From positions 992,001 through 1,056,000 of the forward strand of contig NZ_PJNE01000001.1 in the NCBI RefSeq assembly GCF_002846495.1: a DNA stretch of 64,000 bases, given 5' to 3'. A program made the position numbers and the translations under genes. Positions 1 to 64,000 of this stretch are shown in pieces; the stretch's first letter is position 1; each line of letters begins with the position of its first letter. Below the pieces are notes generated by a model. The model was given only the letters and a program-made list of their open reading frames with translations, was not told the origin of the DNA and made no database searches. Source of the DNA: Phycicoccus duodecadis. GTDB taxonomy: Bacteria; Actinomycetota; Actinomycetes; Actinomycetales; Dermatophilaceae.

Positions 1-310
1 GGCTCGCACCGACCGCGCCCGCGGTGAGCAGCCCCGCGACGGCGAAGATGAGGGTCTTGGTCGTGAGCTCGGTGACGAACACGCCGCGGAAGCCGACCGA
101 GTCGTACCACCACACGTCGGTGGAGAGGTCGGCCACCAGGCCGGCGAGCACCGCCAGCCCGGCCAGCACGACGAGTGTAGGCACCAGGGGGCCCCGGCGG
201 CGGCGGACGCCGACCGTCCCCGTCCGCCCTCCGCCCGCGCCGGGCCCGCCGGGACGCGGGGCGCCCTCGTCGGGGCCGTTCGGACCGTCGAACCACTCCG
301 AGCGACTCAC
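1..310 (-). CDS. UPF0182 family membrane protein, N-terminal part
   Basis: The reading frame starts at GTG 310, after a GAGGAGAG ribosome site, and runs off the left edge, so only about 103 residues are visible. A Gly/Pro-rich cytoplasmic head is followed by a membrane segment (about residues 38-60), the motif DVWWYDSVGF, and the start of a second membrane segment. This head-TM-WWYDSVGF order is characteristic of the large UPF0182 proteins, which have several N-terminal membrane helices and a long extracytoplasmic part. Function is unknown. It is divergent from the PPA1309 gene and corresponds to Rv3193c in the conserved neighbourhood. Confidence 0.85.
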   Translation of the reverse strand, partial: MSRSEWFDGPNGPDEGAPRPGGPGAGGGRTGTVGVRRRRGPLVPTLVVLAGLAVLAGLVADLSTDVWWYDSVGFRGVFVTELTTKTLIFAVAGLLTAGAVGAS

Positions 311-413
311 AGCTCTCCTCGTCCCACTGGCGGGGGTCGTCGTGCGGGAAGGATGGTCAACCTACCTCGCACACCTGAACGCCCGAGCGCCCCCCATCGT
401 TCGTTCGGGCACC

Positions 414-956
414 ATGGTCCCCGTGACTGACGCGCCCCGACCGGTGACCGACCCCCTGACCCTGGCCGCCCTCGACACCGAGCGGCACGTGGCGCGCTCG
501 GGGTGGGACCAACCGGTGCGCCTCTTCGCGCTCGTGCCGACCGCCGAGCTGCTGACCCACGAGCCGCAGCTCGCCGACGGGCTCGCCACCCACGACGCCG
601 TGGCCGGGGCGCTCTCGGCGGTCGAGCAGGACGAGCTGCCCGAGGCCGACGGCATCGAGGACCTGCTGGCGCGCATCGCGTGGCCCGACCAGGTCACCGG
701 CTGCGCGCTGGCCCTCGAGCGCATCGTCGTGCCCCCGGCGGCCGAGCGTGACCTGCCCGAGGACGCCGAGGCCGCGTTGGCGGCCGTGGCCGCGCACCCG
801 GAGCGGGCCGACGTGCGGCTCGTGGTGGCCGTCACCCGTGACGGCGCCTCGCGGTGCCTGCTCCGTCAGCGCGCGTACGACAGCGACGACCGGGTGGCCC
901 TGGGCGACGACATCGCCCCGGGCCTGGTCCACGCCCTGCGCGCGACCTTCGACTGA
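414..956 (+). CDS. PPA1309 family protein
   Basis: This protein of 180 residues is acidic, soluble and lacks signal or membrane segments. The core, with the string RHVARSGWDQPVRLFALV near the N terminus and a central region rich in DELPEADGIED-like acidic stretches, matches the actinobacterial PPA1309 family, whose role is unknown. It lies back to back with the UPF0182 gene, the usual arrangement in actinobacteria. The start is uncertain: ATG 414 and GTG 423 are in frame and neither has a clear ribosome site; GTG 423 would give 177 residues. Confidence 0.8.
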   Translation: MVPVTDAPRPVTDPLTLAALDTERHVARSGWDQPVRLFALVPTAELLTHEPQLADGLATHDAVAGALSAVEQDELPEADGIEDLLARIAWPDQVTGCALALERIVVPPAAERDLPEDAEAALAAVAAHPERADVRLVVAVTRDGASRCLLRQRAYDSDDRVALGDDIAPGLVHALRATFD

Positions 957-997
957 CGGGACGCCGGCGCGGCCGGAGCCGGCGCCGGGTCCGGGGC

Positions 998-2116
998 TCA
1001 GCCGCAGCGCGGGAGGCCCGCGGTGTCGCCCTTCGCGATGCCCTCGACCGCGGCCTTGGCGTCGGTGAAGGTCGTGACCTTGAGCAGCGTCATCCCGTCG
1101 GGGACGTGCCCCACGGCGTCGGCGCAGTCCTCGGCCGGCGACAGGAACCAGCGCGCGCCGACGGCATGGGCCCCGACCATCTTCTGCTGGATGCCGCTGA
1201 TCGCCCCGACCGAGCCGTCGTCCTCGATGGTGCCGGTGCCCGCGATGCGCTTGCCCCCGGTGAGCGCGCCCGGGGTGAGCACGTCGTAGATGGCGAGGCT
1301 GAACATCAGGCCCGCCGACGGGCCGCCGACCTGGCCGGTGTTGAGCGTGACCTCGACGGGGAGGTCGTAGTCGGTGCGGAGCAGCACCCCGATGACGGCG
1401 CGCCCCTGGGAGTCGCCGGCCTTGACGGTGAGGGTCTTCTCGACCCCTCCCCGCCGGACCGTGACGCGGACGTCCTCGCCCGGCTGGTGGGCCGTGACGG
1501 CCGCCCGCACGGCGGCGGGGTCGGTGGCCGGGGTCCCGTCGACCGACACGATGACGTCGCCGGTCTCGATGACGCCCTGCGCCGGGCTGCCTTGCGGGAC
1601 ACCGGCGATGCCCACGGTGGTCTTCACGGTGCGACCGAGCGCCCGCAGCGCGGTGGCCGCGGCGACGACCTGCGACTCGTTCATCATCTCGGTGTTCTGG
1701 GCCGCGACGTCGTCCTCGGAGACGTCCGGCGGGAAGTAGAGCTTCTCGGGCTCGACCGCGATGTCGTCGCTGAGCCACGCCTCGGCGAGGTCGTAGATGG
1801 TGACGGTGCGCCCCGGCCCGCCGTCGAAACCGACGGTGGTGAAGTCGAGCGCCCCGTCGGTGGGGTAGGTCTGCGCGCCCGAGACCGAGAGCACCGGCTT
1901 GCCGCCGACGTCACCGAGGACGTTGGTGGCCGGGCCGGGCGACAGGACGACGTAGGGCAGGCCCACGAAGGTCATCCCCGCCGCCAGGATCACCAGCACG
2001 AAGACCGCCGTCAGCGCACCCGCGGCCAGCCGACCGGGCCGCCAGGGATCGTCGTGCGCGGTGTCGCCGGGGTGGGCGTGCTCGAGACGCAGGTCCTCGT
2101 CGGGGAGTCCGCTCAC
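998..2116 (-). CDS. PDZ and Lon-type (S16) serine protease, YlbL-like
   Basis: This 372-residue membrane-anchored protease has a short cytoplasmic head, one membrane helix (about 28-50), a PDZ domain in the middle (the GSPAQGVIETGDVIVSVDG region) and a C-terminal Lon proteolytic domain. The catalytic serine is in GGPSAG (about residue 267) and the lysine in GIQQKMVGA (about residue 312), a spacing like the Ser-Lys dyad of Lon. There is no ATPase domain, as in YlbL and Rv3194c. GTG 2116 was chosen because it overlaps the moaE stop as GTGA; an upstream in-frame start exists at 2131. It is probably translated together with moaE. Confidence 0.85.
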   Translation of the reverse strand: MSGLPDEDLRLEHAHPGDTAHDDPWRPGRLAAGALTAVFVLVILAAGMTFVGLPYVVLSPGPATNVLGDVGGKPVLSVSGAQTYPTDGALDFTTVGFDGGPGRTVTIYDLAEAWLSDDIAVEPEKLYFPPDVSEDDVAAQNTEMMNESQVVAAATALRALGRTVKTTVGIAGVPQGSPAQGVIETGDVIVSVDGTPATDPAAVRAAVTAHQPGEDVRVTVRRGGVEKTLTVKAGDSQGRAVIGVLLRTDYDLPVEVTLNTGQVGGPSAGLMFSLAIYDVLTPGALTGGKRIAGTGTIEDDGSVGAISGIQQKMVGAHAVGARWFLSPAEDCADAVGHVPDGMTLLKVTTFTDAKAAVEGIAKGDTAGLPRCG

Positions 2117-2547
2117 GGCATCCCCACCCACTCGGCGGACCCGTCGCCGAGCTGCTGGTGCTTCCAGATCGGGGTGCGCGCCTTGAGGGTGTCGATGATG
2201 GCGCGGCAGGCGTCGAACGCCTGACCGCGGTGGGGGGCGGCGGCGGCCACGACGACCGCGAGGTCGCCGATCGCGAGGGTGCCGGTGCGGTGCACGGCCG
2301 CGACGCGCAGGGCGTCGGAGGAGGCCAGCACCTCGTCGCAGACCTCGCGCATGGTCGCCTCGGCGCTCGGGTGGGCCGAGTAGTCGAGCCCGGTGACCGA
2401 GTCACCGTGGTCGTGGTCGCGCACGAGCCCGACGAAGAGGGCGACGCCACCGCAGGCGGGGTGGCGGACGGCGGCGAGCGCCTCGTCGACGGACAGCGGC
2501 TCGTCACGGACGGCGACGAGCGCGACCCGGGCGTCATCGGTGGGCAC
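2113..2547 (-). CDS. moaE: Molybdopterin synthase catalytic subunit MoaE
   Basis: The 144-residue protein matches the large subunit of molybdopterin synthase, which uses MoaD thiocarboxylate to convert precursor Z into molybdopterin. The core GGVALFVGLVRDHDHG, the VAAVHRTGTLAIGD strand and the C-terminal KARTPIWKHQ segment, which carries the active-site lysines, are all present. It starts at GTG 2547 after GAGGAGCT. It is the first gene of a pair with the PDZ protease (GTGA overlap). A moeZ gene, whose product can activate MoaD, lies 20 kb away in the same window; no moaD is seen. Confidence 0.92.
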   Translation of the reverse strand: MPTDDARVALVAVRDEPLSVDEALAAVRHPACGGVALFVGLVRDHDHGDSVTGLDYSAHPSAEATMREVCDEVLASSDALRVAAVHRTGTLAIGDLAVVVAAAAPHRGQAFDACRAIIDTLKARTPIWKHQQLGDGSAEWVGMP

Positions 2548-2649
2548 AGGGAGCTCCTCGGGGGACGGCCGGCCGGAACGATTCACCGGCCACCGTGGTT
2601 GGGTACAGACAGGACGACATCCTCTCACCCGATGCGCAGGAGACCCGCT

Positions 2650-4014
2650 GTGACCGACCACGCGGACGACGACACCCCCGACCTCCCCCCCGAGCTGGAG
2701 GAGATGCTGCGCGGCCTCACCGGCGGCGCGCCCCTCGACCCGCAGCTGGCCGACATGGTGCGCGGCATGGGCCTGGACAAGGTCGACCCACAGATGCTGC
2801 AGATGGTGATGGGCCAGGTGCAGGCGATGTTCGCGGCGCCCCCGTCGGCCACCGCCGTCGACGCCCCCATGGCCACCGACCTGGCGCGCAAGACCGTCTC
2901 CGCCGCCGGGGACACCCTCGCGACCGCCGCCGACGGACGCGACGCCGCCGAGGCCGTGCACGTGGCCGGTCTGTGGCTCGACGCGGTCACCGACCTGCCC
3001 GCGCCGCCGCTGCGCGGGGTCGCCTGGAGCCGGGCCGAGTGGGTCGAGGCCACCATGCCCGTGTGGGCCGACCTGGTCGAGCCCGTGGCCGAGGGCGTCA
3101 CCGAGGCCGTCACCGCGGCGATGGCCGGCCAGCTCGGCGGCCTGCCCGAGGGCGCGCTGCCCGCCGGCATGGAGGGGATGCTCGAGCAGGCGGGCCCGAT
3201 GCTGCGCCGGATGCACGGCTCCATGTTCTCGATGCAGCTGGGCCAGGCGGTGGGCACCCTCGCCGGGGAGGTCCTCACCGGCTGCGAGGTCTCGCTGCCG
3301 CTGGTCGCCTCCCCCGACGTCGTCCTGATGCCGCGGGCCGTGCGCGAGCTCGCCGAGGGCCTCGAGGTCGACGAGCCGCAGGCCCGGCTCTACCTCGCCG
3401 TGCGCGAGGTCGCCCGGGTGCGGCTCTTCGAGTCGGTGCCGTGGCTGGCGCCGGGGCTGCTGGCCGCCGTGCGCGACTACGCGGCCGACATCACGATCGA
3501 CACCGACGCCATCGAGGAGGCGGTCCGCAGCATCGACCCCTCCGACCCGCAGGCGGTGCAGGCGGCGGTGCAGGGCCGGATGTTCGCACCGCTGCACTCC
3601 CCCGCGCAGCAGGCCGCGCTGGGCCGGCTCGAGACCCTGCTGGCGCTGGTCGAGGGCTGGGTCGACGTCGTCACCGAGGAGGCCGTGGCCGAGCACCTGC
3701 CGGCCTCGTCGGCCCTGGCCGAGGCCGTCCGCCGGCGCCGCGCCACCGGCGGCCCGGCCGAGAAGGTGTTCGGGGCCCTGGTCGGCCTCGAGCTGCGGCC
3801 CCGTCGGCTGCGCGACGCCGCGAACCTCTTCCGGGCCCTCGCCGACTCCGGCGGCGGCGCGGCCCGTGACGCCGCGTGGCGGCACCCGGACCTGGCCCCC
3901 TCGACGGCCGACCTCGACGACCCGCTGGGCTACGTGGAGCGCAGCGCCTCGCCGGCCACCGACGACCTCGACGCCGAGCTCGACGCGCTGCTGCGCGACG
4001 AGGGCGAGCGGTGA
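2650..4014 (+). CDS. DUF2342 zincin-like protein (putative metalloprotease)
   Basis: The product is 454 residues, mostly helical and alanine-rich. It matches the actinobacterial family known as DUF2342, 'coenzyme F420 biosynthesis associated' or zinc-dependent metalloprotease (Rv3195 in M. tuberculosis). The N-terminal 25-residue acidic stretch, the MHGSMFSMQLGQAVGTLAGEV core and the C-terminal EGWVDVVTEEAV segment fit that family. A textbook HExxH is not evident, so catalytic activity is an inference from family naming. GTG 2650 is preceded by AGGAG with 7 bases of spacing; ATG 2632 is an in-frame alternative. It is coupled by GTGA to the Nudix gene. Confidence 0.82.
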   Translation: MTDHADDDTPDLPPELEEMLRGLTGGAPLDPQLADMVRGMGLDKVDPQMLQMVMGQVQAMFAAPPSATAVDAPMATDLARKTVSAAGDTLATAADGRDAAEAVHVAGLWLDAVTDLPAPPLRGVAWSRAEWVEATMPVWADLVEPVAEGVTEAVTAAMAGQLGGLPEGALPAGMEGMLEQAGPMLRRMHGSMFSMQLGQAVGTLAGEVLTGCEVSLPLVASPDVVLMPRAVRELAEGLEVDEPQARLYLAVREVARVRLFESVPWLAPGLLAAVRDYAADITIDTDAIEEAVRSIDPSDPQAVQAAVQGRMFAPLHSPAQQAALGRLETLLALVEGWVDVVTEEAVAEHLPASSALAEAVRRRRATGGPAEKVFGALVGLELRPRRLRDAANLFRALADSGGGAARDAAWRHPDLAPSTADLDDPLGYVERSASPATDDLDAELDALLRDEGER

Positions 4015-4592
4015 CGGCCCCGGCCGACGTCGCCCGCACCTTCGCGCACCTGTACGCCGACGCCGGCGACCTCCTGGGCGGCTGGGCCGCTCCGGACGCC
4101 GCCCAGGAGGAGCTGCGCCGGCAGTACCTGGGGTTCCTCGCCGCGCACCCCGACGGCGTGGCCAAGGCCGGCCCGTCCGAGCACCTGACCGCCTCGTGCC
4201 TGGTCCTGGACCCGGCCGGCACCCGGGTGCTGCTGACCCATCACCGCAAGGCGCGCCAGTGGTTCCAGTTCGGCGGGCACCTCGAGGCCGGCGACGCCTC
4301 GGTGTGGGCCGCGGCCCGGCGGGAGGCGCGCGAGGAGAGCGGCCTGGCCTCGCTCGAGCCGCTGCCGGACCCGGTCCAGCTCGACCGGCACGTGCTCGAC
4401 GGCGACTTCCGGCGCTGCCGCGAGCATCTCGACGTGCGCTACGTGGCGGTGGCCCCCGAGGGCGCCGAGCCGGCGGTCAGCGGGGAGTCGCTGGACGTGC
4501 GGTGGTGGCCGGTCGACGCGCTGCCCGAGGGCACCCGGGCCGAGCTCTCACCCCTGGTGCGGCTCGCCCGCCGGGTCGCGGGCCTCGGCTGA
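4011..4592 (+). CDS. Nudix hydrolase
   Basis: This 193-residue protein carries a Nudix box, GHLEAGDASVWAAARREA followed by REESGL, that fits G-x5-E-x7-REUxEExGU and would bind Mg2+ for hydrolysis of a nucleoside diphosphate linked to another moiety. The substrate cannot be told from sequence. The start GTG 4011 overlaps the stop of the upstream zincin-like gene as GTGA, so the two are co-translated. The last 45 bases overlap the 3' end of the convergent metallopeptidase gene. Confidence 0.88.
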   Translation: MTAPADVARTFAHLYADAGDLLGGWAAPDAAQEELRRQYLGFLAAHPDGVAKAGPSEHLTASCLVLDPAGTRVLLTHHRKARQWFQFGGHLEAGDASVWAAARREAREESGLASLEPLPDPVQLDRHVLDGDFRRCREHLDVRYVAVAPEGAEPAVSGESLDVRWWPVDALPEGTRAELSPLVRLARRVAGLG

Positions 4593-5147
4593 CGCCGGAT
4601 CGGCCGGTCCAGCCACCTCGTCCTCCGCGTCCAGAGCGTCGGCAGCCGGCTCGCCGGCCGCGTGGGCCAGCCCGTCGAGGAAGCCCCGGGCGCGCTCGAG
4701 GCGCGGGTAGGACCCCAGCAGCCGCCAGAAGCCGGCGCCGTGCCCCGCCACCAGGAGATGGGCCAGCTCGTGCAGCAGCACGTAGTCGAGGACGTACTCG
4801 GGTACGTCGCGCAGCCGGTCGCTGACGCGGATCGCCCCGGTGGCCGGGGTGCAGGAGGCCCACCGCTTGTCCATCGTGGTGACCCAGCGGACGCTGTCGG
4901 GGCGCGCGTGCCCGCCGAGGTACCGACGCGACAGTCGCTCGGCCCGGGTCGCGAGCGCCTGGTCGCTGAGCGGCTGTCGGTGCTCGCCACGTTCGAGGCG
5001 GGCCAGCATCCGGGCCACCCAGCGGGCCTCCTCGGCGGCGGAGAACGAGGCGGGGATGAGCACGACGGTGCGACCGCCGTCGCGGTAGGCACTGACCGTG
5101 CGACGGCGGCGTCCGCTGCGGCGGACCTCGATGTCCGGCGTCCCCAC
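4548..5147 (-). CDS. YgjP-like metallopeptidase (DUF45, M48 type)
   Basis: The 199-residue protein contains LHELAHLLVAGHGAGFW: HExxH plus a downstream His, the zinc signature of the DUF45/YgjP metallopeptidase-like family (WSS1-related zincins). The upstream RWASCTPATGAIRVSDRLRD strand is also typical of the family. The C-terminal 30 residues are acidic and of low complexity and overlap the convergent Nudix gene. GTG 5147 was chosen because its product begins at the conserved strand; an in-frame ATG at 5195 would add 16 Pro/Arg-rich residues. The physiological substrate is unknown. Confidence 0.8.
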   Translation of the reverse strand: MGTPDIEVRRSGRRRRTVSAYRDGGRTVVLIPASFSAAEEARWVARMLARLERGEHRQPLSDQALATRAERLSRRYLGGHARPDSVRWVTTMDKRWASCTPATGAIRVSDRLRDVPEYVLDYVLLHELAHLLVAGHGAGFWRLLGSYPRLERARGFLDGLAHAAGEPAADALDAEDEVAGPADPASAEARDPAGEPHQG

Positions 5148-5345
5148 AGGCGGATCGTACGGGGTCCGGGGCGACCGGTGGGGCTCCTGGGGCACCCGGG
5201 GCGGACGCGTCGCGTTCGGGGCCGAACGCCGCCCGCGCGGACGGGGTGGGGACCCCGCGGATCGCTAGGGTGGCCGGGTCCAGGCCGCTGCGGCGGCATC
5301 CACGCGGCCGTGGGGTGACCCCGGCCGGCGACAAGGAGAACGTCG

Positions 5346-5507
5346 ATGGCTGACGAGACGTACAAGGGCGAGTTCTACTGCGTGAAGTGCAAGGAGAAGC
5401 GCGAGGCCGAGGGGAAGGTCGTCGTGTCCGAGAACGGCCGCCGGATGGCCAAGGGCCAGTGCCCGGTCTGCGGCACCAACCTCAACCGCATCCTCGGCAA
5501 GGCCTGA
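5346..5507 (+). CDS. DUF5679 small zinc-ribbon protein
   Basis: This 53-residue protein has two CxxC pairs, CVKC (about residues 12-15) and CPVC (about 39-42), separated by a basic linker, forming a zinc ribbon. It matches the DUF5679 family found across actinobacteria and has unknown function. ATG 5346 follows an AAGGAG site at good spacing. A TAGGGT box at 5266-5271 would give a leader of about 70 bases. It is a single-gene unit ended by the strong hairpin at 5522-5561. Confidence 0.85.
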   Translation: MADETYKGEFYCVKCKEKREAEGKVVVSENGRRMAKGQCPVCGTNLNRILGKA

Positions 5508-5521
5508 GCCGCGCGTCACCC

Positions 5522-5561
5522 GCGGAAGGCCCCGGACCCGTCGTGGCCCGGGGCCTTCCGC
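5522..5561 (+). terminator. Hairpin terminator after the DUF5679 gene
   Basis: A perfect 14-bp stem (5522-5535 with 5548-5561) encloses a 12-base loop and begins 14 bases after the stop codon. There is no clear T-run, as is common in actinobacteria. Confidence 0.75.
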
Positions 5562-5657
5562 CTGTGGACGACCGGCCCGGGCCGGGCGCGCCGCGGGGCA
5601 GGATGGCGGCGTCGTGGGAGCGACGCCGGGCAGGGTCGCGGTGGGACGGGGGTCGTG

Positions 5658-6218
5658 ATGGGGCGCAGCGAGGTGGTGGTCGACGGCGCGGGGCCGCTGG
5701 CCGCCGAGACCGTCGCCCAGCTCCGCCGCTGCGGGGTCCGGGTGCGGGCCGGGGCCCTCGCGGCCGACGCCGCCGAGCTCGAGGTCGCCGGGGGTGCTCC
5801 TCCCCCGGCGCTCGTGGTGCTGGTCGCCGACGGGGAGGTCCCGCTCTGGCGGCGGGCGCCCTCGGCGGTCGCGCCGTGGCACCGGCTGGGGGTGCCCCAG
5901 CTCCCGGTCACCGCCGGGCCGGGGCCGCTGGTGGTCGGCCCGCTGGTCGTCCCGGGGCGGCCACCGTGCCTGGCCTGCGTCGGCGGCGGCCTCCCGGCGG
6001 CGCGGGCGGTCGCCGGCGGCCCGGCCCCCCGCCCGGACCACGCGGCCGTGCTGCTGGCGGCCGCCGTCACGAGCGTCACCGCCCTCGGCGTCCTGGGCGG
6101 CGACACGACTCTGGCCGCCATCTCGACCGAGATCGGGGCCCGGGCCGTGACAGTCGTGCACCGCGTCTGGGGCTCCCGTCCCGGGTGCCCGTGCGCGTCG
6201 GCGACAATGGCGGGGTGA
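5658..6218 (+). CDS. ThiF/TOMM-cyclodehydratase-like fragment protein
   Basis: This 186-residue protein has short alternating hydrophobic strands and the segment GPLVVPGRPPCLACV, which resembles the E1-like, leader-binding cyclodehydratase proteins of TOMM biosynthesis. A second Cys pair (CPC) is at the C terminus. It lacks the ATP-binding GxGGxG of a full E1 enzyme and no TOMM precursor or dehydrogenase is nearby, so a role in peptide modification is unlikely here. It corresponds by position to Rv3196. A GTG at 5655 is an alternative start. It is coupled to the ABC1 kinase gene by a GTGA overlap. Confidence 0.6.
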   Translation: MGRSEVVVDGAGPLAAETVAQLRRCGVRVRAGALAADAAELEVAGGAPPPALVVLVADGEVPLWRRAPSAVAPWHRLGVPQLPVTAGPGPLVVGPLVVPGRPPCLACVGGGLPAARAVAGGPAPRPDHAAVLLAAAVTSVTALGVLGGDTTLAAISTEIGARAVTVVHRVWGSRPGCPCASATMAG

Positions 6219-7570
6219 GCGAGCGCGAGCGTGGCATCCCCGGGTCGTCCCTCGCGCGCGCCGCCCGCCTGGCGGGCCTGCCTCTCGGCCATGCCGGCCG
6301 AGCCGCGTTCGGGGTGGGCAAGCGCATCGGCGGCCGCCCGGCCGAGGCCGTGGCCGCCGAGCTGCAGGCCCGCACCGCCGAGCAGCTCTTCGCCGTGCTG
6401 GGCGAGCTCAAGGGCGGTGCGATGAAGTTCGGGCAGGCGCTGTCGGTCATGGAGGCCGCGATGCCCGAGGAGCTCGCCGGCCCCTACCGGGCCACCCTCA
6501 CCCGGCTCCAGGAGTCCGGGCCGCCCATGGGCGTCGACCGGGTCCACGCCATCCTGGCCCAGGAGCTCGGACCCCGGTGGGCCAGCACCAAGCTCGTGGA
6601 GTTCGACGACACGCCCGCGGCGGCCGCGTCCATCGGCCAGGTCCACCGGGCGGTGTGGCGCGACGGCCGCGAGGTCGCCGTCAAGATCCAGTACCCCGGC
6701 GCCGGCAAGGCCCTGCTCTCGGACCTGAACCAGATCTCGCGGGTCGCCCGCGTCGCCGGGTCGTGGGTGCCCGGCATCGACGTCAAGCCGATCATGGACG
6801 AGCTGCGGGCACGGATGTCCGAGGAGCTCGACTACGCCCTCGAGGCCAAGCACCAGCGCCACTTCGCGAAGGCCTTCCGCGACGACGACGACGTGTTCGT
6901 GCCCGACGTGCTGGTCGAGTCCCCGCAGGTGCTGGTCACCGAGTGGGTCGAGGGCACGCCGCTGGCCGAGGTCATCCGCGAGGGCACCCAGGAACAGCGC
7001 GACGAGGCCGCCTCGCTCTACCTCGAGTTCCAGCTCCGCTCCCCCGGCCGAGCCCGGCTGCTGCACGCCGACCCGCATCCCGGCAACTTCCGGATCACCC
7101 CCGACGGCCGGCTCGGTGTCCTCGACTTCGGCGCCGTCAACCGCCTTCCCGGGGGCCTGCCGCCCGAGATGGGCGCGATCCTCACGGCCGCGCTGTCGGG
7201 CGACGGCGACGAGCTGGTGAAGGTGCTGCGCGCGGAGGGCTTCATCAAGCGCGGCATCGACATCGACCCCGCCGGTCTCGTCGAGTACATCGAGCCGCTG
7301 CTCGAGCCGATCCTGCACGAGCACTTCACCCCCACCCGGGCGTGGCTGCGCGGCGCCGCCGCCCAGCTGCAGGACCCCCGGCGCCCGCAGTTCCTCGTCG
7401 GGCTCAAGCTCAACCTGCCGCCGGAGTACCTGCTCATCCACCGGGTCTGGCTCGGCGGCATCGGCGTGCTCAGCCAGCTCGGCGGCACCGTGCCGCTGCG
7501 CGAGATGATCTGCGCCTACCTGCCCGGGGTCGACGAGTCGCGCTGGCCGCCGGCTCCCGACGCCGCCTGA
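6215..7570 (+). CDS. ABC1/UbiB family atypical kinase
   Basis: The 451-residue protein has all ABC1 (ADCK/UbiB/AarF) hallmarks: the KxGQ motif in GGAMKFGQALS, the Ala-rich loop AAAASIGQVH in place of a P-loop, the ATP lysine in VAVKIQYPG, the catalytic-loop variant LHADPHPGNF and the LDFGAVN metal-binding motif. Family members bind ATP and affect quinone or lipid handling; the substrate here is unknown. There are no membrane segments at the C terminus. Start GTG 6215 overlaps the upstream stop. Position and similarity match Rv3197, next to whiB7. Confidence 0.9.
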   Translation: MSERERGIPGSSLARAARLAGLPLGHAGRAAFGVGKRIGGRPAEAVAAELQARTAEQLFAVLGELKGGAMKFGQALSVMEAAMPEELAGPYRATLTRLQESGPPMGVDRVHAILAQELGPRWASTKLVEFDDTPAAAASIGQVHRAVWRDGREVAVKIQYPGAGKALLSDLNQISRVARVAGSWVPGIDVKPIMDELRARMSEELDYALEAKHQRHFAKAFRDDDDVFVPDVLVESPQVLVTEWVEGTPLAEVIREGTQEQRDEAASLYLEFQLRSPGRARLLHADPHPGNFRITPDGRLGVLDFGAVNRLPGGLPPEMGAILTAALSGDGDELVKVLRAEGFIKRGIDIDPAGLVEYIEPLLEPILHEHFTPTRAWLRGAAAQLQDPRRPQFLVGLKLNLPPEYLLIHRVWLGGIGVLSQLGGTVPLREMICAYLPGVDESRWPPAPDAA

Positions 7571-7598
7571 CCGCGCCTGACCGCGCCGGCCGCCCGGG

Positions 7599-7811
7599 TC
7601 ACCACCAGGTCGGGTCGAGCTTCCCCTCGATGCTGCGCAGGTGCCGGCGGCTGCAGGCAGCACAGGTCCAGACCTCGCGCCCGTTCTCGATCCCGCGGCT
7701 CCAGGTGAGGCGCGCGGTGGCGGTCTCGCCGGCCGCCGGGCCGGCGCCGCACGTGGCGCACACCGGGGCCGGCTCGGCCGCCGGCATCGCCTCGTCGACG
7801 CCGCCGGACAC
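7599..7811 (-). CDS. Small zinc-ribbon protein
   Basis: This 70-residue protein has two CxxC pairs (CATC and CAAC) about 30 residues apart and a C terminus ending in DPTWW, consistent with a small zinc ribbon of the type widely annotated as hypothetical in actinobacteria. It begins 2 bases after the stop of the HhH-GPD gene, so it is probably the last gene of that transcript. Function is unknown. Confidence 0.75.
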   Translation of the reverse strand: MSGGVDEAMPAAEPAPVCATCGAGPAAGETATARLTWSRGIENGREVWTCAACSRRHLRSIEGKLDPTWW

Positions 7812-7813
7812 GC

Positions 7814-8386
7814 TCAGGCCCGGGCCTTGGCCGCCGCCTTGGCCGCCTTCTTGAACTCACGGACCTTCTGGAGGGAGTCGGGGTCGACGACGTCGGCCAC
7901 CGAGCGGAAGGACCCCTCCTCGGCGTAGGCGCCGCAGGCCTCGGCCCACCCCTCGGGGCGCACGCCGAGCTGCTTGCCGAGCAGGGCGGCGAAGATGCGG
8001 GCCTTCTGGTCACCGAAGCCCGGCAGCGCCTTGACCCGGTCGACGAGCTCGGCGCCGGTGGCGGCGGTGGTCCAGATGCGCGAGGCGTCGGCGTCGTACT
8101 CGTCGCGCACGACGGCGGCCAGCGCCTGCACCCGGCCGGCCATCGAGCGCCCGTAGCGGTGGATGGCCGGCGGGGTCGAGCACAGGTCGGCGAAGGCCTC
8201 CGGCTCGGCGGCGGCCAGGGCGGCCGGCTCGAGGGTGCCGAAGCGCTCGAGGATCTTGGCGGGCCCGGCGAAGGCGCGCTCCATCGGGAACTGCTGGTCG
8301 AGCAGCATCCCGGTCAGGAGGGCGAACGGGTCCTGCGAGAGGACCCGGTCGGCGGCGGGGTCCTGGGCGATCGTCAGCGCGGCCAT
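7814..8386 (-). CDS. HhH-GPD-type base excision repair protein
   Basis: The 190-residue protein matches the short actinobacterial HhH-GPD family. The helix-hairpin-helix is the ALPGFGDQKARIFAALLGK stretch, and DPFALLTGMLLDQQ near the N terminus is typical of DNA glycosylases. I did not pin down the catalytic Asp of classical members, so its enzymatic class is uncertain. The C terminus is a Lys/Ala-rich tail. A TACGCT box at 8393-8398 sits 6 bases before ATG 8386, suggesting its own leaderless promoter besides readthrough from whiB7. The upstream 51-codon ORF overlaps its start by 13 bases. Confidence 0.88.
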   Translation of the reverse strand: MAALTIAQDPAADRVLSQDPFALLTGMLLDQQFPMERAFAGPAKILERFGTLEPAALAAAEPEAFADLCSTPPAIHRYGRSMAGRVQALAAVVRDEYDADASRIWTTAATGAELVDRVKALPGFGDQKARIFAALLGKQLGVRPEGWAEACGAYAEEGSFRSVADVVDPDSLQKVREFKKAAKAAAKARA

Positions 8387-8529
8387 GGGGTCAGCGTAGC
8401 CAGGACGTCGGCGACCACGGCGCGCCAGAAGTCGCGCTCGCGCACCGGGGGCACGGTGACCTCGGGGTGCGCGGGCACCGCCCCCGACGCGATGTCAGGG
8501 GCGGTGCGCGCGGCGGGCGTGACGCTCAT
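8374..8529 (-). CDS. Small ORF (51 aa), coupled to upstream 43-aa ORF
   Basis: This 51-residue peptide has a proline/valine-rich N-terminal half and a helical C terminus (DFWRAVVADVLATLTPW). Its ATG 8529 overlaps the upstream TGA as ATGA, and it ends inside the HhH-GPD gene. No family is recognised. The tight overlaps and the GC pattern at codon third positions support translation, but conservation has not been tested. Confidence 0.5.
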   Translation of the reverse strand: MSVTPAARTAPDIASGAVPAHPEVTVPPVRERDFWRAVVADVLATLTPWPR

Positions 8530-8657
8530 CGGACGATGGCGTGCACGACCGCGACCAGCTGCTCGCGGTTCGCGGCCTCGCGCTGCCGGCGGCGCGTCTC
8601 GTGGACGCTGCGCTGGTGCACGAAGCGGCGGACGCGCTGCATCCGTCGGGTGTACAT
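8526..8657 (-). CDS. Arg-rich 43-aa small protein downstream of whiB7
   Basis: The 43-residue peptide is strongly basic and helical (MYTRRMQRVRRFVHQRSV, then a QREAANREQLVAVVHAIV helix). ATG 8657 has a good AGGAGA site, 38 bases after the whiB7 stop. It is coupled by ATGA to the next small ORF. Its position suggests membership of the whiB7 operon; an amphipathic, nucleic-acid or ribosome-binding role is conceivable but purely inferred. Confidence 0.6.
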   Translation of the reverse strand: MYTRRMQRVRRFVHQRSVHETRRRQREAANREQLVAVVHAIVR

Positions 8658-8695
8658 GTCGTTCTCCTGTCGGTGGTACGGCGGGGGCCGCCGCC

Positions 8696-8983
8696 TCAGG
8701 CGGCGACCTCGGACTTGCGGGGGCGGCCCCGGGGCCGCTTGCGCGCCACGGTGACTCCCTGGGCGAAGAGCTCGCCGCCCCAGACGCCCCACGGCTCACG
8801 CCGGTCGAGGGCGCCCGCGAGGCAGGTCTCCAGGACCGGGCAGGTCCGGCAGAGCGCCTTGGCGAACTCGACACCGTCGGGGGTGTCGGCGAACCACAGC
8901 TCGGCGTCGTTCTCGCGGCACGGGATCGTGTCACCGCGGGTCGAGGACGTCTCGTGCAGGTCCAGCAGGTCGGTCAGCTGCAT
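8696..8983 (-). CDS. whiB7: WhiB7/WblC-type Fe-S transcription regulator with AT-hook
   Basis: The 95-residue protein has the four iron-sulfur ligands of WhiB proteins (C22, C45, C48, C54), the GVWGG turn (66-70) and, decisively, a C-terminal AT-hook RPRGRPRK (83-90), the hallmark of WhiB7/WblC. WhiB7 binds the primary sigma factor and activates intrinsic antibiotic-resistance genes, including its own. ATG 8983 has an excellent AAGGAGGTGA site. The long upstream leader holds a WhiB7-type promoter, a leader ORF and an attenuator hairpin. The neighbours ABC1 kinase and uvrD2 are the same as in M. tuberculosis. Confidence 0.95.
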   Translation of the reverse strand: MQLTDLLDLHETSSTRGDTIPCRENDAELWFADTPDGVEFAKALCRTCPVLETCLAGALDRREPWGVWGGELFAQGVTVARKRPRGRPRKSEVAA

Positions 8984-9164
8984 CGGGGGGTCACCTCCTT
9001 GGTCGGCGCGCCGGGTGTGGCGCTGGTCGGTTCCGTCGCGCCGGGTGCGGCACGGGGTACTGGGTGGGCGGTCGCGGTGGTCCCGCTCGCTCCTGGTGCT
9101 CATGGCTTCTGGTCCTCGCGTGGCTGGTCTGGTCGGAAAGGTCGTGGGTGCCGGGACACGGGAA

Positions 9165-9196
9165 AGGCCGCGGATCCCTGGTGGGATCCGCGGCCT
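9165..9196 (-). terminator. Attenuator hairpin in the whiB7 leader
   Basis: A perfect 14-bp stem (9165-9178 with 9183-9196) has a 4-base loop and is followed on the minus strand by TTTCCC. It lies between the leader ORF stop and the whiB7 ribosome site, about 180 bases before ATG. This placement fits the premature terminator known in whiB7/wblC leaders. Confidence 0.8.
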
Positions 9197-9240
9197 CGAG
9201 GTGGAAGGCGACCTGTGGTCTAGACAGGTGGCCCCTCGAG
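9195..9240 (-). promoter_or_regulatory. Antiterminator-like two-part hairpin
   Basis: CTCGAGG (minus strand, 9240-9234) can pair with CCTCGAG (9201-9195), enclosing a second stem (9224-9229 with 9211-9216) whose 7-base loop holds the TAG stop of the leader ORF (9220-9222). The outer arm shares bases 9195-9196 with the terminator stem. A ribosome on the end of the leader ORF would therefore influence which structure forms. This is an inference from base pairing. Confidence 0.5.
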
Positions 9241-9465
9241 GCGGGGGTGTGCGGGTCCCTGGGTCGGGGCGTCCATCGCGACGACGCCGAGACCGACGGT
9301 CGGGGTGGCCGCGCGGTCACGCACGGCGATGCCGGCGGCGGACAGGGTGCGCCCCTGGAAACGACCGAGATCGCCTGCGTGGGCGGTGGTGGCGCCGATG
9401 CGGACGGCGGCGTACGACACGCAGGCAGCGGTCATCGCCGCGGCGTTCTTCGTCGTGGTCTCCAT
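9220..9465 (-). CDS. whiB7 leader ORF (81 codons)
   Basis: ATG 9465 is preceded by a strong GAGGAGGT site. The 81-codon frame is Ala/Thr/Gly-rich with no recognised domain and ends at TAG 9222-9220, immediately before the attenuator. Known whiB7 and wblC leaders contain an upstream ORF whose translation by drug-stalled ribosomes relieves termination; this ORF occupies the corresponding place but is longer than the leader ORFs I recall. An internal start is possible. Confidence 0.6.
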   Translation of the reverse strand: METTTKNAAAMTAACVSYAAVRIGATTAHAGDLGRFQGRTLSAAGIAVRDRAATPTVGLGVVAMDAPTQGPAHPRLEGPPV

Positions 9466-9534
9466 CAGGCCGACCTCCTCACAGGTCTCGGGTCCGTCCG
9501 GTGCCCGGGCGGGCACGCGAGGTGTACGACGGTC

Positions 9535-9573
9535 ACTGTAGGACCGGCCTCGAACGGGCGGCAACGCATTAAT
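9535..9573 (-). promoter_or_regulatory. WhiB7-type autoregulated promoter
   Basis: On the minus strand there is a TTGCCG -35 (9564-9559), an 18-bp spacer and a TACAGT -10 (9540-9535), with the AT-rich block ATTAAT (9573-9568) just 3 bp above the -35. An AT-rich patch directly upstream of the -35 is the defining feature of WhiB7-activated promoters, bound by the AT-hook. Transcription would begin near 9528. Confidence 0.75.
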
Positions 9574-9624
9574 CGCCGATCTCGCGGGCGAGCAGGGCGG
9601 ATTCGGGCCCGGTATGGCTGCGGC

Positions 9625-11742
9625 TCAACCGTTCTCAGCAGCAGAAAAATCTTTGACAATCTCGAGGACGGCGTCGCCGTAGCGGTCGAGCTTGGCCGGC
9701 CCGACCCCCGCGATGCCGGCCAGGGCGGCCCGGTCGGCCGGCACGCGTTCGGCGATGGCGGTGAGGGTGGCGTCGGTGAAGACCACGAACGCGGGCACGT
9801 CGTTCTCCTTGGCCGTGGCCAGGCGCCACTCGCGCAGCGTCTCGAACAGGCGCTCGTCCATCGAGGGCGGGCAGTCGGCGCAGCGCCCGATGGTGCGTTC
9901 CTTGGCGGTGGCCAGCCCCGCGTCGCACACCCGGCAGGTGGTGCGGGCCGCCGCAGGCACGGCTTTGACCTTCTTGGCCGTCTTGGGGCGGCTGCGGGCG
10001 GCGGCGCCGAGGACGGCCTCGGTGCCGTCGAGGAAGCGGGAGGGCCGGCGGGTGGGCTTGGCCCCCGGCGTGCGGGCCCGCGCGTACGAGAGCACCAGTC
10101 GCTCGCGGGCCCGGGTGACGCCGACGTAGAGCAGCCGCCGCTCCTCCTCGATCTCGTCGGGGGTCTCGGCCATCGTGATCGGCAGCAGGCCGTCGGAGCA
10201 TCCCGAGAGGAAGACGGTGTCCCACTCGAGGCCCTTGGCGGCGTGCAGGGACGCGAGGGTGACGCCCTGCACCGTGGGCGCGTGCTGGGCGGCCGCGCGC
10301 TCGGCGAGCTCGCCGACGAAGACGGGCAGGCGGGCGTCGGGCGTCGTGGCGGCGAGGTCGTCGGCGAGGGCGGCGAGCGCGGCGAGCGACTCCCAGCGCT
10401 CGCGGGCGGCGCCGCCGGAGGTGGGGGCCTCGCGGGTCCAGCCCGCGCCGAGCAGGACGTCGCGCACGAGGTCGGGCAGCGGCACCTCGCCGTCGTCGGT
10501 GCGGGCGGCGCCGCGCAGCAGGACCACGGCGTCGCGGACCTCCTTGCGCGAGAAGAACCGCTCGCCACCGCGCACGAGGTAGGGGATGCCGCGCTCGGCG
10601 AGGGCGGACTCGAGCCGCTCGCTCTGGCCGTTGGTGCGGAACAGGACGGCGATCTCGGAGGCGGGGTGGCCGGCCTCGACCAGGGCCGCGGCCCGGGTAG
10701 CGATCTGCTCCGCCTCGGCCGGGTCGTCGTCGGCGACCAGCAGCTCGGGGGCGGCGCCCTCGGGCCGCTGGGCGCGCAGCTCGACCGAGCCCGAGCGGCG
10801 GCCACCGCCGGGGCTGCGCAGCACCAGGTTGGCCAGCCCGACGACCTGCGGCGTGGAGCGGTAGTTGCGCACGAGCTCGACGACGCGGGCGTCGGGGTGG
10901 CGGGTGCGGAAGCCCAGCAGGTGCTCGGGCGAGGCGCCGGTGAAGGAGTAGATGGTCTGGGCCGGGTCGCCGACGACGCACACGTCGTCGCGGCCGCCGA
11001 GCCAGAGGTCGAGCAGGGTCTGCTGGAGGCGGTTGACGTCCTGGTACTCGTCGACCACGAAGTGCCGGTACTGCGCGCGCACCGCCCGGGCGACCTGCTC
11101 GTGCTCGCCGAGGATCCCGGCCGTGAGGAGCAGGACGTCCTCGAAGTCGATGACGCCGCGGTCGGTCTTGACGTCCTCGTAGGTGCTCATGAGCCGCGCC
11201 ATCGCGGTGGCGTCGAGCCCGGCGGGGGGTTCGCGGCGCTGGGCCCGGGCGGCGGCGGCGTACCCGTCGGCGGTGAGCATCGAGACCTTGGCCCACTCGA
11301 TCTCGGCGGCGGCGTCGCGGATGCCCGGCGAGTCGAGCCGCAGCCGCAGCCGGCCGCCGGCCTCGGCGACGGCCGAGGCCTTGTGCGGCATGACCTCGGG
11401 CGCGGCGCCGCCGATGGCCTGTGGCCAGAAGTAGTGCAGCTGGCGCAGGGCGGCGGCGTGGAAGGTGCGCGCCTGGACCCCGCCCACCCCGAGGTCGCGC
11501 AGGCGGGTGCGCATCTCGCCGGCCGCGCGCGCGGTGAAGGTGACGGCCAGCACGCGCTGGGGCTGGTAGGTACCCGAGAGCACCCCGTAGGCGATGCGGT
11601 GGGTGATGGCGCGGGTCTTGCCGGTGCCGGCGCCCGCCAGCACGCACATCGGCCCGCGGGGGTGCGCCGCGACCTCGCGCTGCTCGGGGTCGAGGGCGTC
11701 GAGGACGGCGTCGGCTCCGGGATGCACGGGCAGGGTCGTCAT
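9625..11742 (-). CDS. uvrD2: ATP-dependent DNA helicase UvrD2
   Basis: This superfamily 1A 3'-5' helicase has 705 residues. Visible motifs are Walker A AGAGTGKT (about 37-44), VVDEYQDVNRLQQ (Walker B), GDPAQTIYSF and, near the C-terminal end of the motor, GVTRARERL. After the motor comes a tetracysteine element (CRVCDAG...GRCADC) and a C-terminal HRDC domain ending in AGIAGVGPAKLDRYG. The Cys4-HRDC tail distinguishes UvrD2 from UvrD1/PcrA and fits Rv3198c. A TAGGAT box (11757-11752) lies 9 bases before ATG 11742. Its 3' end abuts the whiB7 promoter region. Confidence 0.93.
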   Translation of the reverse strand: MTTLPVHPGADAVLDALDPEQREVAAHPRGPMCVLAGAGTGKTRAITHRIAYGVLSGTYQPQRVLAVTFTARAAGEMRTRLRDLGVGGVQARTFHAAALRQLHYFWPQAIGGAAPEVMPHKASAVAEAGGRLRLRLDSPGIRDAAAEIEWAKVSMLTADGYAAAARAQRREPPAGLDATAMARLMSTYEDVKTDRGVIDFEDVLLLTAGILGEHEQVARAVRAQYRHFVVDEYQDVNRLQQTLLDLWLGGRDDVCVVGDPAQTIYSFTGASPEHLLGFRTRHPDARVVELVRNYRSTPQVVGLANLVLRSPGGGRRSGSVELRAQRPEGAAPELLVADDDPAEAEQIATRAAALVEAGHPASEIAVLFRTNGQSERLESALAERGIPYLVRGGERFFSRKEVRDAVVLLRGAARTDDGEVPLPDLVRDVLLGAGWTREAPTSGGAARERWESLAALAALADDLAATTPDARLPVFVGELAERAAAQHAPTVQGVTLASLHAAKGLEWDTVFLSGCSDGLLPITMAETPDEIEEERRLLYVGVTRARERLVLSYARARTPGAKPTRRPSRFLDGTEAVLGAAARSRPKTAKKVKAVPAAARTTCRVCDAGLATAKERTIGRCADCPPSMDERLFETLREWRLATAKENDVPAFVVFTDATLTAIAERVPADRAALAGIAGVGPAKLDRYGDAVLEIVKDFSAAENG

Positions 11743-11859
11743 GGCGTCCCGATCCTAGGTGGGGCCCCCGACGGTGCGGTCGCCGGGAAGGGGGCCACTC
11801 GTCGTCCGGGGTCGGCGGGTGGTGGGAAGCATCCGCCCGTCGTGGGCGTTGCCAGCAGC

Positions 11860-12120
11860 ATGAGCACCCCCGCACTGCCCGCCACCGGCACCGTGACGAT
11901 GTTCTCGACGACCTGGTGCGGCTACTGCCGCCGGTTGAAGTCCCAGCTCGACCGCGAGGGCATCGCGTACGACGAGGTCGACATCGAGCGCCAGCCCGAC
12001 GCCGCCGACTACGTGATGACCGTCAACGGCGGCAACCAGACCGTCCCGACCGTGCTGTTCCCGGACGGCTCGGCCCTGACCAACCCGTCGGTCGCGCAGG
12101 TGCGCGAGCGCCTGGGCTGA
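11860..12120 (+). CDS. mrx1: Mycoredoxin 1 (glutaredoxin-like)
   Basis: The 86-residue thioredoxin-fold protein has the active site CGYC (C20, C23), the cis-Pro segment QTVPTVLFPDGS and the NGGN motif. These match mycoredoxin-1 (Rv3198A), which reduces mycothiol-protein mixed disulfides using mycothiol. It lies between divergent uvrD2 and nudC as in mycobacteria, although here it has its own orientation. ATG 11860 lacks a strong ribosome site. Its presence implies that the organism makes mycothiol. Confidence 0.92.
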   Translation: MSTPALPATGTVTMFSTTWCGYCRRLKSQLDREGIAYDEVDIERQPDAADYVMTVNGGNQTVPTVLFPDGSALTNPSVAQVRERLG

Positions 12121-12166
12121 GCCCGGTCGCCGAGCCCGAGCCGTCGGGGCCCGGGCGGCGGCGCGC

Positions 12167-13096
12167 TCAGCGCATCGACACGACCTCGGGCGCGTCGAGC
12201 GGGCCGCCGAGCCAGTGCTCCAGCAGCCGCCGCGCGATGGAGACGCGCCCCGGCACCAGCACCGACCCGTCGGCCACCGCGGCGCGCAGCTCGTCGCGGG
12301 TGAACCACCGGGCGGCCGCGATCTCGTCGTCCTGGAGCGTCAGGGCGGTGCCCCGCGCCCGCGCGGTGAAGCCGACCATCAGCGAGGACGGGAAGGGCCA
12401 CGGCTGGTCGCCGAGGTAGGTGACCTCGTCGACCTCGACCCCGACCTCCTCGGCCACCTCGCGCGCCACGGCCGAGGCCAGGGTCTCGCCGGGCTCCACG
12501 AACCCGGCCAGGACCGACATGGCGGTGCTGCGGAAGCCCTTGCCGCTCGCCAGCAGCAGCCGGTCGGCGTCGTCGACGACCGACATGATGACGGCCACGT
12601 CGGTGCGCGGGTAGTGCTCGCTGCCGTCGTCGGGGCACCGGCGGACCCAGCCCGACGTGGCGGCCGCGGTGGGGCTGCCGCACCGCGGGCAGAACGGGTG
12701 GGCGCGGTGCCAGTTGGCCAGCGCCAGCGTGGTCGTGAAGAGGGCGGCGCCGAGGTCGTCGAGGTGGGCACCGACCTGGCGCAGCGTGCGCAGCCGAGGG
12801 TCGGGTTCGCCCGGCGCGTCGTGCACGACCCCCACGTGCGCCGCCCCGTCGCGCTCGCCCAGGTAGATCGCGAGGCGGTCGGCATCGGCGTCCTCGGGCG
12901 GCCCGAGGGTCACCGTCACCGCGCCGTCGCCGAGCTCGTCGACCCCCACGGCGTCCCCGTACAGCCGGAGCACGCGCGTGCCGGGGTCGGCGAGCAGCCG
13001 GGGCAGCAGCGCGGGGTCGGAGCGCAGCTCGGCGCGGCGGTCGAGAGCCGCGGCGCCGAGGGCGACGGAGGGAAGAGTTCGCTCGGCACGGGGCAC
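12167..13096 (-). CDS. nudC: NAD(+) diphosphatase / NAD-capped RNA decapping enzyme NudC
   Basis: The 309-residue protein has an N-terminal domain, a zinc-ribbon segment beginning CPRCG and a Nudix box GFVEPGETLASAVAREVAEE with the NudC-type SLMVGF sequence that follows. NudC hydrolyses NAD(H) to NMN and AMP and removes NAD caps from RNA. Only three Cys of the usual zinc quartet are obvious (CPRC and RRCPDDG), with D/G replacing the last; this seems common in actinobacterial members. GTG 13096 was chosen because a TAGGCT box (13109-13104) lies 7 bases upstream; ATG 13126 would add 10 residues. Confidence 0.9.
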   Translation of the reverse strand: MPRAERTLPSVALGAAALDRRAELRSDPALLPRLLADPGTRVLRLYGDAVGVDELGDGAVTVTLGPPEDADADRLAIYLGERDGAAHVGVVHDAPGEPDPRLRTLRQVGAHLDDLGAALFTTTLALANWHRAHPFCPRCGSPTAAATSGWVRRCPDDGSEHYPRTDVAVIMSVVDDADRLLLASGKGFRSTAMSVLAGFVEPGETLASAVAREVAEEVGVEVDEVTYLGDQPWPFPSSLMVGFTARARGTALTLQDDEIAAARWFTRDELRAAVADGSVLVPGRVSIARRLLEHWLGGPLDAPEVVSMR

Positions 13097-13137
13097 GGCT
13101 CCCAGCCTACGGCGCTCCGTCGGCATACCGTGGGGGC

Positions 13138-14238
13138 GTGGACCGCAGCCCCGCCTTCCTCGCAGCGCTCGCCAGCGCTGCCGTTCCCGGGCTGGACCCG
13201 GTGAGTGTCGAGGCCCTCCCGAGCCTGCCCGGGCAGTCCTTCGACATCGCGTTCGTCCAGGACACCGAGCACCGCCGCTGGGTGGTGCGGGCTCCCCGCA
13301 CCGACGTCGCGGGCGCCGAGATGGACCGGGCGGTGACCCTGCTCGGGCTGCTGGCACGGCGGCTGCCGTTCGCGGTGCCGGCCCCCAAGGGGTTCGTGGC
13401 CCTCGAGGAGGGCGGCCGGGCCGCTGTCTACCCCTACCTGCCGGGGCATCCCCTCGAGCTCGCCGAGCTGCCGCCCGGCCCCGGGTTGGCTGCCGAGCTC
13501 GGGCGGGCCGTGGCCGCGCTGCACAACACCGACCCCGCGCTGTTCGAGGAGGCGGGGCTGCCGGCGTACGACGCCGACGCCTACCGCACCCGCCGGCTGG
13601 CCGAGCTCGACCGGGCGGCTGCCACCGGCCGCGTCCCCACGGCCCTGCTGACCCGCTGGGAGGGAGCGCTCGAGGACGTCGCGCTGTGGCGGTTCGCGGC
13701 CACTCCGGTGCACGGCGACCTCACCGGGGACCAGGTGCTGGCCGTCTTCCGCGACGAGCGCGATGCGGCCACCGGCAGCGTCAAGGCGATGACGGGCTGG
13801 GAGGACGCCAAGGTCGCCGACCCCGCCGACGACTTCGCGGCCCTGGTCACCGAGGCCTCCCCCGATGCCGTCGAGACCGTCCTCGAGGCCTACGCCCACG
13901 CCCGCGTCGAGCGCCCCGACCCCAACCTCGTGGTGCGGGCCCGGCTCGGCGCCGAGCTCGGGCTGCTGGCCCGCCTGATGGATGCGCTGGCCCGCAAGGA
14001 CCCCGGCGCGGTGGAGGTCCTGGCCACCCAGCTGCGCCGGCTCGACGACGAGGTGCACACCGCGCTCGACGGTGGCGGCGACGACTACCGGCGGCTCTCA
14101 CTGGCCCCCGTCGCCGTGCGTGACCGGCCGACCGCTCCCCCGCAGCTGGTGGTCGACGACGACGATGACGACGTGCTGCCCGAGGTGCCGGAGGTCGCTG
14201 AGGTCACCGAGGCCGAGCCGCAGCGAGGACTCGGCTGA
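13138..14238 (+). CDS. APH-family phosphotransferase (Mph-like)
   Basis: This 366-residue aminoglycoside/macrolide phosphotransferase-fold protein has the catalytic loop VHGDLTGDQVL and the metal-binding region GWEDAKVADPADDFAAL. It is similar to actinobacterial proteins annotated as macrolide 2'-phosphotransferase, but the substrate could be another small molecule, so resistance should not be assumed. The C-terminal 45 residues are acidic (DDDDDD) and of low complexity. TACCGT at 13126-13131 lies 6 bases before GTG 13138, suggesting a leaderless transcript divergent from nudC. The 3' end overlaps adnB by 35 bases. Confidence 0.8.
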   Translation: MDRSPAFLAALASAAVPGLDPVSVEALPSLPGQSFDIAFVQDTEHRRWVVRAPRTDVAGAEMDRAVTLLGLLARRLPFAVPAPKGFVALEEGGRAAVYPYLPGHPLELAELPPGPGLAAELGRAVAALHNTDPALFEEAGLPAYDADAYRTRRLAELDRAAATGRVPTALLTRWEGALEDVALWRFAATPVHGDLTGDQVLAVFRDERDAATGSVKAMTGWEDAKVADPADDFAALVTEASPDAVETVLEAYAHARVERPDPNLVVRARLGAELGLLARLMDALARKDPGAVEVLATQLRRLDDEVHTALDGGGDDYRRLSLAPVAVRDRPTAPPQLVVDDDDDDVLPEVPEVAEVTEAEPQRGLG

Positions 14239-17200
14239 TCTCGGCCGCATCCGGCAGCTCGGGCCAGACCGTCTCGCCGGTCGCCGCGTGGAAGAACGCC
14301 CCCCGCACCCGGTCGGGCTCCACCCCGCGCAGCCGCGCCCACGCCAGCCGGTAGGCGGCCAGCTGGAGCGCTCGCGAGCGGGCCTTGGCCCCGGTGGCCG
14401 GCGGCCCGGTCTTCCAGTCGACCACGATCCACTGCGGCTCACCGCCGTCGGCCCGCTCCTCGAAGACGGCGTCGATCCGGCCGCGCACGGCGATGCCGTC
14501 GATGACGGTCTCGACGCTGGTCTCGACCTCGGCCGGCTGCCGGTCGGCCCACTCGGAGGCCAGGAACGCCTGCCGCAGCGGCTCGAGCCCGATGTCGGCG
14601 GCATCGTCGTCGGCCGAGCCCGGGAGCTCGTCGACCTCGACGATCGCGGCCCGCGCGTAGTGCTGCTCGACCCAGGCGTGGAAGGCCGTGCCCCGCCGCG
14701 CCGCGAGCGCCGGGGGCTGCGGCATCGGGCGGCGCAGCGCGGAGGTGAAGGCCTCGGCGTCGTCGGCCAGGGAGACCAGGGCCGAGGTCGACAGGTGCGG
14801 CGGCAGCTCGACCTCGAGGTCGCCGCCCCGCCGCCGGGCCGCACGCTCACCGAGCAGGAGCCGGGCCTCCTCCGCCCAGCGGCCCCGGGTGGCCATGGCG
14901 TCGGGGGCGCCGGCCCGCAGCGCGGCCACCGACTCCTTGACGGCCCGGGCCGGCCCGGCGAGGGCCGCCAGGCGCGCCGACCGCTCCGGCTCGGGCCAGG
15001 TGACCGAGACCGGCTCGGCGGTGCGCGGGTTCTGCGGCTTGGGGTCGTCGGTGGGGGGCATGGGCTCCCAGGGGGCGTCGAGGTCGGCGAGCCCGGCATC
15101 GCGGACCTCGGTCAGGAAGCGCGAGGTGATGCGGGGCGTCGACGCGGTGCCCCACACCGGCGCGGTGAGCAGCAGGTCACGGCGCGCCCGGGTGGTGGCG
15201 ACGTAGGCGAGACGACGTTCCTCGGTGATGCCGTGCGCCGCCCCCTCGGCCAGGAAGCGGGCGTGGGCGGCGGCCAGGTCGTCCCAGTCGGCCACGCTGC
15301 GCCAGGGCAGGTGCGGGAGGCCGTCGGCGTCGCCGCGCAGGTCGTAGGGCAGGGCGTCCAGCCCCACGAGCCAGCCCTTGTCGTTCGGCTCGCCGTGGGT
15401 CCACCCCTCGTCGGCCAGCTTCGTCTGGGCGGAGTGCGCGGGGAAGGACCCCTCGACCATCCCTGGCACCGCCACGACGTCCCACTCGAGGCCCTTGGCG
15501 GCGTGCACGGTCATCACCTGGACGGCGTCGGGACGCGCCTCGACCCAGCCCAGGTCGAGCCCCCGCTCCTCGTCGACGGCGGCGTCGAGCCACGCCAGGA
15601 AGCCACCCAGGGAGGTGCGGTCGGCGCTCGTGGAGAAGGCGGCGGCGACCTCCGCGAAGGCGTCGAGGTGGGCCCGGGCCGCCCCGGGGCTCCAGCCCGG
15701 GCGGGCCAGCACCTCGACATCGAGACCGAGCGCGGTCTCGGCCTCGGCCGCGATCTCGGCCAGCCCCAGGCCGGTGAGGCCCCGCAGCCGGCGGACCGCG
15801 CGGCCGAGGCCGTCGAGGCGTTCGAGCGCGAGCGGCGAGAGGCGCTGACCCTCGTCACCCACCCAGGAGGCAGGGGGCAGGTCGTGGAGGGCCTCGACGA
15901 TGCTGGCCCGCTCGCTGGCGTCGGGGGCGAGGTCGCGCCCACGGTCGTCCTCGCCGGTCGACCCGCGGGCCTGGCGCTGGCGCAGCCGTGCCCACTCGCC
16001 CAGCCCGTCGAGGTCGGCCACCCCGAGGCGGCAGGACGGCCCGGTGAGCAGCCGCATCAGGTGGTCGCCGCGGGTGGGGTCCTGGACGACCCACAGCATC
16101 GCGACGAGGTCGGCGACCTCGGGGGTGTGCAGCAGGCCGCCGAGGCCGACGACCTCGTACGGGACGCCGCGGGCCTCGAGCGCGTCGACGACCGGCCGGA
16201 ACTGGGAACGCTTGCGGCACAGCACCGCTGCCGTCGCGGCGCGATGGCGTTCGCGGCGCTCCTGGAGCCAGGCCGCCACGTGCTCGGCCTCGTCCTCGAT
16301 GGTGAGCAGCCGGGCGACCGCGACGTGGCCGGGCCCGGCGTCGGCCCGCGCGACGAGGGACTCGACCGGCACCCGGGCGGATGCCGACAGCGGCGCCGCC
16401 ACCCGGTTGGCGACGGCGAGCACGGCGTGGTCGTTGCGCCAGCTCGTGGCGAGGTGCTGCACCCGGGCGGGCTCGGGGTCGGCGAAGTCGGAGCGGAAGC
16501 GGTCGAGGGTGGTCGAGCTCGCGCCCCGCCATCCGTAGATGGACTGGTGCGGGTCGCCGACGGCGGTGACCGGCACCGGCTCGCCGGGCGCGACGAAGAG
16601 GGCGCGGAGCAGCTGGAGCTGGGCCTCGGAGGTGTCCTGGAACTCGTCCAGCAGCACCGCTCGGTAGCGCGCCCGTTCACCGGCGCCGACCTCCGGCACC
16701 TCGCGCGCGATGCGGGCCGCCAGTGCCATCTGGTCGGCGAAGTCCATGGCGTCGCGCGAGCGCTTGAGCTCGGCGTAGCGCTGGACCAGGGGCAGGACCG
16801 CGCGGCGCTCGCGGAGCACGGCGAGGGCGTCGCGCACCGGCGCCGGGTAGGCCGTGCGCCTCGACGCGCCCCGGGGCACGGCCTCCAGGGTGGCCACGAC
16901 CTCGTCGAGGTGGGCTGCGACGGCATCGACGTCGACCAGGTGCTCGGCCATCTCGCCCGCGATGTCGACCAGCGCGGTGGTGACGGTGGACTCGGCCTTC
17001 TCGACGCCCTCGACGTCGCCGTCCCACGACGCGACGGCCTCGTGGGCGAACTGCCAGGCCGCGGCCTCGCTCAGCAGCCGGCTCTCGGACTCGATGCCCA
17101 GCCGGACGCCGTGCTCGCGCACGAGCCCGGCCGCGTAGGAGTGGTAGGTCGAGACGGTGGGGCCGTCGTCGAGGACGGCCGCGACGTCGTCGGTGCGTGG

Positions 17201-17509
17201 TGCCCACAGCCCGGCCTCACGGAGGGCGGCGAGCCGGGCCATGAGGCGCTCGCCGAGCTCGCCGGCCGCCTTGCGGGTGAAGGTGAGGCCGAGGACCTGG
17301 TCGGGCTCGACGAGCCCGTTGGCGACCAGCCACACGACGCGGGCCGCCATCGTCTCGGTCTTGCCGGAGCCGGCCCCGGCCACGACGAGCAGGGGCGCGA
17401 GCGGGGCCTCGATGACGGCGGCCTGCTCGGCGGTGGGGGCATAGGACTGCCCCAGGGCCCGAGCGAGGTCGACCGCGCTCCAGCGCAGGCCGGTGTCGGT
17501 GGTGGTCAC
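14204..17509 (-). CDS. adnB: AdnB: helicase-nuclease subunit for double-strand break resection
   Basis: The 1101-residue protein combines an N-terminal UvrD-like motor and a C-terminal RecB-type nuclease. Intact motor motifs are visible: Walker A GAGSGKT, Walker B LLDEFQDTSEAQ, GDPHQSIYGWRG and AKGLEWDVVAV. The nuclease has GTAFHAWVEQHY and GRIDAVFEE followed by VVDWKTG. AdnB is the lead translocating motor of the mycobacterial AdnAB resection machine. GTG 17509 overlaps the adnA stop, the usual adnA-adnB order. Its 3' end overlaps the convergent phosphotransferase gene. Confidence 0.93.
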   Translation of the reverse strand: MTTTDTGLRWSAVDLARALGQSYAPTAEQAAVIEAPLAPLLVVAGAGSGKTETMAARVVWLVANGLVEPDQVLGLTFTRKAAGELGERLMARLAALREAGLWAPRTDDVAAVLDDGPTVSTYHSYAAGLVREHGVRLGIESESRLLSEAAAWQFAHEAVASWDGDVEGVEKAESTVTTALVDIAGEMAEHLVDVDAVAAHLDEVVATLEAVPRGASRRTAYPAPVRDALAVLRERRAVLPLVQRYAELKRSRDAMDFADQMALAARIAREVPEVGAGERARYRAVLLDEFQDTSEAQLQLLRALFVAPGEPVPVTAVGDPHQSIYGWRGASSTTLDRFRSDFADPEPARVQHLATSWRNDHAVLAVANRVAAPLSASARVPVESLVARADAGPGHVAVARLLTIEDEAEHVAAWLQERRERHRAATAAVLCRKRSQFRPVVDALEARGVPYEVVGLGGLLHTPEVADLVAMLWVVQDPTRGDHLMRLLTGPSCRLGVADLDGLGEWARLRQRQARGSTGEDDRGRDLAPDASERASIVEALHDLPPASWVGDEGQRLSPLALERLDGLGRAVRRLRGLTGLGLAEIAAEAETALGLDVEVLARPGWSPGAARAHLDAFAEVAAAFSTSADRTSLGGFLAWLDAAVDEERGLDLGWVEARPDAVQVMTVHAAKGLEWDVVAVPGMVEGSFPAHSAQTKLADEGWTHGEPNDKGWLVGLDALPYDLRGDADGLPHLPWRSVADWDDLAAAHARFLAEGAAHGITEERRLAYVATTRARRDLLLTAPVWGTASTPRITSRFLTEVRDAGLADLDAPWEPMPPTDDPKPQNPRTAEPVSVTWPEPERSARLAALAGPARAVKESVAALRAGAPDAMATRGRWAEEARLLLGERAARRRGGDLEVELPPHLSTSALVSLADDAEAFTSALRRPMPQPPALAARRGTAFHAWVEQHYARAAIVEVDELPGSADDDAADIGLEPLRQAFLASEWADRQPAEVETSVETVIDGIAVRGRIDAVFEERADGGEPQWIVVDWKTGPPATGAKARSRALQLAAYRLAWARLRGVEPDRVRGAFFHAATGETVWPELPDAAEISRVLAAARPR

Positions 17510-20500
17510 AGCCGCCGGCCCTCCTCGCGCGCCGGGCACGACGACTGGAGCTGGCACGACCCGCACCAGGTCCCGGGGGTGGCGATGAAGGTGGCCGCCC
17601 CCATCGCGTCGGCGGTGGTCTCGAGCAGCTCGGCGGCCCAGCCCGGCTCGGGGTCGTCGGCGAGCGGAGCCTGCACCTGGAGCGTGGTGATCTTGTTGGC
17701 CGCCCGGCCGAGCTGGAGCAGGGCCGCCCCGCCCGATGCACGCCCGTGGGCGGCCAGGGCCCCTGCCTCGACGGCCAGCTGGTAGGCGCCCAGCTGGCCG
17801 TGCCGGCGTACCTCGTCGGCGCTCGGCTTGCTGGCGCCGGTCTTGAGGTCGACCACGCGCACGCGGCCCTGGCCGTCGACCTCGATGCGGTCGACGCGCC
17901 CGCGCACCACGGCCCGGCCGAGGGCGACGCGCATCGCCTCCTCGGAGGCGGCGCGCCGCCAGCCGGCCGCCGACGACTCCGCGACGTAGGTGGCCAGGCG
18001 CCCGGCCATCTGCTGCGCGCGGGCCAGGTCGCGGCGCGAGAGCCAGCCCGGTGGCATCCCGAGGCGGCCCCACCGCCGCTCGATCTCGGCGGCGTAGGTG
18101 GCGGCGTCGGTGTCGCCGAGGTCGTGCGCGACGTCGTGGACGAGGGTCCCGATGTCGGCCGCACCGACCGACGGGCCCTCGCCGCCCGCGGAGCGCAGCG
18201 CCCACTGCAGCCCGCACCGGGCGAACCGGTCGATGGCCGACGGCGACACACCCACCGGCCGGTCGGGGGCGCGCCGCGGACGGTCGTCGGTGGTCTCGCG
18301 CAGGGCCCACCAGCGGCTCGGGTCGGCGCCGGGGACACCCTCGACGGCCAGCCGCGCCAGGGTGGCCACCGCCGCGCCACGGACCTGGGGGTCGTCGGCC
18401 ACCAGCTCGCGGCGCAGCTCTGCGACCAGGCCGGGGAGGGTCGCAGGCCGGGGGACGTCGGTGAAGGGCCGCGGCTCGGTGCGGGGGTCGACGACGTCGA
18501 GGTACGGCGAGGGCTGCTCGTCCTCGCTGCGCACCGCCGTGACGACTACCCGCTCGCGCGCCCGGGTGAGGGCCACGTGGAAGAGCCGGGTCTCGTCGTG
18601 GCGCACCTGGGCCCGGGCGGCGCGGGCGTCGCCGGCCCGGCCGGTGACGACGTCGACGAGCTCGGTGGAGCGCAGCAGCGAGCCGCGCAGCCGGAGGTCG
18701 GGCCATACCCCCTCCTGGACGCCTGCGACGACGACGAGGTCCCACTCGCGCCCGGCCGAGGCCGCGGGCGTCAGCAGGGCGACGGACTCGCCGTCGGGGG
18801 CCCGGGCGACGAGGCTGTCGCCGGCGACGTCCTGGGCGAGCAGGTGGTCGAGGAACTGCGCGGGTGGGGCGGCGGGGAGTCGCTCGACGAACCGGCCGGC
18901 AGCGTCGAAGAGGCCGAGCACGGCGTCGAGGTCACGGTCGGCCCGGCGGCCCGCGGCGCCCCCGGCCAGGGCGCTCTCGCGCCAGGGGCCGGCCAGGCCG
19001 CTGGCACGCCACATGGCCCACAGCACGTCCTCGACCCCTGACCCCTCGGACAGGGCGGCGACCGCGGTGGCCAGCACCCGCGAGACCGCCCGGGCGGGTC
19101 GGGCCTCGGGGCCCAGTCGCTCGAGCACGAACGGGGCCAGCACGGCCTCGGCCAGCAGCACGTCGCTGGGCCGCCCCCCGCCGGACTCGAGCTCGAGGCG
19201 GCGCAGCGAGCGTCGCAGCCGGCGCAGCACGACGGCGTCGGCCCCGCCCACCGGGGAGGTCAGGACGTCGACCAGGGCCGCGGGGTCGAGGGTCTCGGCC
19301 CCGGCCGCGACGCCGAGCGCCATCCGCAGCAGGGCGAGGAAGGGGCGCACGGCCGGCTCGTCGCGGACCGGGAGGTCGGCGGTGGCGGTACCGACCGGCA
19401 CTCCCGAGCCGGTGAGCACCCGCCGCAGGGTGGCCGTGCGCGAGCCGCCGCGCACCAGTACCGCCATCCGCGACCAGGGCACCGATGCCTCGAGGTGGGC
19501 CCGCCGCAGCAGGCCCGCGACCAGCGCGGCCTCCTGGGCGACGGTGCGCACCAGGTGGACCTCGACGGCGCCCCCGTCACGCTCCGGGGCGGGACGGCGA
19601 TGGGCCGGTCCACCGACGACGCCGACGTGCCCGACCACCCGGGTCGCCGCGTCCTGCACGACGGCCGGGCAGCGGTGGCCGGTCGTCAGCACGACCGTGG
19701 TGGCGTCGGGCCAGGCACCGACGAACAGGCGCGGGTCGGCGCCGCGGAAGGTCTGGGTCGAGGCGTCGGGGTCGCCGAGCAGGACGAGGTCGACGGCCCC
19801 GCGCCCCACGACCGTGCGGAGCAGCCGCAGCCCCGCGGGGGTGAGGTCCTGGGCGTCGTCGACGACCACGAGCCGGACCCGCGCACGGAGCCGGTCGAGC
19901 GCGTCGGGGTCGTCCTCGAGGTGGTCGGCGGCCGCGCCCAGGACCCACGCCGGGTCGAACGCACCGGGCGCGGACAGCGCGGTGACCTCGTCGTACTCGC
20001 GCAGCACGTCGGCGGCGGCCACCCACTCGGGCCGCTCGTGCTCGCGCCCCAGGGCGGCGAGGTCGTGGGGCTCGAGGCCCAGCTCGACGGCGCGCATCAG
20101 CAGGTCGCGCAGCTCGCCGCGGAAGGTGCGTGTGGGGAGGGCCAGCTGCAGGGATGCCGGCCACGGGGGCGCCGGGGCCTCGCCCGCGGCGTGGCCGGCC
20201 AGCAGCTCGGCGAGGACGACGTCCTGCTCGGGGCCGCTGAGCAGCCGTGGCGCCGGGTCGCCGACCAGGGCCGCGGCCTCGCGCAGGATGCCGAAGCCGA
20301 AGGACTGGTGGGTGCGGGCCAGCGGGGTGGTGCTGGTGCCGCCGACGCGGGTCGTCAGGGCGTCACGCAGGCGGGCGGCCGCGAGGCGGGTGGGGGCCAG
20401 CAGCAGGCACGCGTCGGCGCGTAGCCCCTCGGCCACCCGCGCCGCCACCACCTCGACGGCCGTGGTGGAGCGGCCCGTGCCCGGCGCCCCGAGGACCCGC

Positions 20501-20598
20501 AGGACCGGCCCGCGGTGCTCGACCACGGCCTGCTGCGCGGCGTCGAGCCCCACGGGGCCGGAGGCGGCCGCGGGGTCGGGGCGGGTCAGGACGAGCAC
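17506..20598 (-). CDS. adnA: AdnA: helicase-nuclease subunit with degenerate motor
   Basis: The 1030-residue protein has a UvrD-like N-terminal motor and a RecB-family nuclease at the C terminus (GTLVHDVAHD, GRVDRIEVD, VVDLKTG, GQLGAYQLA). A cysteine quartet, one in RFARCGLQW and three in TWCGSCQLQSSCP, would bind an iron-sulfur cluster. The motor is visibly degenerate: Walker A reads GAPGTGRST (Arg for Lys) and Walker B reads VVVDDAQDLTP (Ala for the catalytic Glu). This agrees with work showing that the AdnA motor is dispensable. Start GTG 20598. It is co-translated with adnB. Confidence 0.92.
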   Translation of the reverse strand: MLVLTRPDPAAASGPVGLDAAQQAVVEHRGPVLRVLGAPGTGRSTTAVEVVAARVAEGLRADACLLLAPTRLAAARLRDALTTRVGGTSTTPLARTHQSFGFGILREAAALVGDPAPRLLSGPEQDVVLAELLAGHAAGEAPAPPWPASLQLALPTRTFRGELRDLLMRAVELGLEPHDLAALGREHERPEWVAAADVLREYDEVTALSAPGAFDPAWVLGAAADHLEDDPDALDRLRARVRLVVVDDAQDLTPAGLRLLRTVVGRGAVDLVLLGDPDASTQTFRGADPRLFVGAWPDATTVVLTTGHRCPAVVQDAATRVVGHVGVVGGPAHRRPAPERDGGAVEVHLVRTVAQEAALVAGLLRRAHLEASVPWSRMAVLVRGGSRTATLRRVLTGSGVPVGTATADLPVRDEPAVRPFLALLRMALGVAAGAETLDPAALVDVLTSPVGGADAVVLRRLRRSLRRLELESGGGRPSDVLLAEAVLAPFVLERLGPEARPARAVSRVLATAVAALSEGSGVEDVLWAMWRASGLAGPWRESALAGGAAGRRADRDLDAVLGLFDAAGRFVERLPAAPPAQFLDHLLAQDVAGDSLVARAPDGESVALLTPAASAGREWDLVVVAGVQEGVWPDLRLRGSLLRSTELVDVVTGRAGDARAARAQVRHDETRLFHVALTRARERVVVTAVRSEDEQPSPYLDVVDPRTEPRPFTDVPRPATLPGLVAELRRELVADDPQVRGAAVATLARLAVEGVPGADPSRWWALRETTDDRPRRAPDRPVGVSPSAIDRFARCGLQWALRSAGGEGPSVGAADIGTLVHDVAHDLGDTDAATYAAEIERRWGRLGMPPGWLSRRDLARAQQMAGRLATYVAESSAAGWRRAASEEAMRVALGRAVVRGRVDRIEVDGQGRVRVVDLKTGASKPSADEVRRHGQLGAYQLAVEAGALAAHGRASGGAALLQLGRAANKITTLQVQAPLADDPEPGWAAELLETTADAMGAATFIATPGTWCGSCQLQSSCPAREEGRRL

Positions 20599-20661
20599 GC
20601 GAGCGATTCCATCACGCCGCTCCGACAGCGCGGCGTGGCGACCGACGACCGGCGCCGACGG

Positions 20662-22131
20662 TCAGAAGGGAGGCACGTCGGGTGGGGCGGAGGCAGCGAC
20701 GCGGTGGGCCGGTTCGGTGACGCGGCGCGTGCCGGAGGGTGAGGTCCAGGTGAGGGTGCCGTCGGGGTCGAGCCGGGGTCGCCAGCGGCCCTGCTGCTTC
20801 AGCCGGTGATGCCGCCGGCAGAGGCACGCCAGGTCGGTCGGTGAGGTGGCGCCGTCGGGCCAGGGTCTGGTGTGGTCGAGGTCGGTGTACTCGGCCCGTC
20901 TCGTGCAGCCCCACATCCGGCAGGTCCCGTCCCGGGTGGTGACGAAGTCCCGCATGGCCTGGGGTGGGCGGTAGGCGCTGGTGGTGAGGGAGGCGAGGGT
21001 GCCGGTGTCGGCGTCCAGCACGGCCCGCGCCACGTCCAGGGGGAGAACCTTGAGGAGGTTGGCGACGGTGGCGGCGTCGACCCAGCCGAGGCCCGCGAGC
21101 TGGGTGCCGGACACGGCGAACCCGGGCGTGACCTGCGCCATGGGCACCGGGGTGGGGTCCGGGTCGACGGTCATCGTGGTGGTCTCGAACAGCCGCTGCG
21201 CCTCCGGGGGGAGGTCGGCGAAGCGGGTCTCCTCGCCGGTGTAGGCGTCGATGACCGTGTCGTCGTCGCCCCAGGGCACCTCGATGGTCTCGACGATCGC
21301 GGGTTCGGGCGCTGGTCGGTCGGTGACCACCGGCACTCCGAGCGTCACCTGGGCCGACACCGTCACGTTCCGCAGGAGCAGGTCCCCGAACGCGTCCGCG
21401 CGGGCCTCGGAGAGCGTCAAGCTGTCGTCCACCTGCCGGTACTCCCCGGCGAGCTGCTCGGTCGCGGCCCAGGCCGCGGCCACGGTCGCCGTTGGGAGCA
21501 GCGCGTAGACGTCGGTGAGCCCGTCCGGGCCGGGCCGCACCTCCACCGTCCGGGTGCGGCGGGTCTTCGACACCTGCGCGGCGACCTGGTCGGCCGCGAC
21601 CCGGGTCGCGACCCGGCGGACGTGCGCGGTCACCTGCGCCGGGTCCAGGTCCGCCAGGCGGCCGGCGACCTCCGCGTCCACCCGCCCGCACGCCACGACA
21701 TCCAACCCCGCACACGCGTCGACGACCTTGTGCGCCGTCGCCGCCGCCACATCCCCCGCGAGGACCCGGTCGCGGACCAGGGGGAACCGCTCACCGAGGG
21801 CCGCGCCGAGGTGCACCTTCCTTCCGGCCAGCCCCTCCGTCAGGCCAGCTTCGAGAGCGACCAGGCTCGCCGCCATCTGGTCCACGTACCCCACCGCATG
21901 CGTCCGCTCCACCGGCCCGTCCCCCGACAGCCGCACCTCGACCCGCGCCCCCAACGCCGCCGCGACACCCTGGGCGCCCTCGGCCGCGTTCACCACCCCC
22001 TGCAGCTCTCCGGCCAGCTCGTAGCACTCACCGGCATCCAGGCTTCGGCCGTGCTCGGCCAGCGCACACCCCAGCGCCGCGACCTCCGCACGCGCGGCCG
22101 CGATACGCCTGCTGAGCTGCCCCCTGTCCAT
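20662..22131 (-). CDS. DUF222/HNH endonuclease-like protein (13E12 family), intact copy
   Basis: The 489-residue protein has a long helical DUF222 region (about 20-350) and a C-terminal HNH segment with [16 protein letters not shown] and [13 protein letters not shown], whose His/Asp/Cys positions fit a zinc-bound HNH nuclease. DUF222-HNH proteins are multicopy in actinobacteria; their role is unknown. ATG 22131 was chosen (upstream in-frame start 22173). A second copy at 52773-54241 in the same orientation has about nine in ten residues the same over the last 424 residues but is frameshifted. The 5' region is comparatively AT-rich, consistent with acquisition. Confidence 0.85.
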   Translation of the reverse strand: MDRGQLSRRIAAARAEVAALGCALAEHGRSLDAGECYELAGELQGVVNAAEGAQGVAAALGARVEVRLSGDGPVERTHAVGYVDQMAASLVALEAGLTEGLAGRKVHLGAALGERFPLVRDRVLAGDVAAATAHKVVDACAGLDVVACGRVDAEVAGRLADLDPAQVTAHVRRVATRVAADQVAAQVSKTRRTRTVEVRPGPDGLTDVYALLPTATVAAAWAATEQLAGEYRQVDDSLTLSEARADAFGDLLLRNVTVSAQVTLGVPVVTDRPAPEPAIVETIEVPWGDDDTVIDAYTGEETRFADLPPEAQRLFETTTMTVDPDPTPVPMAQVTPGFAVSGTQLAGLGWVDAATVANLLKVLPLDVARAVLDADTGTLASLTTSAYRPPQAMRDFVTTRDGTCRMWGCTRRAEYTDLDHTRPWPDGATSPTDLACLCRRHHRLKQQGRWRPRLDPDGTLTWTSPSGTRRVTEPAHRVAASAPPDVPPF

Positions 22132-22232
22132 GGAGAAATGATACCCGAACACGCGTACGAAGACAAGCGGCAAGCCACAGGAGATCGCCTACCGCAGAAC
22201 ATCTTTCGCGCACTTCGCTCCTTCGCACCGCC

Positions 22233-22658
22233 TCACAGCAGGGCGACGGTCCGCGGGTCCTCGGCGCCCTCGAAGAACCGGTCGAGCACGGCCCGGAACG
22301 GCGCCGCATCCTCCCCCTCGGCGGCGCGCGAGAACACGGTCATCGACGAGCGCAGCTTCATCGCGTCGACCGCGCCGAGCACCGCCTCGGCGTCACTCCC
22401 GCGCACCGCGAGCAGCGCCTCGACGCACGCCAGCAGCCGCGGCCCCAGCACCGGGTGGGCCAGGTACGCCCCCGCCTCGTCGAGCCCGCGCAGCCCGTAC
22501 CGCTGCGACATCCCGCTCGACCCCAGGCCCTCCACCTGCGGCAGCACGAACCAGATCCAGTGCCCGCGCTTGCGCCCCGCACGCAGCTCGCCGAGCGCGG
22601 CCCCGTACGCGCCCCCGGCGTCCTGCGCCGCCACGAACCGCTCGACGCCTTCGACCAT
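22233..22658 (-). CDS. DUF1810 family protein
   Basis: The 141-residue protein matches DUF1810: an N-terminal RFVAAQ segment, GHWIWFVLPQ, GLGSSGMSQRYGL and LAHPVLGPRLLAC. The family is widespread and its biochemical role is unknown. It starts 9 bases after the moeZ stop, so it is probably co-transcribed with moeZ, which is probably chance operon membership and not a functional link. Confidence 0.88.
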   Translation of the reverse strand: MVEGVERFVAAQDAGGAYGAALGELRAGRKRGHWIWFVLPQVEGLGSSGMSQRYGLRGLDEAGAYLAHPVLGPRLLACVEALLAVRGSDAEAVLGAVDAMKLRSSMTVFSRAAEGEDAAPFRAVLDRFFEGAEDPRTVALL

Positions 22659-22667
22659 CCGCCCTCC

Positions 22668-23861
22668 TCAGTACGTGGGCACCGACGGGTCGACCTCGCG
22701 CGACCACGCCAGGATGCCGCCCTCGACGTCGACCGCGTCGACCCCGCGCGCCCGCAGCAGGTCGACCGCCTCGGCCGAGCGCCCGCCCGACTTGCAGTGC
22801 ACGTAGACCCGCCCCGACGCGCCCGGCACCTCGGCGCCGTCGCGCACGAGTCCCATCGGGACGAGTTCGGACCCGGGGATGGCGGCCACGTCACGCTCCC
22901 CCGGCTCGCGGACGTCGAGCAGCACGAAACCGGCTCCCCCGGAGCTCCGTTCGTCGAGCAGCCGCGCCAGCTCGGCGACGTCGACACTCGGACGCGCGAC
23001 CTCGGCCGCCGTCGGCCCCTCCCTGTCGGCCCCGGCCCCCTGGTGCACCGTGGCCCAGCCGAGCGCCCGGGTGGCGTCGGCCCCTGACCCGCACACGCGG
23101 CATCCCGGGTCGCGGCGCACCGGCACGGCGTCCCACGTCTGCCGCAGCGCGTCGTGCACCAGCAGCCGGCCGACCAGCGGGTCGCCGATGCCGGCCACGA
23201 GCTTGACCGCCTCGGTGGCCATCACCGACCCCACGGACGCGCACACCGCCCCCAGCACGCCGCCGACCGCGCACGAGGGGACGGCCCCCGCGGGCGGCTG
23301 GCTCGGGAAGACGCAGGCGTAGCAGGGCCCCTCGCCCGCCCACCACACGGACACCTGGCCGTCGAACCGGTACACCGAGCCCCACACGTGCGGGATGCCG
23401 AGCCGGGCGCAGGCGTCGCCCACCAGGTAGCGGGTCGGGAAGTTGTCGGCGCCGTCGAGCACCAGGTCGTAGTCGGCCAGCACGCCCAGCGCGGTCAGCG
23501 CGTCGAGGCGGTCGCGGTGTCGCACGACGACGGTCCCGGGCGAGATGGCCGCCACGGCGTCGGCCGCCGAGTCGACCTTGGCCCGCCCCACGTCGTCGAC
23601 CCCGTGCACCACCTGGCGCTGGAGGTTGGTGACCTCGACGACGTCGTCGTCGACGACCCCGATGGTGCCCACACCGGCGGCCGCGAGGTACAGCAGCGCC
23701 GGCGAGCCCAGGCCACCGGCCCCCACGACCAGCACCCGGGCCGAGCGCAGCCGCCGCTGGCCGTCCAGGCCGAGGTCGGGCAGCAGGAGGTGGCGGGCGA
23801 AGCGCGTGCGCTCGGGCCCGGAGAGCTCCGGGCCGAGCGGCACCAGCGGAGGTCGCGCCAT
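22668..23861 (-). CDS. moeZ: MoeZ/MoeB: E1-like adenylyltransferase-sulfurtransferase
   Basis: The 397-residue protein has an N-terminal E1 (ThiF/MoeB) domain with the nucleotide motif VVGAGGLGSPALLYLAAAG, DNFPTRYL, and zinc cysteines in CYAC and CRVC. A C-terminal rhodanese domain has the active-site loop CKSGGRS. It adenylates and sulfurates the C terminus of MoaD-type carriers for molybdopterin and related pathways. It corresponds to Rv3206c (moeB1). A TAGGTT box (23873-23868) lies 6 bases before ATG 23861, suggesting a leaderless transcript. MoaE, its pathway partner's partner, is encoded at 2113-2547. Confidence 0.92.
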   Translation of the reverse strand: MARPPLVPLGPELSGPERTRFARHLLLPDLGLDGQRRLRSARVLVVGAGGLGSPALLYLAAAGVGTIGVVDDDVVEVTNLQRQVVHGVDDVGRAKVDSAADAVAAISPGTVVVRHRDRLDALTALGVLADYDLVLDGADNFPTRYLVGDACARLGIPHVWGSVYRFDGQVSVWWAGEGPCYACVFPSQPPAGAVPSCAVGGVLGAVCASVGSVMATEAVKLVAGIGDPLVGRLLVHDALRQTWDAVPVRRDPGCRVCGSGADATRALGWATVHQGAGADREGPTAAEVARPSVDVAELARLLDERSSGGAGFVLLDVREPGERDVAAIPGSELVPMGLVRDGAEVPGASGRVYVHCKSGGRSAEAVDLLRARGVDAVDVEGGILAWSREVDPSVPTY

Positions 23862-23949
23862 GGCGCGAACCTAACACCCGGGACCACGCCGGCCCGCGGG
23901 CGCTACCGCTCCGTAGGATGGCGCGCGCACATCCGCCGACGGAGGAACC

Positions 23950-24570
23950 ATGACCAGCACCGCAGGCCCCCGCAGCGCCCGCATGCCCCGCAGCGAGCGA
24001 CGGGCCCAGCTGCTCGAGGCGGCCCAGGCCGTGTTCGTGCAGTCGGGCTACCACGCCGCGGCGATGGACGAGATCGCCGAGCGCGCAGGGGTCTCCAAGC
24101 CCGTCCTCTACCAGCACTTCCCCGGCAAGCTCGACCTCTACCTGGCCCTGCTCGACACCCACTGCGACACCCTCGAGCAGCTCGTCCGGCGGGCCCTGGG
24201 CGCCACCGACGGCGACAACGAGGCCCGGGTGCGCGCCACCGTGGCCGCCTACTTCGCCTTCGTCACCCGCGAGGACGCCGCCTTCCGGATGGTGTTCGAG
24301 TCCGACCTCACCAGCGTGCCGCAGGTGCGGGCCCGGCTGGACTCGGTCGAGATGGCGTGCGCGGAGGCGATCGCCGAGGTCATCGCCGAGGACACCGGCG
24401 CCGACGACGAGCGCGCCCTGCTCCTCGGCTCGGCCCTGGCCGGGATGGCCCAGGTGTCGGCACGGCACTGGCTGGCGCAGGACGGCGGCATTCCCGAGGC
24501 CGAGGCCGCCGCCATCATCAGCGCCCTGGCCTGGCGCGGGCTGGGTTCGTTCCCCAAGGTCGGCGACTGA
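23950..24570 (+). CDS. TetR family transcriptional regulator
   Basis: The 206-residue regulator has an N-terminal helix-turn-helix: RRAQLLEAAQAVFVQSGYHAA, then IAERAGVSKPVLYQHF. The C-terminal ligand or dimer domain is helical. ATG 23950 follows GGAGGAACC. A TAGGAT box about 30 bases upstream fits a short leader. It is the positional counterpart of Rv3208, next to DUF3107. It is divergent from moeZ, whose start is only 88 bases away, so it may regulate moeZ, itself or downstream genes; nothing in the sequence decides this. Confidence 0.9.
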   Translation: MTSTAGPRSARMPRSERRAQLLEAAQAVFVQSGYHAAAMDEIAERAGVSKPVLYQHFPGKLDLYLALLDTHCDTLEQLVRRALGATDGDNEARVRATVAAYFAFVTREDAAFRMVFESDLTSVPQVRARLDSVEMACAEAIAEVIAEDTGADDERALLLGSALAGMAQVSARHWLAQDGGIPEAEAAAIISALAWRGLGSFPKVGD

Positions 24571-24708
24571 CGGCCGCTCTCGGGCGCTGAGCCCAGAGCG
24601 AACACGGGTCGCCACCTGGAACAGGGTGTCCGGCCCGACGGTTAGCCTGGGCAGGAGTCCCCAACCCGCCGCGGGCCGGTCCCGCGCGTGAACGAAAGGT
24701 CGTGCCCC

Positions 24709-24936
24709 GTGGAGGTCACCATCGGTGTCCAGAACGTCTCCCGCGAGCTCACCGTCGAGACCGACGCCGACGCCGCCGAGGTCGCCCGGGCCGTCGACGC
24801 GGCCCTCGCCAGCCCCGACGGCGTGCTGCGGCTGACCGACACCAAGGGCCGCACCGTGCTGGTCCCCGGCCGCTCCATGGGCTGGGTGCAGGTCGGCGAG
24901 ACCGAGAAGGGCAAGGTCGGGTTCGGCAACGTCTGA
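24709..24936 (+). CDS. DUF3107 family protein (TB9.4-like)
   Basis: The 75-residue protein begins VEVTIGVQNVSRELTVE and ends GRSMGWVQVGETEKGKVGFG, the pattern of the actinobacterial DUF3107 family (Rv3208A/TB9.4). It is predicted to be mostly beta strand plus one helix; function is unknown. GTG 24709 is chosen because homologues start at this VEV; GTG 24688 is in frame. A TAGCCT box near 24643 would give a leader of about 55 bases. Confidence 0.88.
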   Translation: MEVTIGVQNVSRELTVETDADAAEVARAVDAALASPDGVLRLTDTKGRTVLVPGRSMGWVQVGETEKGKVGFGNV

Positions 24937-25019
24937 CGGAGGGGCGGTTCCCCCTTTCGTCGGGGATAAACGTCTCTGACCAGCGCGGACACTGGAGACC
25001 GACCCGCCGTGTCGAATCT

Positions 25020-25048
25020 TTGACGAAACTTCGTCGAAGGTCTAGCGT
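25020..25048 (+). promoter_or_regulatory. Sigma-70-type promoter with embedded inverted repeat
   Basis: TTGACG (25020-25025), a 17-bp spacer and TAGCGT (25043-25048) form the best consensus promoter in the window, about 100 bases before the GlsB-like gene. GACGAA-AC-TTCGTC (25022-25035) is a perfect 6+2+6 inverted repeat across the -35 and spacer, a plausible repressor site. Confidence 0.65.
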
Positions 25049-25145
25049 CGTGGTCGTGCCGGGGTTCCCGGCCCCGGTGCCGAGGCTGACCGCCACGGTG
25101 CCGGAACGGACCACATCGGGGTCACATCCCCGCGAAGGAGGAACC

Positions 25146-25412
25146 GTGTCCATCATCGGTTCGATCATCGCCGGCATCATCGTGGGCATCCTGGCCCGCC
25201 TTGCTCTGCCCGGTCGTCAGAACATCAGCTGGGTCATCACCATCGTGCTCGGCATCCTGGGCGCGCTCATCGGCTGGTTCCTGGCCGGCCTGCTGGGTGT
25301 GCAGACCACCAACGGCGTCGACTGGCTCCGCTGGATCATCTCGATCATCGTCGCCGCCGTCCTCATCGTCGGCTACGAGCGGGTCACCTCCCGCAACCAC
25401 GTCGCTCGCTGA
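25146..25412 (+). CDS. GlsB/YeaQ/YmgE family stress-response membrane protein
   Basis: The 88-residue protein has three hydrophobic helices with glycine zipper patterns (GSIIAGIIVGILA, ITIVLGILGALIGWFLAGL, IISIIVAAVLIVGY). This fits the transglycosylase-associated (GlsB/YeaQ) family of small inner-membrane stress proteins. GTG 25146 follows GAAGGAGGAA at good spacing. It stands alone, with a consensus promoter carrying an inverted repeat upstream and a 16-bp terminator downstream. Function in stress is inferred from the family. Confidence 0.88.
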   Translation: MSIIGSIIAGIIVGILARLALPGRQNISWVITIVLGILGALIGWFLAGLLGVQTTNGVDWLRWIISIIVAAVLIVGYERVTSRNHVAR

Positions 25413-25442
25413 GCGAGCGCACCCGACCTTCCCGGTCGAGCA

Positions 25443-25479
25443 CACGAAGGCCCCCGCCATCTCGGCGGGGGCCTTCGTG
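25443..25479. terminator. Bidirectional hairpin terminator
   Basis: A perfect 16-bp stem (25443-25458 with 25464-25479) has a 5-base loop. It lies between the convergent GlsB-like and ferritin-like genes, so it can serve both. Confidence 0.8.
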
Positions 25480-25527
25480 CGTCATCGGCCGCCGGGCGAT
25501 CGAGCCGGCGCGGGGGGCAGGGCGGCC

Positions 25528-26181
25528 TCAGGCCTCCAGACCCAACCTCGCCATCCGCGCCTGGTGGTTGTCGGTGAGGCGGGTGAACATCCGGCCCACC
25601 TCGGCCAGGTCGGCACCGCCGCCCACGAGCAGCGCGGCCATGGCATCGCGCTCGACCGCCACCGCCTGTGCCTGCGACAGCGCCTCCCCCAGCAGCCGCC
25701 GGCCCCACAGGGCGAGCCTCCCCGCTGCCCGGCGGTCGCTGCGGATGGTGTCGCGCACGATCTGCACGATGAAGTCGGCGTGGCCGTCGTCCTCGAGGGT
25801 CGCGCGCATCGCGGCGCGGGTGTCCTCGTCGACGAAGGCCGACATCTCGCGGTAGAAGTCCTTGGCGATGCCGTCTCCCACGTAGGCCTTGACCAGCCCC
25901 TCGAGCCAGCCCTTGGGCCGGGTGCGCTCGTGGAAGGCGGTGATGGGCGTGACGAACGGCGCCATGGCGGCGTCGGGGTCGATCCCCCGCGCGCGCATGT
26001 GCTCGACCAGCTGGGTGAACCGCGCGAAGTCCGTGCACGCCACCTGCCCCATCGACGCCTTGAGCGCCAGAGTGGGCGCCAGGTCGGCGTCGACCGCCAT
26101 CCGGATGAACGCCGTCAGCTCACCGTGCGCGAGCACGCCGAGGAGGTCGACGACGGCGGCGCCCGGCGGGGTTGCGTCCAT
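25528..26181 (-). CDS. Ferritin-like fold protein
   Basis: The 217-residue protein is all-helical and matches the actinobacterial ferritin-like family represented by Rv3210c. Candidate helix-borne ligands include E21 in LAHGELTAF, residues of the FYREMSAFVDEDTR helix and the C-terminal TDNHQARM; the full di-iron set cannot be confirmed by eye. A TAGGCT box (26195-26190) lies 8 bases before ATG 26181. It is divergent from rhlE, and the -10 elements of the two genes are only about 6 bases apart, so the promoters share DNA. Confidence 0.8.
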   Translation of the reverse strand: MDATPPGAAVVDLLGVLAHGELTAFIRMAVDADLAPTLALKASMGQVACTDFARFTQLVEHMRARGIDPDAAMAPFVTPITAFHERTRPKGWLEGLVKAYVGDGIAKDFYREMSAFVDEDTRAAMRATLEDDGHADFIVQIVRDTIRSDRRAAGRLALWGRRLLGEALSQAQAVAVERDAMAALLVGGGADLAEVGRMFTRLTDNHQARMARLGLEA

Positions 26182-26200
26182 GGTCAGCGAGCCTAACCGG

Positions 26201-26206
26201 TAGCAT
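26201..26206 (+). promoter_or_regulatory. -10 box for the rhlE leader transcript
   Basis: TAGCAT lies about 157 bases before rhlE, giving transcription from near 26213 and a leader of about 150 bases that contains the 42-codon ORF. No clear -35 is seen. Confidence 0.45.
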
Positions 26207-26238
26207 GGCCCCGTCCACGGTGCCCGGTCGGCACGAAC

Positions 26239-26367
26239 GTGAGTGACCTTGATGGGTGGGACCCCGGCGCCGCAGCACACGCCGTCCCGCCTCCGAAGAC
26301 CCCCGATCGGCCCGCAGCTCCTGCGCAGGCGCTCTCCCGCGCCCGCCGACCGGAAGAGAACCCATGA
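26239..26367 (+). CDS. rhlE leader ORF (42 codons), ATGA-coupled
   Basis: GTG 26239 opens a 42-codon frame rich in Ala, Pro and Arg (with the string AHAVPPPKTPDRP). It closes with a TGA overlapping the rhlE ATG as ATGA. It has only a weak ribosome site. The exact overlap suggests translational coupling or a sensor of translation for the helicase. It overlaps no other gene. No homologue is asserted. Confidence 0.45.
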   Translation: MSDLDGWDPGAAAHAVPPPKTPDRPAAPAQALSRARRPEENP

Positions 26368-27944
26368 CCGACGTCACCGACAGCCCGACCGTGCCCGACG
26401 AGGCGGCTGCGCCCGCCCCCGCGGCCCCCGAGCCGACCTTCGCCGACTTCCCGATCCACCCCGACATCGTGGCCGCGCTGGCCGAGCACAACATCACCAC
26501 CCCGTTCCCCATCCAGGCCATGACCCTGCCGGTCGCCCTCGGCGGCCACGACATCATCGGCCAGGCCAAGACCGGCACCGGCAAGACGCTCGGCTTCGGC
26601 ATCCCCATCCTGAACCGCGTGGTCTCCCCCGACGACGCCGCCTTCGCCACCCTGCCGGCTGCCGGCAAGCCGCAGGCGCTGGCCGTGGCCCCGACCCGTG
26701 AGCTCGCCGTGCAGGTCTCGGGCGACCTCGAGAGGGCCGGCCGCAAGCGCGGCATCCGCGTCCTCACCGTCTACGGCGGCCGCGCCTACGAGCCGCAGGT
26801 CGAGGCGCTGCGCCGCGGCGTCGAGGTCGTCGTCGGCACCCCCGGCCGCCTCATCGACCTCGCCCAGCAGGGCCACCTCGACCTCGGCAACGCGCGCATC
26901 GTGGTCCTCGACGAGGCCGACGAGATGCTCGACCTCGGGTTCCTGCCCGACGTCGAGAAGATCCTCGCGATGACCCCCGCCGGCCGCCAGACGATGCTGT
27001 TCTCGGCCACCATGCCGGGCGCCGTCGTCACCCTGGCCCGCCGCTACATGAACCAGCCGACGCACATCCGCGCGATGGGCGACGACCAGGAGAACGCGCA
27101 CACGGTCAAGGCCGTCGAGCAGTTCGTCTACCGCGCCCACGCGATGGACAAGGTCGAGATGCTGGCCCGGATGCTGCAGGCGAAGGACCGTGGCCTGACC
27201 ATCATCTTCAGCCGCACCAAGCGCACCGCCGCCAAGGTCGCCGACGACCTCGCCGAGCGCGGCTTCGCGGCCGCCGCCATCCACGGCGACCTCGGCCAGG
27301 GCGCGCGCGAGCAGGCCCTGCGCGCCTTCCGCAACGGCAAGGTCGACATCCTCGTCGCCACCGACGTCGCGGCCCGCGGCATCGACGTCGACAACGTCAC
27401 CCACGTCATCAACTACCAGTGCCCCGAGGACGAGAAGACCTACCTGCACCGCATCGGGCGCACCGCGCGCGCCGGCAACACCGGCATCGCGGTCACCTTC
27501 GTCGACTGGGACGACCTGCACCGCTGGGGCATGATCAACCGGGTCCTCGACCTCGGGATGCCCGAGCCGGTCGAGACCTACTCCTCCTCGCCGCACCTCT
27601 ACTCCGACCTCTCGATCCCCGAGGGGTCCAAGGGCCGCCTGCCGCGTGCCCTGCGCACCCGTGAGGGCCTCGAGGCCGAGGTGCTCGAGGACCTGGGCGA
27701 GACGGGCAAGTCCGGCGGCCGGGGTGGTCGCGGCGGCCGTGACGGCGGCGGTCGCGACGGCCGCGGCGGCCGCGACGGCGGCTCCCGGGACGGGGGTTCC
27801 CGTGACGGCGGCCGGGGCCGCGGGGGCGAGCGCGCCGAGCGGCCCGAGGGCCGCACGGAGGACGGCGCCGATCGTCCGCGCCGGAGCCGCAACCGTCGCC
27901 GCACCCGGGGTGGCGAGCCGGCCGGCGAGGCCACCCAGGCCTGA
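26364..27944 (+). CDS. rhlE: DEAD-box RNA helicase RhlE-like
   Basis: The 526-residue helicase has the Q-motif (TPFPIQ), Walker A AKTGTGKT (68-75), PTRELA, VLDEADEML, SAT, the ARGIDV motif and the HRIGRTARAG motif. The last 90 residues are a Gly/Arg/Asp-rich low-complexity tail (GGRGGRGGRDGGGRDG-like repeats) that would bind RNA nonspecifically. It matches Rv3211 (rhlE) and presumably remodels RNA or ribosome intermediates. ATG 26364 follows GGAAGAGAA and overlaps the stop of a 42-codon leader ORF. Strong terminator downstream. Confidence 0.93.
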   Translation: MTDVTDSPTVPDEAAAPAPAAPEPTFADFPIHPDIVAALAEHNITTPFPIQAMTLPVALGGHDIIGQAKTGTGKTLGFGIPILNRVVSPDDAAFATLPAAGKPQALAVAPTRELAVQVSGDLERAGRKRGIRVLTVYGGRAYEPQVEALRRGVEVVVGTPGRLIDLAQQGHLDLGNARIVVLDEADEMLDLGFLPDVEKILAMTPAGRQTMLFSATMPGAVVTLARRYMNQPTHIRAMGDDQENAHTVKAVEQFVYRAHAMDKVEMLARMLQAKDRGLTIIFSRTKRTAAKVADDLAERGFAAAAIHGDLGQGAREQALRAFRNGKVDILVATDVAARGIDVDNVTHVINYQCPEDEKTYLHRIGRTARAGNTGIAVTFVDWDDLHRWGMINRVLDLGMPEPVETYSSSPHLYSDLSIPEGSKGRLPRALRTREGLEAEVLEDLGETGKSGGRGGRGGRDGGGRDGRGGRDGGSRDGGSRDGGRGRGGERAERPEGRTEDGADRPRRSRNRRRTRGGEPAGEATQA

Positions 27945-27960
27945 GCGCACCTGAACACGA

Positions 27961-28000
27961 ACGACCGCGCCGTGACCCCGAGGGGTCACGGCGCGGTCGT
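27961..28000 (+). terminator. Terminator after rhlE
   Basis: A stem of 18-19 bp (27961-27979 with 27982-28000) with a minimal loop begins 16 bases after the rhlE stop. It is one of the most stable hairpins in the window. Confidence 0.85.
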
Positions 28001-28066
28001 GTCAGGGGCCGGTTCCGCCGAACACCCGCGCGGTGTCACCGGCTCCTGTCACCCTGTGGGACGACG

Positions 28067-28102
28067 ACGGCCGTCGGTACCACGAGGGATGCCGACGGCC
28101 GT
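28067..28102 (-). terminator. Terminator after the alcohol dehydrogenase gene
   Basis: A 13-bp stem with one G-U pair (28067-28079 with 28090-28102) and a 10-base loop lies 14 bases after the stop of the minus-strand dehydrogenase gene. The 120 bases between rhlE and this gene hold nothing else apparent. Confidence 0.7.
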
Positions 28103-28116
28103 TGCCGTGCCTGCGG

Positions 28117-29172
28117 TCAGGCCGCGGGGGTGATGGTGCTGGTGTCGATCACGTAGCGGTAGCGGACCTTGGAGCCGACGACCTTGTCGTAGGCGTCGCC
28201 GACCTCATCGGCCGAGATGACCTCGACGGTGGCCCCGATGCCGTGCTCGGCGCAGAAGTCCAGCATCTCCTGGGTGCCCTTGATGCCGCCGATGTTCGAG
28301 CCGGTCATGACCTTGTCGCCCATGATCAGCGAGCCGAAGTGCAGCGCCTGGGGGTTCTCGGGCAGGCCGACCATCACGAAGGTCCCGAAGGTCTTCAGCA
28401 GCCGCAGGTACTTGTCGACCGGCAGGTCGGCCGAGACGGTGCAGAGGATGAGGTCGAACTGGCCGCGCAGGTCCTTGAAGGTCTGCTCGTCGCTGGTGGC
28501 GCGGTAGTCGGTCGCACCGAACGCGCGGCCGTCCTCCTCCTTGGAGAGGGTCTGCGACAGGACGGTCACCTCGGCGCCGAGCGCGACGGCGATCTTGACG
28601 CCCATGTGGCCGAGGCCGCCCATCCCGACGACGGCGACCTTCTTGCCCGGGCCGGCACCCCAGCGGACGAGCGGGGTGTAGGTGGTGATGCCGGCGCAGA
28701 GCAGCGGAGCGGCCTGCGAGAGCTCGATGCCCTCGGGGATGCCGAGTACGAACCGCTCGCTGGCGACGACCTGCTGGGCGTAGCCGCCGGTGGTCCACTC
28801 GCCGTCGTAGCCCTGGTCGTTGTAGGTGCCGACCGAGCCCTTGGTGCAGAAGTTCTCGTGGTCGTCGCGGCACATCTCGCACTCGCCGCAGGAGTCGACG
28901 AGGCAGCCGACGCCGACGCGGTCGCCGACCTTGTACTTGGTGACGGCGTCGCCCACCGCGGCGACGGTGCCGGCGATCTCGTGGCCGGTGACCAGCGGGA
29001 AGTGGGCGGTGCCCCACTCCTCACGGACGGTGTGGATGTCGGAGTGGCAGATGCCGGCGTACGCGACGTCGATGCGGACGTCGTCGGGGCGCAGGTCGCG
29101 CTGCTCGATGGTGCCGTGGCGGAAGCCGGAGGACGCGGAGTCGGCGATCAGTGCGGGGGTGGTGGTCGTCAT
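28117..29172 (-). CDS. Zinc-dependent NAD(P) alcohol dehydrogenase (YahK/CAD type)
   Basis: The 351-residue medium-chain dehydrogenase has catalytic zinc ligands C42 (GICHSD), H64 and E65 (TGHEIAG), and structural zinc cysteines C95, C98, C101 and C109. The nucleotide motif is VVGMGGLGHMG. The pattern AGITTYTPLVRWG and GLPENP fits the cinnamyl-alcohol/YahK branch of NADP-preferring aldehyde reductases. The physiological substrate is unknown. A TAGAGT box (29185-29180) lies 7 bases before ATG 29172, so the transcript is probably leaderless and the gene a single unit. Confidence 0.92.
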   Translation of the reverse strand: MTTTTPALIADSASSGFRHGTIEQRDLRPDDVRIDVAYAGICHSDIHTVREEWGTAHFPLVTGHEIAGTVAAVGDAVTKYKVGDRVGVGCLVDSCGECEMCRDDHENFCTKGSVGTYNDQGYDGEWTTGGYAQQVVASERFVLGIPEGIELSQAAPLLCAGITTYTPLVRWGAGPGKKVAVVGMGGLGHMGVKIAVALGAEVTVLSQTLSKEEDGRAFGATDYRATSDEQTFKDLRGQFDLILCTVSADLPVDKYLRLLKTFGTFVMVGLPENPQALHFGSLIMGDKVMTGSNIGGIKGTQEMLDFCAEHGIGATVEVISADEVGDAYDKVVGSKVRYRYVIDTSTITPAA

Positions 29173-29263
29173 GCTCTCGACTCTAGGGAGCGGGCCCGCC
29201 CGGGGTCCAACCAGCACTGTCGAACCCGCGGTGAACGTTCTCACCGCGCTCAAGGGAATACGG

Positions 29264-30037
29264 TCAGAGGCTTTCGAGCAGGCTCGCGGCGACCTCGCGG
29301 TAGGCCGTGGCGCCCTTGGACGTGCGGGCCGTCGCGAGGATCGAGCGGCCCACCGCCGGGGCCTCGGCGAAGCGCACCGTCTTGGGGATCGGGGGCGAGA
29401 GGACGGGCAGGCCGTAGCGGTCGCCGACGTCCTCGAGCACCTCGCGGGCGTGGGTGCTGCGCCCGTCGAAGAGGGTCGGGAGGATGCCGATGACCTTGAG
29501 CTTCTTGTTGAGGATGCGCTTGACGTCCTTGACGGTGTCGAGCAGCTGGCCGACCCCGCGGTGGCTGAGCATCTCGCAGGGCATCGGGATGACCAGGCCC
29601 TGCGCGGCCGTCAGCGCGTTGAGGGTGAGGACCCCCAGGCTCGGGCTGCAGTCGAGCACGATGACGTCGTAGTCCTTGCGCACGGTGTCGAGGGCGTCGC
29701 GCAGCACGTACTCGCGGGCCGGGCGCCCCAGCAGCACGGCCTCGGCGCCCGCCAGCTCGATCGAGCTGGGCACGAGGTCGACGCCGTCGTCGCAGCGGTG
29801 CACGACGTCGGCGATGGTCGTGCCGCCGAGCAGCACGTCGTGGATCGAGGCCTCGACGGTGTCGGGGTCGATGCCGAGGCTGAAGGTCAGACAGGCCTGG
29901 GGGTCGAGGTCGACGAGCAGGACGCGGCGCCCGGCCTCGGCGAAGGCCGCTCCGAGCGAGGCCACCGAGGTGGTCTTGGCGACGCCGCCCTTCTGGTTGG
30001 CGAGGGCGATGATCGTGGCCTTGCGCTTGGACGCCAT
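29264..30037 (-). CDS. ParA/Soj-like P-loop ATPase
   Basis: The 257-residue protein has the deviant Walker A NQKGGVAKTT, DLDPQACLTFSLG and VIVLDCSPSLG, the signature of the ParA/MinD superfamily. There is no partner parB or parS next to it, so it is probably an orphan positioning ATPase, as with Rv3213c in the same neighbourhood of M. tuberculosis. ATG 30037 follows AAAGG at loose spacing. It is not the chromosomal parA, which would lie near the origin. Confidence 0.9.
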   Translation of the reverse strand: MASKRKATIIALANQKGGVAKTTSVASLGAAFAEAGRRVLLVDLDPQACLTFSLGIDPDTVEASIHDVLLGGTTIADVVHRCDDGVDLVPSSIELAGAEAVLLGRPAREYVLRDALDTVRKDYDVIVLDCSPSLGVLTLNALTAAQGLVIPMPCEMLSHRGVGQLLDTVKDVKRILNKKLKVIGILPTLFDGRSTHAREVLEDVGDRYGLPVLSPPIPKTVRFAEAPAVGRSILATARTSKGATAYREVAASLLESL

Positions 30038-30083
30038 CGGGCGAGCCTTTCGGACGGGGGCCGCGGGGGACGGCCCGATCCTC

Positions 30084-30989
30084 TCATCCGGCCGGGTGCT
30101 CACCCGACGCCAGCACGAAGCGCCGGAAGGTGACGGCCGACGGCAGCAGCGGCCGACCCTCGACCCACGCCAGGCCCACCTCGCGGTGCGCCTCGGGGTC
30201 GGTGAGCGGCACCAGCCGGGTCCGCGCGAAGGTCGTCGGCGTGGGCAGCCCCTGGGCGGGCACCACCGCCACTCCGAACCCCGCGGCCACGAAGCCGTGG
30301 ATGGTCGGCAGGTCGGCCGCCTCGACCGAGATGTCGGGCTCGAAGCCGGCGCCGCGGCAGAGGTCGCGCACCTGCTCGCGCATCCCGGACGGCGCCGCGC
30401 GCATGACGAACGGCTCGTCGGCGACCTCGGCCAGCGCGACGCGGTCGCGCCCGGCCAGGCGGTGCCCGAGGCCCACCGCCAGCACCAGCGGCTCGACGAG
30501 CACCCGTTGCCAGGCGATGCCCTGGCCCGCCACCCGGTGGGCCGTGAGCTCGAGGTCGGCCCGGCGGGTGCTCAGCTGCGTGGAGGCCCGCCCGTGCTCG
30601 CCCACCACCGTGCGCTCGAGCGCGATGTGGACCCGGGGATGCTCGCGGCGGAACGCCCCCACCAGGCTGGGCACCAGCCAGCTGCCGAGGCTCAGCGGGA
30701 ACGCGAGGGTGACCACGCCGCTCTCGGGGTCGACGAGCTCGGAGACGGCGGCCAGCCCGTCGTCGAGGCTGTTGACCAGCGTGTCGACGTGCCGCTTGAA
30801 GGCGGTACCGGCGTGCGTCATCCGCAGGACTCGGCCCTGGCGGTGCAGCAGCGGGGTGCCGACCTCGGCCTCGAGGCGGGCCAGCGCCCGCGAGACCCCG
30901 GGCTGGCTGACCCCGAAGACGTCGCTGACCTCGGTGACGGTGTAGCCGTCGGCGACGAGCTGGAACCAGCGCAGTGCATCGGTGTCCAT
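30084..30989 (-). CDS. LysR family transcriptional regulator
   Basis: The 301-residue protein has an N-terminal winged helix (ALRWFQLVADGYTVTEVSDV, then SQPGVSRALARLEAEVG) and a C-terminal periplasmic-binding-like effector domain. A TATCGT box (31001-30996) lies 6 bases before ATG 30989. It is divergent from a small conserved gene (31065); no obvious metabolic target neighbours it. The 75-base divergent interval has no convincing T-N11-A operator. Confidence 0.9.
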   Translation of the reverse strand: MDTDALRWFQLVADGYTVTEVSDVFGVSQPGVSRALARLEAEVGTPLLHRQGRVLRMTHAGTAFKRHVDTLVNSLDDGLAAVSELVDPESGVVTLAFPLSLGSWLVPSLVGAFRREHPRVHIALERTVVGEHGRASTQLSTRRADLELTAHRVAGQGIAWQRVLVEPLVLAVGLGHRLAGRDRVALAEVADEPFVMRAAPSGMREQVRDLCRGAGFEPDISVEAADLPTIHGFVAAGFGVAVVPAQGLPTPTTFARTRLVPLTDPEAHREVGLAWVEGRPLLPSAVTFRRFVLASGEHPAG

Positions 30990-31064
30990 CCCATGACGAT
31001 AGTGCATTCCATCTATGTCCCGAATTCATTGGACGCATGAGTTGCGACGGCGAACACTGGACTC

Positions 31065-31331
31065 ATGACCAACAGCACCGCACTCTGGACCACCGTCAAG
31101 GACGACCTGCGCGAGCGCCGTGAGCGGCGTGCCCAGGCCCGTCGGCTGCGCGCCGACCTCTCGACCTACCGCACGCCGGCCGAGATCGAGGACCTCCTCG
31201 CCATGGTCGACGCCCAGGACGCCGCGGGCAACGGCGTGGCCGAGGCCCCGATGATCCGCAGCATCCTCAGCGACAACCTCCAGGCCTTCTACCAGGGCCA
31301 GACGCCGCTGCGCCGCGCCGCCGGCCTCTGA
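31065..31331 (+). CDS. Conserved small hypothetical protein
   Basis: The 88-residue protein is highly charged and helical (VKDDLRERRERRAQARRLRA), followed by the TPAEIEDLLAMVDAQD segment that I associate with a family of small actinobacterial proteins of unknown function. There are no Cys or membrane segments. ATG 31065 lacks an obvious ribosome site. It is divergent from the LysR gene. Confidence 0.75.
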   Translation: MTNSTALWTTVKDDLRERRERRAQARRLRADLSTYRTPAEIEDLLAMVDAQDAAGNGVAEAPMIRSILSDNLQAFYQGQTPLRRAAGL

Positions 31332-31341
31332 GCCGAGCCGG

Positions 31342-31782
31342 TCAGCCCCGCGGGGTGGTGTCGGTCGTCGGCACCACCCGTAGCCCGATCGGGCCGGGGT
31401 TCCAGGCGACCTCCCACCGCACCCCGTCGGGGTCGGCGAAGTAGCCCGTGTAGCCACCCCACTCGCGGTCGGTGGCACCCCCCACCAACGCCCCTGCGGC
31501 CGCGGCGAGCCTCAGCACCTCGTCGACGAGCGCGGGGGTCTCGACGTTGTGGGACAGGGTGAAGGGCAGCAGCCCCGGCCCGCTGACCGTGGTGCCGCCG
31601 AGCTCGGCCTCGAACGCCGCCCGGTCCCAGAGCGAGAGCACGAGCCGCTCCCCGGCCGTGAGCATCACCACCTCCCCCGGCACGTGGAGCTCGGGCTCCC
31701 ATCCCAGCCCGTCGACGTAGAAGCGGCGCGAGGCCTCGAGGTCGGCGGTGGCGATGGTGACGAACGAGATGCGCTGCTCCAT
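31342..31782 (-). CDS. VOC/glyoxalase superfamily protein
   Basis: The 146-residue protein has two beta-alpha-beta-beta-beta modules typical of the vicinal oxygen chelate fold: FVTIATADLEASRRFYVDGL at the N terminus and YTGYFADPDGVRWEVAWNP near the C terminus. The metal-ligand pattern of true glyoxalase I is incomplete, so it may bind a small molecule. Its upstream CAGGCT box lies 6 bases before ATG 31782. It lies between the small gene at 31065 and the RecB-like nuclease gene, separated from the latter by 37 bases. Confidence 0.85.
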   Translation of the reverse strand: MEQRISFVTIATADLEASRRFYVDGLGWEPELHVPGEVVMLTAGERLVLSLWDRAAFEAELGGTTVSGPGLLPFTLSHNVETPALVDEVLRLAAAAGALVGGATDREWGGYTGYFADPDGVRWEVAWNPGPIGLRVVPTTDTTPRG

Positions 31783-31819
31783 CCCCCGAGCCTGGCACGG
31801 CCCGGTGACAGCGCCGCGC

Positions 31820-32710
31820 TCAGTCATCGCCGAGCGCGGCCCAGTCCGACTTCTCGGGTGCCGCGGCCCGCCCCTCGGGGCAGTGCGCCCGCAGGTCGCA
31901 CCAGGAGCACAGCGGCCCGGTGACCGGGGGGAAGAGCTCGGACGCGGCGCCGTGGCGGGCGTGGTCGGCGTCGGCCCGGCGTGCGTCGCGCATGATCGAG
32001 CGGGCCCGCTCGACGTGCCGCCCGAGCGACTCGGGGGTGTGCTCGTGGGCGGCCACCGTGCCACTGGGGACGTGGTGCAGCTCGACGCGGCGCACCGGGC
32101 GGCGGAACATCTTCCAGACGGCCGCCGCGTAGAGGGCCATCGGCATCGAGGTGCGGGCGTCGTCGTCGGTGGAGGGCACGCGCGAGGTCTTGTAGTCGAC
32201 GACCACCAGCTCGCCGCCGCGGTCGTCGAGCCGGTCGATGCGGCCCTGGACGCGCAGGTCGCCGCTGACGAACGACGCGGTGCGCTCGATGCCGACGGGC
32301 CGGGCCTGTGGAGGGTGCGCCTCGAGGTAGGCCGTGACGGCGTCGCGCATCCGGGCCTTCCAGCGCCGGGACTGCTCGCCGTCGCGGAAGCCGACGTCGA
32401 TCCACGCCTTCTCGACCAGGCGACCGCCCGCCACGGGGTCGGGGGCGGGGAGGTCCCAGTAGTCACGCAGCGCGTTGTGCACCGCGATGCCGAGCGAGGT
32501 GTGCGCCCGCGGGCGGCGCTTCTCGGGCGCCGGCCGGTCGAGGTAGGTCATCCGGTAGCGGCGCGGGCAGTCGAGGAACGCGAGGAGCTTGCTGGGACTG
32601 CCGCCCCACAGTGGCTCGGGCATGCCGGGCAGCGCCGCCTGCCGCGGTGCCGGGCGCGGCGCCGGCTGCTGCGCCCCCCGCGGACGCCCTTCGACCCCCT
32701 CACTGCCCAT
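31820..32710 (-). CDS. RecB-like PD-(D/E)XK exonuclease with Fe-S cysteines
   Basis: The 296-residue protein is a stand-alone RecB/Cas4-type nuclease: SLGIAVHNALRDYW, GRIDRLDDRGGELVVVDYKT, and four Cys (CPRRYR early; CSWCDLRAHC late) that would hold an iron-sulfur cluster. It resembles Rv2119 of M. tuberculosis. It has no helicase partner next to it. A TACGGT box (32722-32717) lies 6 bases before ATG 32710, giving a probable leaderless transcript. Divergent from sdaA. Its substrate in repair is unknown. Confidence 0.88.
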   Translation of the reverse strand: MGSEGVEGRPRGAQQPAPRPAPRQAALPGMPEPLWGGSPSKLLAFLDCPRRYRMTYLDRPAPEKRRPRAHTSLGIAVHNALRDYWDLPAPDPVAGGRLVEKAWIDVGFRDGEQSRRWKARMRDAVTAYLEAHPPQARPVGIERTASFVSGDLRVQGRIDRLDDRGGELVVVDYKTSRVPSTDDDARTSMPMALYAAAVWKMFRRPVRRVELHHVPSGTVAAHEHTPESLGRHVERARSIMRDARRADADHARHGAASELFPPVTGPLCSWCDLRAHCPEGRAAAPEKSDWAALGDD

Positions 32711-32789
32711 CCCCCGACCGTAGCGGCCGCCACCGACGTCGCCGCGGCCGTCCCCAGAACCGGGCCCGGGGTGACACACTGGCCCCGCC

Positions 32790-34175
<1,386 letters not shown>

Positions 34176-34246
34176 ACGCCTCCCCCGGGAGGCGCCGCGG
34201 CACGCCGCGCGACGCGGCCCGGCGCCCGAGGGCGCATACTGAGGGG

Positions 34247-34471
34247 GTGACACAGCGACGAGCCTCCGAGCCCCAGTACTCCGCGAGGAGCCCGTTCAGC
34301 GCTCGTGTGGCGCCCGAGATCGAGAGCTTCGCCGTGGGTGACCGCGTCACGCACGACAAGTTCGGCCTCGGCCGCGTCATCACCCAGGAGTCGGCGGCGG
34401 TCGTCGTCGACTTCGGCGGAGCCCAGCGGGCCCGCATCGTCAGCCCCTACACGCGGCTCACGAAGATCTGA
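34247..34471 (+). CDS. Small CarD/UvrD-tail-like beta-domain protein
   Basis: The 74-residue protein ends in the pattern [18 protein letters not shown], then [21 protein letters not shown], which resembles the tudor-like C-terminal domain of UvrD/PcrA helicases and other small SH3-like barrels that bind RNA polymerase. The first 30 residues are disordered. GTG 34247 has a CATACT box 6 bases before it. It overlaps the convergent MFS gene by 25 bases. Function unknown; the RNA polymerase link is a structural guess. Confidence 0.7.
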
Positions 34472-35625
34472 CCCCTCCGGCCCCGGGTCGCCCCCCGCGG
34501 CGCCGCGTGACCGGCCGCCAGCGCCAGGCACACCGCGGCCGCGCTGAGCCACAGCACCGCCGGCCCCCGGGCCAGCAGGGCCGCCCCCAGCAGCGGTGCC
34601 GCCACCGTGGCCACTCCCCAGGACAGGCCCTGCACCGTCATCACCGCCGCCTCGGCCCCGGGGGCGACCAGGCGTGACGCCACGGCCTGCTGGGTCCCGA
34701 CCACGAGGCTGCTCGCCGCGCCGTCGAGCACCGCGCCCAGCAGCAGCGCCGACAGCCCTCCGGCGGCCCACGCGGCCAGGCCCGTGCCCAGCAGGCCGTA
34801 GCCGACCGCCAGCACGACCGATGCCCTCACCCGTGCCTCCCAGCGGGCCAGCAGCCGCTGCCCGACCAGGGCGGCCGCGGCCGAGAGGGCCATCAGCAGG
34901 GCGGCGACCGACGGGGGGTGCCCCGCGCGGTCGAGGGCGACCGGCAGCATCAGGACCACGAGCATGACGACCGTGCACGACACGGAGCACAGCGCCGTCC
35001 AGGCCAGCAGGCGGGCGCCGAGCGCGGCGCGCCACGGTCGCGGGGCGGTCCGGCCGCGCGCGGGGGCGAGCCGCGGCAGCAGGACCGCCACCAGGGCGGC
35101 GGCCCCCAGACTGGTGGCGGCGTCGACGGCGAAGAGGGCGCCCACGCCCCACCGCGTGACGAGGGCGGCCACGACCCCGGCCACCACGCCTGCCACCGCG
35201 ACGCACGCCCACAGCAGCGAGAAGCGGGACGCCCGGCGCTCCGGCTCGACCCCGAGAAGCACCGCCGTCGAGGTGGCCGGCTCGACCACCTCGTAGGCCA
35301 GGCCCAGCAGGACCACACCCAGCGCCACCACCGCCAGGGAGTCGCCGGCCGCGACCACCGCCTGCGCCCCGCCCGCCGCCGCGAGGCCGCCGACCAGCGC
35401 GGCCCGCGGGCCCCACCGGGTCGTGACCACGCCGCCGAGGACGCGCGAGGGGATGGTGCACAGGCCGAAGACGGCGAGCACGGTGCCCGCGGTGGGGAGC
35501 GACACCCCGAGGTCACGGGTCATCCGCACCCCGAGGAAGGCCATCCCGGCGCCCCCGAGCCGGTTGACGACCCGCGCGGCGACCAGGACCTGCATGACTG
35601 ACATACGCTGATTGAACAGTGACAC
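34447..35625 (-). CDS. MFS transporter
   Basis: The 392-residue protein has about twelve hydrophobic helices with the MFS loop signature between TM2 and TM3 ([11 protein letters not shown]). Substrate cannot be read; drug or metabolite efflux is usual for this branch. GTG 35625 is supported by a TAGGGT box (35638-35633) 7 bases upstream, implying a leaderless transcript. It is divergent from a CGNR regulator gene 27 bases away, a common regulator-transporter pairing. Near-repeated sequences lie over both starts. Confidence 0.88.
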
Positions 35626-35669
35626 ACCTCCGACCCTAGGTACCGTATGACATGCGTTTCAACAGTCAC
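35599..35669. promoter_or_regulatory. Paired near-direct repeats at divergent CGNR/MFS starts
   Basis: TGACATACG (35599) with AACAGTGAC (ending 35623), and TGACATGCG (35648) with AACAGTCAC (ending 35669), form two similar sites, one covering the first codons of each divergent gene. The -10 boxes TAGGGT (minus) and TACCGT (plus) lie between them. The arrangement suits operator sites for the CGNR regulator. This is inference from symmetry alone. Confidence 0.35.
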
Positions 35670-36233
35670 GTCGACCGTGCCGTCGACGCCACCGTCCGCC
35701 TCGTCAACGCTCTCTCCCCCGGCCTCGACGGCGGACGCCGGCACGAGGCCCCGTGGGGTGCGGACCTCCGCCGGGCCGTGGTCGAGGTGGTGCGCTACGA
35801 CGGGTACGAGCCCCGCCCATCGGTCGCCGAGCTCGAAGCCCTGCGCGCCGAGGTGCTGGCGGCCCGGCAGGTCTTCGAGGCGCTCGACGCCGGCGACGAC
35901 GACACCGCGGCCGGGCTGGTCAACGCCATGCTGCGCCGCACCCAGGCCCATCCCGAGCTGGACCGGGACGACGACGGCGGCTGGTCGATCCACTTCCACG
36001 GCCCCGACACCACCTTCGCCCGGGGCTGGTCGGCGGGCCTGGCGGCCGGCCTCGCGATGGCGATCGGCGGCGACCTGGGCTCGCGGCTGGGCGTCTGCGC
36101 GGCGCCCGAGTGCGACCGGGTGTGGGTCGACCGCTCGCGCAACACGCATCGCCGGTTCTGCTCCCTGCGGTGCCAGAACCGCGTCAAGGCGGCTGCCCAC
36201 CGGCTCAGGACGCGAGGCCACCGAGCTCGGTGA
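35652..36233 (+). CDS. CGNR zinc-finger regulator
   Basis: The 193-residue protein has an N-terminal ABATE-type helical domain (residues about 1-140) and a C-terminal CGNR-like zinc finger with CAAPECDRVWVDRSRNTHRR and FCSLRCQNRVK, giving four zinc Cys. Members act as DNA-binding regulators of stress or transport genes. TACCGT 5 bases before ATG 35652 suggests a leaderless start. It is divergent from the MFS transporter, its likely target. The 3' end overlaps the convergent hypothetical gene by 29 bases. Confidence 0.85.
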   Translation: MRFNSHVDRAVDATVRLVNALSPGLDGGRRHEAPWGADLRRAVVEVVRYDGYEPRPSVAELEALRAEVLAARQVFEALDAGDDDTAAGLVNAMLRRTQAHPELDRDDDGGWSIHFHGPDTTFARGWSAGLAAGLAMAIGGDLGSRLGVCAAPECDRVWVDRSRNTHRRFCSLRCQNRVKAAAHRLRTRGHRAR

Positions 36234-36645
36234 GCGGCACCGGGAAGGCCCGCACCCCGGCCCCGGTGGCCAGGTAGGCCCCGACCAGCGGCACACCCCC
36301 GGCCCGGCAGGCGCGGACGGCGGCGTCGTGCCAGGCCCGGTCGGTGTCGGTGAGCAGGACCGAGCCCAGCCGCCCGCGGGCGAACACGACCGCGCCGCCA
36401 CCGGAGGCGACCATCCGGGCGAGCTCCTCGAGGAAGGGGACGAGGTCGGCGGGGTCGGCCTCGGGCGGGATGTCGCCGACGACGCACGGCTGCACCAGCC
36501 GCCGGTGGTCGTCGAGCAGGAGGAGACCGACGCAGCCGGACTCGCGGTCGGCGTCGCCGACCACGAGGTCGACGACGTCGGCGGTCAGGGCGGGGTCGTC
36601 GAGCGGGTGCTGGTCCCAGCCGTCGGGGAGGTTCTCGAAGGTCAT
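36205..36645 (-). CDS. Conserved hypothetical protein
   Basis: This 146-residue acidic protein has no recognised motif: alternating strands such as GCVGLLLLDDHRRLVQPCVV and GGAVVFARGRLGSVLLTD suggest an alpha/beta fold. The gene overlaps the CGNR gene convergently. ATG 36645 lacks a strong ribosome site. I recognise the type as a widespread actinobacterial hypothetical protein without function. Confidence 0.75.
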   Translation of the reverse strand: MTFENLPDGWDQHPLDDPALTADVVDLVVGDADRESGCVGLLLLDDHRRLVQPCVVGDIPPEADPADLVPFLEELARMVASGGGAVVFARGRLGSVLLTDTDRAWHDAAVRACRAGGVPLVGAYLATGAGVRAFPVPLTELGGLAS

Positions 36646-36722
36646 GGCCCCAGCCTGTCGAACCTCGGCCCGGTGGCCGTCGGGTTTTCCACAGGGGTGG
36701 CCGGCGGCCCTAGCGTGGGGGC

Positions 36723-37172
36723 ATGGCCCACGACTCCGTCGACCCCGACCACACCCGCCCCGCCGGCACCGACGACGCCACCGTCGCCGCCCTCGGCAAG
36801 CTCTCGGAGGCCCTCGAGGTGGTCGAGGAGGCCCGCGGCCACCTCTACGCCTTCCACCGCAGGTGCGGTACGGCCGACCTGACCCTCGGCGAGGCCGTCG
36901 ACCAGCTGCGGGCGGCCGGCCACGACGAGCTCGCCGACCGCGTCGAGACCGACCTCGTGGGGCGCAACGTCCTGGCGGGCCGCTGGTCGTTCCAGGTCGT
37001 CGAGGAGTACGACGACGGCTACTACGCGCGCTTCCGCGAGCACGAGCGCGCCGCGCGCGATGAGCTCATGGCCGGCCGCCGGCACGTCTTCGAGGCCGAG
37101 ATGAAGCAGGACCGGCGTACCCACGGGCGGGAGGGCCACGCCGCGACGCCCGAGAGCTCCGCCCTCAGCTGA
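36723..37172 (+). CDS. Conserved hypothetical helical protein
   Basis: The 149-residue protein is highly charged and helical, with the segment LSEALEVVEEARGHLYAFHR and EEYDDGYYARFREHER, a pattern seen in uncharacterised actinobacterial proteins. There are no membrane segments. TAGCGT (36711-36716) lies 6 bases before ATG 36723, indicating a leaderless transcript. Its 3' end overlaps purU by 8 bases, convergently. Confidence 0.8.
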   Translation: MAHDSVDPDHTRPAGTDDATVAALGKLSEALEVVEEARGHLYAFHRRCGTADLTLGEAVDQLRAAGHDELADRVETDLVGRNVLAGRWSFQVVEEYDDGYYARFREHERAARDELMAGRRHVFEAEMKQDRRTHGREGHAATPESSALS

Positions 37173-38016
37173 AGACGACGGTGCGCCGGCCGTTGAGCAG
37201 GATGCGCGACTCGCAGTGCCAGCGGACTGCGCGCGCGAGCACCCGCGACTCGACCTCCTCGCCGGCCCGCACGAGGTCCTCGGGCGTCATCCGGTGGTCG
37301 GCCCGCACCACGTCCTGCTCGATGATCGGGCCCTCGTCGAGCGCCGGCGTCACGTAGTGCGCGGTGGCTCCGATGATCTTCACGCCCCGTTCGAACGCCT
37401 GGTGGTAGGGCTTGGCGCCCTTGAACGAGGGCAGGAACGAGTGGTGGATGTTGATGACGCGCCCCGCGAGGTCGCTCGACAGACCGTCCGAGAGCACCTG
37501 CATGTAGCGGGCCAGGACGACGAGGTCGACGTCGTGCTCGGCCAGCACGGCCCGCAGGGCGGTTTCGGCCTCCGCCTTGGTGTCGGCCGTGACCGGCACG
37601 TGGTGGAACGGGATGCCGTACGAGGCCACCAGCGGCTCGAGGTCGCGGTGGTTCGACACCACGGCGGGGATGTCGAGGTTCAGCGCGCCCGAGCGCCAGC
37701 GGAAGAGCAGGTCGTTGAGGCAGTGCCCGAAGCGGCTCACCATCACCACGGCCCGGTAGGGGCGGGCGGCATCCCGGATGGTCCAGTCCATGCCGTACTG
37801 CTGCGCCACCGGGGCGAAGAGGGCGCGCCAGCCGTCGGCGCCGGGGTCCCCCTCCTGCACCGAGTAGCGGATCCGCATGAAGAACTGGTCGGTGCCGACG
37901 TCGTCGAACTGCTGGCTCTCCTCGATGTTCGCGCCACGCTCGAACAGCAGGGCGGTGACCGTCGCGACGATCCCGCGACGGTCGGGGCAGGACAGCAGCA
38001 GGACGTACTCGGGCAC
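37165..38016 (-). CDS. purU: Formyltetrahydrofolate deformylase
   Basis: The 283-residue enzyme hydrolyses 10-formyl-THF to formate and THF. An N-terminal ACT domain (YVLLLSCPDRRGIVATVTAL) precedes a formyltransferase-like domain with RFGHCLNDLLFRW, INIHHSFLPSFKGAKPYHQA and GATAHYVTPALDEGPII. The His of HHSFLPSF and Asp of LDEGPII are the catalytic pair. GTG 38016 is supported by a TACGGT box (38028-38023) 6 bases upstream. Confidence 0.95.
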   Translation of the reverse strand: MPEYVLLLSCPDRRGIVATVTALLFERGANIEESQQFDDVGTDQFFMRIRYSVQEGDPGADGWRALFAPVAQQYGMDWTIRDAARPYRAVVMVSRFGHCLNDLLFRWRSGALNLDIPAVVSNHRDLEPLVASYGIPFHHVPVTADTKAEAETALRAVLAEHDVDLVVLARYMQVLSDGLSSDLAGRVINIHHSFLPSFKGAKPYHQAFERGVKIIGATAHYVTPALDEGPIIEQDVVRADHRMTPEDLVRAGEEVESRVLARAVRWHCESRILLNGRRTVVFS

Positions 38017-38063
38017 GCCCCCACCGTACGGAAGGCCACGGATCCCCTGCGGGGCTGTCCGCG

Positions 38064-38690
38064 TCAGTGGGCGGGAGTGCCCTGGCCGTTGACGAAGGCG
38101 ATGACGGCGTTGGCGACCATCTGCACCGCGATGGCCGACAGCAGCAGGCCGGCGATGCGCGACAGCAGCACGATGCCGCTGTCCTTGAGGAAGCGCGCCA
38201 GCGGCGAGGCGAACCGGAAGACGAGGTAGACCACGAGCAGCGCGGCGGTGAGCGCAGCCCCGACGGCGACGAGCCCTCCGGCGCCGTCGGCCCGCTGCAC
38301 CGCGAGCATGGTGGCGACGATGGCTCCGGGCCCGGCGAGCAGCGGCGTCCCCAGCGGCACCAGCGCGACGTTGACCCCGGCGTCGGCCAGCGACTCCGAC
38401 TCCGACCCGGTGAGCAGCTGCAGCGCCACGACGAGCAGCAGCAGGCCGCCGGCCGCCTGCAGCGCGGGCAGCGTGATGCCGAGGTAGTCGAGGATGCGCT
38501 GGCCGAACACCGCGAACGAGGCGATGACCCCGAGCGCGACCAGGCTGGCGCGCCGGGCGGCCGAGATCTTCTGCTGCGGGGTCAGCGGCCCGGTGAGCGC
38601 GAGGAAGATCGGGATGGCGCCGGGCGGGTCGAGGATGACGGTGAGGGTGACGAAGGTCGTCGTGAAGACGGGGAGGTCGAACCAGCTCAC
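38064..38690 (-). CDS. MarC family integral membrane protein
   Basis: The 208-residue protein has about six membrane helices and matches MarC/UPF0056: TLTVILDPPGAIPIFLALTG at the N terminus and PLGTPLLAGPGAIVATML in the middle, the two repeated loops of the family. Transport function is unproven. GTG 38690 overlaps the stop of the PHP gene as GTGA, so the two are co-translated. Downstream, 47 bases separate it from purU. Confidence 0.9.
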   Translation of the reverse strand: MSWFDLPVFTTTFVTLTVILDPPGAIPIFLALTGPLTPQQKISAARRASLVALGVIASFAVFGQRILDYLGITLPALQAAGGLLLLVVALQLLTGSESESLADAGVNVALVPLGTPLLAGPGAIVATMLAVQRADGAGGLVAVGAALTAALLVVYLVFRFASPLARFLKDSGIVLLSRIAGLLLSAIAVQMVANAVIAFVNGQGTPAH

Positions 38691-39532
38691 GGGCGCACCA
38701 CCTCGGTGCCGGTGGCCTGGGCTTCGATCGCGGCGAGCACCTCTGGCGCGGTGGTGTTCTCGCCCAGGCGGTTGCGCTTGCCGGCGCCGTGGTAGTCACT
38801 GGAGCCGGTGACGAGCAGGCCCAGCGCACCCGCCAGGTCGACGAGCTCGCGCACCGCGGCGTCGTCGTGGTCGCGGTGGTGGGCCTCGAGGCCGGCCAGC
38901 CCGGCCGCGGCCAGCTCCTCGACCAGCTCACGCCCCACGACACCGGTGCGGGTGCGCGAGAACGGATGAGCCACGACCGGCACCCCGCCCGCGGCCCGCA
39001 CGACCTCGACGGCGCGCACCGGGTCGGGCGCGTAGTGCGTGACGTAGTAGGGGCTGTCGTCGCCGAGCCAGCGGGCGAAGGCCTCGTCGCGGTGCTCGAC
39101 CACCCCCGCGCGCACCAGGGCGTCGGCGATGTGGGGGCGGCCGGGGGTGGCACCGTCCTCGACCTCGGCCCGCACCGACGCGACGGTGACGGGGATGCCG
39201 TCGGCCGCCATGCCCTCGACCATCCGGTCCAGGCGCGTCTCACGGCTCGCGCGGGCCTGCTCGAGCTCGGCCACCAGGGCCGGATGCGCGGAGTCGGGCA
39301 GGTACGCCAGCAGGTGCAGGCACTGCGCACCCCGCGCGCACGAGACCTCGATGCCCGGGACGAGCACCAGGCCCACCTCGCGGGCGGTGACCGAGGCCTC
39401 GTCCCATCCGAGCGTGGTGTCGTGGTCGGTGACGGCCATGGCGTCGAGGCCCGCGGCGACCCCGGCGCGTACGAGCTCGGCCGGGGTCTGCGTACCGTCG
39501 CTCGCGCTCGAGTGGGTGTGCAGGTCGATCAC
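38687..39532 (-). CDS. PHP-domain phosphoesterase (RNase AM/TrpH type)
   Basis: The 281-residue protein has the PHP metal motifs: DLHTHSSASDG, AVTDHDTTLGW, GIEVSC, VVAHPF and GSSDYHG, which would bind a trinuclear metal centre. TrpH-type members act as 5'-3' exonucleases on short RNA or as 3',5'-bisphosphate phosphatases; which applies is not decided by sequence. GTG 39532 is supported by TACGCT (39544-39539) 6 bases upstream. It is co-translated with marC. Confidence 0.9.
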   Translation of the reverse strand: MIDLHTHSSASDGTQTPAELVRAGVAAGLDAMAVTDHDTTLGWDEASVTAREVGLVLVPGIEVSCARGAQCLHLLAYLPDSAHPALVAELEQARASRETRLDRMVEGMAADGIPVTVASVRAEVEDGATPGRPHIADALVRAGVVEHRDEAFARWLGDDSPYYVTHYAPDPVRAVEVVRAAGGVPVVAHPFSRTRTGVVGRELVEELAAAGLAGLEAHHRDHDDAAVRELVDLAGALGLLVTGSSDYHGAGKRNRLGENTTAPEVLAAIEAQATGTEVVRP

Positions 39533-39630
39533 AGGCGAAGCGTAGTGGGGCAGCGGGAACCTGCCGCGGCGCGGCAACCTTTCCCGGCGCCCTGCCGTAC
39601 TGCAGGTGTGACCGTCGTCCAGGAGGGACC

Positions 39631-39864
39631 ATGACGGGGGGACGGGCCGCGTGTGACGCAGCGTCCACGGCGGGCTCCGTGCCGGGAGCCAGGCCGCTGG
39701 TCCCGGGCGCGACGCTCACGCACGCCCTGAGCGTCGTGCCGCTTCCGGGGACCGACCGCGCGGTCCTCTGGGCCACGTTCTCGAGCCCGGTCTCCGCCCG
39801 GGGCGCGCCCTACCGCAGCATCGGCTGGTCCGAGGGCGGCCGGACGGTGACCCAGACGCCGTGA
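39631..39864 (+). CDS. Small hypothetical protein with strong ribosome site
   Basis: The 77-residue protein has no recognised motif; its centre (VPGATLTHALSVVPLPG) is beta-like and it has one Cys. ATG 39631 follows AGGAGGGACC, one of the better ribosome sites here, which is the main support for the call. It is divergent from the PHP gene and ends 4 bases before the convergent MaoC gene. Confidence 0.5.
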   Translation: MTGGRAACDAASTAGSVPGARPLVPGATLTHALSVVPLPGTDRAVLWATFSSPVSARGAPYRSIGWSEGGRTVTQTP

Positions 39865-39868
39865 GGCG

Positions 39869-40408
39869 TCACGCTCCGCTCGACGCCGGCCCCGGCCAGT
39901 TCTTGTCCGGGACCGGCGTCGGGCGTCCCGGCTGCTCGCCGCCGCGGGCGTCGAGGTAGCTCTGCTTGGGCACCATGACCTTGCGGCGGAAGACGCACAC
40001 GACGGTGCCGTCCTGGTTGTAGCCCACGGTCTCGACGTGGACGACACCGCGGTCGTCCTTGCTGGTGCTCTCGCGCTTGTCGAGCACCGTGGTCTCGCCG
40101 TAGAGGGTGTCGCCGTGGAAGGTCGGCGCGACGTGGCGCAGGCTCTCGACCTCCAGGTTGGCGATGGCCTTGCCGCTGACGTCGGGCACCGACATCCCGA
40201 GCAGGATCGAGTAGACGTAGTTGCCGACGACGACGTTCTTGCCGAACTGCGTCGTCTCCTGCGCGTAGTGGGCGTCGAGGTGCAGGGGGTGGTGGTTCAT
40301 GGTCAGCAGGCAGAACAGGTGGTCGTCGGCCTCGGTGACGGTCTTGCCGGGCCAGTGCTTGTAGGTCGCACCGACCTCGAACTCCTCGTAGCTGCGCCCG
40401 AACTGCAC
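39869..40408 (-). CDS. MaoC family enoyl-CoA hydratase
   Basis: The 179-residue hot-dog-fold protein has the hydratase-2 pattern: TVTEADDHLFCLLTMNHHPL, in which N and H of the MNHHPLH region are catalytic, and GNYVYSILLGMSV. It resembles MaoC hydratases such as mesaconyl-CoA hydratase of the ethylmalonyl-CoA or methylaspartate cycle. The malyl-CoA lyase-like gene at 51583 makes that reading attractive but not proven. GTG 40408 follows AAGGAG; an ATG at 40413 is out of frame. Confidence 0.85.
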   Translation of the reverse strand: MQFGRSYEEFEVGATYKHWPGKTVTEADDHLFCLLTMNHHPLHLDAHYAQETTQFGKNVVVGNYVYSILLGMSVPDVSGKAIANLEVESLRHVAPTFHGDTLYGETTVLDKRESTSKDDRGVVHVETVGYNQDGTVVCVFRRKVMVPKQSYLDARGGEQPGRPTPVPDKNWPGPASSGA

Positions 40409-40526
40409 GTCATGTCTCCTTCGCTGGACCTCGCCCGACGTCCGCCATCCTCCCGCGCGGGCCCGCGCCCCGGCAGCCCGCCGCGGCGTGCCCTTCCCCA
40501 CACCGCCCCCACCGCACTCGTGCCTC

Positions 40527-40574
40527 GGTTGTTGCAGGATGGCCACGCAGCTGCAGCGCCATCACGCAGCAACC
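40527..40574. repeat. 48-bp palindrome, copy 1
   Basis: This starts GGTTGTTGC and ends GCAGCAACC, with GATGGC/GCCATC inner arms and the core GCAGCTGC in the exact centre (20+8+20). It lies 34 bases beyond the stop of the DUF559 gene. The sister copy is at 41592-41639, with identical length and core. Confidence 0.8.
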
Positions 40575-40608
40575 GCGCCGGGCCGGTGCGCACACGACAG
40601 CAAGGCCA

Positions 40609-41526
40609 TCACACCCCGGCCGCCGCGAACGCCCGCCGGACCAGCCGTGCGAACCGCGCCGGATCGTGCAGGTCGGCCCAGGTCACCCGGACCACCGTGT
40701 AGCCCAACGCCCGCAGGCGGTCCTCGCGACGCTTCTCGGCGACCAGCGCGGCTCGACCGTCGGCGCCCTCGTACTTCACGGCACCGTCGAACTCCACCAC
40801 CACGCGCCCGTGGACGAGGAGGTCGACTCGGGCCACGAAACGCCCCTCCTCGTCGTGGACCACCACCTGCGAGCGGGCCGGGTACCCGAGGTCATGGAGC
40901 AGCAGACGGGTCAGGCTCTCGCCCGGCGACTCGGCCTGCGCATCCCCGAGCGTCACGAGCTCCTCGCCCCGTCGGACAGCGGCGGCGGTGACGGCCCGGT
41001 GGGCGAGGGCCGCGCGCAGGGCGTCGAGGTCGCAGGACCCTCGCGCCAGCGCGGCATCGAGCGCCACGACCCCCGGCCGCAGCCCACTCCGCAGGGCCAC
41101 CTGGGCGATGGCGACCGGGAGCGGGACGACGCGGACACCGTCGACGACGACGTCGGGCTCCGGCCCTCGCGGATGGAGGTGGAGGCTGCCGCCCCGACGG
41201 GTCCTCAACACGTCGGCGACCACGTCGACCGTCGACCCCAGCGGCGACACCAACGGCAGCCCGTGCAGGGCCAGCGCGGCCTCGTGGCTCGCGGCCACCG
41301 GGTCCCGCCGGCTGAGCAGGACCGCGCGGGTCCTCAGGGCGAGGCGTTCCTCCGGGCCGGCCGCCGCCCACAGTGCCCCCACGACGTACGCATCGCGCCG
41401 GACCCGCACCAGCAGCCCCGAACGCCGGGCGGCCACCAGCCCGTGCTCGTCGACGCCGACCCGCGCGGCGAGCCCGGACGTGACGACCCCGCCGCGAGCG
41501 CGGGCAAGGGCGAGCAGCCGGTCCAT
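40609..41526 (-). CDS. AbiEi-like wHTH and DUF559 (Vsr-fold) nuclease-like protein
   Basis: The 305-residue protein has an N-terminal winged-helix-like region (ARARGGVVTSGLAARVGVDE, as in AbiEi-type proteins) and a C-terminal DUF559 domain with the Vsr/PD-(D/E)XK-like pattern ARVDLLV, VVVEFDGAVKY and KRREDRLRALGYTVVRV. Such genes are multicopy in actinobacteria, often annotated as type IV antitoxin or endonuclease domain proteins; no toxin gene is adjacent. It is bracketed by 48-bp palindromes 34 bases downstream and 65 bases upstream. ATG 41526. Confidence 0.85.
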   Translation of the reverse strand: MDRLLALARARGGVVTSGLAARVGVDEHGLVAARRSGLLVRVRRDAYVVGALWAAAGPEERLALRTRAVLLSRRDPVAASHEAALALHGLPLVSPLGSTVDVVADVLRTRRGGSLHLHPRGPEPDVVVDGVRVVPLPVAIAQVALRSGLRPGVVALDAALARGSCDLDALRAALAHRAVTAAAVRRGEELVTLGDAQAESPGESLTRLLLHDLGYPARSQVVVHDEEGRFVARVDLLVHGRVVVEFDGAVKYEGADGRAALVAEKRREDRLRALGYTVVRVTWADLHDPARFARLVRRAFAAAGV

Positions 41527-41591
41527 CCGCCCAGCGTGCCCCGATGGCCGCGCCCCGGCGCCGCGTCATCCACAGGCGGCCGCGACGGCGG

Positions 41592-41639
41592 GGTTGTTGC
41601 GCGATGACGGTGCAGCTGCCCCGCCAGGTGGCAACAACC
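41592..41639. repeat. 48-bp palindrome, copy 2
   Basis: This starts GGTTGTTGC and ends GCAACAACC, a perfect 9-bp outer stem that extends 3 more pairs to 41589-41642. The central octamer is GCAGCTGC. The inner arms are less well paired than in copy 1. It lies between the DUF559 gene start and glpK. Confidence 0.8.
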
Positions 41640-41689
41640 CCGGCGCCCGGCTCACGCCCCGTTCCGGTCCGTCGCCATAGGCTCGGGCC

Positions 41690-43201
41690 ATGGCGGACTT
41701 CATCGGCGCGGTCGACCAGGGCACGACGAGCACCCGGTTCATGGTGTTCGACCATGCCGGCCAGGAGGTGGCCCGCCACCAGCTCGAACACGAGCAGGTC
41801 CTCCCCCGCGCCGGATGGGTCGAGCACAACCCTCTCGAGATCTGGGACCGCACGCAGAGCGTCATCGGCTCGGCCCTGACCTCGGCCGGCATCACGAGCG
41901 CGGACCTGGCCGCGATCGGCATCACCAACCAGCGCGAGACCGCCATCGTGTGGGACCGCCGCACCGGCCGCCCCTTCCACAACGCGATCGTCTGGCAGGA
42001 CACCCGCACCGCCGCGATCGCCAAGGCGTTGGACGCCGACGGCCGCGGCGACGTCATCCGCGCGAAGTCCGGGCTGCCCCCGGCCACCTACTTCTCCGGC
42101 GGCAAGATCCAGTGGCTGCTCGAGAACGTCGACGGGCTGCGCGCGGCGGCCGAGCGCGGCGACGCCGTCTTCGGCACCCCCGACACCTGGGTGGTCTGGA
42201 ACCTCACCGGCGGTCCCGACGGCGGCCTGCACGTCACCGACGTCACCAACGCCAGCCGCACGATGCTGATGGACCTCACGACCCTCGACTGGGACGACGA
42301 GCTGCTGGGGTTCTTCGGCATCCCGCGCGCGATGCTGCCGAGCATCCACCCGAGCAGCCACCCCGAGGCGTTCGGCGTGACCTCGGGCGACCGCCGCACG
42401 GCCAAGGTGCCGATCGCGGGCGTGCTCGGCGACCAGCAGGCCGCCACGGTGGGGCAGGTCTGCTTCGAGCCCGGGGAGGCCAAGAACACCTACGGCACCG
42501 GCAACTTCCTGCTGCTGAACACCGGCGAGGAGCTCGTCCGCAGCCGCAACGGCCTGCTCACGACGGTCGCCTACCAGCTCGGCGACGCCAAGCCGGTGTA
42601 CGCCCTCGAGGGCTCGATCGCGGTCACGGGCAGCGCGGTGCAGTGGCTGCGCGACCAGCTGGGCATCATCAGCGGCGCCAGCGAGGTCGAGCGCCTGGCC
42701 GCCCAGGTCGAGGACACCGGCGGGGTCTACTTCGTGCCGGCCTTCAGCGGGCTGTTCGCGCCGTACTGGCGCAGCGACGCCCGCGGCGCCATCGTCGGGC
42801 TCTCGCGCTTCAACACCAACGCCCACCTGGCGCGGGCGACCCTGGAGGCCATCTGCTACCAGTCCCGCGACGTGGCCGAGGCGATGGAGGCCGACAGCGG
42901 CGTCGAGATGACCTGCCTGAAGGTCGACGGCGGGGTGACCGCCAACAGCCTCTGCATGCAGCTCCAGGCCGACATCCTGGGCGTGCCGGTCTCGCGGCCC
43001 GTCGTCGCCGAGACCACCGCCCTCGGGGCGGCGTACGCGGCCGGGCTGGCGACCGGGTTCTGGTCGGGCACCGACGAGCTGCGCGAGAACTGGGCCGAGG
43101 ACCGCCGCTGGGAGCCGAGCTGGAGCGAGGACCAGCGCCGCGAGGGCTACCGCGGCTGGAAGAAGGCGGTCGAGCGCACGCTCGACTGGGAGGAGGACTG
43201 A
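41690..43201 (+). CDS. glpK: Glycerol kinase
   Basis: The 503-residue FGGY kinase phosphorylates glycerol to glycerol 3-phosphate. Motifs visible: [48 protein letters not shown], the catalytic Asp in [13 protein letters not shown] and the ATP-binding [17 protein letters not shown]. Length is usual. TAGGCT (41678-41683) lies 6 bases before ATG 41690, so it is probably leaderless. No glpF or glpD adjoins; the gene lies just beyond palindrome copy 2, in the opposite direction to the DUF559 gene. Confidence 0.97.
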
Positions 43202-43286
43202 GCCCGCGCCCCTGGCCCACCCGGAGGCGCCGCACACCCGCGCGGCCGCGGTGACCCGGCCCCGCCCACCGTGGCAGCATGGCGGG

Positions 43287-44774
43287 GTGAGCGAAGAGCA
43301 GAAGCAGGCCGACAACCGGGGCCGGGCGACCACCGACGAGCTGCGGGCCTTCATCCGCGAGGGCTGGGCCCCGCGCACCCCCACGACCACGGGTCCGGCG
43401 CCGGCCGCGGCCCACGCCGCCGCGCGTCGCGAGGTGCTGAGCGCCGCCTTCCCCAAGCAGCGGCTGGTCGTGCCCGCGGGCGGCCTCAAGGTCCGCAGCA
43501 ACGACACCGACTACGTGTTCCGGCCGCACACCGCGTTCGCCTACCTCACCGGCCTCGGCGCCGACCGCGAGCCCGACGCCGTGCTGGTCCTCGAGCCCCT
43601 CGACGACGGCGGCCACGAGGCGGTGCTGTACTTCCGCCCGCTCGCCGAGCGTGACAGCGACGAGTTCTTCGCCGACGCCCGCTACGGCGAGTTCTGGGTC
43701 GGCGCGCGACCGTCCGTCGAGGACGTCGAGCGTGAGCTCGGCCTCACCGCGCGCCACGTCGACGGCCTCGTCGACGCCGTCGCGAAGGACGCGGGCGAGC
43801 TCACCGTGCGGGTCGTGCGCGACGCCGACCGCGAGCTCACCGAGCGCCTCGACGCCGCCCGGGTCGAGAACGGCGCCGCCCAGGAGTCCCTCCAGGAGGC
43901 GGACGACGCCCTCGCGCACGCGGTGTCCGTGGCCCGCCTGGTCAAGGACGAGTACGAGGTCGAGCAGATGCGCGAGGCGGTCGACGCCACCCACGCCGGC
44001 TTCGACGCGATGCTCGCGGCGCTCCCCGACGCCGTCGCGAACGGCCGCGGCGAGCGCTGGCTCGAGGGGACCTTCGGGCTCACCGCCCGCCACCGCGGCA
44101 ACGGGGTCGGCTACGACGCGATCTGCGCGGCCGGCGACCACGCCAACACCCTGCACTGGATCAAGAACACCGGCGACGTCACGCCGGGCGAGCTCGTCCT
44201 CATCGACGCCGGGGTGGAGGTCGACAGCCTCTACACCGCCGACGTCACCCGCACCGTCCCGGTCGACGGCACCTTCACCGACGCCCAGCGCGAGGTCTAC
44301 GACGCCGTCTACGCGGCGCAGGAGGCCGGCATCGCAGCCGTGAGGCCGGGCGCGAGGTTCTCCGACGTGCACGCCGCCGCCATCCGGGTCATCGCCGAGC
44401 ACCTGCACGCCTGGGGGCTCCTACCCGAGGGCGTCTCGGTCGAGGACACCCTCGACAAGGAGCACGGCCAGTACCACCGCCGCTGGATGGTGCACGGCAC
44501 GTCGCACCACCTCGGCCTCGACGTGCACGACTGCGCCCTCGCCACCCGCGAGGAGTACATGGACGCCGAGCTGAGGCCCGGGATGGTCCTGACGGTCGAG
44601 CCCGGCCTGTACTTCAAGGCCGACGACCTCTTGGCCCCCGAGCGTTTCCGCGGCATCGGCGTGCGCATCGAGGACGACGTGCTCGTCACCGCGGACGGCT
44701 GCGAGAACCTCTCGGGCGGGATGCCGCGTCGCAGCGACGAGGTCGAGGCCTGGGTGGCGCGGGCTCGCTCCTGA
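43287..44774 (+). CDS. pepP: Xaa-Pro aminopeptidase (M24B)
   Basis: The 495-residue protein has the N-terminal aminopeptidase P domain (VRSNDTDYVFRPHTAFAYLTG) and the C-terminal pita-bread catalytic domain. Metal ligands are visible: IDAGVEVDSLYTADVTRT (two Asp), HGTSHHLGLDVHD (His), TVEPGLYF (Glu) and GVRIEDDVLV (Glu). It would release N-terminal residues next to proline from peptides. GTG 43287 follows a CAGCAT box; an internal ribosome site is not apparent. The palindromic terminator region follows. Confidence 0.95.
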   Translation: MSEEQKQADNRGRATTDELRAFIREGWAPRTPTTTGPAPAAAHAAARREVLSAAFPKQRLVVPAGGLKVRSNDTDYVFRPHTAFAYLTGLGADREPDAVLVLEPLDDGGHEAVLYFRPLAERDSDEFFADARYGEFWVGARPSVEDVERELGLTARHVDGLVDAVAKDAGELTVRVVRDADRELTERLDAARVENGAAQESLQEADDALAHAVSVARLVKDEYEVEQMREAVDATHAGFDAMLAALPDAVANGRGERWLEGTFGLTARHRGNGVGYDAICAAGDHANTLHWIKNTGDVTPGELVLIDAGVEVDSLYTADVTRTVPVDGTFTDAQREVYDAVYAAQEAGIAAVRPGARFSDVHAAAIRVIAEHLHAWGLLPEGVSVEDTLDKEHGQYHRRWMVHGTSHHLGLDVHDCALATREEYMDAELRPGMVLTVEPGLYFKADDLLAPERFRGIGVRIEDDVLVTADGCENLSGGMPRRSDEVEAWVARARS

Positions 44775-44850
44775 CGAGGAGCCGCCCCGGACACCGCTCG
44801 ACACAAGGGCTCCTGCACGAGACAGCGCCTCGCAACCCTTGCCCGGTGCA

Positions 44851-44873
44851 CTTTTCGGGGTGACCCCGAAAAG
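44851..44873. terminator. Hairpin between pepP and the PIG-L gene
   Basis: CTTTTCGGGG, loop TGA, CCCCGAAAAG form a perfect 10-bp stem with A/T-rich bases at its foot. It lies between convergent genes. A weaker nested structure (CAAGGG 44804 with CCCTTG 44837) precedes it. Both could terminate pepP transcripts. Confidence 0.7.
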
Positions 44874-44890
44874 CTGAGGGGGGGTCGCGG

Positions 44891-45634
44891 TCAGCCGCGG
44901 CGGATGACGTCGAGCAGCAGCGCGTGCTCGACCCCGGCCGCCTCGCCGCCCCCGCCGAGGATCATCTGCAGCAGCGCCCGCGGCGCCGGGAACTCGGCCG
45001 GCAGGGCGCGGTTGTAGGCCTCGTGCGCCTCGAGCGAGTGCACGGCCGCCTCGAACGGCTCCCCCGACACGTCGACGAAGTGGGTGGGCCGGTCGGAGGC
45101 GCCGACCGCGATGACCTTCACACCACCCCACGGCTCGAGCCCCTCGACCTCGAGCAGGTCGCGGTGCAGCCAGCGGTTGCCGGCGTCGGCGACGGCGTCG
45201 AGGGTCGCGAGCCCCACGGCGCGGTGGTCGGCCTGGTTGAGCATGCCCGCGGCGAAGCGCTCGCCCCAGTGCGAGGCCACGACGAGCTCGGGGCGGTGCC
45301 GCCGGATGGCGCGCGCGATGTCCCTGCGCAGGGCGAGCCCGTACTCGACCGCCCCGTCGGGCCAGCCGCCGAACTCGACGGTCTCCACCCCCACGCGGCG
45401 GGCGCTCTCGCGCTCCTCGTCCTCGCGGACGGCCTGGGCCCGCTCGGGATCCATGGTGTCGATGCCGGCCTCGCCACTGGTCAGCAGGAAGTAGGTCACC
45501 CGCGCGCCGGCGCCGACCCAGCGGTGCACCGCGGCCGCCGTGCCGTACTCGATGTCGTCGGGGTGCGCGACTACGCACAGGACCGAGGCCGGGGTCTCGT
45601 CGAAGCGTTCGAGCGTCGGGCGGTCGGGCTGCAT
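44891..45634 (-). CDS. PIG-L (LmbE) family deacetylase
   Basis: The 247-residue protein has the zinc motif AHPDDIEYG near the N terminus, TSGEAG, and NQADHRAVG; together these supply Asp/His ligands of LmbE-like N-deacetylases. The family includes MshB and Mca of mycothiol metabolism as well as antibiotic enzymes; the exact substrate is not identifiable. TAGGGT (45646-45641) lies 6 bases before ATG 45634, indicating a leaderless transcript. Confidence 0.88.
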   Translation of the reverse strand: MQPDRPTLERFDETPASVLCVVAHPDDIEYGTAAAVHRWVGAGARVTYFLLTSGEAGIDTMDPERAQAVREDEERESARRVGVETVEFGGWPDGAVEYGLALRRDIARAIRRHRPELVVASHWGERFAAGMLNQADHRAVGLATLDAVADAGNRWLHRDLLEVEGLEPWGGVKVIAVGASDRPTHFVDVSGEPFEAAVHSLEAHEAYNRALPAEFPAPRALLQMILGGGGEAAGVEHALLLDVIRRG

Positions 45635-45660
45635 GGCCCGACCCTAGCCCCGTGCGGCGC

Positions 45661-46257
45661 TCAGATCGAGGGGTCGGCGGGGTGGCGCGGCTCGCTGGGG
45701 TGCTGCTGGGCGGCGGCCCGCGCCTGCTCCTGCTCGCGGGCGATCCGCACCTGCTCCTGGGCCGCCTTCATGGGGTCCATCTGGCTCAGCAGCTCACGCC
45801 CGCGCTGGACGTGCTTGTGCTCGCACAGCACCTCGTACTTGGCGGCCACCACCTGGCTGACGCTGGTGAAGTCGCGCTGGCCCTTGGTGAGCCGGTACCC
45901 GACGGTGGCCCAGATGGCACCGAACACGGCACCGAAGAGCACGGTGGCGATGATGCTCGCGACGTTGAGGCCGGTGGGGTCGAAGACCGAGAAGATGATC
46001 CCGACGAACAGGCCGAGCCACATGCCCGAGAGGGCGCCGGCGCCGATGACGCGGCCCTGCGTGAGGCGGCCGGTGACGCGCTCGAGCTGCTTGAGGTCGG
46101 TACCGACGATGAGGACGTCCTGCACCGGGAACTCGTGGTCGGACAGGTAGTCGACGGCCTTCTGGGCCTCCTCGTAGCTGTCGTGGACCCCGAGCGACAT
46201 CGGGTACTCCAGCGAGAGGGCGGCACGGAGGCCGGGACGCATCGGCTGGCTGCTCAT
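45661..46257 (-). CDS. General stress protein 17M-like membrane protein
   Basis: The 198-residue protein starts with a cytoplasmic GSP17M/YflT-like domain (VHDSYEEAQKAVDYLSDHEF, VQDVLIVGTDLKQLERV), then a glycine-rich two-helix membrane hairpin (GALSGMWLGLFVGIIFSV, IIATVLFGAVFGAIWATVGY) and a charged, Gln-rich tail. These are common in actinobacteria and of unknown function. ATG 46257. It lies 26 bases upstream of the PIG-L gene, in the same direction. Confidence 0.88.
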   Translation of the reverse strand: MSSQPMRPGLRAALSLEYPMSLGVHDSYEEAQKAVDYLSDHEFPVQDVLIVGTDLKQLERVTGRLTQGRVIGAGALSGMWLGLFVGIIFSVFDPTGLNVASIIATVLFGAVFGAIWATVGYRLTKGQRDFTSVSQVVAAKYEVLCEHKHVQRGRELLSQMDPMKAAQEQVRIAREQEQARAAAQQHPSEPRHPADPSI

Positions 46258-46328
46258 GGCTCCATCCTCGCACCATCGGCTGGGAGGCGGCTGGACGCCC
46301 GCTGGACGACCCCGGGCGGACCTCGGCG

Positions 46329-47525
46329 TCAGCGGGCCTTGTAGTCCTCGAGCAGCCGGCGGCCGATGATCATCTTCTGGATCTCGGCCGTGCCCTCACC
46401 GATCAGCAGCATCGGGGCCTCGCGGTAGAGCCGCTCGATCTCGTACTCCTTGGAGTACCCGTAGCCGCCGTGGATGCGGAAGCTCTGCTCCACCACGTCG
46501 GCGCAGTTCTCGGACGCGAGGTACTTGGCCATCCCCGCCTCGAGGTCGTTGCGCTGGCCGGCGTCCTTCAGGCGCGCGGCCTTGACCATCATCTGGTGGC
46601 TGGCCTCGACCTTGGTCGCCATGTCGGCCAGGCGGAACAGGATGCCCTGGTGCTCGGCGATCTTCTTGCCGAAGGTCTCACGCTGCTGGCTGTAGGCGAT
46701 GCCGAGCTCGAAGGCCCGCATCGACAGGCCGCACGCGCGCGCGGCGACGTTCACCCGGCCCACCTCGACGCCGTCCATCATCTGGTAGAAGCCCTGGCCG
46801 GGCACCCCACCGAGGACCTGGGCGTCGGTGGTGCGGTGGCCGTCGAAGACCAGCTCGGTGGTGTCGACGCCCTTGTAGCCCATCTTGTCGATCTTGCCGG
46901 GCACGGTGACGCCCTGGGCCGTCTCGCCGAAGCCCGACTCCTTGTCGATGAGGAAGGTCGTCATGTTCTTGTACGGGCTGTCGCTCTCGCCGAGGTCGCT
47001 GCGCACGAGGACCGCCACGAGGTTGGCCGAGCCGCCGTTGGTCAGCCACATCTTCTGGCCGGTGATGACCCACTCCTCGCCCTCGCGCACGGCCTTGGTG
47101 CGGATGGCGGCCACGTCGGAGCCGAGCCCGGGCTCGCTCATCGAGAACGCCCCGCGCACCTCCCCGGTGGCCATCCGCGGCAGGTAGCGCTGCTTCTGCT
47201 CGTCGGTGCCGTGCTGGAGGATCAGGTACGCGACGATGAAGTGGGTGTTGATGATGCCGCTGACGCTCATCCAGCCGCGCGCGATCTCCTCGACCACGAG
47301 CGCGTAGGTCAGCAGCGACTCCCCGAGCCCGCCGTACTCCTCGGGGATCATCAGCCCGAAGATCCCCATCTCCTTCATCCCCTCGACGATGTCGGTGGGG
47401 TACTCGTCCTTGTGCTCGAGCTCGGTGGCCACCGGCAGGATCTGCTCGTCGACGAACTCGCGCACCAGCTTGACGAGCTCGTGCTGCTCCTCGGTGAGGC
47501 CGTCGGTGGTCTGGAGTCGGGACAT
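46329..47525 (-). CDS. Acyl-CoA dehydrogenase
   Basis: The 398-residue flavoenzyme has the ACAD features MSEPGLGSDVAAIRTKAVRE, WLTNGGSANLVAV, RVNVAARACGLSMRAFE, FGKKIAEHQGILFRLADM, and a C-terminal IHGGYGYSKEYEIERLYREA. The Glu of the EYEIERLYR region or nearby would be the catalytic base. The acyl chain specificity cannot be read; the closest impression is of short or branched chain members. ATG 47525 lacks a strong ribosome site. It is monocistronic, ending 71 bases before the stress protein start. Confidence 0.93.
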   Translation of the reverse strand: MSRLQTTDGLTEEQHELVKLVREFVDEQILPVATELEHKDEYPTDIVEGMKEMGIFGLMIPEEYGGLGESLLTYALVVEEIARGWMSVSGIINTHFIVAYLILQHGTDEQKQRYLPRMATGEVRGAFSMSEPGLGSDVAAIRTKAVREGEEWVITGQKMWLTNGGSANLVAVLVRSDLGESDSPYKNMTTFLIDKESGFGETAQGVTVPGKIDKMGYKGVDTTELVFDGHRTTDAQVLGGVPGQGFYQMMDGVEVGRVNVAARACGLSMRAFELGIAYSQQRETFGKKIAEHQGILFRLADMATKVEASHQMMVKAARLKDAGQRNDLEAGMAKYLASENCADVVEQSFRIHGGYGYSKEYEIERLYREAPMLLIGEGTAEIQKMIIGRRLLEDYKAR

Positions 47526-47738
47526 GCGCAGATCGCCGCCTTCGGGTGGGTCGGGGTGTCGATGCCAGTGTGCCGGGGCCGGGCGCGAGGGGGCCGTTCG
47601 TGTGAGGCCGCGCACCGTGTGACTCGCCCCACGCGCCGGCGGGTTCGGAAATCCGCTGGCGCAGCTGCGGTGGTGCGGGCACGCTAGGCCCGTCACGCGC
47701 GCGATGTCCCGCGCCACCGAGCGAAGGAGGAGGCCGAC

Positions 47739-47867
47739 ATGTCCACGACTGTCCCGGGCCGTTCCCCGGTCCCGATCCCCTTCCTCGCACAGGAGCACTC
47801 CCTTGGCACACCAGCCGTTCCACCTCCCGGCCCGACAGGCCGCCTTCTCCACCGACACCTCACCTGA
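47739..47867 (+). CDS. Leader ORF overlapping the RIO kinase start (42 codons)
   Basis: ATG 47739 is preceded by the long site GAAGGAGGAGG. The 42-codon frame (starting MSTTVPGRSPVPIPFLAQEH, Pro-rich) runs out of frame across the kinase start and ends 65 bases inside it. The kinase's own TTG has only AGGAG. The ORF may load ribosomes and gate the kinase, or mark a frameshift in the true N terminus. Confidence 0.5.
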   Translation: MSTTVPGRSPVPIPFLAQEHSLGTPAVPPPGPTGRLLHRHLT

Positions 47868-48657
47868 CGCCCCGCCCGAGGGCGAGCGCTGGTCCTCCTG
47901 GGACGGCGCCACCCACGGGCCGAGACCCCGCCCCGCCTGGGTCATCACCGAGCTCGGCGCGGTCGACGCCGACCTCGGCGTCCTCAAGACCGGCAAGGAG
48001 GCCGACGTCCACGTGCTGCGGCGCTGGCTGCCGGGCACCGACCGGGCCGTGACCCTGGCCGCGAAGCGGTACCGCAGCGGCGAGCACCGCCTCTTCCACC
48101 GCGACGCCGGCTACCTCGAGGGCCGCCGCGTCCGGCGCAGCCGCGAGATGCGGGCCATGGCCAAGCGCACCGACTTCGGCAAGCAGGTCATCGGCGGCCA
48201 GTGGGCGGCCGCCGAGTTCGGCGCCCTGGCGGCCCTCTGGGCGCTCGACCTACCGGTCCCCTACCCGGTGCAGCTCGACGAGACGGAGATGCTGATGGAG
48301 TTCGTCGGCGACACCGCCGGCGGAACTCCGGTGGCGGCCCCGCGCCTGGTGTCGGTGCGGCCCACGCCGGCCGAGCTGGCCGACCTCTACGACCAGCTGC
48401 GCACCAGCCTGCTCACGCTGGCCCGGCACGGCTGGACCCACGGCGACCTCAGCCCCTACAACGTGCTCGTGCACGACGGTCGGCTGGTCATCATCGACTG
48501 GCCGCAAGTGGTCGACGTCATCGGCAACCCGCAGGGCTTCGAGTTCCTGGAGCGCGACGCCACGACGATGGTCACGTGGTTCCGGAGACGGGGCCTGGAG
48601 GTCGACCCGGGCGAGCTGGTCGCGGATCTGGTCGCCGAGGCGACGAGCCGCTTCTGA
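47803..48657 (+). CDS. RIO-type atypical protein kinase
   Basis: The 284-residue protein matches bacterial RIO1-like kinases: nucleotide loop LKTGKEADVHVL, ATP lysine K88 in LAAKRYR, catalytic loop WTHGDLSPYNVLV and metal loop IIDWPQVVD (RIO-type in place of DFG). Archaeal and eukaryotic RIO kinases act in ribosome maturation; the role in actinobacteria is unknown. TTG 47803 with AGGAGC upstream is chosen; ATG 47704 is in frame but would put a strong ribosome site and a second ORF inside the gene. Confidence 0.85.
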   Translation: MAHQPFHLPARQAAFSTDTSPDAPPEGERWSSWDGATHGPRPRPAWVITELGAVDADLGVLKTGKEADVHVLRRWLPGTDRAVTLAAKRYRSGEHRLFHRDAGYLEGRRVRRSREMRAMAKRTDFGKQVIGGQWAAAEFGALAALWALDLPVPYPVQLDETEMLMEFVGDTAGGTPVAAPRLVSVRPTPAELADLYDQLRTSLLTLARHGWTHGDLSPYNVLVHDGRLVIIDWPQVVDVIGNPQGFEFLERDATTMVTWFRRRGLEVDPGELVADLVAEATSRF

Positions 48658-48673
48658 CCGTAGGGTCTCTCGC

Positions 48674-49717
48674 ATGCCGACGACGCCGCAGCGCCTCGCC
48701 CCCTCGACGGTCCCCGACCCGATGGACGCCCCGCCGCTGCGCTGGGGCGTCCTCGGCCCGGGGGGCATCGCCCACACCTTCGCCGCCGCGGTCCGCGCCG
48801 GCACCCGCGGCGAGGTGGTGGCCGTGGGCTCACGCTCGGCCGACCGGGCCAGCGGGTTCGCGCGCCGCCACGGTGCCGCGCGCAGCCACGGCTCCTACGA
48901 GGCGCTGGTCGCCGACGACGGCGTGGACGCGGTCTACGTGGCCACCCCGCACAGCGAGCACCACGAGCATGCCCTGCTGGCGCTGGCCGCCGGCAAGCCG
49001 GTACTGGTCGAGAAGGCCTTCGCCCGCAGCCTGGCCGAGACCGACGAGGTCCTCGACGCCGCGCGGGCGGCCGGCCTGTTCGCGGGCGAGGCGATGTGGA
49101 GCCGCTACCTGCCGCAGTACGACGTCGTGCGCCGCACGGTCGAGGCCGGCACCGTCGGCGACCTGGTGCTGGTGCAGGCCGACCACGGCCAGCTCCTCTG
49201 GCCCGACGGGCCCCAGCGGCTCTCGGACCCGGCCCTGGCGGGCGGGTCGCTGCTCGACCTCGGGGTCTACCCCATCGCGTTCGCCGACCACCTGCTCGGC
49301 GAGCTGGGCGGGGTCGCCGCTCGCGGGACGCTCAGCGACGAGGGTGTCGACGTGAGCGTGGGCGTCACGGGGCTGGTCGGGCCGGCCCTGGCCCGGATGA
49401 CGTCCACGATGGCCGCCGCCACGCCGTGCCAGGCGCTGGCCGCGGGTACCAGGGGCCGCCTCGAGCTCACCGGGCCCGGCTTCTTCTACGGGGCCGCCAC
49501 CACGGTGCGCCTCGTGGCGCCCGACGGCACCGTGCTCGACACGATGCAGCCCCAGCACCCCGAGCACGGCTTCCGGTACGAGATCGCCGAGGCGGCGCGG
49601 GCCGTGGCCGAGGGGCGCACCGAGCCGGGCCCGGTGCCCTGGGAGGCCACCCGCCGGGTCATGGCCGTGATGGACGAGGTGCGCCGGCAGGTCGGGGTCG
49701 TCTACCCCGGCGAGTAG
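48674..49717 (+). CDS. Gfo/Idh/MocA family oxidoreductase
   Basis: The 347-residue protein has an N-terminal Rossmann fold (WGVLGPGGIAHTFAAAVR), VYVATPHSEHHEHALLAL and the EKAFARS motif (the EKP-type lysine), then a C-terminal beta-sheet substrate domain with GGSLLDLGVYPI. It fits NAD(P)-dependent sugar or dihydrodiol dehydrogenases; the substrate is unknown. TAGGGT (48661-48666) lies 7 bases before ATG 48674, so the transcript is probably leaderless and begins 4 bases after the kinase stop. Confidence 0.9.
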   Translation: MPTTPQRLAPSTVPDPMDAPPLRWGVLGPGGIAHTFAAAVRAGTRGEVVAVGSRSADRASGFARRHGAARSHGSYEALVADDGVDAVYVATPHSEHHEHALLALAAGKPVLVEKAFARSLAETDEVLDAARAAGLFAGEAMWSRYLPQYDVVRRTVEAGTVGDLVLVQADHGQLLWPDGPQRLSDPALAGGSLLDLGVYPIAFADHLLGELGGVAARGTLSDEGVDVSVGVTGLVGPALARMTSTMAAATPCQALAAGTRGRLELTGPGFFYGAATTVRLVAPDGTVLDTMQPQHPEHGFRYEIAEAARAVAEGRTEPGPVPWEATRRVMAVMDEVRRQVGVVYPGE

Positions 49718-49733
49718 GGCCGCCGTCCGGCGG

Positions 49734-50633
49734 TCAGTGCACCAGGACGCGTGACCCGATGGGCATGAGGCCCTCGGCCCAGATCATGTCGATCGCGGCG
49801 TTGCTCAGCCGGGCGCAGCCGTGCGACGCCGGGTACGGCGGGATGCTCGGCGAGCCGTGCACCGCCCATCCCCGGTAGAAGTACTTGGGGCGCCAGAGCG
49901 AACCGAGGTCACTGTCGTCCTGGCCGTCGACCTGGCGGAAGACCGTGAACGTGCCCGTGGGCGTGTACGCGGTGGAGGTGTGGCCCTTCGACGTGTACTG
50001 CTCACCGCTGCCCGTCGAGGTGTTGAGGATGACCGTCGGTGCCCCCTGGCGCACGACCATGAGGACCTGCCGCTCCAGGTCGATCTCGATCCCGTTGCCG
50101 GAGAGCGTGGCCCGTGGGCGGGTGCCGGCGGTCAGGGCAGCGCGGGTCTTCGGTCCGACGATGCCGTCCCGCGACAGGCCGGCGGACTTCTGGAGGGCGA
50201 AGACGGCCTGCTGGGTCAGCGCGCCGAAGTTCCCGTCGGCCGGGCCCAGCCAGTAGCCGAGCGTGGTGAGGCGCTGCTGGACCGCGAGGACCTCGGGCCC
50301 GCTGTCCCCGTAGCGCAGCGCCTCCAGCGGGCGGGGGGTGGCGGCCGCGGTGCTCGAGGGCGTCGTGCTCGGAGCGGGGACCGCCGGCGTGGTGGGCGTC
50401 GGGCTCGCGCTCGGCGTGGGACTCACGCTCGGCGTCGGGCTCACGCTCGGCGTGGGACTCACGCTCGGCGTCGTGCGCGCGGGGCTCGGGGAGGGCGAGG
50501 CCGCCGCCGGTGCCGCTGGGCCGCCCACGGCCCCACCCCACACCCCGGCCTGGGCGCACCCGGACAACGCCGTCACCGCCGCGAGGGCGGCCAGTGCGGC
50601 AAGGGCGGACGGGTGGAGGCTGGAGGGTCGCAT
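49734..50633 (-). CDS. L,D-transpeptidase lipoprotein with peptidoglycan-binding domain
   Basis: The 299-residue protein has a lipoprotein signal (hydrophobic run then LSGC), a long Ser/Pro/Thr linker with four tandem SPTPSV-type repeats, a peptidoglycan-binding domain (GDSGPEVLAVQQRLTTLGYW) and a C-terminal YkuD domain with HGSPSIPPYPASHGCARLSN; C273 is the catalytic Cys. It would form 3-3 cross-links or attach proteins to peptidoglycan outside the cell. ATG 50633 gives the cleanest signal peptide; GTG 50678 is an alternative. Confidence 0.9.
   Translation of the reverse strand: MRPSSLHPSALAALAALAAVTALSGCAQAGVWGGAVGGPAAPAAASPSPSPARTTPSVSPTPSVSPTPSVSPTPSASPTPTTPAVPAPSTTPSSTAAATPRPLEALRYGDSGPEVLAVQQRLTTLGYWLGPADGNFGALTQQAVFALQKSAGLSRDGIVGPKTRAALTAGTRPRATLSGNGIEIDLERQVLMVVRQGAPTVILNTSTGSGEQYTSKGHTSTAYTPTGTFTVFRQVDGQDDSDLGSLWRPKYFYRGWAVHGSPSIPPYPASHGCARLSNAAIDMIWAEGLMPIGSRVLVH
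50395..50466 (-). repeat. Four 18-bp tandem repeats in the transpeptidase linker
   Basis: Four 18-bp units (starting 50395, 50413, 50431 and 50449) alternate between GGCGTGGGACTCACGCTC and GGCGTCGGGCTCACGCTC types. They encode SPTPSV/A hexapeptides. Copy number is likely to vary between strains by slippage. Confidence 0.8.
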
Positions 50634-50719
50634 CCCTTCCAGGGGACGCCATAGGGCCCGGAGCGACCACATCGACACGCCTGCCGTGACCGCATCGTTG
50701 CCCGACGCACAGCCTGCGG

Positions 50720-51586
50720 TCAGGAACGGGACCGCACGGCCTCGTCGACCGCCAGGACCCGCTGCGCCACCTCGACGTGGAGGTTCTCGACCATCCGGCC
50801 GTCGTGGGTGACCACGCCACGGCCGCGAGCCGCTGCCCAGGCCGCGACGACGCCCCGCGCGTCCTCGACCTCGGCCTGGCTCGGCGCGAAGGCCCGGTTG
50901 CAGGGCTCGACCTGCCCCGGGTGGATCAGGGTCTTGCCGTCGAAGCCCAGGTCGACGCCCTGACGGCACTCGGCCTCGAACCCCTCGAGGTCCACGACGT
51001 CGTTGTAGACCCCGTCGAGGACGGCCACCCCCGCCTCGCGGGCGGCCAGGACCACGAGGGACAGCGAGGTCAGCAAGGGGGCACGGCCGGCGACGAAGCG
51101 GGCCCGCAGCTCCTTGACGAGGTCGTTGGTGCCGAGCACCAGGACGGCCAGCCGGTCGGACGCGGCGGCGATGGCGCGCGCGTCGAGGACGGCCCCGGGC
51201 GTCTCGACCATCGCCCACAGCCGGGTGCGGTCGGGGGCGCCGTGGCGCTCCATCGCAGCCACCAGCGAACGGACCTCGTCGGCCGAGCCCACCTTGGGCA
51301 CCACGATGCCGTCGGGGCCCGCGGCGCAGGCTGCCTCGAGGTCGGCGTCGTGCCACGGAGTGCCGGCGGCGTTGACCCGGATGGTGACCTCGCGCTGGCC
51401 GTACGCGCTGGACGCCGCTGCCGCGCAGACGTTCTCGCGAGCGCCCGGCTTGGCGTCGGGGGCGACGGCGTCCTCGAGGTCGAGGATCAGCCCGTCGACC
51501 GGCAGGGTCTTCGCCTTCTCGAGGGCCCGCTCGTTGCTGCCCGGCATGTAGAGCACCGAGCGCCGGGGGCGGTAGGGCTCGCTCAT
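50720..51586 (-). CDS. CitE-like CoA-ester lyase family protein
   Basis: The 288-residue HpcH/HpaI-fold protein has [46 protein letters not shown] and [11 protein letters not shown], with Asp/Glu metal ligands in LDLEDAV and MVETP. It would handle malyl-, citramalyl- or related CoA esters; a thioesterase activity on malyl-CoA is also possible. Its ATG 51586 overlaps the upstream malyl-CoA lyase stop as ATGA. The TAGHT-like substrate loop near [14 protein letters not shown] is typical of the family. Confidence 0.88.
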
Positions 51587-52656
51587 GCCGGGCCGTCCCC
51601 CTCGGCCGGGGCGTAGAGAGCGGCCAGCTCGGGGTCGTTCGCGCTCAGCCGGTCAGCGAGCTCGAGGATGACGAGGCACTGCTTGAGGCTGGCGTCGTCC
51701 TCCATCTTCCCGTCCAGCATCACGGCGCCGGTGCCGTCGCCCATGGCCTCCTTCACCCGCCGGGCGTGGGCGACGTCGTGGGCGCTGGGGCTGAAGACCT
51801 TCTTGGCGATGGCGATCTGCACCGGGTGCAGGGTCCAGGTGCCGACACAGCCGAGGAGGAAGGCGTTGCGGAACTGGTCCTCGCACGCGACGACGTCCTG
51901 GATGTCCCCGAAGGGGCCGTAGTACGGGAGGATCCCGTGCATCGCGCAGGCGTCGACCATCCGGGCGATCGTGTAATGCCAGAGGTCCTGTTGGTAGGTG
52001 GCGCGCGGGCCCTGGACGTCGCCGTCGGTCGGGTCCTGGCGCACCAGGTAGCCGGGGTGGCCCCCGCCCACGCGCGTGGTCTTCATCCGGCGGTCGGCGG
52101 CGAGGTCGGCGGGGCCGAGGCTGATGCCCTGCATGCGGGGGCTCGCGCCGGCGATCTCCTCGACGTTGGCCATGCCGCGGGCGGTCTCGAGGATGGCGTG
52201 CACCAGGATCGGCCGGCGCAGGCCGGCCCTGGCCTCGAGCTGGGCCAGCAGGCGGTCGACGTAGTGGATGTCCTCGGGGCCCTGGACCTTGGGCACCATC
52301 ACGACGTCGAGGCGGTCGCCGATCTCGGTGACCAGGGTGGTCAGGTCGTCGAGCACCCAGGGGCTGTCGAGCGCGTTCACCCGGGTCCAGAGCTGGGTGT
52401 GCTCGCCGACGTCGGTGACCTTCGCGATGTCGACCAGCCCTCGGCGCGCGGCCTCCTTGTTGTCGGCCTTGACGGCGTCCTCGAGATTGCCGAGCAGCAC
52501 GTCGACGGTGCCGACCAGGTCGGGCACCTTGGCGGCCATCTTCGGGTTGCTCGGGTCGAAGAAGTGGATCATCCGGCTCGGGCGGGCCGGCACCTCGCGC
52601 ACCGGGTCCGGGGCACCGACGGCGAGAGGGGCGAAGAAGTCCTTGGCGCTGCGCAT
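51583..52656 (-). CDS. Malyl-CoA / beta-methylmalyl-CoA lyase-like protein
   Basis: The 357-residue protein matches the larger CitE-fold lyases: [90 protein letters not shown] and [17 protein letters not shown]. These resemble L-malyl-CoA/beta-methylmalyl-CoA lyase of the ethylmalonyl-CoA and related pathways, cleaving to glyoxylate and an acyl-CoA. It is the first gene of an ATGA-coupled pair with the CitE-like gene. The rest of an ethylmalonyl-CoA pathway is not in this window. Confidence 0.88.
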
Positions 52657-52772
52657 CGAGCGGCCTTCCGAGGCGGGTGCGGGGTCGCGTCGGACGCTAG
52701 CAGCGGCGACGCGCGCGGGCGCATGAGCCAGGTCACGGTGTGACCCATCCCGCGCCCGGACAGCGTCGGCGG

Positions 52773-54241
52773 TCAGAAAGGAGGCACGTCGGGTGGGGCG
52801 GAGGCAGCGACGCGGTGGGCCGGCTCGGTGCCGCGGCGCGTGCCGGAGGGCGAGGTCCAGGTGAGGGTGCCGTCGGGGTCGAGGGTGGGGCGCCAGCGGC
52901 CTTGTTGCTTCAGCCGGTGGTGCCGTCGGCAGAGGCACGCCAGGTCGGTCGGTGAGGTGACGCCCCCGGGCCAGGGTCTGGTGTGGTCGAGGTCGGTGTA
53001 CTCCGCCCGTCTCGAGCACCCCCACATCCGGCAGGTCCCGTCCCGGGTGGTGACGAAGTCCCGCATCGCCTTGTTCGGTCGGTAGGCGCTGGTGGTCAGG
53101 GAGGCCAGGGTGCCGGTCTCGGCGTCCAGCACGGCCCCCGCGACGTCCATCGGGAGGACCTTGAGGAGGTTGGCGACGGTGGCGGCGTCGACCCAGCCGA
53201 GGCCGGGCAACTGCGTGCCGGAGACGGCGAACCCGGGTGTGACCTGGGCCATGGGGATCGCGCGCAGGTCCGGGTCGACGGTCATCGTCGTGGTCTCGAA
53301 CAGGCGCTGCGCCTCCGGCGGGAGGTCGCCGAAGCGGGTCTCCTCCCCGGTGTAGGCATCGATGACCGTGTCGTCGTCGCCCCAGGGCACCTCGACGGTC
53401 TCGACCATGGCCGGCTCGGGCGCTGGTCGGTCGGTGACGACGGGCACCCCGAGCGTGACCGAGGCACTGACCGTCACGTTGCGCAGGAACAGATCCCCGA
53501 ACGCATCCGCCCGCGCCTCGGACAGGGTCAGCGTGTCGTCGATGCCGCGGTACTCCCCGGCGAGCTGCTCGGTCGCCGCCCAGGCCGCGGCCACGGTCGC
53601 CGTCGGCAGGAGGGCGTACACGTCGGTCAACCCGTCCGGCCCGGGGCGGACCTCCACCGTCCGGGTGCGGCGACTCTTCGCGACCTGCGCGGCGACCTGG
53701 TCGGCCGCCGCTCGCGTAGCCACCCGACGCACGTGCGCCGTCACCTGGGCCGGGTCCAGCTCACTCAACCGGCCCGACACCTCGGCATCGACCCGCCCGC
53801 GCGCCTCGACGTCCAGCCCGGCGCACGAGTCGACCACCTTGTGGGCCGTCGCCGCCGGGACGTCCCCCGCGAGGACCCGGTCACGGACCAGGGGGAACCG
53901 CTCACCGAGGGCCGCGCCGAGGTGGACCTTCCGCCCCGCCAGCCCCTCCGTCAGGCCCGCTTCGAGCGCGACCAGGCTCGCCGCCATCTGGTCCACGTAC
54001 CCGAGGGCGTGGACCCGCTCGACGGGACCGTCCCCCGACAGTCGCACCTCGACCCGAGCCCCAACGCGGCACTCACGGACACGAGACCATCAGCGGCGTT
54101 CGCCAGCTTCTGCGCCTCACCGGCCAGCTCGTAACACTCGGCGGCATCCAGCCCGCGGCCGTGCTCGACCAGCGCACGCCCCAGCGCCGCGACCTCCGCA
54201 CGCGCGGCCGCGATACGGCTGCTGAGCTGCCCCCTGTCCAT
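52773..54241 (-). pseudogene. DUF222/HNH endonuclease-like gene, frameshifted copy
   Basis: This is a second copy of the gene at 20662-22131, same orientation. It begins at ATG 54241 (MDRGQLSSRIAAARAEVAAL) but loses frame at the C-run 54059-54062, which has four C where the intact copy has five. The first frame stops after 96 codons (53951); the rest (52773-54047, 424 codons) is open and retains the HNH motif and may still be expressed from GTG 54047. By eye roughly 35-40 of 424 residues differ from the intact copy. Confidence 0.85.
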
Positions 54242-54333
54242 GGAGCATGGATACCCGAACACACGTTCGGATGCAAGCAACTACCCACAGGTGTTCGTCT
54301 GCAGCGCAATCGTTTTCGATGTCGCGGCGAGTC

Positions 54334-55476
54334 TCAGCACACCGCGAACGGAGCCTCCGCCGAGCGCCCCTGGAAGGCCAGGATGGCGGGGTTGACCACC
54401 GCCCCGTCACGGATCTCGATGGCCCGGCGGAGCGTCTCGTCGGCGTCCCAGGACGCGCTGCCCTCGAGCACCGGGCGCAGGAACGGGATGAGCGCAGTGC
54501 TGTTCTCCCACGTAGCAGAGCTCCACAGGTACGACGGGCTGTGGTCGACCCCGTAGTAGAGGACGTTCGGGCCCACCACGAACGTCGGCTCGTCGAACGA
54601 GGTCGGGCGCGCCCACTCGAACCCCATCCCGAGGTCGCACGAGACGTCGACGACGACGCTGCCGGGCCGGAAGGCGTCGAGGTCGGACGTGCGCAGGTAC
54701 ACCAGCGGCGCCGAGGTGTCCTGCAGCGTGCAGTTGACGACGATGTCGTTCTCCGCCAGGTAGGCCGGCAGCGGCTCGCGCCCCCGCTCGGTCACCACAT
54801 GGCTCAGCGCGGCCCCACCCGGCTCGTGGTCGAACTGGCGGATGCGCACCGAGTGGATCGGCGAGCCGACGGCGGCGACCTGGCGGTTGGTGAGTACCGC
54901 GACCTCGTGCACCCCGTGGGCGTTCAGCGCGGTCACCGCGCCCCGGGCCGTGGCCCCGAACCCGATGACGACGGCGCTCAGCCGGCGCCCGTAGTCGCCG
55001 GTCAGCCCGGCGAGCTGGAGCGCGTGCAGCACCGAGCAGTACCCGGCCAGCTCGTTGTTCTTGTGGAACACGTGCAGCCCGACGCTGCCGTCGCGGGTCC
55101 AGTGGTTCATGGCCTCGAAGGCGATGAGGGTGAGCCCCCGGTCGATGGCGAGCTGGGTCAGCGCGGCATCCTGGACGCAGTGCGGCCAGCCCCACAGCAC
55201 CTGCCCCGGCCCGAGCGCCGCGACGTCCTCGTGCTGCGGCTTGGGCAGCAGCACCACGTCGGACCCGGCCAGGATCTCCTGGCGCGAGGCGAAGCCCGCC
55301 ACGTGCGGCGCCAGCGAGGCGTCGGAGGCGCCGAAGCGGGCACCGTACCCGTGCTCGAGCGTGATGCGCGCGCGCAGGTCGGCGTCGAGCGCCGGCAGGT
55401 GCTCCGGGTGGAGCGGCAGCCGGTACTCGTTCTCCTTGGCCGAGGACCCGATGACACCGAGCCCCAGCAGGCTCAC
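54334..55476 (-). CDS. N5-(carboxyethyl)ornithine synthase / alanine dehydrogenase-like enzyme
   Basis: The 380-residue protein has the AlaDH/PNT fold: an N-terminal NEYRLPLHPEH segment, KPQHEDVAALGPGQVLWGW, and the nucleotide motif VVIGFGATARGAVTAL. It is closest in pattern to N5-(carboxyethyl)ornithine synthases, opine-type enzymes that join pyruvate to ornithine, but a different amino acid-keto acid reaction is possible. GTG 55476 overlaps the upstream 43-residue gene stop as GTGA. It lies between the HNH pseudogene and the secreted glycosidase. Confidence 0.8.
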   Translation of the reverse strand: MSLLGLGVIGSSAKENEYRLPLHPEHLPALDADLRARITLEHGYGARFGASDASLAPHVAGFASRQEILAGSDVVLLPKPQHEDVAALGPGQVLWGWPHCVQDAALTQLAIDRGLTLIAFEAMNHWTRDGSVGLHVFHKNNELAGYCSVLHALQLAGLTGDYGRRLSAVVIGFGATARGAVTALNAHGVHEVAVLTNRQVAAVGSPIHSVRIRQFDHEPGGAALSHVVTERGREPLPAYLAENDIVVNCTLQDTSAPLVYLRTSDLDAFRPGSVVVDVSCDLGMGFEWARPTSFDEPTFVVGPNVLYYGVDHSPSYLWSSATWENSTALIPFLRPVLEGSASWDADETLRRAIEIRDGAVVNPAILAFQGRSAEAPFAVC

Positions 55477-55604
55477 TTCTTCTTCGGCGGGTGGATCGCG
55501 TCGGAGAGCGTGGCCTCCGCGCCGTTGCGCTTCTCGGCGCGCTTCTCCTTGATGGACTTCCCGGACTTCTTGGACATGCTGTTCCGCGGCGACTTGTCGG
55601 CCAT
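55473..55604 (-). CDS. Lys-rich 43-aa protein
   Basis: This 43-residue, strongly basic peptide begins MADKSPRNSMSKKSGKSIKE and ends IHPPKKK. Similar tiny basic proteins are common in actinobacteria and lack known function. ATG 55604 is followed by a coupled overlap (GTGA) with the enzyme gene, so expression is tied. There is a weak ribosome site upstream. Confidence 0.7.
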   Translation of the reverse strand: MADKSPRNSMSKKSGKSIKEKRAEKRNGAEATLSDAIHPPKKK

Positions 55605-55746
55605 GGGGGAACTCTCTGAGAGGGAAGCCTGGACGGCTCCGTACCCCGACAGTACGCCCTCGCGCGCCGGGCCCACGGCGACCCGGACCTCGGGCCGTCG
55701 TACGTCATCCGGCCGGGCCGGGCGCGACGTTCGGGGCCCGGTTCGT

Positions 55747-55788
55747 CCGTTCGGTGGATGTTTCGCCGAAACCGCTGCGGGCGAACGG
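55747..55788. promoter_or_regulatory. Nested inverted repeat upstream of the glycosidase gene
   Basis: A perfect 13-bp palindrome GTTTCGCCGAAAC (55760-55772) lies inside outer arms CCGTTCG (55747-55753) and CGAACGG (55782-55788). It is 61 bases before ATG 55849, so it may be a regulator site in the 243-base gap between the divergent genes. No clear promoter boxes are seen. Confidence 0.4.
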
Positions 55789-55848
55789 CGGCCGGAGAAG
55801 ATGTGCGCGCAGGGACCTGACGACCATCGGTCCTACCGAAAGACTCCC

Positions 55849-57036
55849 ATGAAGGCCATCACCTGGCTGGCCGCGACCCTGTCGTGCTGCCTCCTCCTCG
55901 CCCTGGGCGCCGCTCCGACGTCCGCCCGTCCCATCTCCGACAACGCGCGCAAGTACCTCTCGCGCACGGCGACGACCACCGCGAAGCCGGCTCCGACGAC
56001 CACCACGACGCCGTCGACGACCACCCCGGTCCCGAACACCCTGCCGACGACGACCCGCACCGCGCGGCTCGCCTCGGGGGTGCAGTACACCGCGATGTGG
56101 CAGGGGGTGACGGACGCCGACCAGAAGTCGATGGCCGCGGCGATCGCCCAGTCGGGCTCCCGCTGGGCTCGACTCGACGTCGCCTGGGCCACCCTCCAGC
56201 CCACCGGGCCCGGCTCGTACGACCTCGGCTGGGGTGTCCCCATGGTCGACCGCGCCGTGGCCAACGCCACCGACGCCGGCCTCGACGTCCTGCTGACCCT
56301 CTACTGGGCCCCCGAGTGGGCCACGGTGGGCACCGGCAAGGCCGCCCACCCCGACCCGGCCGCCTACGCCCGGGCCGCCCAGTGGGTCGCCGCGCGCTAC
56401 AAGGGCAAGGTCAAGGCCATCGAGGTCTGGAACGAGCAGAACGGGGCCCGGTTCTGGAACCCGGCCGACCCCGTCGCCTACACCCGACTGCTCCAGGCGG
56501 CCTACCCCGCGATCAAGGCCGGCAACCCCGACACCCTCGTGGTGATGGGTGGCCTCGAGTACTCCGACACCGCTTTCCTGCAGCAGATGTACGACGCGGG
56601 CGTCAAGGGCAGCTACGACGTCAACGCGTTCCACCCCTACCCCGCGATCGCCGACCAGTCGCCGCTCGCGCCCTGGGACGGCACCAAGTGGACCGTCGCA
56701 AACATGAAGACCTACATGGACGTCATGGCCCGCAACGGCGACACCACGCCGGTGTGGCTCACCGAGCTCGGCTGGTCGACTCACACCAACTGGACCGGTG
56801 TCGAGAACTGGAACCGCGGCGTGAGCGACGCCGTCCAGGCCGACTACCTGACCCAGATGTACACCCTGGTGAACAGCCAGTACCCGCAGGTCACCGCGCT
56901 GTTCTGGTACACCGTGCGGGACACCGCCCTCGGCAACGTGCAGCAGGACCACTACGGCCTGGTGCGCACCGACTGGTCGCGCAAGCCCGCCTTCGCCGCC
57001 CTCCAGGCGGCGAACCTGGCGCTGAGCCTGCCCTGA
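55849..57036 (+). CDS. Secreted clan GH-A glycosidase (GH39/GH5-like)
   Basis: The 395-residue protein has a signal peptide (MKAITWLAATLSCCLLLALG, then ARP), a Thr/Pro linker (residues about 40-70) and a TIM-barrel glycosidase domain. The acid/base Glu is in VWNEQNG and the nucleophile Glu in VWLTELGWST, the clan GH-A arrangement. It resembles beta-xylosidase or cellulase-type proteins; the sugar is unknown. It acts outside the cell. The upstream nested dyad may control it. GC and codon use match the neighbours. Confidence 0.85.
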   Translation: MKAITWLAATLSCCLLLALGAAPTSARPISDNARKYLSRTATTTAKPAPTTTTTPSTTTPVPNTLPTTTRTARLASGVQYTAMWQGVTDADQKSMAAAIAQSGSRWARLDVAWATLQPTGPGSYDLGWGVPMVDRAVANATDAGLDVLLTLYWAPEWATVGTGKAAHPDPAAYARAAQWVAARYKGKVKAIEVWNEQNGARFWNPADPVAYTRLLQAAYPAIKAGNPDTLVVMGGLEYSDTAFLQQMYDAGVKGSYDVNAFHPYPAIADQSPLAPWDGTKWTVANMKTYMDVMARNGDTTPVWLTELGWSTHTNWTGVENWNRGVSDAVQADYLTQMYTLVNSQYPQVTALFWYTVRDTALGNVQQDHYGLVRTDWSRKPAFAALQAANLALSLP

Positions 57037-57111
57037 CCCACCACGGACGCGGGTGGGCGAGCGTGGTCGCGTCGCCCACCCGCGTGACCGGGGGGATGGC
57101 CGGGGCTCGGG

Positions 57112-58098
57112 TCAGGAGGCCTCGACCTTCGGCATGATGTCGTTCTTCAGCCGCTTGAGGTCGTCGAGGGTCTTCGACACCGGGACGTCGGCGAAGGGCG
57201 GCCAGAGCAGCGGCATGGTCAGCCCGGCCTCCTGGTAGCTCTTGAGCCGGTCGGTGATCTGCTGCTCGGTGCCGACCAGGATGTTCGTGAGCTTGCGGTT
57301 GTCGGTCTGGTCGACCTCGGTGTCGGTGATGGTGAACCAGATCATGCTGCTCATCTCGAGGTCGTCGATCGACTTGCCGAGGGCCTCGAGCTCCTCGGCG
57401 ATCGCGGCGCGCCACTCGGCGAGCTCGCGGGGGGTGTCCTGGATGCCGATCCAGCCGGCCAGGCCGTACTTGGCCACCCGGCGGGCCGAGCGCTTGGGGT
57501 CCTTCAGGCCGCTGAAGAAGATCGGCGGCCCGGGCTTCTGCAGGGGCTGGTGGCCGAAGCCGGACGGGCCGAAGTCGGCGAACTCACCGTGGTACTCGAA
57601 GATCTCGTTCTGCCAGATGCCCTGGCAGATCTCGATGGTCTCGCGCACGTGGGCGTGCCGGCGCGGGAAGAGGTGCGTGGCGCTGGCGGCGGCGAACTCC
57701 TCCGGCATCCAGCCCGCCCCGACCCCGACGTTGAGCCGCCCGTTCGAGAGGTGGTCGATGGTGGCGCACTCGGCCGCGAAGACACCCGGCGAGCGGTACG
57801 GGGTGTCGGTGATGCTCATGCCGATGCGCACCTTCTCGGTCCGGGCGGCGAGCCAGGGCAGCAGCGGCCAGCCCTGGAACCACTTGCCCTTGGAGGACAC
57901 CGGCATCTGCAGGGGGAACTGCTCCATCATGCCGAAGGGGTACTGCAGCTCTCCGCGGTCGGAGGCCTCCGGCACGATGATCCGGTCGAGGGTCCACACC
58001 GAGTCGAACTCGAGCTCCTCGGCCAGGTCGGTCAGGTCGGCCAGCTCCTGGACCGTCACATGGTCACGGAAGGTGGGCAGGTAGAGGGCGAGCTTCAT
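57112..58098 (-). CDS. LLM-class F420-dependent oxidoreductase
   Basis: The 328-residue protein has the luciferase-like pattern: TDLAEELEFDSVWTLDRI, VRIGMSITDTPYRSPGVFA, ATIDHLSNGRLNVGVGAGWM and PIFFSGLKDPKRSARRVAKY. This fits the F420-dependent subgroup common in actinobacteria; FMN use cannot be excluded. ATG 58098 has a weak AGGAG site. It is monocistronic. The upstream 188-base gap to the EthD gene holds the EthD terminator. Confidence 0.88.
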   Translation of the reverse strand: MKLALYLPTFRDHVTVQELADLTDLAEELEFDSVWTLDRIIVPEASDRGELQYPFGMMEQFPLQMPVSSKGKWFQGWPLLPWLAARTEKVRIGMSITDTPYRSPGVFAAECATIDHLSNGRLNVGVGAGWMPEEFAAASATHLFPRRHAHVRETIEICQGIWQNEIFEYHGEFADFGPSGFGHQPLQKPGPPIFFSGLKDPKRSARRVAKYGLAGWIGIQDTPRELAEWRAAIAEELEALGKSIDDLEMSSMIWFTITDTEVDQTDNRKLTNILVGTEQQITDRLKSYQEAGLTMPLLWPPFADVPVSKTLDDLKRLKNDIMPKVEAS

Positions 58099-58238
58099 CG
58101 ATCACACATCTCCTCACGAGGTCGTGGGCCCGGCCGGCCCGGTGGACCCCGGGGACGAGGTCCGCTCCGACCGTTGCGATCAGCCAACCCAAGGTGCGGG
58201 CCCGGTGACAAGGGGTCGCCGTCTCATGGTTTGCTCAA

Positions 58239-58279
58239 CGGGGCCCGGGGGCGGGGCGGCCTCCCTCCCCCGGGCCCCG
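58239..58279 (-). terminator. Terminator after the EthD-like gene
   Basis: A 13-bp G/C-only stem (58239-58251 with 58267-58279) with a 15-base loop begins 8 bases past the EthD stop, on the minus strand. Confidence 0.65.
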
Positions 58280-58286
58280 GGCACGG

Positions 58287-58601
58287 TCAGGAGTAGGTGG
58301 CCGTGGGGCCGGTCATCAGGTCGACGCCCGCGCCGGCGAAGTTCGGCAGGTCCGCCACGGCCGCCTGCCCCTCCGGGCCCGAGAGCGCGGCGCCGAGGGC
58401 GGCGTCGTCGTCGAAGGTGAGCACCGCGATGAAGTAGTACGCGGGCGCGGCGCCGTCGGGGCCCGCCGTCGGGTGCGTCCCGGTGAACGAGCGCAGCCCG
58501 GGGAGGGCGAGGGCGAGACCGCGGTGTACCTCGTCGTAGTGCCGGTCGAACGCGGCAGGGTCATCGGGCTCGCGGTAGCAGGCGAACAGGGTGCTGGACA
58601 T
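58287..58601 (-). CDS. EthD family protein
   Basis: The 104-residue ferredoxin-like-fold protein has the EthD pattern: LFACYREPDDPAAFDRHYDEVHRGL at the N terminus, SFTGTHPTAG and AYYFIAVLTFDDDAALGAAL. Members are dimeric and aid degradation of ethers or other ring compounds; the role here is unknown. ATG 58601 has no clear site. It is a single gene. Confidence 0.88.
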   Translation of the reverse strand: MSSTLFACYREPDDPAAFDRHYDEVHRGLALALPGLRSFTGTHPTAGPDGAAPAYYFIAVLTFDDDAALGAALSGPEGQAAVADLPNFAGAGVDLMTGPTATYS

Positions 58602-58726
58602 CGTCGTCGAACTCCTTCGCGGGGTGCGCACCGGCCCGGTGCCGGCGCTCCGGCGCAGCGTAGGTCGGCCGTCTCAACGGACCATCAAGGCGACGCGACG
58701 CGACGCGACTCGACGCGGCGAGGGGC

Positions 58727-60430
58727 TCAGGCGTCGGGGGGCGCGCGGCGCAGCCGCACCTGGACCGACGTCCCCGCCGGCGACGACGAGGCCACCGTGA
58801 GCTCGCCCCCCATCGCCTCGACCAGCCCGTGGGCGAGCCCCAGCCCCAGCCCGATGCTGCTGTCACCGTCGGGGGCGCCACCCTCCGCCGCCTCGCGCTC
58901 GGGCGCCGACGCGGCAGCGAACGGGGTGAAGACACGGGGCAGGAGGTCGGGCGGGATGCCCGGGCCGTCGTCGTCGACCGCGACGACCACCCAGCCCTCG
59001 CCGGCCGGCCGGGTGCGCACCGCGATATCGCCGCCCACGGCACCGTGCCGGATGGAGTTGCCCACCAGGTTCAGCAGCACCTGGCGCAGCCGCCGCCGGT
59101 CGGCGAGCACCACGTCGTCGAGCAGCGCCATGGACAGGTCGACCTCGCGCCGGTCGGCCGCCGGAGACAGCAGGCCGAGGACCTCGACGACCACGTCGCG
59201 CACCAGCACCGGCTCGAGCGCCACGGGCAGGGCCCCGGCCTCGAGGCGGCTCAGGTCGAGGACGTCCGCGAGCAGGTCCATCACGTGGCCCGCCGCGGCG
59301 TCGATGCGCCCGAGCGCCTCGCGGCGCTGGGCCTCGTCGAGCTCGAGGGTGCCGAGCAGCTCGGCGAACCCCACGATGGCCTGGATGGGGGTCCGCGCCT
59401 CGTGGCCGACCGCGGCCAGCAGGGCCGAGCGCGCCCGCAGCAGCTGCTCGGCCGTACGGCGGGCGGTCTCGGCCTCCAGCCGGGCCCGGCGGTGCTGCTC
59501 GGCCGCCCGGCGCTCGGTGAGGTCGAAGACGTTCACCACGTACTGGCCGGGGCCGCCGTCGCGGGCGTGCACCAGCGAGACCGTCACCTCCACCTCGACG
59601 GCGCGCGCCGACCGGCGGTGCAGCACCGCCTCGAAGACCACGGGCGCGGCGTCGTCGCGGCCCAGGCCGTCGAGGCGCGCGTCCAAGGGGCCGTCGACCG
59701 GCGTGACGACCTCGGCCAGTCGCCGTCCCACCAGGTCGGCGCGCCGCTCGCCCAGGACGGCGGTGAGCGCGGTGTTGGTCGTGACCACCGCCCGGTCGAG
59801 GCCCACGATGGCCATGCCCAGCGAGTTGTCGTCGAACGAGCGGCGGAAGCGCTCCTCGCTCTCGACCAGCTCGCCCAGCACGTCGGCGTGCTCGATGGCC
59901 ACCGAGGCCAGGTGGGTGAAGCGCTCGACGAGCAGCTGCTCGCGCCGGGTCGGGCGGTGCGGTTCCGGGTGGTAGACCGCGAACGTGCCGACCGGCAGCC
60001 CGTCCGGCCCCTCGATCGGCGTCGACCAGCAGCTGCGCAGCCCCGCCGCCTCGGCCGCGGGGCGGTAGGAGACCCAGCGGACGTCGCGGCGCACGTCGCG
60101 CGCCACGACGGCCCGGTTGAGCGCGGCCGCGGTGCCGCACGAACCGGCACCGTCGCCGATCGCCATCCCGTCGATGGCCGCCACGTACCCGCCGGGCAGG
60201 CTGGGGGCGGCCCCGTGGTGGAGGGTGCCGTGCTCGCGGTCGAGCAGCAGAACCGAGCAGCGGGCGCCGGGGATGAAGAGCTCGAGCGAGGTCAGGATGT
60301 GGGTCAGCACCTCACGCAGGGGGGTGGCGGCGGCGATGAGCTCCAGCACGGCGGTCTGCCGCTCGAGCATGTCGCGCACGTCGTCGGGGCGCAGCGCCCC
60401 GGCCCCCGCGGCCCGCCCGGTGGCCGTCAT
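58727..60430 (-). CDS. Sensor histidine kinase with GAF and PAS domains
   Basis: The 567-residue cytoplasmic kinase has an N-terminal GAF domain (about 40-190, with PGARCSVLLLDREH and STPIEGPDGLPVGTF), a PAS domain (about 200-320), a HisKA box with phospho-accepting H343 (VGHEARTPIQAIVGF) and an HATPase domain with N-box NLVGNSIRHG, G1 DDGPGIPP and G2 GLGLGLAHG. There are no membrane helices, so it senses an internal signal. Its ATG 60430 overlaps the response regulator stop as ATGA, so the pair is co-translated. Confidence 0.93.
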   Translation of the reverse strand: MTATGRAAGAGALRPDDVRDMLERQTAVLELIAAATPLREVLTHILTSLELFIPGARCSVLLLDREHGTLHHGAAPSLPGGYVAAIDGMAIGDGAGSCGTAAALNRAVVARDVRRDVRWVSYRPAAEAAGLRSCWSTPIEGPDGLPVGTFAVYHPEPHRPTRREQLLVERFTHLASVAIEHADVLGELVESEERFRRSFDDNSLGMAIVGLDRAVVTTNTALTAVLGERRADLVGRRLAEVVTPVDGPLDARLDGLGRDDAAPVVFEAVLHRRSARAVEVEVTVSLVHARDGGPGQYVVNVFDLTERRAAEQHRRARLEAETARRTAEQLLRARSALLAAVGHEARTPIQAIVGFAELLGTLELDEAQRREALGRIDAAAGHVMDLLADVLDLSRLEAGALPVALEPVLVRDVVVEVLGLLSPAADRREVDLSMALLDDVVLADRRRLRQVLLNLVGNSIRHGAVGGDIAVRTRPAGEGWVVVAVDDDGPGIPPDLLPRVFTPFAAASAPEREAAEGGAPDGDSSIGLGLGLAHGLVEAMGGELTVASSSPAGTSVQVRLRRAPPDA

Positions 60431-61161
60431 CCGGGGTCGCTCAGCTGGTAGCCGACGCCGCGGACCGTCAGCAGCAGCCGCGGCCGGGCCGGGTCCTGCT
60501 CGAGCTTGAGCCGCAGCCGGTGCACGTGCTCGGTGACGGTCGCCTCGCCGAGCCACTCCGACGAGGAGCTCCACACCCGGTCCAGGAGCTGGCTCCGGGT
60601 GAACACCTGCCGGGGATGGGTGACCAGGAACGCCACCAGGTCGAACTCCTTGGGGGTCAGCTCGACCTCCTCACCGTCGACCGTGACCCGCCGGGTGGCC
60701 GTCTCGACCTGCAGCGGCCCGACCCCCACGACCTCGCCCGACAGCTCCGGGCTGGCGCGCCGCAGCACCGAGCGCACCCGCGCGCCGAGCTCGCCGGGAG
60801 AGAAGGGCTTCACCAGGTAGTCGTCCGCCCCGAGGTCGAGGCCGACGATGCGGTCGTGCTCGCCGTTGCGGCCCGAGAGCACGATGACCGGGGTGTCGGA
60901 GCGCCCGCTCCCCCCGCGGCGCAGCTCGCGCAGCAGGTCGAGACCGCCGAGCCCCGGCAGCGACAGGTCCAGCACCACCAACGCCGGGCGGTCGTCGCGG
61001 ATGCGGCGCAGGGCGGAGGGACCGTCGTCGGCCTCGACGGTGCGGAAGCCCTCGTGCTCGAGCTGCCAGCGCACGACGGTACGCACGGCCTCGTCGTCGT
61101 CGACCACGAGGACCACCGGACCGTCGGCGGCGGCGCCCCGCGGCGTCGCGGACTCCCTCAT
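60427..61161 (-). CDS. OmpR-family response regulator
   Basis: The 244-residue regulator has a receiver domain with acidic pocket DDD (21-23), phospho-acceptor D65 (LVVLDLSLPG), S96 and K118 (YLVKPFSPGE), and a C-terminal winged helix (ELTPKEFDLVAFLV, TVTEHVHRLRLKLE, LLTVRGVGYQLSDPG). It is paired with the downstream histidine kinase. Targets are unknown. ATG 61161 has no clear ribosome site; a TACCCA box lies upstream. Confidence 0.94.
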   Translation of the reverse strand: MRESATPRGAAADGPVVLVVDDDEAVRTVVRWQLEHEGFRTVEADDGPSALRRIRDDRPALVVLDLSLPGLGGLDLLRELRRGGSGRSDTPVIVLSGRNGEHDRIVGLDLGADDYLVKPFSPGELGARVRSVLRRASPELSGEVVGVGPLQVETATRRVTVDGEEVELTPKEFDLVAFLVTHPRQVFTRSQLLDRVWSSSSEWLGEATVTEHVHRLRLKLEQDPARPRLLLTVRGVGYQLSDPG

Positions 61162-61251
61162 CCGTGATGGGTACCACACAACGACCCGCGCGGCCCAGTG
61201 GTCGCCCACCGCACCCGCCCGCCCCGCCGCCGGTGTGGGAGAGTGCCGGGC

Positions 61252-61830
61252 ATGAGCGAGGAGAGCGCGCCGCCTCCCGGCGAGGGCCCGCCCCCCGCGG
61301 TGGGCGTCGACGTCACCCGGCTCATCGACGAGGCGGCGAAGAAGTCCGGGCTGCTCTGGCTGCGCGTCCCCGGCGGTGGCACCCACCCCGTGTGGCACGT
61401 GTGGCACGACGACGGCGACGAGCGGGGCAGCGGCCCGGCGGCCTACGTGGTCTCCGGCCCCGGCGAGCAGCCCCTCCCCCCGCTCCCCGACGAGGTCGAG
61501 ATGGTGCTGCGCAGCAAGGACAGCGGCGGCCGGCTGCTGACCCTGCACGCCACCGCCCGACGGCTCGAGCCCGGCACCCCGCAGTGGGACGCCGCGGTCG
61601 AGGTCCTGCGCCCCGAGCGGCTCAACGCGACCGGGGACGTCGCGGCCCGCTGGCGCGAGGAGAACACCATCCACGTCGTCAGCCCGCACGGGCGCCCGGT
61701 CGAGGGCCCCGGCTCCTACGACGACGGCTCCGGGGCGGCCCCCGTGCGCCCCGCGGCGCCGGCCACGGTCACCCGCCGCCCCTGGCACTGGCGGGGCCGC
61801 GCCGGGGCGCGCCGCAACACGACCCGCTGA
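61252..61830 (+). CDS. Conserved hypothetical protein (pyridoxamine-oxidase-like fold?)
   Basis: The 192-residue protein has a Pro-rich N terminus, a core with HPVWHVWHDDGDE, AAYVVSGPGEQPLPPL and DSGGRLLTLHATARRL, and a basic tail. The beta strands vaguely recall pyridoxamine-phosphate-oxidase-like proteins, but I do not assign a family. ATG 61252 is preceded by GAGAGT, 7 bases upstream. It is divergent from the response regulator and upstream of the MgtE_N/CBS gene. Confidence 0.75.
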   Translation: MSEESAPPPGEGPPPAVGVDVTRLIDEAAKKSGLLWLRVPGGGTHPVWHVWHDDGDERGSGPAAYVVSGPGEQPLPPLPDEVEMVLRSKDSGGRLLTLHATARRLEPGTPQWDAAVEVLRPERLNATGDVAARWREENTIHVVSPHGRPVEGPGSYDDGSGAAPVRPAAPATVTRRPWHWRGRAGARRNTTR

Positions 61831-61870
61831 GGCGTCGGCGGCACCCCGCCCGGCGGCTAGCCTGTCGGAC

Positions 61871-63169
61871 GTGAGCACGCCGACCCGCGCCTTCGTCGGC
61901 CGCCTGTCCGAGCTCGACGTCTTCGACCCTCTCGGTGACAAGGTCGGCCGGGTCCGCGACGTCGTCGTCACGTTCAGCGCCTCACGAGCGCGCCCTCGGG
62001 CCATCGGGCTCGTGGTCGAGGTGCCCGGGCGGCGCCGGGTGTTCGTGCCGATGACCCGGGTCACCTCCGTCGAGGGCGGCCAGGTCATCACCACCGGCCT
62101 GGTCAACATGCGCCGCTTCGAGCAGCGCCCCAACGAGACCCTGGTGGTGGCCGAGCTCTTCGAGCGCCCGGTGCAGGTCAGCACCGAGGGCGGCGAGGTC
62201 GTGGCCGCCACCGTGCAGGACATCGGGATCGAGCAGATGGGCACGCGCGGCTGGGGGGTGGCCCGGGTCGCGGTGCGGCTCGAGACCTCCCGCCCCACCC
62301 GTCTCGGGCTGCTGGGCCGGCGGCGCGGCGAGACCTTCGTCGCCACCGTCGAGGACGTCCGCGGCCTGCGCGACGCCAGCGAGGGCCAGGGCGCCGCCAA
62401 GCTGCTCGAGACCTACGAGGACCTCAAGCCCGCCGACCTCGCGGAGGTCATCCACGACCTCAGCCCCCAGCGCCGCGCCGAGGTGGCGGCCGCGCTGGGC
62501 GACGAGCGGCTCGCCGACGTCATCGAGGAGCTCCCCGAGGACGACCAGGTCGAGATCATCGCGGGGCTCGAGGTCTCCCGCGCGGCCGACGTCCTCGAGG
62601 CCATGGAGCCCGACGACGCCGCCGACCTGCTCTCCGAGCTGCCGGCCGAGCGCCGCGAGGAGCTGCTCCAGAAGATGGAGCCCGACGAGGCCGCCGACCT
62701 GCGCCGGCTGCTCACCTACGACGAGAACACCGCCGGCGGCCTGATGACGACCGAGCCGGTGATCCTCGGGCCCGAGGCCTCCATCGCCGAGGCCCTGGCC
62801 GTGGTGCGCCGCCAGGAGCTCTCGACCGCGCTGGCCACCACGGTCTTCGTCTGCCGGCCGCCGCTCGAGACACCCACGGGCAAGTTCCTCGGCATCGTCC
62901 ACATCCAGCGCCTGCTGCGCGAGCCGCCGCACAACCCGGTGGGCGGCATCCTCGACAAGGACGTCGAGCCGCTGCTGCCCACCGCCAGCCTGGGCCAGGT
63001 CACCCGGATGCTCGCCACCTACGACCTCGTGGGGATGCCGGTGGTCGACGAGGAGGGCCACCTGCTCGGCGCGGTCACCGTCGACGACGTGCTCGACCAC
63101 ATCCTCCCCGAGGACTGGCGCGAGGAGCGGCACGACGTCGTGCCGCCCTCCGAGGTGACCCGTGGCTGA
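61871..63169 (+). CDS. PRC-barrel, MgtE N-terminal and CBS domain protein
   Basis: The 432-residue soluble protein has N-terminal PRC-barrel-like repeats (LSELDVFDPLGDKVGRVRD), an MgtE N domain (LKPADLAEVIHDLSPQRRAE, DDAADLLSELPAERREELLQ) and a CBS pair ending at HLLGAVTVDDVLDHILPED. It lacks the MgtE membrane channel, so it is probably a Mg2+ or nucleotide sensor rather than a transporter. TAGCCT (61858-61863) lies 7 bases before GTG 61871. It overlaps the DUF1003 gene by 8 bases. Confidence 0.88.
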   Translation: MSTPTRAFVGRLSELDVFDPLGDKVGRVRDVVVTFSASRARPRAIGLVVEVPGRRRVFVPMTRVTSVEGGQVITTGLVNMRRFEQRPNETLVVAELFERPVQVSTEGGEVVAATVQDIGIEQMGTRGWGVARVAVRLETSRPTRLGLLGRRRGETFVATVEDVRGLRDASEGQGAAKLLETYEDLKPADLAEVIHDLSPQRRAEVAAALGDERLADVIEELPEDDQVEIIAGLEVSRAADVLEAMEPDDAADLLSELPAERREELLQKMEPDEAADLRRLLTYDENTAGGLMTTEPVILGPEASIAEALAVVRRQELSTALATTVFVCRPPLETPTGKFLGIVHIQRLLREPPHNPVGGILDKDVEPLLPTASLGQVTRMLATYDLVGMPVVDEEGHLLGAVTVDDVLDHILPEDWREERHDVVPPSEVTRG

Positions 63170-63716
63170 GCGCGAGCGCCGCCCCCGCATCGACCAGCCG
63201 CGCGAGACCACGCGGCGGCGCCTGCAGATGCCGGCCCTGTTCACCCAGGAGTCGTTCGGGGTCCTGTCCGAGAAGTTCGCGCGCTTCATGGGCACGCCGT
63301 ACTTCCTCATCGGGATGACGGTCTTCGTCGTCCTCTGGCTGCTCTGGAACACCCTGGCTCCGCCCGCACTGCGCTTCGACCCGTACGCGTTCATCTTCCT
63401 GACCCTGATGCTCAGCCTGCAGGCGTCGTACGCGGCGCCCCTCATCCTGCTGGCGCAGAACCGCCAGGCCGACCGCGACCGCGTGGCGCTGGAGCAGGAC
63501 CGCTCGCGCGACGAGCGCGGCCTGGCCGACACCGAGTTCCTCACCCGTGAGGTCGCAGCCCTGCGGATCGCGATGCGCGACACCGCCACGCGCGACTTCG
63601 TCCGTAGCGAGCTGCGCGACCTCCTCGACGAGATGGAGGAGCGCGGGCTGGTGGTGACCAAGCAGACGTCCCCCGACGACGGGGGCGAGGACGGGCCGGC
63701 CCCGGAGCCGACCTAG
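63162..63716 (+). CDS. DUF1003 membrane protein
   Basis: The 184-residue protein has two membrane helices (FLIGMTVFVVLWLLWNTL and YAFIFLTLMLSLQASYAAPL) in the DUF1003 pattern, followed by LILLAQNRQADRDRVALEQD and a charged cytoplasmic coiled tail. Function is unknown. GTG 63162 overlaps the end of the PRC/MgtE_N/CBS gene, so the two are co-translated, as seen in many actinobacteria; a membrane anchor for the sensor is an attractive inference. Confidence 0.9.
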   Translation: MAERERRPRIDQPRETTRRRLQMPALFTQESFGVLSEKFARFMGTPYFLIGMTVFVVLWLLWNTLAPPALRFDPYAFIFLTLMLSLQASYAAPLILLAQNRQADRDRVALEQDRSRDERGLADTEFLTREVAALRIAMRDTATRDFVRSELRDLLDEMEERGLVVTKQTSPDDGGEDGPAPEPT

Positions 63717-63726
63717 ACTCGAGGGC

Positions 63727-64000
63727 ATGCCGCAGGTCAGCCAGGACGCCCTCCACGCCGCTCTCGAGACGGTCATCGACCCCGAGATCCGGCGCCCCGT
63801 CACCGAGCTCGGGATGGTCGGTGCCCTCGACTGCGACGCCGACGGCCGGGTCGCCGTCACCATCCTCCTCACCGTCAGCGCCTGCCCCCTCAAGGACAAG
63901 CTCACCCAGGACACGACCGCGGCGCTCGCGGGCGTCGAGGGCGTCACCGGGGTCACCGTCACCCTGGGCGTGATGAACGACGAGCAGCGCGGCGAGCTGA
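63727..64000 (+). CDS. mrp: Mrp/NBP35 family Fe-S carrier ATPase, N-terminal part
   Basis: The frame runs off the right edge after about 91 residues. The visible part is a MIP18/DUF59 domain (ALETVIDPEIRRPVTELGMV, LLTVSACPLKDKL), which precedes the ParA-like ATPase in actinobacterial Mrp. Mrp carries iron-sulfur clusters to target proteins. TAGACT (63714-63719) lies 7 bases before ATG 63727, suggesting a leaderless transcript. The ATPase half is not seen here, so a stand-alone MIP18 protein cannot be excluded. Confidence 0.8.
   Translation, partial: MPQVSQDALHAALETVIDPEIRRPVTELGMVGALDCDADGRVAVTILLTVSACPLKDKLTQDTTAALAGVEGVTGVTVTLGVMNDEQRGEL

Follow-up and report, generated by a model that had tools for sequence, protein, structure and literature searches.

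Insertion sequences of the IS200/IS605 type carry an HUH transposase, and the element itself moves. Palindromes bordering these elements are mentioned in the available parts of PMC8266576, where the REPtron is described as a palindrome-bordered gene, usually present in a single copy without sign of mobility, with an abundance of REP sequences that correlates with the gene. The AbiEi antitoxin of the type IV toxin-antitoxin system AbiE binds two 23-bp inverted repeats separated by 3 bp, and neither AbiEi nor Rv2827c binds the repeats of the other, according to the accessible sections of PMC7319586. DUF559 domains occur in Vsr-like endonucleases, and VsrA of Caulobacter is a Vsr-like DUF559 protein, as stated in the excerpts available of PMC12907096. 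A sequence-only reading of the locus described here knew of no unit in which a DUF559 nuclease is combined with palindromes. No paper connecting DUF559 or AbiEi nucleases with such palindromes was found in the open-licence PMC literature.

The window, a 64,000-nucleotide stretch of the Phycicoccus duodecadis genome (G000), contains a nuclease fusion gene between two palindromes (Table 1). As in the REPtron, consisting of REP and TnpA-REP/RAYT (PMC8266576 and PMC3733652, in the portions available), palindromes of this gene family border the gene and cognate copies are dispersed genome-wide. The gene is usually single-copy without sign of mobility and the abundance of the palindrome is tied to it, again as these sources, so far as available, describe for the REPtron. 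We consider it probable, from comparison of sequences, that the gene and its two palindromes form a single REPtron-like unit with an enzyme of another kind.

Table 1. Positions in the window of the nuclease gene, its palindromes and associated elements
Feature	Position	Strand	Evidence
Downstream 48-bp palindrome, GGTTGTTGC-N11-GCAGCTGC-N11-GCAGCAACC	40527..40574	.	Sequence, genome scan, repeat search
Upstream 48-bp palindrome, GGTTGTTGC-N11-GCAGCTGC-N11-GCAACAACC	41592..41639	.	Sequence, genome scan, repeat search
AbiEi-like / Vsr-like nuclease fusion gene, 305 aa	40609..41526 (incl. stop codon)	-	ORF, profiles, predicted structure
Residues 1-195, AbiEi-antitoxin-like part, putative palindrome-binding part	40942..41526	-	
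Residues 199-305, PD-(D/E)XK nuclease domain; E203, D235, E245, D247, K251 near-invariant	40612..40932	-	
TCCACA box between upstream palindrome and gene	41569..41574	+	Sequence; family statistics
Solo palindrome CTTTTCGGGGTGACCCCGAAAAG, of the family flanking the sister nuclease locus L057 of the same genome	44851..44873	.	

The sequence-only reading had placed a 48-bp palindrome on either side of the gene, and both are found at those positions and at that length. Each starts with GGTTGTTGC, ends with GCA(G/A)CAACC and has GCAGCTGC in its exact centre. They lie 34 bp from the stop codon and 65 bp from the start codon, respectively, as had been reported. Both are imperfect: by hand count, 14 of the 20 arm pairs match in each, in addition to a perfect 8-bp centre. 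The repeat search gave 72% identity between the two copies over 54 nt, and the upstream palindrome, when extended to 2 x 30 nt, has 77% complementarity. The match score between the upstream and downstream flanks of the gene is 48. The neighbours are presumably a MaoC-like gene and glpK, names recognised from the sequence and not by a family search. The nuclease gene stands alone between them; no intron, intein or cytosine methyltransferase was recognised there and, unlike in AbiE, there is no AbiEii nucleotidyltransferase toxin gene in this interval. The extra nuclease domain and the second palindrome downstream also distinguish the locus from AbiE.

The predicted structure of the protein comprises two parts. 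Residues 1 - 195 resemble the AbiEi antitoxin (PDB 6y8q), with which they share profiles and fold, and residues 199 - 305 resemble the homing endonuclease I-Bth0305I and the Vsr repair endonuclease (PDB 3r3p and 1cw0), with which they share the catalytic fold. The putative catalytic residues are kept in 142 - 146 of 146 homologous proteins. The gene had been labelled as DUF559 with a Vsr fold. The fold part of this label agrees with the predicted structure, but the Pfam DUF559 score is below the cut-off (14.2 versus 20.6 bits). Pfam AbiEi_4 is just under its cut-off (24.9 versus 25), NCBIfam gave no match and a PDB sequence-profile search found nothing below E 0.9; the domain assignment rests on PADLOC profiles and the predicted structure. 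By profile and predicted fold, the protein appears to be an AbiEi-like DNA-binding protein that carries a nuclease of the PD-(D/E)XK Vsr fold. Unlike I-Bth0305I and Vsr, it is fused to an AbiEi-like part and has palindromes on both sides. Palindromes also set it apart from VsrA, for which none is mentioned (the word 'palindrom' occurs 0 times in the available text of PMC12907096).

The enzyme differs from that of the REPtron in being an AbiEi/Vsr-like fusion without a Y1 transposase match, and its hosts are actinobacterial. A Pfam scan of 53 family members at E <= 0.01 returned AbiEi_4, MTES_1575, DUF559 and AbiEi_3_N only, with no HUH Y1 tyrosine transposase domain among them, and the best structural matches of the model are AbiEi and Vsr-type folds, not the Y1 transposase. 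The GTAG tag is absent by eye from the base of both window palindromes. The letters GTAG occur inside some units of the family (e.g. at L078 and L075), again by eye, but not as a constant tag. Because both the Y1 transposase match and a constant GTAG tag are lacking, the locus is not filed as a REPtron, although it would work like one. The locus resembles IS200/IS605 in having a coding sequence between palindromic ends, whereas its gene mostly stays put and there is no HUH transposase.

The palindrome bracket is a trait of the whole family. Homologs of the nuclease are present in at least 48 of the 58 genomes searched, the window's own included. Upstream and downstream flanks match each other (score >= 36, 280-bp flanks) at 112 of 146 homologous loci, which include orthologs and paralogs and are not independent; at the other 34, there is no flank match at this threshold. 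These 146 remained of 183 loci once duplicates, loci of odd length and those with flanks shorter than 250 bp had been dropped. The first flank comparison kept 79 of 93 genes (duplicates and cut-off genes removed), of which 77 were compared with controls. In this smaller set with 300-bp flanks, 53 of 77 loci match at a score >= 36, compared to 0 of 115 shifted controls and 0 of 53 pairs with the same spacing elsewhere (0 of 168 in total; maximum 34). A palindrome score >= 12 is reached by 38% of the upstream and 34% of the downstream flanks versus 1% of 303 control windows. The matching flank sequence varies from locus to locus. One paralog in the window's genome, L059 (G000:C1:1161918-1162806), matches in two adjacent pieces and may be broken; its upstream palindrome is well formed.

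Palindromes on both sides of a gene might act as RNA, as hairpins or bidirectional terminators. They could fold as RNA, and REPs at 3' ends act on mRNA. However, no terminator-like site is found in 40400 - 41720, stem mismatches on the gene strand are not biased towards G-U (G/T 57 versus A/C 56), the sole Rfam match up to E 1 (E 0.41) is far below the gathering score, and upstream and downstream copies acting in this way would not need a shared sequence. We regard such a role as scarcely credible. The lack of a strand-specific wobble bias points to recognition as DNA rather than RNA.

The region between the upstream palindrome and the gene has a feature of its own. Of 146 genes, 125 have TCCACA or TGTGGA in the 150 bp upstream, compared to 6 of 146 on the downstream side and 83 of 2167 windows of background. 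On the gene strand, TCCACA shows phasing near -58 and -87 relative to the start codon. The box of the window locus reads TGTGGA on the gene strand, at -48 to -43 from the start codon, which is the less frequent orientation. The box may be part of the promoter; it resembles an actinobacterial DnaA box.

The palindrome pair of the window locus is not dispersed and consists of the two resident copies alone. When the 3.5-Mb genome is scanned for GGTTGTTGC-N30-GCANCAACC, these are the only places found, which bears out, and extends to the genome, the earlier claim of no other copy in the window. The strict motif is present in 0 of 57 other genomes, and a DNA search with an idealised palindrome recovered the upstream copy and otherwise weak matches with E values of at least 0.2. 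The unit at this locus is therefore static, or one whose copies were lost, and on the strict scan alone the pair would have looked like an isolated curiosity. A looser GGTTGYTGC scan was positive in 6 of 186 genomes, the window's own included. It pointed to the family dispersed in G180 and its relatives. The same scan gave a 44-bp match in G083.

Three palindrome families are dispersed, mainly in genomes with the cognate nuclease. Copies both at nuclease genes and alone elsewhere, which the sequence-only reading had suggested looking for, are present for these three families but not for the window's pair. The ATCGGGTSACCCGAT family has 30 copies in G002, 37 in G003, 18 in G005, 38 in G008, 2 in G011, 12 in G017 and 16 in G027, a single copy in G020 and 0 in the other 50 of 58 genomes, which are related to one another, so that co-occurrence counts are not independent. 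The reversed pattern, used as a control, had 0 matches in the 58 genomes. All seven multi-copy genomes have a nuclease flanked by the palindrome, in G011 by the variant TCGGGTSACCCGA; since the counts include the flanking copies, the presence of at least two is partly by construction and the excess is the finding. Several copies form doublets 62 bp apart that enclose a second hairpin, an arrangement known as REPIN in pseudomonads.

The TTTCGGGGTSACCCCGAAA family is that of the sister locus L057, which it flanks in the window's genome; 4 further copies lie in 461 kb of this genome, one of them inside the window. In G006, whose cognate nuclease is L074, 400 kb contain 3 copies besides the pair flanking that nuclease. 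In 400 kb of G010 there are 0, and the G010 homologs placed on the tree all lie outside the cognate clade. Relatives of the flanks of two more loci are dispersed in the G006 sample (L121, 3 sites; L068, 1 site). A 10% sample of G010 yielded no dispersed copies of the flanks of four loci there, and an 11 - 13% sample of the window's genome yielded none for six of its seven loci.

The GCAGCAACCTCTGCTAGCAGAGG family is also dispersed, mainly in genomes with the cognate nuclease. In G180 and its relatives, the nuclease lies between two inverted copies of a unit of approximately 85 bp around GCAGCAACCTCTGCTAGCAGAGGTTGCTGC, and further copies of the unit occur at other places. A model of this unit, R1, was built from units of G180, G181, G183 and G187, so that matches in these four genomes are partly by construction, unlike those in G175, G176 and G178. 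In the seven genomes that have a close ortholog of the nuclease, R1 has 20, 16, 53, 22, 8, 42 and 34 matches, compared to 5, 0, 7, 0, 0 and 5 in six genomes that lack one; 150 of several thousand candidates per genome were scored, and both palindrome orientations and the flanking units are included. The weak matches without a close ortholog are in G177, G182 and G186, and there are 0 in G000, G003 and G006. Among the matches listed there are 3 to 21 distinct sites per nuclease-holding genome, 1 to 3 of them beside the nuclease. The solo units resemble most closely the flanking units of their own genome, out of seven genomes, in 10 of 14 cases. Outer stem pairs change together in 14 cells versus 5.5 in shuffles; the 5 pairs in which both sides have changed are within the ordinary range (64 of 500 shuffles), whereas the other four measures are unusual, and as the sequences are related this co-change is supportive only. 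Genomes holding a dispersed family usually have one nuclease; G183 has two.

The window locus looks to have been inherited mainly vertically between the MaoC-like gene and glpK, judging from the orthologous nuclease gene at this site in 8 of the 12 genomes of the genus. An empty MaoC - glpK interval, which the sequence-only reading had suggested looking for, is present in G002, where the two genes are adjacent without gene or palindrome and the interval is too diverged to define an insertion point. At least 6 of the 7 nuclease loci in the window's genome have a clear counterpart in G006. A tblastn search of 72,556 plasmids and 50,697 phages with the window protein found no match. Among the eight orthologs, the match of a gene's own flanks has a mean of 48.8 compared to 37.1 for flanks exchanged between species, and 37 of 20,000 permutations were as good. 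Own flanks are best in three orthologs and second best in three. Neither of the outcomes that had been named in advance as speaking against a nuclease-palindrome unit appeared, namely palindromes at random or beside unrelated genes only, or an identical, vertically inherited locus without palindromes in all relatives; yet in G003 and G008, two of the eight orthologs, a gene's own flanks have no advantage in matching over those of other species.

The palindromes differ between loci and, on the sequences compared, tend to follow the lineage of the nuclease. On a tree of 149 proteins (the 146 and three of dropped loci) made by a quick method, three recognisable palindrome types each require one change relative to the other two, when the types are compared with one another alone and the 128 ungrouped rows are not counted. 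One locus, L052, was assigned to its group by hand. The seven TGCTAGCA rows form their own clade with a support of 100, and the TCGGGGT rows make up four of the five rows of a clade with the same support. The ATCGGGT rows share a 27-row portion of the tree (support 80) with 17 rows that are without that palindrome. At one orthologous site G187 and G186, whose neighbouring DNA is about 92% identical, differ in their nuclease (identity to the L021 query 70% and 47%, respectively), and the palindrome pairs are unrelated. The two loci, L176 and L173, would represent either a replacement or a rapid joint divergence of gene and palindromes.

These relationships bear on whether another enzyme, such as an HUH/RAYT transposase elsewhere in the genome, spreads the palindromes, with the nuclease genes merely lying between them. 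In other bacteria REPs or terminal inverted repeats do flank RAYT genes, as described in the available parts of PMC3733652 and PMC8266576. Here, however, the palindrome families follow the lineage of the nuclease and are associated with genomes that have the cognate enzyme, G187 and G186 differ not only in the nuclease but also in the palindromes at either end of it, and there is no constant GTAG tag. We judge this explanation to be very unlikely.

Several solo copies could be compared with relatives. The one in the window lies between convergent genes; the neighbouring genes are adjacent in three of nine relatives, of which G006 also has the copy while G011 and G002 are without it (36- and 46-bp intervals). 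G007 has another gene between them, and in five relatives the second gene or both were not found in the stretch compared. Three solo sites of G180 were compared: one is without counterpart in G175 and G181, one is common to all three genomes, and one, beside purA, is common to G175 but not G181 and is missing in G184. At the latter site the absence is usable in G184 only, the neighbouring DNA being different in most others. Downstream of purA in G184 (L205), a different repeat-like sequence with inverted arms occupies the site of the dispersed unit of G180 and G175, and is possibly another family. A GGTAGTAGTAGGACGTCCTACTACC-like palindrome (L212, L213 and L215) is conserved in three genomes next to a filled/empty site of G180. 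No target-site duplication is definable at the compared sites because the intergenic DNA is too diverged. Several other solo copies seem, by eye, to follow stop codons.

The protein might instead be a DNA-binding regulator, for which the palindromes are operators, controlling its own gene and, at dispersed sites, the neighbouring genes, with nothing being mobilised. AbiEi proteins autoregulate via paired 23-bp inverted repeats (PMC7319586, in the sections available), the upstream palindrome is near the gene start, and the long vertical inheritance without a plasmid or phage match would suit a regulator. On the other hand, an operator would not be expected to have a matching second copy on the downstream side, and neither the position between convergent genes nor those after stop codons favours one. 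The retention of the putative catalytic residues and the large number of sites, up to 38 exact ones per genome with some in doublets, also argue against it. A purely regulatory role is therefore rather unlikely.

The REPtron-like unit that we prefer would function as follows; its binding, cleavage, repair route and spreading are what we infer. The AbiEi-like half would recognise the palindrome of its own locus as a pair of inverted half-sites of about 24 bp. By analogy, the 48-bp palindromes could plausibly be bound in the way that AbiEi binds its paired 23-bp inverted repeats, and two 24-bp halves would fit a pair of AbiEi-like parts; the closeness of the paired-repeat length to 48 bp is counted in favour of the REPtron-like reading. 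The Vsr/I-Bth0305I-like half would then nick or cut the DNA at or near the palindrome. Repair of such cuts might keep the two flanking copies matched and the unit in place, and in some lineages it might copy the palindromic unit to new intergenic sites, giving rise to REP-like families.

The analogy to REP/RAYT drawn in the sequence-only reading thus stands at the level of the family, in which 112 of 146 loci are bracketed, palindromes are linked to lineage and three families are dispersed; it does not extend to dispersal of the exact motif of the window locus. On balance we favour the view that Actinobacteria have a second, independently evolved REP system, in which every AbiEi-Vsr fusion nuclease has a long palindrome of its own, retains it at either end of its gene and seeds it genome-wide, with specificities of palindrome and protein that drift together in each lineage. 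In the literature, to the extent that its text was available, REP palindromes are tied to one enzyme family, the HUH RAYTs. If the proposal is true, a non-homologous nuclease family shows that dispersed palindromes can arise more than once, and a role would become assignable to a common class of uncharacterised AbiEi_4/DUF559 genes. The family would also offer a natural series of matched protein-palindrome pairs for DNA specificity, cutting and spreading.
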